Virus record (IMG/VR): IMGVR_UViG_3300025325_000690
Coordinates: 1-20,436 of that record
Origin: a virus
Length of the DNA: 20,436 nucleotides
Reading direction: 5' to 3' (one strand)
Part shown: positions 1-20,436 of the stretch, piece after piece
Numbering within the stretch: position 1 is the stretch's first letter
Layout: every line of letters begins with the position of its first letter
Program-made: the position numbers and the translations under genes
The notes under the pieces: model-generated
Seen by the model: only the letters and a program-made list of their open reading frames with translations
Told to the model about the DNA's origin: nothing
Databases searched by the model: none

Positions 1-1
1 C

Positions 2-586
2 GGCGCTGAAGGCTCGACGCACTACTTCGTATCGTGGACGGGGGAGGTCTGGTTGTGCGTGCCCGAGGACCGGCGAGCCATCGCCAACGGGGTCACGGTG
101 GGCAAGCCGTATCCGGCGGGCACCGATCCCAGCGTCTCCCTGAACCTGCAAAGCATCAGCGTTGAGATTGAGGGCTACGCCGCCACTATTGGGCAGACGC
201 TCAACGTGGGGCAGCGCAAGGCGCTCGTGGACTGGACGGTGTACGCCTGCCAGAAGTACGGAATCCCGGCTGACCGGGCGCACATCATCGGCCACTACGA
301 GGTGGCGAACAACCGGAGCGACCCAGGCACGCTACCGATAGACAGCATCGTGGCCGAAGTGGCCGCACGCATCAAGGGACAGGAGGAAGACATGGCAAGA
401 CTGGTACGCAAGGCGGGGACCTCGCACGTTTACGTGGTGACCGGGGCACACCTCGAAAGCGTGGTGTCCGCAGAGCGGGCGACGGCGTTGGGCTACGACC
501 TGAGCAAGGTCGAAGAGTTGCCTGCCAACAACGCCATCTGGAAGGTGCGAAGCGTCAATGACGGCGGCCCGGCAACGGACGACTAG
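2..586 (+). CDS. N-acetylmuramoyl-L-alanine amidase endolysin (5' partial)
   Basis: A peptidoglycan amidase of the Amidase_2/PGRP type that would cut the N-acetylmuramoyl-L-alanine bond at lysis. The frame is open from the window edge, so the N-terminus is missing. Reading from base 2, residues 6-20 (STHYFVSW followed by TGEV) match the strand carrying the first zinc histidine, residues 50-60 (SISVEIEGY) the central strand, and GHYEV...SDPG near residues 98-110 the second histidine and the final ligand, here Asp. About 80 residues follow, including a VYVVTG segment that could be a wall-binding domain. A TTG at 53 could be called as a start, but it would remove conserved sequence. It sits upstream of the holin-like gene, a normal lysis-cassette order. 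Confidence 0.85.
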   Translation, partial: GAEGSTHYFVSWTGEVWLCVPEDRRAIANGVTVGKPYPAGTDPSVSLNLQSISVEIEGYAATIGQTLNVGQRKALVDWTVYACQKYGIPADRAHIIGHYEVANNRSDPGTLPIDSIVAEVAARIKGQEEDMARLVRKAGTSHVYVVTGAHLESVVSAERATALGYDLSKVEELPANNAIWKVRSVNDGGPATDD

Positions 587-589
587 GCG

Positions 590-850
590 ATGACGCTGTT
601 AGGCAGGGTGCTTCAAGTGTTCAAGGCCCCTGGATTCGTTCGTCCGATGGAATACTCAGGGGAGTATACGGACCAGAGCCTAAAGATCAGGACATCGCCC
701 CGATACACGATTCTCACCATCAACGGATTAGAGCTCTTCTTCCTTCGGGAGTCGGGGCGGTTCGATGGTATCGGGGCGATGTCTCTCAATGACGATACAG
801 GCCTTAACCGTTGCAGGGCGGAGCGTATTGAGCGGAAGGTGCAACGATGA
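590..850 (+). CDS. Hypothetical protein between endolysin and holin genes
   Basis: An 86-residue protein that I do not recognise. It starts 3 bases after the amidase stop, with only a weak AGG upstream, so it is probably translated by coupling. The predicted chain is mixed alpha/beta with no membrane segment, signal peptide or Cys pairs. The next ORF begins at the overlapping ATGA (847). Its base composition is less GC-rich at third positions than the amidase. Position suggests a lysis accessory or the end of the structural block; the sequence gives no function. Confidence 0.6.
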   Translation: MTLLGRVLQVFKAPGFVRPMEYSGEYTDQSLKIRTSPRYTILTINGLELFFLRESGRFDGIGAMSLNDDTGLNRCRAERIERKVQR

Positions 851-1059
851 CGCTGGACGGTATGCTGCTGCTCTCGGTGGCGGCGGCGATCATGGGCGCG
901 GCGATGACGACGATTGTCCTGCTGGTGCGGGACTACGAAGGGAAGGAGCGAGATGATGGAAGCGAAGACGATTCTTCAGAGCCGGACGTTCTGGGCGCAG
1001 GTCGTGGCAGGGCTGGTGCTGATCCTGCCGCTCGTGACCGGCAAGGGCGACATCATTGA
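847..1059 (+). CDS. Small single-pass membrane protein, possible lysis accessory
   Basis: A 70-residue ORF starting at the ATGA overlap with the previous gene. Residues 5-27 are a clear hydrophobic segment (LLLSVAAAIMGAAMTTIVLLV), followed by an acidic, charged stretch. That is the shape of a small holin, antiholin or inner-membrane spanin-like protein. The last ~35 residues lie out of frame over the next gene and are rich in Gly, Arg and Ala, so only the first half may be under selection. The overlap with the holin-like gene is about 107 bases, which is long for this genome. Confidence 0.5.
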   Translation: MTLDGMLLLSVAAAIMGAAMTTIVLLVRDYEGKERDDGSEDDSSEPDVLGAGRGRAGADPAARDRQGRHH

Positions 1060-1153
1060 CGAGGAGGCGCAGACCGCCATCGTCGGCGGGCTCTGGGCCG
1101 TGGCCAACGTGATTCTACGGCTGCTCACGTCCACGCCGGTGACGCTGAAGTAG
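953..1153 (+). CDS. Holin-like two-helix membrane protein
   Basis: A 66-residue protein with two predicted membrane helices, about residues 13-30 (FWAQVVAGLVLILPLV) and 41-57 (TAIVGGLWAVANVIL), then a short basic tail. This resembles a widespread phage family with an N-terminal SRTFW and a C-terminal RLLTS motif that is often annotated as a holin-like protein. I chose ATG 953, preceded by GGAAGGAG, over the upstream TTG in the same frame because the extra residues add nothing. It would let the amidase reach the peptidoglycan. Size and neighbourhood support holin; function is inferred. Confidence 0.65.
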   Translation: MMEAKTILQSRTFWAQVVAGLVLILPLVTGKGDIIDEEAQTAIVGGLWAVANVILRLLTSTPVTLK

Positions 1154-1257
1154 TGGTTCATGGTAGAATAGAGGCTCGGCTAACGCAATCTAGGGTTGCG
1201 ATGTCAGCGCTGAGCAGTAACAGTCCTCTCGGGTCCGTCGCCTTTTAGTGCGCCGCC
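1145..1257 (+). promoter_or_regulatory. Possible promoter and structured leader of the SCSGH gene
   Basis: A TAGAAT hexamer at 1164-1169 could be a -10 box; the best -35-like match upstream is poor. The leader after it can fold into CGCAA/TTGCG with outer CTCGGC/GCTGAG pairing. No Shine-Dalgarno is seen before ATG 1258. The region marks the switch from the GC-rich lysis block to a lower-GC island that probably has its own transcription. Confidence 0.3.
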
Positions 1258-1719
1258 ATGAAGCATCTAACATCCCAGGAGAAAGACAGCCGATTAGGCG
1301 AGTGGCATGCGTTGCGCGCGGTCTCGGTTGACCATAGTGTGCCGGGGACGCCTGACCCAGAGATCTATGGCCTTGTTGATCGCTTAAACGAAATCGAGGG
1401 GGTGTGCGTAATTCAGTCCTGCTCAGGGCACAAGTCCTCCGAGCGTAAAGCGGAGGGCCGCACATTTAAGCGAGCGATACTTTGGCTGCGGGTTGAGGAA
1501 AGGCTACTTCGCGCGTTTGAGGGGCTCGCGTCGAGGCTCTACAGCTCTCCACTGGTGGATGAAGTCTGTGTCCGCTATGGGCGTGAGGTGGGACCGGTGA
1601 TTGAAGTGATCTTCGACGGAAAAGAATCAGGGAGACTGGGGCGTTCTCGGCGCCATCTTATTTCGTTCTTCAACGAACTGGCGGGGGCCGACGCCCCCGC
1701 CAGTCGTTACGGCACCTAG
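1258..1719 (+). CDS. Hypothetical protein with an IQSCSGH motif
   Basis: A 153-residue protein. Residues 35-62 (LVDRLNEIEGVCVIQSCSGH region) resemble a motif found in several uncharacterised phage and bacterial proteins, and loosely the SCSG strand of TYW3-like proteins. I do not assign a tRNA-modification function on that basis. The rest is alpha/beta with an Arg-rich C-terminus. ATG 1258 is the first start after an in-frame TAG and lacks a clear SD. Codon use is less GC-biased than in the flanking phage genes, so it may be a recently acquired cargo gene. Its last codons contain a perfect hairpin. Confidence 0.65.
   Translation: MKHLTSQEKDSRLGEWHALRAVSVDHSVPGTPDPEIYGLVDRLNEIEGVCVIQSCSGHKSSERKAEGRTFKRAILWLRVEERLLRAFEGLASRLYSSPLVDEVCVRYGREVGPVIEVIFDGKESGRLGRSRRHLISFFNELAGADAPASRYGT
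1678..1703 (+). terminator. Perfect 11-bp GC hairpin at the gene end
   Basis: CTGGCGGGGGC and GCCCCCGCCAG pair perfectly around a CGAC tetraloop. It lies inside the last codons of the SCSGH gene and ends 14 bases before its stop. There is no T-tract on either side, so it is a transcript-end or pause hairpin rather than a standard intrinsic terminator. It lies just beyond the point where a leftward reading frame converges on the same CTAG. Confidence 0.5.
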
Positions 1720-1925
1720 TTCGTGCAGTTGCCCGTTCTTTCCTTAGCTAGGCACTGGTTGTCGAACTCGCCCGAGGTCGGCTTGTTGGTCTGCTCCACG
1801 TAGGTTCCTGGCGTGGAGGGCCATTCCGAGCAGTGATGTCTTGAGTCGCCTGTAAGTCTTAATGTAAATTCTCCTTGAATTGTAACTTTCTGGTTGTATT
1901 CGGCGTTGCTAGTAAGTGATAGTAT
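1716..1925 (-). pseudogene. Leftward ORF remnant without a start codon
   Basis: The minus strand is open for 69 codons from a TGA at 1926-1928 to a TAG at 1716-1718. The peptide reads like a real protein: a beta-rich segment (NQKVTIQGEFTLRL) and a Cys/Trp/Pro-rich tail (HHCSEWPSTPG, DNQC, GNCTN). I find no ATG, GTG or TTG near its 5' end, only an internal GTG. Its stop shares the CTAG with the convergent rightward gene, as in natural convergent pairs. AT-rich codons set it apart from phage genes. It may be the 3' part of a decayed secreted-protein gene, or chance. 1926-2020 holds nothing else I can assign. Confidence 0.35.
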
Positions 1926-2020
1926 TCACACGACGGATGCGCGGGTGAGCCGCGCACGAGTTTTATGTGGCGTAATGCCACTTGACACCAGACCTTTCCG
2001 GCGGCAGGAGGGCCACTTCA

Positions 2021-2353
2021 ATGAGAGGAAAGAATGGCGCGGTCCCGCTGACGGCTGAAGGCATTAGCTTGGCTATTGCCAGGGCTAACTCGCCGGAGGT
2101 GCGTCGAGAATATCTTGCCTCTTTGAAGCAAGAGGTCAAGTACTTCGAGCGCGAGTATAGCCTACCCTCGGTTGAGTTAAGGGCCGCATTGCAGAGCAAA
2201 CGTATCAAAGAGAGCCTTGGCGTAGTTAAATGGCTCTATGCTATCGAGGCACTCAGCCGGCTAGAGAATGCTAGGGAAACACGGGTGGAACAATCGAGAA
2301 AACTACCTGCACGTCCTGCTGCGGGTGTTAAGCGATCACCCGTTCGTCGTTAG
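2021..2353 (+). CDS. Putative antitoxin of a TumE-like TA pair
   Basis: A 110-residue protein from ATG 2021, which has a perfect AGGAGG 9 bases upstream; the TTG at 1982 has none. The core SPEVRREYLASLKQEVKYFE then YSLPSVELR and a final VVKWLYAIEALSRLE follow a pattern I know from small helical antitoxins encoded directly before TumE (DUF6516) toxins: an L/FE.xY helix, an S.E segment and a W-x4-L helix. It would bind and neutralise the downstream product. Its C-terminal ~29 codons overlap the toxin ORF in another frame by 86 bases and read as Arg/Pro-rich sequence, so the natural C-terminus may be lost or extended. Confidence 0.6.
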   Translation: MRGKNGAVPLTAEGISLAIARANSPEVRREYLASLKQEVKYFEREYSLPSVELRAALQSKRIKESLGVVKWLYAIEALSRLENARETRVEQSRKLPARPAAGVKRSPVRR

Positions 2354-2612
2354 TCACGACATTACAATCGAGCCTGAGCAGGCTGGGTTCGGCGAAATTC
2401 GCGGGCGTATAGAATGTCACGCGGGCGTCTATTTGGAAGTCCAGAAGCTGTATGAAACCCGCGAGCGCTCCGGCCGCATCGAGGCTCGAACCTGGAAGTA
2501 CTCTTATCATGCTGGATTCTCTGACGATGGTAGACGAATCCTCCGTTACGATAACGCGGATCAGCCGGGCGGGCTTTCTGTTATACTGATGGGCGCACAC
2601 GCTCGGGCGTGA
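2268..2612 (+). CDS. TumE-like toxin, C-terminus apparently truncated
   Basis: A 114-residue protein resembling the TumE toxin family: an N-terminal helix NYLHVLLRVL, a strand pair with GEIRGRIECHAG and VYLEVQKLYE, then the hallmark KYSYH followed by RRILRYDNA. In members I remember, the RYDNA strand leads to a His-rich P-H-H...F-P-H-x-K-H tail thought to be part of the active site. Here the frame runs instead into DQPGGLSVIL and stops, inside the first copy of a repeated promoter/terminator element. The toxin may therefore be inactive or altered. ATG 2268 has a weak SD and would be coupled to the antitoxin. Family is fairly sure; activity is not. Confidence 0.6.
   Translation: MLGKHGWNNRENYLHVLLRVLSDHPFVVSHDITIEPEQAGFGEIRGRIECHAGVYLEVQKLYETRERSGRIEARTWKYSYHAGFSDDGRRILRYDNADQPGGLSVILMGAHARA
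2574..2587 (+). promoter_or_regulatory. Extended -10 promoter candidate, copy 1
   Basis: The box CTTTCTGTTATACT contains an extended -10 (TGTTATACT at 2579-2587). It is the first of three near-identical boxes, lies inside the 3' end of the toxin ORF and would start a transcript near 2594. No good -35 is seen, as expected for an extended -10 promoter. Confidence 0.45.
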
Positions 2613-2656
2613 GCTTTCATGAGCAGCGAGTCCGTCCTTCGGGGCGGACTTTCTGT
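2594..2656 (+). ncRNA. Candidate ~60-nt small RNA
   Basis: Between promoter copy 1 and the terminator at 2629-2650 lies a compact transcript unit without a reading frame. It would contain the hairpin CACGC-TCGG-GCGTG (2598-2611), a weak GCT/AGC hairpin around 2613-2623, and the terminator stem. Promoter, two hairpins and an intrinsic terminator within about 80 bases is the form of a bacterial or phage small RNA. Role unknown; its place just after a TA pair makes a regulatory link possible but unproven. Confidence 0.35.
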
Positions 2657-2657
2657 T
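2629..2657 (+). terminator. Rho-independent terminator with UUCG loop
   Basis: AGTCCGTCC pairs over all 9 positions (one T-G) with GGGCGGACT around a TTCG tetraloop, followed by TTTCTGTT. This is a strong intrinsic terminator for the TA transcript and for the candidate small RNA. Its tail runs directly into the second extended -10 box, so termination and re-initiation are only a few bases apart. Confidence 0.75.
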
Positions 2658-2662
2658 ATAAT
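2649..2662 (+). promoter_or_regulatory. Extended -10 promoter candidate, copy 2
   Basis: CTTTCTGTTATAAT contains a consensus extended -10, TGTTATAAT (2654-2662). It would drive the structured region at 2668-2870 and possibly the tRNAs. It shares its first bases with the T-tract of the preceding terminator. Confidence 0.55.
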
Positions 2663-2667
2663 CGGGA

Positions 2668-2870
2668 GCGGCTACTCCCCCGCTGTGGCTCGCGCGGGTT
2701 TCATAGCGGGGATATCCGTTAAATGGCCGTCGAAGTCCTGGTCAGCGGTCAGCTCATGGTAGATTCGCAACCTGGCTCGCAAGAGCGCTGGGGCGGCAGC
2801 CCAGAGTGCGGAAACGGCAGGGCCATCAGCGAGCGCTCTTGATAGCGGAGTCCGTTATTGGGGGCGCTTT
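2668..2870 (+). ncRNA. Candidate ~200-nt structured RNA
   Basis: The stretch between promoter copies 2 and 3 has several well-paired elements: GGGAG/CTCCC near its start, CCGCTGTG (2689-2696) with CATAGCGG (2702-2709), a CTGGG/CCCAG hairpin near 2788-2803, and a perfect 10-bp long-range pair CAAGAGCGCT with AGCGCTCTTG (2832-2841) enclosing it. A 39-residue ORF from ATG 2724 exists but has no SD and a composition typical of structured RNA. It is not a tRNA I can fold, nor a tmRNA or RNase P RNA that I recognise. Confidence 0.35.
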
Positions 2871-2880
2871 CTGTTATCCT
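2867..2880 (+). promoter_or_regulatory. Extended -10 promoter candidate, copy 3 (tRNA cluster)
   Basis: CTTTCTGTTATCCT is the third copy of the box; its -10 (TATCCT) is the weakest match. It ends 12 bases before the first base of tRNA-Ser(CGA), the right distance for a tRNA transcript with a very short leader. Confidence 0.45.
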
Positions 2881-2892
2881 TGAGGGCGACAC

Positions 2893-2978
2893 GGAGAGAC
2901 CGCCATTGGCGTGGCATCCTCTCTCGAAAAGAGGTAAGCCGAAAGGCAGTGTGGGTTCAACTCCTACTCTCTCCGCCA
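2893..2978 (+). tRNA. tRNA-Ser (CGA anticodon)
   Basis: Acceptor GGAGAGA pairs with TCTCTCC before discriminator G and an encoded CCA. The anticodon arm is CCTCT-CTCGAAA-AGAGG, giving anticodon CGA for UCG codons. A long variable arm with GCC-GAAA-GGC marks a class II serine tRNA. The T-arm GTGGG-TTCAACT-CCTAC is intact apart from one G-T pair. It is the first of three tRNAs packed within 260 bases. Confidence 0.9.
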
Positions 2979-2981
2979 AAC

Positions 2982-3067
2982 GGAGCGGTGGCCGAGCGGT
3001 AAGGCAGCGGATTGCTAATCCGTACACGGTTCGCCGTGCGCAGGTTCGATTCCTGCCCGCTCCGCCA
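2982..3067 (+). tRNA. tRNA-Ser (GCT anticodon)
   Basis: Acceptor GGAGCGG pairs with CCGCTCC, followed by G and an encoded CCA. The anticodon arm GCGGA-TTGCTAA-TCCGT gives GCT, reading AGC/AGU. The long variable arm ACGG-TTCG-CCGT and the T-arm GCAGG-TTCGATT-CCTGC are canonical for serine. It begins 3 bases after the CCA of the previous tRNA, so both are probably processed from one precursor. Confidence 0.95.
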
Positions 3068-3071
3068 AAGT

Positions 3072-3148
3072 GGGCCTGTAGCCCAATGGCAGAGGCAACC
3101 GTCTCAAAAGCGGTGCAGGTGTAGGTTCGAATCCTACCAGGCCCACCA
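3072..3148 (+). tRNA. tRNA with CAA anticodon (Leu by code, short variable loop)
   Basis: Acceptor GGGCCTG pairs with CAGGCCC, discriminator A and encoded CCA. The T-arm GTAGG-TTCGAAT-CCTAC is perfect. The anticodon arm ACCGT-CTCAAAA-GCGGT puts CAA at 34-36, which reads UUG (Leu). Leucine tRNAs normally have a long variable arm; here the variable loop is only about 6 bases, so it is a class I tRNA body. Charging identity is therefore uncertain. Confidence 0.85.
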
Positions 3149-3154
3149 AAACGC

Positions 3155-3379
3155 CTACCGAATCCGGCGGCTCATCTCCAAGAGCAGCGCCGCCTCCCGG
3201 CCGCTGATCCCCGTCAGCCTGCGTCTGAGCATCCCCACGGACAGCGTGTCCGGGTGCTCCTTCCGCATGAGGACGGCGAACGAGATTAGACAGCCGGGGC
3301 ACAGGGAACGGCTGCCTCCGCAAACACAGTCGAGGCTGGTACGTGGGCGCATCGTAGACTTGACGCTCACCGCAACCAT
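3155..3379 (-). CDS. Leftward small zinc-ribbon-like protein
   Basis: A 74-residue minus-strand protein with a CVCGGSRSLCPGC cluster (about residues 18-30), a likely zinc knuckle, followed by a helical LRRRLTGISGREAALLLEMSRR tail. A start at the internal Met 10 (3352) is equally possible; neither has a strong SD. It lies downstream of the repressor on the same strand and ends just after the tRNA cluster. No function is known to me; the small Cys-rich form matches many other early proteins here and suggests nucleic-acid or protein binding. Confidence 0.55.
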   Translation of the reverse strand: MVAVSVKSTMRPRTSLDCVCGGSRSLCPGCLISFAVLMRKEHPDTLSVGMLRRRLTGISGREAALLLEMSRRIR

Positions 3380-3443
3380 TTCGTTACCGTTCTAGGGTTA
3401 TCGCTTTAGTTATGTCGACGCCCTTTATCTGATATGACAAGTA

Positions 3444-3478
3444 ATGGCAGTTATGCCATAGGCAGGATATATTCTGCC
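3444..3478. repeat. Two adjacent palindromes after the repressor gene
   Basis: ATGGCA-GTTA-TGCCAT (3444-3459) and GGCAG-GATATATT-CTGCC (3461-3478) sit side by side in an AT-rich 110-base gap. Flanking TGACAAG (3435-3441) and CTTGTTATGTCA (3483-3494) form a third, imperfect outer pair. They lie just downstream of the repressor stop on the minus strand, so they may end its transcript, but they lack a T-tract; a protein-binding site is equally possible. Confidence 0.45.
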
Positions 3479-3486
3479 AATCCTTG

Positions 3487-3726
3487 TTATGTCATTTGGT
3501 GCGAGCCGTCCCCGTCCTCAAGTAGCCGTATGAGGTCTGAGAGGGGCATGTCCAGGCCATCGGCGATCTTACGCAGCGTGTCCAGCGTGGGGTTTGGGCG
3601 CTCGCCTGTCCCCAATCGGTGGAGTGTCGCCTCGGGCATACCGAGCTTCCTAGCTGCTGCATTCACGCTCCCATAACGCTGGCGCAACCCCTCAACGATC
3701 TGAGGGATGCTCATAACACTGACCAT
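3487..3726 (-). CDS. XRE/Cro-CI family HTH repressor
   Basis: A 79-residue DNA-binding protein consisting almost only of an HTH_3 domain: VEGLRQRYGSVNAAARKLGM, the recognition turn PEATLHRLGTGER, then LDTLRKIADGLDMPLSDL (residues 11-67). There is no CI-type oligomerisation or cleavage domain. A start at Met 5 (3714) is possible. It is transcribed leftward, divergent from the early genes, and its upstream gap holds three TGAC-N4-GTCA sites and opposing promoters. That is the layout of a phage immunity switch, so it probably controls the rightward early operon and itself. Confidence 0.85.
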   Translation of the reverse strand: MVSVMSIPQIVEGLRQRYGSVNAAARKLGMPEATLHRLGTGERPNPTLDTLRKIADGLDMPLSDLIRLLEDGDGSHQMT

Positions 3727-3764
3727 TTTCTACCCAGTCCGTGACCACTGTCAACTTTGCTCAA

Positions 3765-3773
3765 TGATTGTAG
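3765..3773 (-). promoter_or_regulatory. Leftward repressor promoter candidate
   Basis: On the minus strand an extended -10, TGCTACAAT, lies about 40 bases upstream of the repressor start, with a partial -35 (ATGACC) 17 bases before the hexamer. The first TGAC-N4-GTCA site falls in the early transcribed region, which fits self-control of the repressor. Confidence 0.4.
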
Positions 3774-3794
3774 CATAAAGGGTCAAGTGGGTCA

Positions 3795-3823
3795 TTGACA
3801 GCCGTCACGGACACTGATAATCT
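3795..3823 (+). promoter_or_regulatory. Rightward early promoter
   Basis: TTGACA (3795-3800), a 17-base spacer and TAATCT (3818-3823), or GATAAT with a 15-base spacer, form a sigma70-type promoter pointing at the RHH gene. The middle operator overlaps its -35 and the third lies just past the -10, so repressor binding would block polymerase. Confidence 0.6.
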
Positions 3824-3865
3824 CTGACCGTAGTCAATGACTGACAAGGAATTATAGGAGAGATT

Positions 3866-4048
3866 ATGGCACGCACCCCGCTCTACGCCGAAGGTTCCAC
3901 GACCATGAATGTGGTGCTCCCGATCCCAGTCAAAGCGGGCCTTATGGCCGTCGCCAGGGTGGAGCGCCTGTCGCTCTCGGCAGTCGTCACCCGCGCCCTG
4001 GAGGACTGGCTGAAGGAGCACGCGGAGCCGCAGGCAGTGACCGCATGA
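3866..4048 (+). CDS. Ribbon-helix-helix (CopG/Arc-type) DNA-binding protein
   Basis: A 60-residue protein with the RHH pattern: a strand MNVVLPIPV, helix 1 KAGLMAVARVE, turn RLSLS and helix 2 AVVTRALEDWLKEH. Such proteins dimerise through the strand and bind operators as repressors or accessory factors. ATG 3866 follows TAGGAGAG at good spacing. It is the first gene right of the operator, so it is placed like a Cro-type early regulator. Its stop overlaps the next start (ATGA). Confidence 0.8.
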   Translation: MARTPLYAEGSTTMNVVLPIPVKAGLMAVARVERLSLSAVVTRALEDWLKEHAEPQAVTA

Positions 4049-4635
4049 CCCCCTTGGCCGAGCGGAATGCAAAGATCGTGCGCTGGGCGACGGAGAACCC
4101 GTGCTCGTCGCTGGAGCAGATCGGCCGCTACTACGGCATCTCACGAGAGCGGGTGCGGCAGGTGATCGCCAAAGCGGGGAAGCACAAGATTGCAGCGCAG
4201 ACGGCTCGGCCACCAAGGCGAATCTGTGAGATTTGCGGTGATGGCCTGACCGGAGATGCGCGGCACTATCATCAGCAATGCAAGCAGGCACGGGCCTGGG
4301 TGACCGTAATTTGTGATGGTTGCGGTATCAGTTTCCAGAAGCGAGCAAATCACGTCATCCGTGCCCAGCATGATTCGCGCTACACGGGACGCATCTTTTG
4401 TTCGGTTCCCTGCGCTCGACGGCACCCGTCCGAAGCGGCATTGGCCTATCTGCATTCATCGAAGCCGGGGGCACCTAGGTGGACGCATTGTAAGCGAGGC
4501 CATCCTCTGACCGAGGAGAACACATACACCTATCAACGGGGGCGTCAGTGCAAAACGTGCGCTAATGCCAGGAACCGCGTCCATTACGAGCAAGGGGAGT
4601 CGGCTCCCGCCACCCGTAAGCCGGCGCTCGCATGA
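4045..4635 (+). CDS. HTH plus zinc-finger DNA-binding protein
   Basis: A 196-residue protein. Residues 17-45 (SSLEQIGRYYGISRERVRQV) are a sigma-70 region 4-like helix-turn-helix. Two Cys clusters follow (CEICGDG near 61 and CDGCGISFQK near 90, with CSVPCARRHP), and a C-terminal CKRGHPL...CKTC motif typical of phage HNH-related zinc modules. I see no full HNH catalytic set. It looks like an early transcription regulator or a zinc-dependent DNA-binding accessory. ATGA overlaps on both sides place it in the early operon. Confidence 0.7.
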   Translation: MTPLAERNAKIVRWATENPCSSLEQIGRYYGISRERVRQVIAKAGKHKIAAQTARPPRRICEICGDGLTGDARHYHQQCKQARAWVTVICDGCGISFQKRANHVIRAQHDSRYTGRIFCSVPCARRHPSEAALAYLHSSKPGAPRWTHCKRGHPLTEENTYTYQRGRQCKTCANARNRVHYEQGESAPATRKPALA

Positions 4636-4895
4636 CGCGCGTTCCCGCAGACGGCTGCGCTGAGTGCCTGCGGCTGCTAGAGGCGGGCGCGAAGGTGACC
4701 GTGCAGGTGTTTGGCATGTATGGCGCTCGCCTCATGGAACTGTTGGCCTTTCAGCGAGCAGCTCAGGCCCACCTTGCCGAGCACCGAGCGCTGGCGTGCG
4801 GCACCTGCGGCGGGAGCCGTATCAGGGCTTGTCGTTGCCGAGATGGTTGCCCGAGCAGAGTACCCTGTTCCGACTGCATTGGAGCGCCCGCATGA
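4632..4895 (+). CDS. Small Cys-rich (DnaJ-type zinc finger-like) protein
   Basis: An 87-residue protein with an N-terminal CAEC, a helical middle (MELLAFQRAAQAHLAEHRA) and a C-terminal CGTCGGSRIRACRCRDGC...CSDC cluster resembling half of a DnaJ zinc finger. Probably a metal-stabilised mini-protein that binds protein or nucleic acid. Its start shares a 17-base exact match with the start of the gene at 7425. Coupled by ATGA at both ends. Confidence 0.7.
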   Translation: MTRVPADGCAECLRLLEAGAKVTVQVFGMYGARLMELLAFQRAAQAHLAEHRALACGTCGGSRIRACRCRDGCPSRVPCSDCIGAPA

Positions 4896-5155
4896 GGCGC
4901 GCGAAGCTCCACGGCACCGGCGACTACTCCTCGTGGGCGGATTACGTGAGAACGGTGAGGGTGACCGAGAGCCGTATCGAACGCGCGAAGCGCATCGAGA
5001 AGCGGTTGGCCTACCAGCACTACGACAAGCCACCGCACGGCGGCAGCGGGATATCGTGGCCGTGCCCGGAGTGCGGTCGAGCCGTGTTATCGGTAACTCA
5101 TGGCATTTCGTCGCGGTGGTTCCCCGTTGATGTGGAAAGGCTCTTCCGACGGTGA
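4892..5155 (+). CDS. Hypothetical protein with a CPECGR zinc motif
   Basis: An 87-residue protein starting at the ATGA overlap (4892). A basic, helical N-terminal half (VTESRIERAKRIEKRLAYQH) precedes WPCPECGRAV, half of a zinc ribbon. It ends at TGA 5153-5155, but the same frame stays open for 56 more codons with high third-position GC, so the protein may be longer through readthrough or may have been cut by mutation. Function unknown. Confidence 0.65.
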   Translation: MRRAKLHGTGDYSSWADYVRTVRVTESRIERAKRIEKRLAYQHYDKPPHGGSGISWPCPECGRAVLSVTHGISSRWFPVDVERLFRR

Positions 5156-5170
5156 GCGCCGACCCCGTTC

Positions 5171-5326
5171 GTGTTTCCGTGGCCGCACCCCAACGGCAAG
5201 GGATACCCCCCTTTGGTGCCGTGGGCGAGCCCGCACTCGCCTGCGGCCACGGGCGCACGAGCGTACCGACAGCCGGTGTTACTGCAAGCGGCACCGGTGA
5301 CGGCCTTCCTGGGCCGGCCAGCGTGA
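5171..5326 (+). CDS. Uncertain short gene, or extension of the previous one
   Basis: This stretch is open in more than one frame. The frame of the upstream gene, continued past its TGA, gives a Pro/Trp-rich peptide (WPHPNGKGYPPLVPW) with about 80% GC at third positions by hand count. The frame from GTG 5152 to 5430, which has the usual GTGA coupling, scores nearer two thirds. If independent, the first frame would start at GTG 5171 with a poor SD. I cannot decide between a 51-residue protein, a 92-residue protein (5152-5430) and a readthrough product. No domain is recognised in either. Confidence 0.35.
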   Translation: MFPWPHPNGKGYPPLVPWASPHSPAATGARAYRQPVLLQAAPVTAFLGRPA

Positions 5327-5410
5327 AGCGAATAGTCCCTGCGCTCAAGACCTTTCCGCTGCCTCAAGCGGTAGAGCACAGAGAGGCTTTCATGTCAACG
5401 CACACGCTGG

Positions 5411-5462
5411 CCGGCCCCACTGATCGATAACGAAAAAGGGGGCCGGCATAGTCACCGGCCCC
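5411..5462 (+). promoter_or_regulatory. Mutually exclusive hairpins before the 5477 gene
   Basis: Three segments can pair in two ways: CCGGCCCC at 5411-5418, GGGGCCGG at 5439-5446 and CCGGCCCC again at 5455-5462. The first with the second gives a 9-bp stem (with G5410-C5447); the second with the third gives an 8-bp stem with loop CATAGTCA. The third segment ends 3 bases before the SD AAAGGAGG of the next gene. This is the form of a leader switch. No T-tract follows either stem. Confidence 0.5.
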
Positions 5463-5476
5463 GAAAGGAGGACACG

Positions 5477-5752
5477 ATGACATCACCATCGCGCTCCGTT
5501 GACGAGAGCGTAACACAGCCGCACAGCCCGCTGCCGTGGACGGTGGGCGACATCCTGCACCTGAGCGCAAAGGTGGACGCCGAGTACGCCGTGAAGGCGT
5601 GCAACTACCATGACCGGCTGGCGGCGGCGCTGCGGTTCCTCGTGGACGCCTACGGTGTCGGCTCCACGCCCGCCCTCTTCGTCAAGGCAATCGAGGACGA
5701 GATGCCCGCTGCCCGCGCCCTGCTGGCGGAGATCGAGAGAGCAGAGCGATGA
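5477..5752 (+). CDS. Phage protein with an HSPLPWTV motif
   Basis: A 91-residue protein from ATG 5477 with a strong AAAGGAGG SD. HSPLPWTVGDI followed by KACNYHDRLAAALRFLVDA matches a common phage family with an H-x-P-x-P-W start and an N-x-x-L helix, usually of unknown function. The C-terminus is helical and acidic. It is the first gene after the alternative hairpins and is coupled to the next gene by ATGA. Confidence 0.7.
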   Translation: MTSPSRSVDESVTQPHSPLPWTVGDILHLSAKVDAEYAVKACNYHDRLAAALRFLVDAYGVGSTPALFVKAIEDEMPAARALLAEIERAER

Positions 5753-6021
5753 GTGGCCTCTCCCCCGCTGGCGCTGCCCGAATGATCGCCGCCGCCGCGC
5801 TCCAGGAGCAGGCCGAACGGCTGGTGCTTCGCGCTGAGCGGATCGCGGCTGAGGACGGCGGCTGGCACAAGGTCAAGCCGGGGCCGGTCAACGTCTGCTT
5901 CTGCCGTGGCTTCGGCGGCGCTCACGGTGAGCACTTCGTCTATATGCTCGGCGTCGAGCGGATCGACCGCGAGCAGGCCGTCTGGTTCACGCACGACGCG
6001 ATCGAGGCGGCGAACCGATGA
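5749..6021 (+). CDS. Hypothetical protein ending DAIEAANR
   Basis: A 90-residue protein: an Ala-rich helical start (AARMIAAAALQEQAERLVLRAERIA) and a mixed segment with CFCRGF and HGEHFVYMLGVER. I do not recognise it. Its last codons and stop, 22 bases, are nearly identical to the end of the gene at 7195, where the same ATGA coupling follows, suggesting an old duplication of a gene end or coupling signal. Confidence 0.65.
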   Translation: MSGLSPAGAARMIAAAALQEQAERLVLRAERIAAEDGGWHKVKPGPVNVCFCRGFGGAHGEHFVYMLGVERIDREQAVWFTHDAIEAANR

Positions 6022-6650
6022 CGCTACCTGGGACCCACTGGTATTTCTCGTCGGGCCGTGAGGCGAACGGCAGCAGACGCAAGCAGGCCGTGGGCAAGAC
6101 GTACACCGTCAAGGGCAAGGTCGTACCCTGCGCCAGCGGCCTGCATGCCTCTGAGCGGGCGATAGACGCACTCCAGTACGGCCACGGCAATATCGCATGG
6201 CGGGTCACGCTAGGGGGCGATGTCGTGGCGCACGGTTCGCCCGTCGATAAGCACGCAGCCTCTGAGCGGACACACTTGGCGATGGCCGACGCGACGATGG
6301 CTCTGCATGAGTTCGCCTGCTGGTGCACGGAGCGGGCGCTGAAGGGGGAGCGCAAGGCAGGGCGGGAGCCGCACCCCGATTCGTGGCGAGCCATCAAGGT
6401 TAAGCGGCTGTGGATGAAAGGCAAGGCCACAGACGAAGAATTGAGCGCGGCGGAGAGCGCGGCGAGGAGCGCGGCGAGGAGCGCGGCGAGGAGCGCGGCG
6501 AGGAGCGCGGCGTGGAGCGCGGCGAGGAGCGCGGCGGAGAGCGCGGCGAGGAGCGCGGCGGAGAGCACGGCGGAGAGCGCGGCGTGGAGCGCGCAGAACC
6601 GCAAACTGGAGGCGATGCTCTCGCGGCTTGTCTGGAGCGTGGGACCGTGA
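6018..6650 (+). CDS. DUF7666-like phage protein with SAAR/SAAE/SAAW repeats
   Basis: A 210-residue protein. Residues ~25-90 (GKTYTVKGKVVPCASGLHAS then IAWRVTLGGDVV) match the DUF7666-type phage domain, in which a short sandwich has a conserved C-x-S-G-x-H-A. Residues 143-190 are twelve tetrapeptides of the form S-A-A-R/E/W encoded by a 12-bp repeat, then SAQNRKLEAML. The repeat should form a long Ala-rich helix. The same combination of domain and repeats is known from other phages; the function is unknown. Coupled by ATGA before and GTGA after. Confidence 0.8.
   Translation: MTLPGTHWYFSSGREANGSRRKQAVGKTYTVKGKVVPCASGLHASERAIDALQYGHGNIAWRVTLGGDVVAHGSPVDKHAASERTHLAMADATMALHEFACWCTERALKGERKAGREPHPDSWRAIKVKRLWMKGKATDEELSAAESAARSAARSAARSAARSAAWSAARSAAESAARSAAESTAESAAWSAQNRKLEAMLSRLVWSVGP
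6444..6590 (+). repeat. Twelve tandem 12-bp units (AGCGCGGCGAGG consensus)
   Basis: Twelve in-frame units of AGC-GCG-GCG-NNN, where the last codon is AGG, GAG or TGG; one unit has ACG for GCG. A partial unit closes the tract. It encodes the S-A-A-x repeat of the DUF7666-like protein. No unit creates a stop in any of the six frames, so long shadow ORFs cross it on both strands. Such a tract is prone to length change by slippage. Confidence 0.95.
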
Positions 6651-7195
6651 CCCGCGAGCCGCAGCCCGCCAGCGATACCGTAGACGGTCTCGGGAACATG
6701 CTCGTGGACCGCTACCGGGAGGCGCTGCGGGAGGCGATGGCGCTGCTCCGCCGTATTGAGCGCGACGTTCTCCTTGGCTCGTACTCAAGGCTTGCTCGCG
6801 CCTTCCTCGCCCGCCCAGACATCGTTCGCCTGCTGGCCGGGGAGCCGGTGCCGGTGTCAACGTGCTCGCACTGCTTCTGCTTGCTGGAGGCTGACGAGAG
6901 CGCTACTTGTTGCCGGTGCGGGGAGTCGCCAGCGCCGACGTGCGACGAGTGCGGGGGCAGCGGGCACTTAAAGGCAGTCGAACTCGACCGCGATGGCGCT
7001 GATGCGTGGGTATTCTGCCCCCGCGGCTGCTTGCCGCCAGTGCAGACGTGCCGCGCGTTGCCACCGAATGCTGCGAATCATCTGCCCGATTGTCGGTGGT
7101 ATCCCGCACCCAGCAACAGAGGGCCGTATTGGGGCTGCGCCGATGGCTGTAACGCGCATCGCCAGCCAGCGCAACCGGAAGCGGGGGCCGAGTGA
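6647..7195 (+). CDS. Cys-rich protein with DnaJ-like zinc modules
   Basis: A 182-residue protein from GTG 6647 in the usual GTGA overlap; the frame is open further upstream only because it crosses the 12-bp repeat. A helical N-terminus (VDRYREALREAMALLRRIERD) precedes CSHC...CCRCGES and CDECGGSGHLKAVE, a DnaJ-type CxxCxGxG repeat, then CPRGC and a C-terminal GPYWGCADGC. Several zinc ions are likely. A scaffold, chaperone-like or nucleic-acid role is possible but unproven. Confidence 0.7.
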   Translation: MTREPQPASDTVDGLGNMLVDRYREALREAMALLRRIERDVLLGSYSRLARAFLARPDIVRLLAGEPVPVSTCSHCFCLLEADESATCCRCGESPAPTCDECGGSGHLKAVELDRDGADAWVFCPRGCLPPVQTCRALPPNAANHLPDCRWYPAPSNRGPYWGCADGCNAHRQPAQPEAGAE

Positions 7196-7428
7196 TGACT
7201 CCTTGGCGAATACAAATACAGGGCGCGGGGCGCTATTCAGTGGTTATTGAGGTGGAAGCAAAGTATGCCAAATGGACAGGCACCTGCTTCATGCTCGGGG
7301 ACGAGTTTGGCCTAAATGGGAATCTGCGGAAGCTATCGCTCATCCTTCCGACATCGGTAATCCTGTCTGTCGCCCCCTTGCCAGATGGTGCGCTAACGGC
7401 AGATGCCATCGAGGAGGCGAACCGATGA
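7195..7428 (+). CDS. Hypothetical beta-rich protein ending DAIEEANR
   Basis: A 77-residue protein. ATG 7195 shares its A with the previous TGA; a GTG one codon earlier is also possible. The chain is beta-rich (WRIQIQGAGRYSVVIEVEAKYAKW) with a short helix at the end. Not recognised. The 3' end repeats that of the gene at 5749. Codons are somewhat less GC-rich than in the neighbours. Confidence 0.6.
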   Translation: MTPWRIQIQGAGRYSVVIEVEAKYAKWTGTCFMLGDEFGLNGNLRKLSLILPTSVILSVAPLPDGALTADAIEEANR

Positions 7429-7574
7429 CTGACAGCGCCCCCGTTCCCGCAGACGGCTACGAGCACAGACTCCCGTGGACGAACATGAGCGTTGGCGACG
7501 GCCCGCGCGTCTACCGGCCGGCGTGTCCCGCCGATGAGCGCGGAAGAGGCGTGGTGGTACGACTACGTGATTGA
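7425..7574 (+). CDS. Small hypothetical protein starting with a VPADG motif
   Basis: A 49-residue protein starting in the ATGA overlap. It contains VPADGYEHRLPW, whose DNA repeats 17 bases of the gene start at 4632, and then PACPADERGRG. The last 14 codons overlap the short gene at 7534 in another frame. No domain is recognised. The start and coupling are good, but the C-terminus is uncertain because of the overlap. Confidence 0.5.
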   Translation: MTDSAPVPADGYEHRLPWTNMSVGDGPRVYRPACPADERGRGVVVRLRD

Positions 7575-7617
7575 AGAACAGAAGAACAAGCGTGACCGAA
7601 TGGAGGATTACGGATGA
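7534..7617 (+). CDS. 27-residue acidic/aromatic mini-protein
   Basis: ATG 7534 to TGA 7615-7617 encodes MSAEEAWWYDYVIEEQKNKR and seven more residues, a compact amphipathic helix typical of a real peptide and unlike shadow frames here. The stop overlaps the ATG of the next gene (ATGA). No consensus SD; translation may be coupled. Function unknown. Confidence 0.5.
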   Translation: MSAEEAWWYDYVIEEQKNKRDRMEDYG

Positions 7618-8216
7618 CAAACGACTGGCTACAGGAAGCGGGTGACGAGGCCAGTGGCGGTAAGGCCCGGAAGCAAAAGGACTTGATAAATCTAACCTTC
7701 ACGTTGAAGTCGGCGGTACTGCATCACGGCAAAGACCCGAAGACCGACGAGCCCACGGTATCGTACATCGGCACCATTCGGCTGGACGGTGCCGAGGAAG
7801 ACGAAGAGTTCTGGCTCGGTGGCGTACGCGTCATGGGACAGGTGGAGTCGATTCTCGCCAAGGGCATGTTGCCGATTCGCTTACGGCACGGCAGTATCGC
7901 GCTGACGAACGGCACCGCCTACAACCTAGAACTAGTCGGCGGCAACGATGCGCCTGCTGTTCGTGAGCCGATAGGCAAGGCAGCGCTGATCGCCTACATG
8001 CAGCGGAACGCGATGACGGGCAGCGACGTGCTGAAGGCGCTGGGCGTGGACTCTGGCGGCAATCCGCAACAGGCGTGGAGCGATTACATCGAAAAGGTGA
8101 TCGCCCTTGATGGCGTGAAGGACGAGGACGGGGCCTGCGCCATGATCCTGAAGACGCTCTCGTCAACCACGCCCAAGCCGCAGGCGGAAGCGGCAGACGA
8201 GATTCCATTCGCATGA
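7614..8216 (+). CDS. Putative ssDNA-binding protein with SSB-like acidic tail
   Basis: A 200-residue protein. The N-terminal ~110 residues are beta-rich (LINLTFTLKSAVLHHG, VSYIGTIRLDG, LPIRLRHGSIALTNGTAYNLEL), consistent with an OB-type fold. A helical linker follows, and the chain ends EAADEIPFA, very close to the D-D-I-P-F tip by which bacterial SSB recruits partners; one extra Ala follows here. I infer a replication/recombination ssDNA-binding role. Position before RusA, DnaA-IV and DnaD-like genes agrees. No exact family was recognised. Confidence 0.55.
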   Translation: MTNDWLQEAGDEASGGKARKQKDLINLTFTLKSAVLHHGKDPKTDEPTVSYIGTIRLDGAEEDEEFWLGGVRVMGQVESILAKGMLPIRLRHGSIALTNGTAYNLELVGGNDAPAVREPIGKAALIAYMQRNAMTGSDVLKALGVDSGGNPQQAWSDYIEKVIALDGVKDEDGACAMILKTLSSTTPKPQAEAADEIPFA

Positions 8217-8398
8217 CGACCGACCACGAGCACGACTGGGTCTTGATCGGGCAGCACTGCACGAAGGTGCCTAGCGAGCGTCGCCTGGGGGACAGGCAGC
8301 ACATGATGTCAGTTCAGTGGGCTTGCTCCTGCGGCGCGTTCAAGGTCACCGAGCAACGATATGACAACCAGCCACCGGGCTGCACAGGCATTCCGTGA
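8213..8398 (+). CDS. Small hypothetical protein with CSCGA
   Basis: A 61-residue protein with HEHDWVLIGQHC near the start and QWACSCGAFKVTEQR, which together could bind one zinc through His and Cys. Related short HDW...CxCG proteins are common in actinophages and other GC-rich phages, with no known role. Coupled by ATGA to the SSB-like gene. Confidence 0.6.
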   Translation: MTTDHEHDWVLIGQHCTKVPSERRLGDRQHMMSVQWACSCGAFKVTEQRYDNQPPGCTGIP

Positions 8399-8448
8399 CC
8401 CAGGCCGCCGCACGCGCTCGCCCGCCAACCGGCGATAGGAGGTTAGCG

Positions 8449-8520
8449 ATGAACGATAAGCGTAAGCCGATTTACAACCCGGACAGGTCACCGTTATGGC
8501 CGTTCGGTCCCGTCGGATAA
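8449..8520 (+). CDS. 23-residue peptide gene with strong RBS
   Basis: ATG 8449 lies 6 bases after a perfect AGGAGG and encodes MNDKRKPIYNPDRSPLWPFG plus PVG. The strong SD and balanced composition favour a true short gene. A GTG at 8395 in the same frame would add 18 residues and fits the GTGA coupling, but the internal SD argues for 8449. Function unknown. Confidence 0.5.
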   Translation: MNDKRKPIYNPDRSPLWPFGPVG

Positions 8521-8580
8521 TCACCGCCTGCCCGCATCAGGCATTCGGTTGAGAGGGACCTTCAAGGGAAAGGGGGACGC

Positions 8581-8658
8581 ATGAAGATACTGCTGGCGAA
8601 TCTCGTCATCCTGGCCGCGCTGGCGTTCGGCGCCCCGGCCCTGTTCTTCGCCGGGTAA
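8581..8658 (+). CDS. 25-residue hydrophobic membrane peptide
   Basis: ATG 8581 follows AAGGGAAAGGGGGA and encodes MKILLANLVILAALAFGAPA then LFFAG, one transmembrane helix with almost no loop. Such peptides act as small holins, toxins or membrane modulators in phages, but nothing here decides. Non-overlapping neighbours and a purine-rich RBS suggest independent translation. Confidence 0.5.
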   Translation: MKILLANLVILAALAFGAPALFFAG

Positions 8659-8670
8659 TGGCAATCGGGG

Positions 8671-8700
8671 GCGCTGATCGGGCAGCGCTCCCGCCAAACG
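8671..8700 (+). repeat. Hairpin repeat copy 1, loop ATCGGG
   Basis: GCGCTG-ATCGGG-CAGCGC (8671-8688) is a perfect 6-bp hairpin, followed by TCCCGCCAAACG and the SD of the next gene. Its 18-mer is the exact reverse complement of the hairpin at 8901-8918, which is followed by the same 12 bases. Confidence 0.7.
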
Positions 8701-8714
8701 AAAGGGGATAGACG

Positions 8715-8969
8715 ATGACGATACCGACACCAACGCGAACGTGGGACGAGGACCGCGAGGCGCTGGGGCAAGCGACTGACCTGCTCGCCTTCGCCAATAG
8801 GTTCCTTCCCGCCGGTCGCGCCTGCCAGATAACGGGCACCACTATTGAACGATGTGGTGGCTGTCAGCCGTGCTGCGCCCAGTTCATCGAGGACTGGCTG
8901 GCGCTGCCCGATCAGCGCTCCCGCCAAACGGAAGGAGAACCCGTGACGAACCTGAGAGGGACTCGCTGA
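8715..8969 (+). CDS. Hypothetical protein with CGGCQPCC
   Basis: An 84-residue protein. ATG 8715 follows AAAGGGGA. WDEDREALGQATDLLAFANR is helical, and CQITGTTIERCGGCQPCCAQF could bind a metal or form disulfides. Not recognised. The second hairpin repeat lies in its 3' coding part, and the last ~10 residues come from sequence that looks like a second SD (GGAAGGAG) and a GTG start at 8942, so the gene end may have been altered by duplication of the hairpin unit. Confidence 0.55.
   Translation: MTIPTPTRTWDEDREALGQATDLLAFANRFLPAGRACQITGTTIERCGGCQPCCAQFIEDWLALPDQRSRQTEGEPVTNLRGTR
8901..8930 (+). repeat. Hairpin repeat copy 2, loop CCCGAT
   Basis: GCGCTG-CCCGAT-CAGCGC (8901-8918) has the same stem as copy 1 but the complementary loop, and is followed by the same TCCCGCCAAACG (8919-8930) and a purine-rich SD. 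It lies inside the coding region of the 8715 gene. Confidence 0.7.
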
Positions 8970-8970
8970 C

Positions 8971-9051
8971 ATGGCACCGAGCGGCGGCTGCGTTAGCTAC
9001 CGGCCTAACCGCTCTGTGCTTGGTAGTGCTCAGTACACAAGGGGGACATGA
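8971..9051 (+). CDS. Possible 26-residue peptide before the membrane gene
   Basis: ATG 8971 to TGA 9049-9051 gives a 26-residue peptide whose stop overlaps the ATG of the membrane protein, as in the coupled genes around it. There is no SD. A competing frame in the same bases encodes a hydrophobic helix (LATGLTALCLVVL) that is open into the lysozyme frame but lacks a clear start. I cannot tell which is used. Confidence 0.3.
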   Translation: MAPSGGCVSYRPNRSVLGSAQYTRGT

Positions 9052-9410
9052 TGACAGTGAGACGAATCGTCCTGGCGCTGGCGTGGGTGACGCTGGCCCT
9101 GGCGTTCATCAGCGGGCTGTGGTTGACGTGGTGGCTCTACTTGCTCGTCTTGAGCTTGCAGATTCCCGCCTGGGTGCTGCTGGATCGCCTGAACGAGGCT
9201 TGGAAGTGCCGGGAGGCGGAGACCCAGGCGATGGACCGGCTGATACGGGAGAGTCGGGCACGGGGGCAGGGAGCGAGAGCCCCCCAGTCGTGGCCGCTGT
9301 GGAATTATCGGCCTGTGAGCGCGGACCCATTGAGCGCCAAATCTGCGTCGTCTGGCCTGCCGAGGAGTGGGGAACCGCACTCCGTATTGCCCGAGCGGAA
9401 TCGGGAGTAG
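9048..9410 (+). CDS. Membrane protein, possible anchor for the lysozyme domain
   Basis: A 120-residue ORF; ATG 9048 or 9051 follows GGGGGA. Residues 6-27 and 29-47 are two strongly hydrophobic helices (IVLALAWVTLALAFISG; LTWWLYLLVLSLQIPAW), followed by a charged helix LLDRLNEAWKCREAETQAMD. After about residue 78 the sequence turns into Ser/Pro-rich text that is the out-of-frame shadow of the lysozyme. The natural product may be shorter, or continue into the lysozyme frame by a -1 shift at the C6 run at 9280-9285. Confidence 0.65.
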   Translation: MMTVRRIVLALAWVTLALAFISGLWLTWWLYLLVLSLQIPAWVLLDRLNEAWKCREAETQAMDRLIRESRARGQGARAPQSWPLWNYRPVSADPLSAKSASSGLPRSGEPHSVLPERNRE

Positions 9411-9619
9411 ACGCAAATGGAATACTGGACGGTGATTACGCTGTGGGCGACGGTTCTTACGGCGTCTTCCAATTGCAGGCGAGTGTACACGCGCAAGGCA
9501 TACCGGACTTCTGGGAGCACTGGATGCTACCCGAGTTCAATGTTCGCTGGGCCTTCCTCATCTGGCTCGACAGGGAGAACGCAGGCGGGTGTGGCTGGTG
9601 CCAGTGGAGCACGTACTGA
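9290..9619 (+). CDS. Lysozyme/transglycosylase-like domain
   Basis: The reading frame over 9290-9619 encodes an SLT-type lysozyme domain: WGTALRIARAESGVDANG carries the likely catalytic Glu in A-E-S-G, followed by YAVGDGSYGVFQLQASVHA and FNVRWAFLIWLDRENAGG with GWCQWSTY at the end. It would cleave the peptidoglycan glycan strand. GTG 9290 or 9299 could start it, both without a good SD. Upstream, the same frame is open to 8852 but reads as shadow of the membrane gene. A -1 frameshift from that gene would give a membrane-anchored enzyme. Its place in the early region, away from the amidase, is unusual. Confidence 0.7.
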   Translation: MAAVELSACERGPIERQICVVWPAEEWGTALRIARAESGVDANGILDGDYAVGDGSYGVFQLQASVHAQGIPDFWEHWMLPEFNVRWAFLIWLDRENAGGCGWCQWSTY

Positions 9620-9637
9620 CGGCGAGCAGGGGGCACC

Positions 9638-9859
9638 GTGAGCGCGCCTGACCGCGTGACGCTGCTCCCTAGCGGCGAGCTACTGCCCGAAGGCATGCGG
9701 CTTGCCGTCACCAGAACGGGTTGCGTCACCCACCTGCGTTCCGATGGTTGGGACACGCTCTGCGACCAGCGGTACACAGACTGGCTGGCGAGCACATCCG
9801 TGCAGGAATCGCAGGTCTGCCGACGCTGCCTGCATATGCTGCGGGTGACGGCACCGTGA
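9638..9859 (+). CDS. Hypothetical protein with C-terminal CRRC
   Basis: A 73-residue protein from GTG 9638, preceded by AGCAGGGGG. It has LLPSGELLPEGMRLAVTRTGCVTHL, then TLCDQRY and VCRRCLHML, so one zinc may be bound by Cys from two segments. Not recognised. Its stop overlaps the next GTG. Confidence 0.6.
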   Translation: MSAPDRVTLLPSGELLPEGMRLAVTRTGCVTHLRSDGWDTLCDQRYTDWLASTSVQESQVCRRCLHMLRVTAP

Positions 9860-10074
9860 GCGCGAAGGCTTGCGGCTGCCCAGACGGCTATCCGCTGATC
9901 GGGGACTGGGAGGGTTATCCGGAGACTGGGAACTGGGTGCGGCACACCGGCCGCTGCCCGTTCGCGGACGAGACGCTGACCGCGTACGAGCAGCGGCTGG
10001 CGGCGGCGCACGTCCACGACTACGAGACGGTGCAGCGCTGCAAGACGTGCGGGGCCGAGGAGGCGCTGACGTGA
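9856..10074 (+). CDS. Hypothetical protein with CKTCGAEE zinc motif
   Basis: A 72-residue protein from GTG 9856. CGCPDGYPLIGDWEGYPETG and GRCPF lead into a helix TLTAYEQRLAAAH, then HDYETVQRCKTCGAEE, half of a zinc ribbon like those in nearby genes. Unknown function. GTGA couplings at both ends. Confidence 0.6.
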   Translation: MSAKACGCPDGYPLIGDWEGYPETGNWVRHTGRCPFADETLTAYEQRLAAAHVHDYETVQRCKTCGAEEALT

Positions 10075-10298
10075 GATTAGTTTTCGTCACTCGTAACCGC
10101 CTCCCTGTTCAAATCTGGCATGTCGGCATAAAGAGTCGCGAGGTGCCGATGTTTAGCTTCGACAACCATCGCGCGGAACCCATCACGGACTATTTAACGG
10201 AGTGTGGCTTGTGGCATATGGCTGAGCAGGATGTCCGCTGGCCCTTTCGTTTCTGCCGACGATGTTTTCGGCAGCCAAGCGCGAAAGTGCTGACGTGA
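10071..10298 (+). CDS. Hypothetical protein, lower-GC gene
   Basis: A 75-residue protein from GTG 10071: LVFVTRNRLPVQIWHVG is beta-rich and FRFCRRCFRQPS near the end holds a Cys pair. Third-position GC is lower than in the genes on either side, hinting at a separate origin. Not recognised. Its stop overlaps the RusA start. Confidence 0.55.
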   Translation: MRLVFVTRNRLPVQIWHVGIKSREVPMFSFDNHRAEPITDYLTECGLWHMAEQDVRWPFRFCRRCFRQPSAKVLT

Positions 10299-10630
10299 GG
10301 CTGACGATCCCCGGCCAGCCCGTGCCGGCGAGCCGCCCCCGTGTCACGAAGAACGGAACGTACATCGCTCCACGGTACGCGCAGTGGCTCAGAGACGCCC
10401 GCTGGCTGGCCCGCGACCAGTACCGGGGGCCGGTAATCACGGGGCCAGTGCAGGTTCGTATCCAGTGCTTCGGGGCGCGGGCGAACAGCGATGTCGATAA
10501 CCTGATAAAGGGACCACTGGATGCGCTCACGGGGATCGTCTACGCCGACGACAGGCAGGTCGAATACGTCAGTCTGATGCGGATAGCGGCGAAGGCGGGC
10601 AAGCGGGTAGAGATAGAGGTGCTCGCGTGA
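10295..10630 (+). CDS. rusA: RusA-family Holliday junction resolvase
   Basis: A 111-residue protein from GTG 10295 (GTGA overlap) covering the whole RusA fold. GQPVPASRPRVTKNG is the family start, and ANSDVDNLIKGPLDALTGIVYADDRQV holds the catalytic set: Asp 66, Asp 68, Lys 72 and Asp 85/86, matching E. coli RusA Asp70, Asp72, Lys76 and Asp91. It would act as a dimer cutting four-way DNA junctions to clear branched DNA before packaging. It sits among replication genes, a common place for phage rusA. Confidence 0.93.
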   Translation: MRLTIPGQPVPASRPRVTKNGTYIAPRYAQWLRDARWLARDQYRGPVITGPVQVRIQCFGARANSDVDNLIKGPLDALTGIVYADDRQVEYVSLMRIAAKAGKRVEIEVLA

Positions 10631-10974
10631 CCCGCTGCTCTCGCTGCTCGGGCTATGTCTACCGTGACACGGAGGACGTACACGACTACGGCGAGCCGGA
10701 TCTCGTCTGCGCGAATTGCGGCCATCGTGAGTACGCGCGGCCGCCAGCGCCACTGACTAGCCGCTATCCCGAGACGCCAACGCGGGTCACGAAGGCGCAG
10801 GCGGTCCGGCCGCAGGGCTGGGAGGCGCGCTGGGCGATGCACGAACGGGTGCGGGCGCTCAGGGCGCTGGGCCTGGGGCCGCAGGCAATAGCGAAGGCGC
10901 TGGGCGTGCCGACGCGCACCGTCCACCGGCACACGTCCGAATGCTCCTGCGAGAGCCAGCAGGTACGGTTATGA
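10627..10974 (+). CDS. Zinc-ribbon plus helix-turn-helix regulator
   Basis: A 115-residue protein. The N-terminus has a complete zinc ribbon (CSRCSGYVY with CANCGHREY, residues 4-36). Residues 70-103 (RVRALRALGLGPQAIAKALGVPTRTVHRHT) form a helix-turn-helix of the resolvase/sigma type. It could be a transcription regulator or a replication accessory. GTG 10627 overlaps the RusA stop and its stop overlaps the next ATG. Confidence 0.75.
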   Translation: MTRCSRCSGYVYRDTEDVHDYGEPDLVCANCGHREYARPPAPLTSRYPETPTRVTKAQAVRPQGWEARWAMHERVRALRALGLGPQAIAKALGVPTRTVHRHTSECSCESQQVRL

Positions 10975-11126
10975 CGCACGTCATCTGCAGCGAGTGCCGG
11001 GGGCAGATCGCGTGGACAGCGCCGCGAATCGTCGTGCAGACGTGGGTCGGGGACCGTTGCGGAGAGACGGTCACCGTTCATCCGAAGTGCTTTGAAACGA
11101 TGACGGTTAAGGGGGTGACGGAATGA
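10971..11126 (+). CDS. 51-residue Cys-rich mini-protein
   Basis: It starts at the ATGA overlap with the regulator gene and encodes MTHVICSECRGQIAW, a strand-rich middle and HPKCFETM. Two Cys at the start and the C-terminal His/Cys form a likely single zinc site. Function unknown; such PHD/FLYWCH-like mini-fingers are frequent in GC-rich phages. Confidence 0.6.
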   Translation: MTHVICSECRGQIAWTAPRIVVQTWVGDRCGETVTVHPKCFETMTVKGVTE

Positions 11127-11410
11127 AAAGGGTAACGTGCCCGACCTGTGACGGGAAGGGCTTTGAGATGGTGTGGACGGCGCGAGAGGCGGAGATCGAA
11201 AGTATTCTTTACGAGGCGGCTGACGCTTTTGGCGTGTCGGTGGCAGACATACGTGGGCGGAGTCGAACCGTACCGGTAGTCAGGGCTCGGGACCACGCTA
11301 TGCGACGGTTACGCGCCATGGGGCTGCTGCTGAAGGAGATCGGGCGGGAGACCGGAGGCCGTAGCCATTCCACCATCATCCACGCGCTACAGAAGCAGGC
11401 GACCGCATGA
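11123..11410 (+). CDS. Stand-alone DnaA domain IV-like protein with a zinc knuckle
   Basis: A 95-residue protein. Residues 5-13 (TCPTCDGKGF) are a DnaJ-like knuckle; residues 22-92 match the DNA-binding domain IV of the initiator DnaA: FGVSVADIRGRSRT, VVRARDHAMRRLRAMG, EIGRETGGRSHSTIIHALQK, with the signature G-R-x-H-S-T. The AAA+ domain is absent, so it cannot oligomerise or hydrolyse ATP as DnaA does. It may bind DnaA boxes in the phage origin or compete with host DnaA. GTGACGGAATGA-type coupling joins it to its neighbours. Confidence 0.85.
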   Translation: MKRVTCPTCDGKGFEMVWTAREAEIESILYEAADAFGVSVADIRGRSRTVPVVRARDHAMRRLRAMGLLLKEIGRETGGRSHSTIIHALQKQATA

Positions 11411-11589
11411 CCTGCCCTGTTTGCGGCTCTCAGGCCGTGGTGAAGACGCGCCTGGGCCGGGTGCAGTGCTCGACGTGCGGCGCGATCCTAGTGAGCGGCC
11501 CCCGCTGCTCGGTCTGCGGCCACGAGATCAGCGTGCTGAACGCGAGCGGCGTCTGCGGCCGGTGCGCCGGGAAGCGGAAAGCGGTATAA
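11407..11589 (+). CDS. Double zinc-ribbon mini-protein
   Basis: A 60-residue protein with four CxxC-type pairs: CPVCGS, CSTCGA, CSVCGH and CGRCAG, enough for two zinc ribbons, plus a basic tail (GKRKAV). It could contact nucleic acid or polymerase. It is the last gene of the coupled series before the HNH insertion; a TATAAT box overlaps its stop codon. Confidence 0.7.
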   Translation: MTCPVCGSQAVVKTRLGRVQCSTCGAILVSGPRCSVCGHEISVLNASGVCGRCAGKRKAV

Positions 11590-11590
11590 T
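11585..11590 (+). promoter_or_regulatory. -10 box upstream of the HNH leader
   Basis: A consensus TATAAT at the end of the zinc-ribbon gene, without a clear -35; a second extended -10 (TGCTATGAT) occurs at 11624-11632. Either would give the HNH gene its own transcript starting before the large hairpin. Confidence 0.4.
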
Positions 11591-11637
11591 GGGGGTGCTG
11601 ACGCGGACTGGTTTGGGTGTGGGTGCTATGATTGTTC

Positions 11638-11699
11638 AGCCCTCCTTGGGCCGGTTCGCGTCAGCAACGAATCCGGCACTCACCAAGGAGGGCTTTCTT
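11638..11699 (+). promoter_or_regulatory. Long hairpin masking the RBS of the HNH gene
   Basis: AGCCCTCCTTGG (11638-11649) pairs perfectly with CCAAGGAGGGCT (11683-11694). Inside it, GCCGGTTCG pairs with CGAA-CCGGC around a 9-base loop with one bulge. TTTCTT follows, so it can act as an intrinsic terminator. The 3' arm contains the SD AAGGAGG (11685-11691), 8 bases before ATG 11700, so the folded RNA would also block translation. Phage T4 uses RBS-masking hairpins to keep homing endonucleases silent early; the form here is the same. Confidence 0.75.
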
Positions 11700-12098
11700 A
11701 TGGCCGAAGAGTGGCGACCCGTTATTGGATACGAAGGGTGGTACAGCGTGTCCAGTCTGGGACGAGTACGACGGGACGCTGACATTCACAACCGCTGGGG
11801 TCGGTGTCCGCAATCATCTGGGCGCATCCTGAAACGGGGCACGAGCAGCAAGGCGGAATATCCACAAGTCCGACTCAGTAGACCGGGCAGGGTAGAGGTT
11901 AGGCGGGTCCACGTTCTTGTAGCCCGAGCATTCCTTGGGGCGCCACCGAACGGGCACGAGGTAGACCATAAAGACGCCAACCGCTGGAACTGCGCTCTCA
12001 CCAACCTAGAATACGTGACGCACCGGGAGAACCTGCGGCGTCGGCGTCCACAGTCAGGGAGCTTTTCTTTGAGAGAGGTTGGGCCACTTGGCCGTTAA
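11700..12098 (+). CDS. NUMOD4-HNH homing endonuclease
   Basis: A 132-residue free-standing homing endonuclease. EEWRPVIGYEGWYSVSSLGRVRR is the NUMOD4 DNA-binding motif. VHVLVARAFLG, NGHEVDHKD and NLEYVTHRENLRRR form the HNH_3 fold, with catalytic His 90 in V-D-H and the closing Asn. I chose ATG 11700 because it follows AAGGAGG; the frame is open upstream without start evidence. It interrupts the otherwise overlapping early operon and carries its own leader hairpin, so it looks like an inserted selfish gene. Its 3' end overlaps the next ORF slightly. Confidence 0.92.
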   Translation: MAEEWRPVIGYEGWYSVSSLGRVRRDADIHNRWGRCPQSSGRILKRGTSSKAEYPQVRLSRPGRVEVRRVHVLVARAFLGAPPNGHEVDHKDANRWNCALTNLEYVTHRENLRRRRPQSGSFSLREVGPLGR

Positions 12099-12795
12099 AT
12101 GGTTCCGGTTTTACACCGAAGCGGCCTATCACCGCGAGGTTCAGGAGCTTCCGCCGCCGCTCTTCAAGTTCTGGGTCAACGCTCTCTGCCTCGCCAATGC
12201 CAATGAACCCAGGGGCACACTGCCGCCAGTCAATGACATCGCCTATGCCCTCCACTTGACGGCGAAACAGGCCGAATCGTATCTGGGAAAGCTCATAGTC
12301 CGGGGCCTGGTGGACGGTGAACCTGCGGCGATGCACAACTGGAAGAAGTGGCAACCCGACAGCGACGCCAGGGCGACCGAGGGGCGAAGTCGCGGCGACT
12401 CTGCGGCGAACTCGCCGCAAGATGGCGGCGTAGATAAGAAGAAGAAGAAGATGCAGAGCAGAACAGAGGAAGATACAGAGGGAGAGGTAGAAGGAGATAC
12501 AGACTTCCGCCGCTGCTGCCGCGTCTTTGAGGACTGCATCGGCACGGTCGATGCTCACACCGGAAAGATCATCTCAGAGGCCATCGAAGACTATGGAGCG
12601 CCCTGCGTAATCCACTGCCTGGAGGAAGCGTCTGAGAACGGTGCGCGCAACTGGAAGTACGCCAGCGCCATCATGAGGCGCCACAAGGCGGAGGGATGCT
12701 ACAGCGCAATCGTGATCGCCAGCGGCAACGATTCGCAGGCGGAATGGCTTGAGCGCCGCTATCGAGAGAGCCAGGTGAAGGGAGCGACTACATGA
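12088..12795 (+). CDS. DnaD-like replication initiation protein
   Basis: A 235-residue protein from TTG 12088 (GAGAGG upstream); TTG 12079 would add three residues. The N-terminal domain (VKWFRFYTEAAYHREVQELPPPLFKFWVNAL and an HTH around LTAKQAESYLGKLIVRG) resembles phage replisome organisers. A charged linker with KKKKK follows, then FEDCIGTVDAHTG...EDYG...NWKYASAIMRRHKAEG, the DnaD/DnaB_2 C-terminal domain. It would bind the origin and help load the host helicase. No helicase or polymerase gene is seen in the window. Confidence 0.8.
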   Translation: MAVKWFRFYTEAAYHREVQELPPPLFKFWVNALCLANANEPRGTLPPVNDIAYALHLTAKQAESYLGKLIVRGLVDGEPAAMHNWKKWQPDSDARATEGRSRGDSAANSPQDGGVDKKKKKMQSRTEEDTEGEVEGDTDFRRCCRVFEDCIGTVDAHTGKIISEAIEDYGAPCVIHCLEEASENGARNWKYASAIMRRHKAEGCYSAIVIASGNDSQAEWLERRYRESQVKGATT

Positions 12796-13061
12796 CCTGT
12801 CCCATCCGCTCGATCACGATTAAGGCTCAGCTACTCAGTCCATCGAAGCATTCTTGGATGGCGGAGGTTTCCGGATGGACTGGCCCTGAAGAATCTGGCT
12901 TCGATGCAGTCGTTTACGGCTTCTCCCCATCTGAGGCTTTGGGCAAAATTGCGCTGGAAATTGATAAGCGACTCAAGTCAGGTGCCTGGGGGGACATCCC
13001 GAAGTCAAGGGACGCGCACGAGGACCGATACCGCAAGGTGAAGGGGGCGACGGCGACATGA
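12792..13061 (+). CDS. Hypothetical protein after the DnaD-like gene
   Basis: An 89-residue protein at the ATGA overlap. SITIKAQLLSPSKHSWMAEVSGW is beta-rich and PSEALGKIALEIDKRLKSG helical, an HicB-like or DUF-type mixed fold without a clear match. Its start is preceded by a GGTGAAGGGAGCGAC cassette found before three further genes. Confidence 0.65.
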   Translation: MTCPIRSITIKAQLLSPSKHSWMAEVSGWTGPEESGFDAVVYGFSPSEALGKIALEIDKRLKSGAWGDIPKSRDAHEDRYRKVKGATAT

Positions 13062-13198
13062 GCGACGGTGCCGTGTTGGTTTGGTATTGCCAGAGATGCC
13101 GTGCCCCCGTCAAGGTGTTGCCACCAACCGCCATTTTGGTGCGTTGTCGATGTGCTACACCAATCCCGACAATCGAGCCGACCAAGGTCTACTGGTGA
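13058..13198 (+). CDS. 46-residue zinc-binding mini-protein
   Basis: ATG 13058 in the ATGA overlap encodes MSDGAVLVWYCQRCRAPVKV, then LVRCRCATPIP and a short tail. C-x2-C plus C-x-C make a compact zinc site. A GGTGAAGGGGGCGAC cassette precedes it. Function unknown. Confidence 0.6.
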   Translation: MSDGAVLVWYCQRCRAPVKVLPPTAILVRCRCATPIPTIEPTKVYW

Positions 13199-13211
13199 AG
13201 GGAGCGACGGC

Positions 13212-13448
13212 GTGAGCGATAAGGCGATAGACGTTGGGCTGGGGCCGCACGCGCAGTGCGACGATTTGATAGCGGCCAACGTAAAGCGAGCGGAGAAGGC
13301 CGAGGCGCGGATCGCGGAGCTGGAGGCGGGCATACGGGCGCTGCTTGACGAGACCAGACCATTACCGCCTGCCGTTTCTGTGCTTAGCATTCGACTGGAG
13401 CGCCTGCTGAGGCCAGCGCTTCCGGTGAAGGAAGGCGGGACAGGATGA
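13212..13448 (+). CDS. Coiled-coil hypothetical protein
   Basis: A 78-residue protein from GTG 13212, behind the third start cassette. ANVKRAEKAEARIAELEAGIRALLDE has heptad spacing for a short coiled coil, so it may dimerise. The rest is Pro/Leu-rich. Small coiled-coil proteins of this type are common in phage early regions; no function is known to me. Confidence 0.6.
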   Translation: MSDKAIDVGLGPHAQCDDLIAANVKRAEKAEARIAELEAGIRALLDETRPLPPAVSVLSIRLERLLRPALPVKEGGTG

Positions 13449-14080
13449 GCGAGCACGAGCACCCACACACGGCGGCTGACGGCAGCGAGATACGGCACGA
13501 GGATATGCTGACGGTAGGCGTTCACCGTGCCCATTACCATGAGGGCGACGACCTAGTTTACGTGCGTCCAAATGGCACCTCCGTCCACTACCCCGACATC
13601 GACGGTCAGCCCGACCCGCGCAGCCGTGAAGCGGCCGAGGCGCTGCTCGATGAGTGCTTGGGACTGCTGGGCACCATGCCCACGCCGTCGAGCACCTCTG
13701 AGCAGCAGTACGAATGGGCTGAGCGCTACCGCGCCTTCCGTGACCGCCCCGAGGTGAAGCGGCGGCTGGGCGGCGAAGGAGGAGACACGATGACTGAACT
13801 GGAACGCATGGAGGCTATTGGCTCTGCGATGAGCGAGAGCAGCCGAAGTGTACAGAGGCGAATCGCCGTGCAGAAGGGGGAACCGGCACCGACATTCGAT
13901 AACGTCATCGTGCCCCGAGAGCAGGCAGAGCGGACGCTGCGGGTGCTGGAGGCGGCTGAATTCGGGAAGCTTGAACAGGACGACTATGGGCGTTGCCGTA
14001 CGTGTTGCCAGGAGTGGATTCACGCTCCCGACTGCGCCCTGGCCGCGTCCATCGCGGACCTGCGGGCGGTGCTGGGATGA
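13445..14080 (+). CDS. Hypothetical protein with a strong internal start
   Basis: A 211-residue protein from ATG 13445 (ATGA overlap, fourth start cassette). The N-terminal half has a His-rich opening (EHEHPHTAADG) and VRPNGTSVHYPDIDG; the C-terminal half is helical (ERMEAIGSAMSESSRSVQRR; RTLRVLEAAEFG) with CRTCCQEW...APDC, a likely zinc site. An in-frame ATG at 13790 follows AAGGAGGAG and could give a separate 96-residue product. The two halves may once have been two genes. Confidence 0.65.
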   Translation: MSEHEHPHTAADGSEIRHEDMLTVGVHRAHYHEGDDLVYVRPNGTSVHYPDIDGQPDPRSREAAEALLDECLGLLGTMPTPSSTSEQQYEWAERYRAFRDRPEVKRRLGGEGGDTMTELERMEAIGSAMSESSRSVQRRIAVQKGEPAPTFDNVIVPREQAERTLRVLEAAEFGKLEQDDYGRCRTCCQEWIHAPDCALAASIADLRAVLG

Positions 14081-14292
14081 GCGAGGACGGTTTCACCCTG
14101 ACGCCGGGAACTGTAGGCGCCGAACTGACGTGGGCGCACATCTTCAAGGCGCTAGAGGCTGGCTCCGGCGACTATCCGCCGCATCCATTGCACGTGCAGG
14201 CGATGGCCGACATGCTAGGGCCGCAAGTGGCGTGCGCCGACTGCTGGGAACTGCGAGACGATTGCGGGAAGCATGAGGCGGTGCTGGGATGA
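14077..14292 (+). CDS. Small hypothetical protein with CADCWELRDDC
   Basis: A 71-residue protein at the ATGA overlap. ELTWAHIFKALEAGSGDYPP is helical, and ACADCWELRDDCGKH at the end supplies three Cys and a His for one zinc. The last codons and stop (GCGGTGCTGGGATGA) repeat the end of the preceding gene, so the VLG ending and coupling signal are duplicated. Confidence 0.6.
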   Translation: MSEDGFTLTPGTVGAELTWAHIFKALEAGSGDYPPHPLHVQAMADMLGPQVACADCWELRDDCGKHEAVLG

Positions 14293-14534
14293 GGGGTTAC
14301 CGTCGAGGCGATATCGTGCTGGCAGTTCCGCGAGATGACGGCGTGACGATGGCGGGAATGGTGAAACGGGCGGCGCGTGACGGCTCCTGGGTTGACGTGC
14401 GCTGGGGGTCGTGGTCCAAGCGGCAGCGATACCCTGGGCTGCTCGTATTGGCGGCGGGGTACACCATCCGGGGCGCGCTGGCGTGGACGGGGCGGCTTGC
14501 GGACGCGCTCTGGGGGTTTGACGTACAACGATGA
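14289..14534 (+). CDS. Hypothetical SH3-like small protein
   Basis: An 81-residue protein at the ATGA overlap. RRGDIVLAVPRDDG, MAGMVKRAARDGSWVDVRWGSWSKR is strand-rich with a R-G-D-I-V start, as in SH3-like/KOW phage proteins; the C-terminus has a hydrophobic stretch ending LWGFDVQR. Function unknown; weak domain resemblance only. Confidence 0.6.
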   Translation: MRGYRRGDIVLAVPRDDGVTMAGMVKRAARDGSWVDVRWGSWSKRQRYPGLLVLAAGYTIRGALAWTGRLADALWGFDVQR

Positions 14535-14767
14535 AGCGAAAGGAGGCTGACTTCGAGGCCGCTATGGCCTTGTTGCGATCCGAGGCAGAAAGGTGGCTCG
14601 CGCTTGCGGAGGACCGAGGTCGTCGAGCGTGGATTGATATCGAGGCGGCGCAAAAGGCATTGATTAGCATTGACATTACAATCGGCGCTTACAAAGAGGC
14701 CAAGGTGAAGCGAAAGGAGACTGACGATGCCGATAACCCTTACCCCTATCGCGGTGACGGACGATGA
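14531..14767 (+). CDS. Helical hypothetical protein with a duplicated end motif
   Basis: A 78-residue protein at the ATGA overlap, nearly all helix (EADFEAAMALLRSEAERWLALAE). It begins MKRKEAD and repeats VKRKETD at residues 59-65; the DNA of the two sites matches at 19 of 21 bases. The second copy supplies the SD of the next gene, and the last ~14 codons overlap that gene. The original protein may have ended near residue 58. Confidence 0.6.
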   Translation: MKRKEADFEAAMALLRSEAERWLALAEDRGRRAWIDIEAAQKALISIDITIGAYKEAKVKRKETDDADNPYPYRGDGR

Positions 14768-14996
14768 CGGTGCCGTGCAGCAGTACCACATTGCGGAGGT
14801 CGCTGGTGAGCAAGACAACCTGGATGCCGCCCGCGCCGCCGGCCACGTGGTCGAGGTGACGTGGGCGGATGTGTTTCTGGCAGTGGCGATGCGCTGTGAC
14901 ACGGATGGTCATTGGACACCAGGGATCGTGGAGGAATTCGTCGGCGATCTCCGCACCTTCCTCTGCGACCGCTGCTTCGGGCTGGGCGGCGAGTGA
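14727..14996 (+). CDS. Hypothetical protein with C-terminal CDRCFGLGG
   Basis: An 89-residue protein from ATG 14727, 7 bases after AAAGGAG. ITLTPIAVTDDDGAVQQYHIAEV is beta-rich, VTWADVFLAVAMRC helical (compare LTWAHIFKALE in the gene at 14077), and CDRCFGLGG closes it. The shared TWA-x-x-F segment suggests distant paralogy with that gene. It overlaps the previous gene by 41 bases. Confidence 0.65.
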   Translation: MPITLTPIAVTDDDGAVQQYHIAEVAGEQDNLDAARAAGHVVEVTWADVFLAVAMRCDTDGHWTPGIVEEFVGDLRTFLCDRCFGLGGE

Positions 14997-15466
14997 CACT
15001 GGCCATCTACGCCCCGCCGGAAGTCGAGCAGGCATGGCGCCGCGCCTCCCGTATGCTCCGCGTGTACTACTTCGCGGGCTTGACGGGCTTCGCCTCCCGT
15101 AAGTGGCGCGAGGAGTTGGGCGTGCGCGTCGACGGTACGCCCTCTGACCCGATGGACCTGGTGGCCGCCGTCCTCTCCGCGGATCACGCGATGATGGCGC
15201 TCCGCAAACGGCACGTTAAGGCGTACACCCTGCTGATGCACGACATTGAGCGCCGTTGCGACCAGTCCCGCGACGCCAAGCACGAATGCGACAACGCCTG
15301 TGAGCGCTGGTACAACGAACGGGGTACGGGCGTGGCGCAACTCCTGGGTTTGACGCAGGAGACGGCGCACGGCTGGTACGAGGCGGGCAAGTGGTTCGTC
15401 TGGTGGCTGCTTGAGGGCGACGGCTGCGAGCCTAACGCGGTGACGGAGGGGTTGGGGATTGCGTAG
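14993..15466 (+). CDS. Hypothetical helical protein at the end of the early operon
   Basis: A 157-residue protein from GTG 14993 in the GTGA overlap. Helices such as PEVEQAWRRASRMLRVYYFAG and SADHAMMALRKRHVKAYTLLMHDIE, and a tail with LGLTQETAHGWYEAGKWFVWWLLEG, suggest an all-alpha fold, possibly of the kind seen in phage late-gene regulators (ArpU/RinA-like), but I see no firm match. As the last gene before a new promoter block, a late-control role is a reasonable guess only. Confidence 0.6.
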   Translation: MTLAIYAPPEVEQAWRRASRMLRVYYFAGLTGFASRKWREELGVRVDGTPSDPMDLVAAVLSADHAMMALRKRHVKAYTLLMHDIERRCDQSRDAKHECDNACERWYNERGTGVAQLLGLTQETAHGWYEAGKWFVWWLLEGDGCEPNAVTEGLGIA

Positions 15467-15485
15467 TCGGTCGTTGGTGCAACCA

Positions 15486-15494
15486 TGCTATACT
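15486..15494 (+). promoter_or_regulatory. Extended -10 promoter before the structured RNA
   Basis: TGCTATACT is an extended -10 just after the end of the early operon, without a convincing -35 at 17 bases. It would start transcription near 15501, at the first base of a series of stable hairpins. Confidence 0.45.
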
Positions 15495-15500
15495 CCTGTT

Positions 15501-15707
15501 AGTCGCAGTCCAAAAGAGCGACCGGCCCTCGTGGCCGGGCAGCGTGGGGCAGCGAAGGTGGTCCCCCGGTGGCTTAGTGGTGTAGTGAAACCTGACGGAG
15601 CGACGGTCAGGAGCCACCGTAGCTCAACTGGCACCGAACACCTGGACACTTCTACCCCATCTCTCCGTTCGTGCCCCGTGACGGAGGGCTAAGCAAGGCC
15701 CTCCGTC
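15501..15707 (+). ncRNA. Candidate ~200-nt structured RNA with tRNA-like parts
   Basis: Successive hairpins fill this gap: GTCGC/GCGAC (15502-15522), CGGCC-CTCGT-GGCCG (15523-15537), and GGTGGCT (15568-15574) with AGCCACC (15612-15618), the last directly abutting the stem CCTGAC/GTCAGG (15591-15611), as a T-arm abuts an acceptor stem. GTAGCTCAACTGGCA then copies a tRNA D-arm consensus, but no full tRNA can be folded. GACGGAGGGC/GCCCTCCGTC (15680-15707) ends it, with a weak GTCTCTG tail. The last ~55 bases are antisense to a leftward gene. Confidence 0.4.
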
Positions 15708-15825
15708 GTCTCTGTGCGGTGCGGTTGACGCATTTGCGGGAGCAGTACCGCGCGTCGAATCGCTTGCTGGGCGGGATCGGGTTGCCGCACCCGTCGGCGG
15801 CGCAAATCTTAGTCGTCACGCTCAT
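15652..15825 (-). CDS. Leftward Cys-rich small protein
   Basis: A 57-residue minus-strand protein. ATG at 15825 has a GGAGGAGG SD 8 bases upstream; a longer frame to 16038 lacks support. CAADGCGNPIPPSKRFDARYCSRKC followed by AQRRRRAL is a known small zinc-finger pattern in phages and actinobacteria (C-x4-C...Y-C-S-x2-C then a basic helix), probably nucleic-acid binding. Third gene of a leftward mini-operon, joined to the gene above by ATGA. Confidence 0.75.
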   Translation of the reverse strand: MSVTTKICAADGCGNPIPPSKRFDARYCSRKCVNRTAQRRRRALLSPPSRGTNGEMG

Positions 15826-15992
15826 CGCTGATCCTCCTCCAGGCGTTCGGTGACTTGTGTGAGTGTGTCGAAGCGCTTCCCGCCGACCGTTACGGACCAG
15901 CCGCCTTCCTGCCACTTGATTAGTTCGGCTGGCTCGGGCCATCCGGCAGTTATCAACTGCTTCCCGGCTCTGAGTGCCTCTCGCTTTGTCAT
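15822..15992 (-). CDS. Leftward 56-residue hypothetical protein
   Basis: ATG at 15992 (minus strand), preceded by GAAAGGACGG, encodes MTKREALRAGKQLITAGWPE followed by IKWQEGGWSVTVGGKRFDTL and a short helix. A helix plus beta-hairpin suggests a compact fold like HicA-type or DUF mini-proteins, without a firm match. It overlaps the next leftward gene by ATGA. Good RBS and clean composition support it although it is short. Confidence 0.7.
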   Translation of the reverse strand: MTKREALRAGKQLITAGWPEPAELIKWQEGGWSVTVGGKRFDTLTQVTERLEEDQR

Positions 15993-16078
15993 TGTCCCGT
16001 CCTTTCCGCTTGCTAGAACCGTTCGCGGAGTCCGTCAACGTGGAGGTTGGCGGATACCGTGAGAGGTGCTAGGCTAGC

Positions 16079-16165
16079 CTACTGGCATGCGCCGGAAGGG
16101 TGCCGCATGCTACCGCAGTACACGCAAGGGTCATACTGATTCGTTGGAGGCTTGCGCTTTTCCAT
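16079..16165 (-). CDS. Leftward 28-residue zinc-knuckle peptide
   Basis: ATG at 16165 (minus strand) after GAAAGGACGGGG, the same RBS as the next leftward gene. It encodes MEKRKPPTNQYDPCVYCGSM then RHPSGACQ. C-V-Y-C-G-x3-H-x4-C is a CCHC-like knuckle. Nearby promoter TTGACA/TACAGT is correctly placed for it to be the first gene of the leftward operon. Confidence 0.65.
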   Translation of the reverse strand: MEKRKPPTNQYDPCVYCGSMRHPSGACQ

Positions 16166-16202
16166 CGTTCCCCGTCCTTTCGCTTACCTGTTCGATGCCC
16201 CT

Positions 16203-16230
16203 ACTGTAACACGTTGTCAGGCAATGTCAA
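16203..16230 (-). promoter_or_regulatory. Leftward promoter of the mini-operon
   Basis: On the minus strand a perfect -35 TTGACA (16225-16230), a 16-base spacer and TACAGT (16203-16208). It points at the 28-residue peptide gene 38 bases away and is the best sigma70-like -35 in the leftward direction. Confidence 0.65.
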
Positions 16231-16296
16231 CCCCTATGGACTACATATTTAGCCGTAGTCGTCGGTGTTCGCGCCAGCCAAGCGCGACATCGGAAC

Positions 16297-16325
16297 TTGA
16301 CTTCTATAGACGGCGGATTTACATT
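16297..16325 (+). promoter_or_regulatory. Rightward promoter of the packaging genes
   Basis: TTGACT (16297-16302), a 17-base spacer and TACATT (16320-16325), pointing at the terminase genes and diverging from the leftward promoter 66 bases away. The ~200-base gap between the two divergent gene sets shows no other gene. Confidence 0.55.
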
Positions 16326-16370
16326 TGCTACGATAGGACAATTGCGCGAAGCGAGCGTTCAGGAGGCACG

Positions 16371-16463
16371 ATGACCGTAGTCTATCTCTGGAGCAGGCTC
16401 ACGCAGTCCCACGTTCGCGTTGACGCCATGCTGTACAGTGCGAGGCCAGTACCACAACGATGA
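16371..16463 (+). CDS. 30-residue leader peptide before the small terminase
   Basis: ATG 16371 lies 4 bases after a perfect AGGAGG and encodes MTVVYLWSRLTQSHVRVDAM plus ten residues. Its TGA overlaps the ATG of the small terminase gene, which lacks its own SD, so this peptide probably serves to couple ribosomes into it. The short SD spacing is a little unusual. Confidence 0.5.
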   Translation: MTVVYLWSRLTQSHVRVDAMLYSARPVPQR

Positions 16464-16843
16464 CCGCCGATCCCGAGACGCTTCAGGCTGTCGCCCATCT
16501 AACCGCGGCCGGGAAGTCTACTCGCGAGATTGCCCCCATCGTTGGTGTCTCGCATGCCACGGTCAACAACTACCAGCACCTTGACGAGGTTAGGCAGGTA
16601 ATCAATGACCTCCGCCCCCGTATCGCCGCCCGCCTCAGTCAACGTATGTGGGACTTGATCGACGCCGAAGACTTCGCCCCCAAGCCCCAGGAACTTGCAG
16701 TTGTTTGGGGTATCGCCATGGATAAGCACATGAAGGCCGAACAGCCAACTCAGGGTAATCCCACCCTCGTTATCGTGCTCCCAGGACTGGATCGAGCACC
16801 CGATCCACAGCCGCTAACCATAGACGCGGGGCCACAAGCGTAA
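16460..16843 (+). CDS. terS: Putative small terminase subunit
   Basis: A 127-residue protein. Residues 7-38 (LQAVAHLTAAGKSTREIAPIVGVSHATVNNY) are a helix-turn-helix of the type found at the N-terminus of phage small terminases; helical PRIAARLSQRMWDLIDAE may be the oligomerisation part, and the Pro-rich tail may contact the large subunit. It would recognise the packaging start site. Position before terL supports this, although a 480-base gap lies between them. A transcription regulator is the alternative. Confidence 0.65.
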   Translation: MTADPETLQAVAHLTAAGKSTREIAPIVGVSHATVNNYQHLDEVRQVINDLRPRIAARLSQRMWDLIDAEDFAPKPQELAVVWGIAMDKHMKAEQPTQGNPTLVIVLPGLDRAPDPQPLTIDAGPQA

Positions 16844-16917
16844 TGCGCTCCCTGAAGGGCCATATTGGCATGATGGTAATGGTGGTGTTTAGCGGCCCCC
16901 CTCTCTCGCCAAAAGCC

Positions 16918-17037
16918 CTTAACTTAGCACCCATGGCAGGGATCGCTGGTCACCATAAGGACTATAGTGCGAACCTCCACGTCTACGGGCGCCGTAATCA
17001 GGAGCGTTATGGTCACGTCCACGCTTGCTAAGTTAAG
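16918..17037. repeat. 12-bp inverted repeat flanking 96 bases
   Basis: CTTAACTTAGCA (16918-16929) and TGCTAAGTTAAG (17026-17037) are perfect reverse complements, AT-rich in a GC-rich genome. The enclosed DNA has its own hairpins, so the whole could form a large cruciform or a branched RNA. Confidence 0.75.
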
Positions 17038-17269
17038 CCGGGGGCACTCGGTTACCGCCGAATGTCAGCAGTGGCGCGTCACCCATGCCCATGTCAGTAG
17101 CCGGAAACGGGTTCAGGGATCGCGTCCGTCGGGAGTACCGTTGCGGCTACCATCCGCCTACGGGGTGTGGGCAAACGGTTTTCGGGCTACCGGAAAGTTT
17201 CTACGGTTAGCGGTTAACCTTTTGGGCGCAGAGGCGTTCGTATACGCACGCGGGAAGAATCTAGACCAT

Positions 17270-17308
17270 GGGGAGGGGAGGGGCGCGCGCGCGACACAAT
17301 ATAAGGGG
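17270..17308 (+). other. G-runs with alternating GC tract
   Basis: Three GGGG runs separated by single A (17270-17283) pass into an 11-base alternating GC tract (17283-17293); a fourth GGGG follows at 17305-17308. The sequence could form a G-quadruplex on the plus strand with one long loop, and the GC tract is a Z-DNA type. Confidence 0.6.
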
Positions 17309-17322
17309 AACGGAGTGAGGGT

Positions 17323-17568
17323 ATGACGACTGAATACGCCACGCAGATAATGTTGTCGCCGAGGGTCAAGGCGACGGCATGGGATAACAACACGGAGTTT
17401 AGGGAGAAAGTTCGAGAGCGGGCTCGGGTAGCGCTCAAAGAGAAAGGCGCGGTCACGATGTCAGAGTCAGGACCCGAACTCGTAACGCTCCCTGCCTTTG
17501 TGGACGAGGACGGCACCGAAGTCCCTGAGACTGACGTTTACCAGGTAACATTCATTGGCCAGACGTAA
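17323..17568 (+). CDS. Hypothetical protein before the large terminase
   Basis: An 81-residue protein from ATG 17323, preceded by GGAGTGAGGG. KATAWDNNTEFREKVRERARVALKEKGAVTM is helical and basic; the C-terminal half is acidic with strands (ELVTLPAFVDEDGTEVPETDVYQV). Not recognised. It stands between the gap and the terminator ahead of terL, so it is probably transcribed with the upstream unit. Confidence 0.6.
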   Translation: MTTEYATQIMLSPRVKATAWDNNTEFREKVRERARVALKEKGAVTMSESGPELVTLPAFVDEDGTEVPETDVYQVTFIGQT

Positions 17569-17595
17569 GAAGGCGAACGGCGCGCGTTTCTCTTT

Positions 17596-17618
17596 ACCGC
17601 CTTTCGGGGCGGTTTTTT
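17596..17618 (+). terminator. Rho-independent terminator with UUCG loop
   Basis: ACCGCCT-TTCG-GGGCGGT forms a 7-bp stem (one T-G) on a TTCG tetraloop, ending in six T. It is a textbook intrinsic terminator. It stops only 5 bases before the GTG of terL, so an RNA that starts after it would be nearly leaderless, and an RNA that reads through would carry the hairpin over the ribosome-binding region. Confidence 0.85.
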
Positions 17619-17623
17619 GATGG

Positions 17624-18955
17624 GTGGCGAATGTGGTAGCTGAAGTGGCGGCGTATCCGGCGAACGCGAAGGTGATCGAGGTGATGGCGGGGGCGCAGGC
17701 GGAGTTCGTGCGGAGTGAGGCGCGGTATCCGGGGTACTTTGCGGGGCGGCGTGGCGGGAAGACCTCGGCGTCGGTCATCAAGATGGTGCGCTACATGACG
17801 TCGTATCCAGGAGCGTACTTCATGTTCACCGTCCCGACCTTGGGGGACGTGGACCGGATTCTCCTTCCCAAGATGCGGGAGTTCTTCGGGGTGTTCGAGG
17901 GGGATATGTGGGGGTGGTTGGAGAAAAAGAGTCAGATCGTCTTCCCGAAGCACCGGGGGCCGAACGGGGAGGGTGGAGTGGTGTTCGTCAGGCCAGCGTC
18001 GGAACCGGACTCCATGCGCGGGCCGACTCTGGCAGCGGCCGCGATGGACGAGATCGGAACGGAGGACCAGCACGCCGCCTTCCAGATCCTGCAACCCGCG
18101 GTGTTCGGCGGACAGCCGGGCTTCCCCCACCAGATATGGGTCACGAGCACCCCTCGGGTGGAGCGCAAGTGGGTGAAGCAGAGGTGGGCGGACCACCTGA
18201 ACCCGCTGACCGGAGACCCGCTGCCCCCCGAGGACTACCCCATCTTCCGGGCGCGCACGGTGGACAACTACCACCTGGAGGCGGAGGCAATCCAGTCGCT
18301 TGTGAGCGAGTTCGGCAACAGCCGTGAGGCCCAGCAGGAGCTGGAGGGCGAGTTCATCGCCCTTGAGGGCACGGTGTTCGGGATGCTCGACCCGGAAGTC
18401 CACCTGCGTTACCCCCCGGAGGATACGGTGTTCACCCGGACGGTGTTCGGCTTCGACATCGGCGGCAGTGCCCCGACGGCGATCATCCAGTGGAAGCTGG
18501 ACCGGCAGTTCCGTAAGTGGGCCGTGGCCGAGTTCTATAAGCCCGACGCCGACGAATACGAATGGGTGAAGTGGCTCGCCGACCGGGGTGCGCTGCGGGT
18601 CTTCTGCGATCCCGCCATCAGTGACAGGACGCTCCTGTACTGGAGCCGCGTCCACGGGATCAGGTTCGTCCGGGCGCGGGACAAGACCCACGAGGGACGG
18701 CTGAACGTCTGGAAGACGGGCCTGTCTCACGAGACGCGCCCCCCGAGCATCTTCATCTCGCCGGATTGCCCTATGCTCTGGAACGAACTCCTTGAGCTTC
18801 GGCGGAAGAGGGTCGGGGACGAGGAATACTCCGAGGCGTGGGCGCGGAGCACGGCAGACCACGCCTACGACGCCGGAGCCTACGGCTTGCAGGAACTCCA
18901 GTTCCCAAAGACCGCGCTGCCCCAGCCGGCTCAACTTGTCGGAGCCGTGAGATGA
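17624..18955 (+). CDS. terL: Large terminase subunit
   Basis: A 443-residue packaging motor. Walker A GRRGGKTS (41-48), Walker B AAAAMDE (137-143) with catalytic Glu 143, and coupling motif TSTP (174-177) form the ATPase. The RNase H-like nuclease has Asp 278 in FGFDIGG, Asp 329 in VFCDP and Asp 412/416 in TADHAYDAG. Length is typical. GTG 17624 is chosen because it is the first start in frame; no SD is seen apart from G-runs in the terminator stem. It pumps DNA into the portal and cuts it. Confidence 0.95.
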   Translation: MANVVAEVAAYPANAKVIEVMAGAQAEFVRSEARYPGYFAGRRGGKTSASVIKMVRYMTSYPGAYFMFTVPTLGDVDRILLPKMREFFGVFEGDMWGWLEKKSQIVFPKHRGPNGEGGVVFVRPASEPDSMRGPTLAAAAMDEIGTEDQHAAFQILQPAVFGGQPGFPHQIWVTSTPRVERKWVKQRWADHLNPLTGDPLPPEDYPIFRARTVDNYHLEAEAIQSLVSEFGNSREAQQELEGEFIALEGTVFGMLDPEVHLRYPPEDTVFTRTVFGFDIGGSAPTAIIQWKLDRQFRKWAVAEFYKPDADEYEWVKWLADRGALRVFCDPAISDRTLLYWSRVHGIRFVRARDKTHEGRLNVWKTGLSHETRPPSIFISPDCPMLWNELLELRRKRVGDEEYSEAWARSTADHAYDAGAYGLQELQFPKTALPQPAQLVGAVR

Positions 18956-19014
18956 CCGACTCGATTACCGATAACCACAGCGGCGACCTGACGGAGTACG
19001 ACTTTGGCCTATAA
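18952..19014 (+). CDS. Possible 20-residue peptide between terL and portal
   Basis: ATG 18952 overlaps the terL stop (ATGA) and encodes MTDSITDNHSGDLTEYDFGL before TAA. It ends inside the first codons of the portal gene and carries that gene's SD (CGGAG). It may simply carry ribosomes from terL to the portal start. Confidence 0.4.
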   Translation: MTDSITDNHSGDLTEYDFGL

Positions 19015-20436
19015 CACGCTCGTAGACGCCAAGTACGTCAAGGATTTCGCCACCCGCATGAAGGCGCAGTACAGCCGCCAGGATGCGCTCGACGCCGAAA
19101 TCCAGGCCCTTGAGTTGATGGACAACCAGATCAACATGGCAACGAAACCGGATACGGCGGAGACGCCGAAAGCCCTCCACTTCGGCATCTGGAACCAGCT
19201 CGTGCGGCGCGACGCGGCGGTACTGACGGTAGACGACTTCATTCACGTCAGCCCGCGTGACCCCACATCAAAGGAAGAAGAGGCGCACACCTCACTCCTC
19301 GAAGGCTTCATCAACTCGGCGAAGCCGAAATCCAGGCAACTCCCGGCCATGATCGAGATGCAGCGCCGCGACCTCATCGGCAAGGGGCGGTACTGGGAAT
19401 GGGTGGCTTACGTCCCGCGGGTCTGGGCCACAGAGGAGATCGATGCCCTCGTGGGGAAGGCCAAGAACGAGGAGGACCCTGCTAAAAAGGTCGCCATTCT
19501 CTCCGAGATTGAGGCGCATCAGCGTGACAACTGGCCCATCCGCATCCGGTACGTGAATCCCATCGGTACCTACGCCCCCTTCGGCGGCGAGCACTGGCTC
19601 CCCGAGGTGGTCGAGTGCCGTAAGATGTCCTGCGAGTCCATCAAGGACGCTTACGATATCGACTGCGGCTGCGGCAAAGAGAAGGGCACCGACCATGACG
19701 TCTACGTCTACGCCAACTGGAGATGTTGCGCTACCGTCATTGATCTCAAGGAGCCAGAGGAAGCCGTGCCCGTCTGGGAGCACCACCTCAACAAGAATCC
19801 CTACTCCCTAGCCGAGACGAACGTCGTTGAGAGTGACCGTGGCATTCGCTGGATGCCCCAGCTCTACCATGCCAAGGGGCTTATCAAGGAACTCGATAAA
19901 CTCATTAGCGATCGCTCCACCAATTCGCACAACACCGCTCTCGGCCACGTCATGCAGATTCACGACCGGGCAGAGTACCCCGACGAGATGATAAAGGCCG
20001 GCCGCCCCACGGTCGAGGACATGAAGCCGGGCGGTACGACCGCCTGGTGGGACATCAAGCAGGTGATTCAGGCCCCCGTTCCGCAGCTCACCGAGCAGCA
20101 CGGCGAGCATTTCCGCTTCGTCTACGAGGCCGTGATGCGCCACGCGCTTTATCCTGTTGAGCAGGGCGAGACGAAGAGCGGCGATACAGGCGTCTCGATC
20201 ACGACGGCGCATCAGATCAGCGAAAGGCGCTTCTCTCCTGCGCTCAAGGCCATCCGCGCTCAGGCCGAAGACTCCGCCCGCACCATTATGCGCGTGCCGG
20301 CGGCGCTCAACTTCGAATACCCCGGCTCAGTGGACAAACTGACCATCTTTGACCAGCACGAGGACCGGGGCGAACTTTCCGTCACGCCAAAAGATATGCT
20401 CGGCTGGGAGAACGCCGTCCAGGCCCGCATATCTTT
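19004..20436 (+). CDS. Putative portal protein (3' partial)
   Basis: An open frame of 477 codons running off the window. TTG 19004 follows CGGAG at 7 bases and is the only start after an in-frame TGA at 18989. The chain begins MAYNTLVDAKYVKDFATRMK. Features fit the phage portal fold: an N-terminal helix, an alpha/beta wing with CGCGKEKG and WRCCATVIDL, a segment IRWMPQLYHAKGLIKELDKLISDR, then GVSITTAHQISERRFSPALK and a long helix. It would form the dodecameric DNA gate that docks TerL. Position directly after terL supports this; I did not find a family signature I could call certain. Confidence 0.75.
   Translation, partial: MAYNTLVDAKYVKDFATRMKAQYSRQDALDAEIQALELMDNQINMATKPDTAETPKALHFGIWNQLVRRDAAVLTVDDFIHVSPRDPTSKEEEAHTSLLEGFINSAKPKSRQLPAMIEMQRRDLIGKGRYWEWVAYVPRVWATEEIDALVGKAKNEEDPAKKVAILSEIEAHQRDNWPIRIRYVNPIGTYAPFGGEHWLPEVVECRKMSCESIKDAYDIDCGCGKEKGTDHDVYVYANWRCCATVIDLKEPEEAVPVWEHHLNKNPYSLAETNVVESDRGIRWMPQLYHAKGLIKELDKLISDRSTNSHNTALGHVMQIHDRAEYPDEMIKAGRPTVEDMKPGGTTAWWDIKQVIQAPVPQLTEQHGEHFRFVYEAVMRHALYPVEQGETKSGDTGVSITTAHQISERRFSPALKAIRAQAEDSARTIMRVPAALNFEYPGSVDKLTIFDQHEDRGELSVTPKDMLGWENAVQARIS

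Follow-up and report, generated by a model that had tools for sequence, protein, structure and literature searches.

Candidate tandem terminator-promoter cassettes upstream of the tRNA genes of a viral contig

The DNA analysed here is a viral contig of 20,436 bases, and the window is this entire virus record. It carries endolysin-like, replication-type, repressor-like and terminase genes (Table 1), and the region of interest, 2668-2870, sits immediately upstream of three tRNA genes at 2893-3148. The first of these, tRNA-Ser(CGA), is atypical: ARAGORN finds it, and in Rfam it appears as a sub-threshold tRNA-Sec (34.7 bits against a cut-off of 47). Near the tRNA genes, a 153-aa ORF at 1258-1719 (+ strand) shows a weak TYW3 N-terminal match (E 0.001, below cut-off), and the part resembling TYW3, a tRNA wybutosine methyltransferase, includes an SCSGH motif. 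A near-perfect G+C-rich hairpin (ACTGGCGGGGGC/GCCCCCGCCAGT, 1675-1706) lies at the end of this ORF; it is the most stable in the window and has no U tail. Two perfect inverted repeats were also observed, one of 16 bp (GACATCGCCCCGATAC, 691-706 and 768-783) within the small ORF 590-850 and one of 18 bp (GCGCTGATCGGGCAGCGC, 8671-8688 and 8901-8918). The highest terminator-like hairpin score in the window belongs to CCGCCTTTCGGGGCGG followed by TTTTTT (17597-17612, + strand), directly upstream of the terminase gene. In the TumE-like ORF at 2268-2612, the match is restricted to profile positions 9-47 of 81. Sequence from repeat copy 1 (GGLSVI...) seems to stand in place of the C-terminus, which suggests a truncated TumE-like gene fused to that copy.

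Table 1. Features around the region 2668-2870 and landmark genes of the window (positions in the window).
Feature	Position	Strand	Description
Endolysin-like gene	left end of window		
TumE-like ORF	2268-2612	+	Pfam TumE (PF20126), 28.5 bits, above cut-off
Repeat copy 1	2567-2595	+	GGGCGGGCTTTCTGTTATACTGATGGGCG; extended -10 TGTTATACT at 2579-2587
Putative short RNA 1	2594-2655	+	~60 nt, copy 1 to hairpin A; deduced from flanking signals; two hairpins
Hairpin A	2624-2655	+	CAGCGAGTCCGTCC-TTCG-GGGCGGACTTTCTG; U-rich tail TTTCTGTTAT; z -5.5; terminator score 7.2
Repeat copy 2	2642-2670	+	GGGCGGACTTTCTGTTATAATCGGGAGCG; extended -10 TGTTATAAT at 2654-2662
Putative short RNA 2	2668-2870	+	~200 nt, candidate promoter of copy 2 to hairpin B
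Hairpin in region	2678-2711	+	CCCCGCTGTGGCTCGCGCGGGTTTCATAGCGGGG; ~10-bp stem; not clearly beyond chance
10-bp perfect pair	2780-2789 with 2832-2841	+	CAAGAGCGCT/AGCGCTCTTG; excludes hairpin B
Hairpin B	2827-2873	+	18-bp stem 2831-2869 plus CAG/CTG clamp; z -6.0; terminator score 6.2
Repeat copy 3	2860-2888	+	GGGGGCGCTTTCTGTTATCCTTGAGGGCG; extended -10 TGTTATCCT at 2872-2880
tRNA-Ser(CGA)	2893-2978	+	encoded CCA
tRNA-Ser(GCT)	2982-3067	+	encoded CCA; Rfam tRNA match
tRNA-Leu(CAA)	3072-3148	+	encoded CCA; Rfam tRNA match
Repressor-like gene	3487-3726	-	
Replication-type genes	in window		RusA-like; DnaD/replication-initiation-like
Terminase	17624-18955		

Directly upstream of the three tRNA genes, an element of ~30-45 nt occurs in three copies (consensus CTTTCTGTTAT[AC][AC]TnnnGRGCG), recognizable as a 29-nt direct repeat that is 79% identical (n = 3; copies at 2567, 2642 and 2860). 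Its core, CTTTCTGTTAT, is confined to these copies within the window, even when two mismatches are allowed. Each copy combines an extended -10 box, that is, TGn with a TATAAT-like hexamer (TGTTATACT, TGTTATAAT and TGTTATCCT), with a GC-rich discriminator, and the conservation among the copies spans both the -10 and the discriminator (GRGCG). Since this is what a promoter would need, the conservation counts for reading the boxes as promoters. The initial annotation had placed the region right behind the best -10 box of the window and between two promoter boxes, and our analysis agrees with it: an exact TGTTATAAT occurs only once in the window, at the box of copy 2, and the box downstream of the region belongs to the same repeat, which in fact has a third member. 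Transcription from copy 2 is expected to start near 2668. Copy 3 is followed, after a gap of 5 nt, by tRNA-Ser, and its box, ~13 nt before this gene, is presumed from its sequence and placement to be the promoter of the tRNA operon; its -10 hexamer, TATCCT, is weak. Copy 1 overlaps the end of ORF 2268-2612 and has a weak hairpin only (z -1.3). A sigma-70 scan listed no -35 hexamer or promoter-like site at the three boxes. At extended -10 promoters, a -35 hexamer is helpful but not required.

In copies 2 and 3, a U-tailed hairpin (A and B, respectively) is fused to the repeat, and the tail continues directly into the extended -10 box. Hairpins A and B both start with CAGCGAG, end with CTTTCTG and carry the same tail, TTTCTGTTAT. 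Each has two features of an intrinsic terminator, a hairpin stable beyond chance and a U-rich tail directly 3' of the stem, with U tracts that are broken up by C and G. A d'Aubenton-Carafa-type terminator score, applied to both strands of the 20 kb, exceeds 0 for only three candidates, among them A and B. Shuffled strands gave a mean of 0.10 terminator hits of A/B strength per strand, and two on one strand in 0.7% of cases. Hairpin B reaches -26.3 kcal/mol as + strand RNA versus -11.8 kcal/mol on the other strand, because of its G-U pairs. The dyads could instead represent other motifs, such as a protein-binding repeat, repeated upstream of tRNA genes; a stable fold confined to the + strand, as seen for B, points to an RNA and not to a palindrome in the DNA. 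The first six pairs of A and B are identical, and the later pairs differ yet still pair. We did not count these differences as covariation proving the structure, since the arms of the two hairpins cannot be aligned as homologues.

The initial annotation read the region itself as a structured RNA of ~200 nt, possibly a new phage class. The pieces that it named exist: the 10-bp perfect pair is present, as are hairpins such as that at 2678-2711. The absence of a credible gene was also borne out, with no long ORF in the region, and so was the failure to assign it to a known RNA. No tRNA or tmRNA was found within 2668-2870, and the Rfam covariance-model search of the region gave no match at gathering score to a riboswitch, T-box, tmRNA, RNase P RNA or sRNA. 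At a permissive threshold (E up to 10), the matches were at chance level only, the best in the region being a eukaryotic snoRNA with E 0.41. The part of the claim that did not stand is an unusual overall structure. Compared with dinucleotide shuffles, 2668-2845 folds with a z of +0.28 and 2668-2855 with a z of -0.56. The z of -2.9 obtained for 2664-2870 (-2.91 in a separate run) arises because of the one 18-bp hairpin at the 3' end, 2831-2869, whose stem needs the last ~15 nt to be complete. Among 107 ordinary windows of 188 nt from the contig, 8 reach a z of -2.5 or lower. The 10-bp pair, moreover, is practically absent from the complete RNA (probability 2e-7 in the full-length fold), because the hairpin at 2831-2869 takes its 3' arm.

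A new RNA class with a function of its own would fit the likely promoter and terminator at the ends, the several hairpins and the lack of a long ORF. The body, however, folds like its shuffles, the pair that would define the class is missing from the full fold, the strongest structure is terminator-shaped (an 18-bp hairpin with a U-rich tail), and no homologues were found in phages, plasmids or IMG/VR patterns. We therefore regard a new class as very unlikely, while an untranslated transcript between promoter-like boxes upstream of the tRNAs is plausible and, as a non-coding RNA, likely. As for the other suggestion, a precursor that helps tRNA processing, nothing beyond position speaks for it, and the tRNAs appear to own the box in copy 3.

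The 10-bp pair and hairpin B are mutually exclusive, as the pairings of an attenuator would be, and bases 2832-2841 are common to both. In a terminator/antiterminator switch, the pair would form in the nascent RNA and delay or prevent B, and a factor, a ligand or the translation of a leader peptide would control read-through into the tRNAs. The folding of growing RNA is compatible with this: the pair has a probability of 0.5-0.97 when the 3' end lies at 2842-2860, and it dominates only in transcripts that stop short of about 2862; once the end reaches 2865, its probability is <0.01. When the upstream part was shuffled, the 5' arm of B had an exact 10-nt partner in 0.5% of the shuffles. On the other hand, the full RNA favours B (-92.6 versus -82.5 kcal/mol), and the arm holds a self-complementary AGCGCT, which makes chance pairing easier. 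The window has 8 separate sites with a perfect 10-bp pair within 60 nt (13 when overlapping 10-mers are counted, against 2.2 expected from shuffles), and Rfam gave no match to a known riboswitch, T-box or leader. Since the tRNAs seem to have a promoter downstream of B, any control by read-through would also be partial. Taking these points together, we consider the switch unlikely. Its fuller version, a self-contained attenuator in which the 10-bp antiterminator competes with B and tRNA supply is tuned by a signal sensed in the ~200-nt leader, inside a repeated terminator-promoter array making two small RNAs, seems to us highly improbable.

The transcript from copy 2 could also carry a small protein gene: a 39-codon ORF at 2723-2842 (MAVEVLVSGQLMVDSQPGSQERWGGSPECGNGRAISERS), in frame between its ATG and its TGA, takes up the body of the region. 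The codon score of this ORF, 0.02 per codon, falls among those of real genes and exceeds that of most wrong frames. It is nevertheless ambiguous: scores as low are found for 13% of true 38-codon pieces, and scores as high for 15% of wrong-frame pieces. A strong ribosome-binding site was not seen by eye, and searches of phages and NCBIfam gave no protein matches. It is thus quite unlikely that this ORF explains the region.

Another reading takes the region as an antisense RNA against the TumE-like gene, with the loop of the hairpin at 2678-2711 pairing with codons in ORF 2268-2612. Bases 2693-2705, partly in the apical loop, are complementary to 2451-2463 over 13 perfect bp (16 of 18), and the ORF does match Pfam TumE. 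However, 13-bp complements within 1 kb occur at four places in the window and at least one in 38% of shuffles, so the pairing was rejected as not beyond chance. The match covers only part of the TumE profile, and the C-terminus seems lost. Because the known partner of TumE is a protein antitoxin, TumA (PMC10584680), this too counts against an antisense RNA, which we judge extremely improbable.

Searches for relatives of the region yielded little. Blastn against phages and plasmids returned tRNA or chance hits only. Exact patterns in IMG/VR, either the promoter repeat or the hairpin frame CAGCGAG-N-CTTTCTGTTAT, gave unrelated sequences without a nearby tRNA, or none, and the matches were mostly one recurring marine-type sequence. 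Among the neighbouring proteins, the terminase led to relatives only ~25% identical, the protein at 4045-4635 to a short shared segment only, and the TumE-like ORF and a 477-aa ORF to none. A literature search on small RNAs and terminators in phage tRNA clusters found nothing usable. Since no homologue was found in phages, plasmids, IMG/VR patterns or Rfam, the promoter and terminator assignments are without support from conservation between genomes, and this limits all claims on the region, including the model proposed below.

Based on these findings, we propose that tandem terminator/promoter cassettes probably insulate and drive the tRNA operon and, in doing so, make two short leader RNAs of ~60 and ~200 nt. 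Hairpins A and B would halt polymerases arriving from the lysis and accessory genes, and each box would start new ones. In copies 2 and 3, the candidate terminator hairpin with its tail TTTCTGTTAT would lead straight into the candidate promoter (TGTTATAAT or TGTTATCCT). Copy 1 would be promoter-like with a weak hairpin only, so that the full pattern would be present in 2 of the 3 copies. The products would be the ~60-nt RNA between copies 1 and 2, the ~200-nt RNA between copies 2 and 3, and a tRNA precursor, for which the last copy would serve and whose leader would measure ~5-7 nt. The use of the boxes as promoters, termination at the hairpins and insulation of the tRNA operon as the purpose of the arrangement are what we infer from these signals. 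The ~200-nt RNA is most likely chiefly a spacer or leader between two cassettes, and the region as a whole is most likely a regulatory DNA/RNA signal of an ordinary kind whose tandem layout is unusual. If this model is correct, the arrangement would be a compact phage means of separating tRNA genes from upstream transcription, in which a single repeated piece of ~45 bp both halts the incoming polymerase and launches another. It would also serve as a caution that strong signal hairpins at the flanks can make an unstructured body resemble a structured RNA.

The proposed cassettes recall known systems in part. Like intrinsic (Rho-independent) terminators, A and B combine a G+C-rich hairpin (8-18 bp) with a T-rich stretch that comes after it on the same strand, and they score above threshold; here, however, the T stretch is interrupted (TTTCTGTTAT) and doubles as the upstream part of the -10 box. 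Extended -10 (TGnTATAAT) sigma-70-type promoters of stable RNA operons have a GC-rich discriminator. The boxes TGTTATAAT, TGTTATACT and TGTTATCCT resemble them, being GC-rich up to the expected start, with the third copy just ahead of a tRNA, but they have no recognizable -35. Bacteriophage T4 provides a further comparison: its RNAs C and D are stable RNAs of unknown function in a phage tRNA cluster. Compared by position only, the putative ~200-nt RNA is likewise a non-tRNA transcript beside phage tRNA genes, whereas it differs from RNAs C and D in lying between separate terminator and promoter signals.

Follow-up and report, generated by a model that had tools for sequence, protein, structure and literature searches.

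Our goal was to understand whether positions 9048 to 9619, in a virus contig, encode one protein or two. The original prediction saw here a membrane anchor and a lysozyme domain, in different frames, and proposed that they are joined at a run of six C. If so, either the ribosome changes frame at this point or the record contains an error. We show below that there are two coding segments, in frames that differ by -1, and a rough place at which one hands over to the other. We then weigh what might account for this arrangement.

The contig and its gene setting

The record is a linear virus contig of 20,436 bases, and this whole stretch is the window referred to throughout. Landmarks are as follows.

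2-586: amidase gene (PF01510); the contig begins inside this gene
Near 953-1153: ORF of a probable holin, assigned by eye; comes after the amidase
After the probable holin: small early-type genes
10262-10630: RusA
After RusA: a DnaB_2-like gene
17624-18955: large terminase, in the end region of the contig
19004 to the contig end: portal, assigned by eye

No near match to the contig was present among 50,697 phage records. Relatives of the terminase share only 23-26% identity, and searches for relatives of the portal, and of the ORF at 7614, found none. Since terminase relatives are so distant, and portal relatives absent, the phage is isolated within the collections searched. This limits all comparative tests. 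The record's other long genes are intact.

One other part of the window bears on the discussion of overlapping genes below. Here, a small ORF precedes, in another frame, a probable TumE toxin (PF20126, E 1.6e-6).

2021-2353 (+): small ORF of the TumE pair, with the sequence AGGAGG
2268-2612 (+): TumE-like ORF

These ORFs are probably a toxin-antitoxin pair. They overlap by about 86 nt, the second long overlap in the record.

The coding frame changes once

The features needed to describe the locus are listed next.

9048-9410 (+): ORF A, a 120-aa frame with Shine-Dalgarno sequence AGGGGG upstream
9290-9619 (+): ORF B, from GTG 9290, encoding a 109-aa SLT_3 lysozyme-like protein; may be a gene of its own, sharing 121 nt with A
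9217-9361 (+): interval for the handover of coding from frame A to the -1 frame, B, from phased Markov switch-point likelihood
9280-9285 (+): C6 run, read by A as GCC CCC CAG; the sole run of six in the interval

Relative to A, frame B lies at -1; it is open from 8849 to 9616, with the ORF ending at 9619. Codon scores were trained on the remaining genes of the contig. Between 9048 and 9287, frame A scores +18.1 bits and frame B scores -11.8. Note that when the other genes were read in their two shifted frames (188 windows per frame), no window matched the score of A. Between 9281 and 9616 the situation is reversed, with B at +10.0 bits and A at -21.5. We conclude that the coding frame changes once, and that chance openness is not the cause. 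Hence, codon scores agree with the proposal that the 9048 frame loses sense and the -1 frame takes over.

Gene-like codon use in ORF A stops at approximately 9250-9290. Beyond 9290, the tail scores -5.1 bits over 39 codons, and 2% of true windows are equally low. The tail looks out of frame, as do the C-terminal tails of a few other genes in the record. The maximum-likelihood switch point is 9252, with the interval 9217-9361 defined at 6.6 bits. The C6 run is inside this interval, but is not at the optimum (-4.6 bits). For comparison, 5.5% of random 145-nt intervals, in the window, contain a run of six or more. The C6 run thus has mild support as the place of the change.

Logically, frame B might be the gene by itself. 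It would then start at CTG 8966 and encode a signal-like stretch, a Gly/Pro-rich linker, and the lysozyme, leaving ORF A spurious. Consistent with this, the frame has 256 codons without a stop, starting at 8849, and the 147 codons before 9290 would be stop-free with a chance of about 0.006, at the local -1 frame rate. There is also a hydrophobic stretch at 8975-9033, and the sequence GAGAGG, ahead of CTG 8966, could serve as a Shine-Dalgarno element (-6.3). However, A exceeds B by about 30 bits over 9048-9287 and, were B the gene, the largest such difference among the other genes is -1.0. Furthermore, CTG starts are rare and the stronger Shine-Dalgarno element belongs to A. We consider this explanation most improbable. 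As a single long gene, frame B was rejected on codon statistics. The hydrophobic stretch itself (AAAALATGLTALCLVVLST, 8975-9033, +) resembles a signal peptide and shares the open frame of the lysozyme. It is some 250 nt ahead of the lysozyme, in a region where no frame looks coding.

A divergent lysozyme-like domain and its possible starts

The product of frame B resembles SLT_3, the 'Lysozyme like domain' of Pfam.

9371-9613 (+): match to SLT_3 (PF18896), profile positions 15-89 of 89, including the Glu of ARAESG and the motif GSYGVFQ

The match has an E value of 0.0014 and a score of 19.5 bits, below the curated cut-off of 27. With the record searched alone, the E value is 3.1e-5. Members of the family include Forthebois gp26, a virion-associated transglycosylase of a Streptomyces tectivirus, and gp119 of Rhodococcus phage E3. 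When aligned with these proteins, and with a third called lyZ1, the catalytic-type Glu in ARAESG, and GSYGVFQ, are retained. Like Forthebois gp26 and E3 gp119, the frame B domain has the motifs E-S-G and G-[LV]-[FW]-Q, and a C-terminal W-S/T-T-Y. Conversely, identity to the pair is only 23-30%. An independent small profile was built from lyZ1, Forthebois gp26, and E3 gp119. With this profile, the lysozyme frame tops all 309 frames of the window and beats 5000 shuffles, at a low score. AlphaFold2, run without an alignment on the 109-aa protein, gave a mean pLDDT of 45, too low for the model to be used. From the sequence comparisons, we accept that frame B likely encodes a divergent SLT_3-like domain, with predicted activity. 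The lysozyme domain of the original prediction is thus supported, at a score under the Pfam cut-off.

We searched for relatives of the lysozyme in viral contig, genome contig, phage, and plasmid collections, and found none. A degenerate DNA pattern gave three matches, attributable to chance from their ORFs, and a second pattern gave zero. Alignments with made-up SLT-like rows found no relatives among viral contigs; a made-up SLT-like probe retrieved real SLT_3 proteins from phages. An SLT_3 search of 297 genomes, from the phylum of a terminase relative, returned one weak match.

Known SLT_3 examples are virion proteins encoded by single ORFs (PMC6950372). The domain studied here differs, being small and in another frame than the supposed anchor. 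Another parallel is lyZ1 (148 aa), from an uncultured siphovirus (MW202577). Like segments A and B together, this protein has an N-terminal membrane segment, a linker, and an SLT_3-like domain. Its neighbours are small non-structural genes, as is the case here, and the position of our SLT_3 protein, away from structural and lysis genes, recalls that of lyZ1. The two also differ; lyZ1 is one ORF, with one helix, and is 23% identical to the 109-aa protein, with the anchors compared by layout. The phage also encodes an amidase, as well as a probable holin; the SLT_3 protein would add another muralytic to the amidase. Roles in superinfection control, or local opening of the wall, are guesses.

According to the original prediction, the lysozyme has no good start. 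This does not hold, since we found two candidates.

9268-9273 (+): AGGGAG, possible Shine-Dalgarno element of GTG 9290; the spacing, about 16 nt, is above usual

The AGGGAG duplex, at -7.3 kcal/mol, ranks GTG 9290 within the best 10% of GTG/TTG sites, a value close to mid-range for genes in this genome. A further start, GTG 9206, has a value of -5.9. Note that the lysozyme domain starts only at about 9325. Hence, a protein initiated at 9290 keeps the domain whole, and a separate gene, from this GTG, is possible.

One gene, two genes, or a frameshift

ORF A has a strong ribosome-binding site. By hydropathy, a rough method, residues 7-46 (about 40) are hydrophobic and leave room for two helices, in line with the prediction of two membrane helices in the 9048 frame. 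A charged helix-like stretch follows, to about residue 75. Given two helices, N-terminal arginines (RR), and the charged stretch behind, both ends of the protein are probably cytoplasmic. A lysozyme fused to A would, with this topology, face away from the wall. For the enzyme to be on the outer side, a membrane-anchored lysozyme with its N-terminus inside would need an odd number of helices; A, with two likely helices, departs from that layout.

We considered whether a programmed -1 slip, of the ribosome or polymerase, occurs at C6, so that unfused anchor and anchored lysozyme are made in a fixed proportion. In phages, the tail-assembly chaperone genes (G/GT) use a programmed -1 frameshift between an upstream ORF and an overlapping -1 ORF. 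The A/B pair has the same layout, B being the -1 frame of A. In addition, C6 is inside the handoff interval, and a tRNA on P-site CCC would find CCC again after moving back by one base. However, the genes are different from G/GT and frame A contains no canonical X_XXY_YYZ heptamer; the sole heptamer, CCCCCCA (9280), would serve only a ribosome in frame B. At the A site, re-pairing is impossible for CAG. Downstream RNA is less folded than shuffled sequences (z +1.21 for 9286-9385), as is RNA flanking the site (+0.92 for 9240-9340), in a model without pseudoknots. Relatives in which the site might recur were sought, and none was found. Six bases of C is short for polymerase slippage. Even if a slip did occur, two helices would probably place the enzyme in the cytoplasm. 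We consider a programmed slip improbable, with neither an in-frame heptamer nor a stimulatory structure found. A non-canonical -1 slip at C6, with only P-site CCC re-pairing, would yield the two-helix protein by itself and, at a set ratio to it, a fusion that carries the lysozyme; this we regard as very unlikely. A search of the literature on frameshifted endolysins found nothing to the point. Were a slip to operate, this would be a rare case, outside tail-chaperone genes, of a wall-cutting enzyme controlled by frameshifting.

The leading explanation, which we hold tentatively and at slightly short of an even chance, is that 9048-9619 is one anchor and SLT_3-type gene, with the frame broken by an indel in the record. 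The single phage gene would encode a membrane protein ending in a domain of the SLT_3 type (lysozyme or lytic transglycosylase-like), both segments presumably belonging to one product. Somewhere in 9217-9361, perhaps at C6, a base-level insertion or deletion would break the frame once; it could be a true mutation or an error of sequencing or assembly. The enzyme may cut peptidoglycan near the membrane. We favour a single broken gene because the coding statistics change frame once, in one span, without a gap, and because the tail of A looks out of frame. The overlap of 121 nt also departs from other junctions in this genome; twelve nearby junctions each have an overlap of exactly 4 nt, and among the others the maximum is 14 nt, or 41 nt should ATG 14727 be the start. 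In lyZ1, one ORF encodes membrane segment, linker, and SLT_3-like domain together, and the C6 run is within the handoff despite the low frequency of such runs. Finally, long co-directional overlaps in prokaryotes are nearly always artefacts. In a survey of 338 genomes, 0 of 715 co-directional overlaps of more than 60 bp were judged real, and 163 of the 715 were genes split by frameshift (PMC2478687).

The close rival, which is quite possible, is that two genes overlap by 121 nt. One would encode the two-helix membrane protein A (9048-9410) and the other a free 109-aa SLT_3 lysozyme, from GTG 9290 or 9299, with the tail of A an unconstrained extension. GTG 9290 has a Shine-Dalgarno duplex typical of genes here, the domain would be complete, and the hairpin topology of A is ill-suited to an anchored enzyme. 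The TumE pair is another long overlap in the window. DNA viruses usually have short overlaps: genome means have a median of 15.6 nt, although the upper quartile reaches 61 nt (PMC8903798). Conversely, 121 nt is far from the 4-nt pattern of this genome, the Shine-Dalgarno spacing is long, and the lysozyme would have no signal or helix for export. The prokaryotic survey also counts against two genes.

Several of these observations correspondingly weaken the case for a single broken gene. The two helices would leave a fused domain cytoplasmic, whereas lyZ1 has one helix. GTG 9290 yields its own complete domain, with a usable Shine-Dalgarno element, and the fusion was seen in no relative. Intact long genes elsewhere point to an error rate in the record that is not high, which counts against a break. 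Tails that look out of frame recur in a few other genes, the TumE pair shows a second long overlap, and the optimum at 9252 differs from C6. Thus, of the original proposals, a join of anchor and lysozyme is plausible, as one gene with a frame change, and a programmed shift is unsupported; an indel and a two-gene overlap are both more likely. If the explanation is ordinary, the locus adds another divergent phage muralytic gene, and urges caution on frame changes in single-contig virus records.

Other features of the window are as follows. Upstream of the locus, a 39-base direct repeat (85%; 8670-8708 and 8900-8938, +) reads ctgatcgggcagcgctcccgccaaacg... and an A/G-rich ribosome-binding site follows both copies. 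An inverted partial copy is at 8666-8688. A 25-codon ORF (8582-8658, +), with a strong ribosome-binding site, encodes the very hydrophobic peptide MKILLANLVILAALAFGAPALFFAG. The end of ORF 6018-6650 (6410-6650, +) has a short Ala/Ser/Arg-rich repeat run, AARSAARSAA, which another frame reads as GEERGEERGEERG. Three consecutive tRNA genes, for Ser(CGA), Ser(GCT), and Leu(CAA), occupy 2893-3148 (+).

Follow-up and report, generated by a model that had tools for sequence, protein, structure and literature searches.

A stretch with tRNA-like motifs in an uncultivated phage genome as the probable meeting point of two opposed operons

Introduction

Bacteriophage lambda makes a short leader RNA from pR'. 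The Q protein acts at pR' to let transcription pass a terminator (PMC6266700). Noncontiguous operons are noted for phage genomes in an account of the excludon concept (PMC7154746). These systems, together with overlapping 3' UTRs and tRNA (RF00005), were used as the points of comparison for the locus described here.

The window analysed is the whole of a 20,436-bp linear fragment of an uncultivated phage (IMG/VR virus record IMGVR_UViG_3300025325_000690). An earlier note, made from the letters of the DNA, had described positions 15486-15720 as a structured RNA with a promoter box, five stems, a tRNA-like stack, a D-arm-like sequence and a final stem antisense to a leftward gene, and had proposed an antisense regulator, a decoy for a tRNA-binding enzyme or a tRNA relic. 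Here the stretch is read as a collision zone, in which the ends of two opposed phage operons would overlap, with a probability of roughly 0.6.

Noncontiguous operons and overlapping 3' UTRs of convergent genes (PMC7154746) have in common with this gap opposed units that would overlap at their ends and a leftward cassette lying between rightward blocks. The present locus differs in that its overlap is predicted from motifs. The likeness to lambda pR' and Q (PMC6266700) is a possible promoter and a terminator hairpin placed directly after the last early-type gene; the phage differs in having no Q-like protein by Pfam or PHROG and no identified qut site. It differs also in that an opposed cassette separates its leader site from the late genes.

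Results

Gene layout and the convergent gap

The rightward operon ends with a gene of 157 amino acids at 14993-15466 (plus strand), which overlaps the preceding rightward gene (14727-14996, plus strand) by 4 bases and has a GC content of 0.66/0.47/0.87 at the three codon positions, like other genes. Its product had no match in Pfam at E values up to 1, PHROG offered nothing better than E 0.28, and its structure model (mean pLDDT 42) was too poor for use. The facing cassette on the minus strand comprises a 57-aa zinc-ribbon gene at 15652-15825 with a good ribosome site, a 56-aa gene at 15822-15992 and a 28-aa gene with a CxxC...H...C pattern at 16079-16165, the last two each with the ribosome site GAAAGGACGGG. 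The next rightward block is opened by a helix-turn-helix protein at 16460-16843 (plus strand), and the terminase large subunit is encoded at 17624-18955 (plus strand).

The end of the plus-strand gene at 15466 faces the end of the minus-strand gene at 15652 across 185 bp (15467-15651). Open frames that cross this interval, at 15459-15692 (plus strand) and 15432-15617 (minus strand), were without the codon-position GC pattern of most neighbours; on this ground and on the gene layout the interval was taken as a convergent gap. The stretch singled out by the earlier note starts within the gap, and its right-hand part overlaps the 3' end of the zinc-ribbon gene.

The window also holds two repeats outside this region. 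A 12-nt tandem repeat at 6407-6622 (plus strand) lies in a coding frame and gives an alanine/arginine/serine-rich stretch. A near-perfect 23-nt inverted repeat (96%) at 8666-8938, with arms 212 nt apart, overlaps a 39-nt direct repeat.

Promoter-like sites

The promoter box claimed in the note was found as an extended -10 box, TGCTATACT, at 15486-15494 (plus strand) by motif count. No recognisable -35 was seen for it by direct reading, and the promoter scan omits the box. Three sites of the form TG.TATA.T were counted over both strands of the window, where 300 shuffles gave an expectation of 0.42; the other two, at 2579 and 2654, precede the tRNA genes. A simple ad hoc score placed the 15486 box joint second in the window, and about 0.002 extended -10 boxes were expected on the plus strand of the gap, a figure uncorrected for the many features viewed.

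For the leftward cassette, a promoter-like TTGACA-16-TACAGT with a TG was located at 16203-16230 (minus strand, match 10/12). The promoter scan placed a second site, TTGACT-17-TACATT, at 16297-16325 (plus strand), upstream of the next rightward genes.

A 29-nt element with the core CTTTCTGTTAT is present in three copies at 2567-2888 (plus strand), upstream of a tRNA-Ser/Ser/Leu cluster (2893-3148). TGTTATA-T boxes occur in two of the copies and two follow terminator-like hairpins (2628-2651 and 2831-2869), so the element is possibly a repeated terminator-promoter unit.

Hairpins and fold of the rightward RNA

The terminal 10-bp stem of the earlier note was confirmed as a perfect hairpin, GACGGAGGGC/GCCCTCCGTC, at 15680-15707 (plus strand). 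It is antisense to the final codons of the zinc-ribbon gene on the other strand and is the probable terminator of rightward transcription. With a fold z-score of -5.29, equalled by 0 of 200 shuffles, it was the only structure well above chance. Of 2034 windows of 100 nt, ranked by stability for their GC, two that include it fall in the top 13, and the whole 20,436-bp window has 2 perfect hairpins of at least 10 bp against 0.35 expected from 60 shuffles. The tail that follows, GTCTCTGTGCGG, is T-poor, and the hairpin lies 214 nt beyond the rightward stop codon. A stronger hairpin (z -6.50) was found at 1676-1705 (plus strand), placed likewise in the last codons of an ORF (1258-1719), and this position was counted in favour of a terminator embedded in a gene end.

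On the minus strand, a terminator-like hairpin of the form CCGGCC-loop-GGCCGG with the T-rich tail TCGCTCTTTT occupies 15538-15512 and is a weak candidate for the end of the leftward cassette. Matches of this kind were no more frequent than in shuffles (2 found, 2.4 expected), and the hairpin had a z-score of -0.53. The pairing probability of this hairpin was 0.0 in a 140-nt minus-strand piece and 0.67-0.99 in a 322-nt piece.

A rightward RNA started 7 nt past the -10 box and ended at the strong hairpin would span 15501-15712 (plus strand, 212 nt). The slightly longer 221-nt plus RNA (15500-15720) folded with a z-score of -0.60, and 53 of 200 shuffles folded equally well. The claim that five stems form one structured RNA was not borne out: the only likely stems in the 212-nt RNA were 15522-15538 (pairing probability 0.60-0.98) and 15680-15707 (0.99-1.0). 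A stem of nine pairs with one bulge and a 27-nt loop at 15630-15675 (plus strand) reached a pairing probability of at most 0.18 in the same RNA; the piece 15625-15677 folded alone gave a z-score of -2.3. Elsewhere in the window, the most stable 100-nt window after correction for GC (z -3.9) fell at 16001-16120 (plus strand), between the 28-aa and 56-aa leftward genes.

Overlap of the two operon ends

From the layout and the motifs we infer the following course of transcription. The transcript of the rightward operon would continue past 15466 into the gap and would be stopped mainly by the 15680-15707 hairpin, which lies within the final codons of the gene that faces it. The leftward message, started at the 16230-16203 promoter, would carry the genes at 16165-15652, cross the gap and may end at the small hairpin with the T-rich tail at 15538-15512. 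Since each message would cross the gap before its stop, the two would overlap over some 200 nt at their 3' ends. A short, terminated RNA in antisense may also arise from the extended -10 box at 15486.

The ribosome sites, the codon-position GC, the leftward promoter with its 10/12 match and the exceptional plus-strand hairpin fit best with this arrangement of convergent ends, and so do the chance-level fold of the whole rightward RNA, the chance-level tRNA scores and the low predicted pairing of the tRNA-like stack on that RNA. Against it stand the T-poor tail of the plus hairpin and its distance from the rightward stop codon, and a minus terminator no better than shuffles. The extended -10 box also counts against it, being unexpected at a plain operon end. 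The poor T tail, the weak minus terminator and the box together leave room for an antisense RNA and for a late leader. As an operon junction the site looks ordinary and is of minor importance; an antisense or noncontiguous-operon reading, if true, would make it another phage case of regulation through opposed overlapping transcripts.

Antisense RNA and late leader

Of these two alternatives, the first is tentative, at well below even odds. A dedicated RNA of about 210 nt would run from the 15486 box to the 15680-15707 hairpin and would tune or silence the leftward cassette, either by pairing with the 3' end of its message or by polymerase collision. The box is among the best in the window and is one of its three TG.TATA.T sites, and the strong hairpin lies at a suitable distance from it. 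The complementarity that the note had pointed to is certain from position: any rightward transcript is antisense to the 3' UTR and the final part of the zinc-ribbon gene, and 15652-15712 on the plus strand is the complement of the gene's last codons. This RNA would, however, start without a -35 and is structured as a whole no more than shuffles, and it pairs with the 3' end only, which is a weak site for translation control. No homologue was found for it either: the element gave only chance matches (E 0.9 to 4) in 50,697 phage and 72,556 plasmid records and no match in 20,395 E. coli records.

A late rightward leader was judged improbable. Here a promoter placed after the early genes would give a short terminated leader, and an antiterminator would extend it as antisense through the leftward cassette to the terminase, giving a noncontiguous operon of three blocks with mutual exclusion. 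On this reading the 15486 promoter would serve, with equally little likelihood, as an early/late exclusion switch, in which late antitermination would silence the zinc-ribbon cassette as the terminase is reached. The order of the blocks (rightward, leftward, rightward, with the terminase at the end) agrees with such a scheme, and precedents are given by the readthrough of a terminator by Q at pR' (PMC6266700) and by the noncontiguous operons noted in phage genomes (PMC7154746). The 14993-15466 protein, however, has no match to a late-regulator family and its model is poor, and the terminase block has a promoter-like site of its own at 16297-16325.

tRNA-like elements

The features that had suggested a tRNA were examined as single motifs and as a whole. 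An 8-bp helix stacked on a 6-bp helix, read in the note as acceptor and T-arm, was present at 15567-15619 by motif count. Such a stack was expected 0.033 times per strand (150 shuffles) and was found once in 352,302 base-strands of other natural DNA fetched, a control that has overlapping loci (for example L018/L032 and L019/L020) and one locus, L044, fetched for the motif. The inner stem had a pairing probability of 0.35-0.43 and the outer stem only 0.03 when the 212-nt plus RNA was folded, and the stack is not predicted to form there. On the minus strand it reached 0.81-1.0 when 140 nt were folded and about 0.5 with 322 nt; the stack piece alone folded there with a z-score of -2.7, and the 143-nt minus 3' stretch as a whole with 0.03. 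If the stack has any meaning, these predicted folds make the leftward message its more likely owner.

The D-arm-like sequence was also present, as the 13-nt GTAGCTCAACTGG at 15619-15631 (plus strand; motif count, profile E 0.62). It includes the strict D-arm motif TAGCTCAACTGG at 15620, which occurs once in the window against 0.05 expected (300 shuffles); as with the other motif, stack and hairpin expectations, this figure concerns a feature chosen after it had been seen and is uncorrected for that choice. A sequence-only tRNA profile matched only the 16-nt D-arm piece at 15618-15633, with an E value of 0.62 that an unrelated place equalled. In the viral-contig collection a single exact copy of GTAGCTCAACTGGCACC was found; it sits, by reading, in a repeat-rich coding-like stretch in which ARAGORN finds no tRNA, and the rest of that locus is without convincing likeness to the window.

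ARAGORN located three tRNA genes in the window, at 2893-3148, and no tRNA at 15486-15720. Rfam gave no tRNA match to the region even at E 10, and RF00005 run over the window likewise gave none here; weak matches to MIAT exon 1 (E 9.6) and to a flavivirus stem (E 6.4) were set aside as chance. A covariance model, R1, was built from 28 tRNAs and the whole window was searched with filters off. It marked 30 places at 5.4 bits or more, all of them outside the region. Three are the real tRNAs (63.9, 54.7 and 23.8 bits); the other 27, at 5.4-10.3 bits, are chance places. When the region was searched alone, the terminal hairpin came first with 4.8 bits, on the minus strand, and 15567-15640 scored 3.4 bits. 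One of the real tRNAs, tRNA-Ser(CGA) at 2893-2978 (plus strand), is weak (28.2 bits with RF00005, 23.8 bits with R1) and lies beside two normal tRNAs.

Positions 15613-15690 bear a loose collinear resemblance to an arginine tRNA, which was dropped because position 15613 ranked 51 of 13,572 in a whole-length alignment with 27 tRNAs. The region thus shares with tRNA (RF00005) the D-arm-like 13-mer and the stack. It lacks a T-loop and a matching acceptor end, the 8-bp stem is not followed by CCA, and tRNA models score it at chance.

That the region is a tRNA gene in decay, or a mimic of tRNA, is very improbable. In favour of this, the phage has three tRNA genes and GTAGCTCAACTGG is seldom met except in tRNAs: other DNA amounting to 352 kb-strand gave 24 strict D-arm matches, of which 22 had a downstream T-loop motif, 1 was tRNA-piece-like by eye and 1 had been fetched for the motif. 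Against it, R1 gave the region at most 4.8 bits, where the real tRNAs scored 23.8 to 63.9 and the 27 other places 5.4 to 10.3; the region's alignment rank is low and its stack is not predicted on the plus strand. With the ARAGORN, Rfam and covariance results the relic proposed in the note fell away, and the decoy idea found no support either in the tRNA models, which stayed at chance, or in the predicted fold of the plus RNA, in which the stack is unlikely to form. The tRNA likeness is most likely accidental, arising from chance resemblances in GC-rich DNA. Where short motifs in a GC-rich intergenic stretch recall a tRNA, the whole structure needs to be scored on the correct strand.

Relatives

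The whole window gave no DNA match to the 50,697 phage records. At the protein level, terminase relatives in viral contigs shared 23-26% identity, a terminase match in a single bacterial MAG was 26% identical, and a protein scan gave relatives of the replication protein at 33-44% identity. The other protein queries returned no relatives among the viral contigs and genomes, and no close relative was found. One related locus (L010) has a DnaD-like gene followed by a terminase, a gene order similar to that of the window, and gave no tRNA or Rfam match. In another (L003, 661-3066) the frame of the terminase relative has a long insertion after a Walker-A-like start, which we take to resemble an intein.
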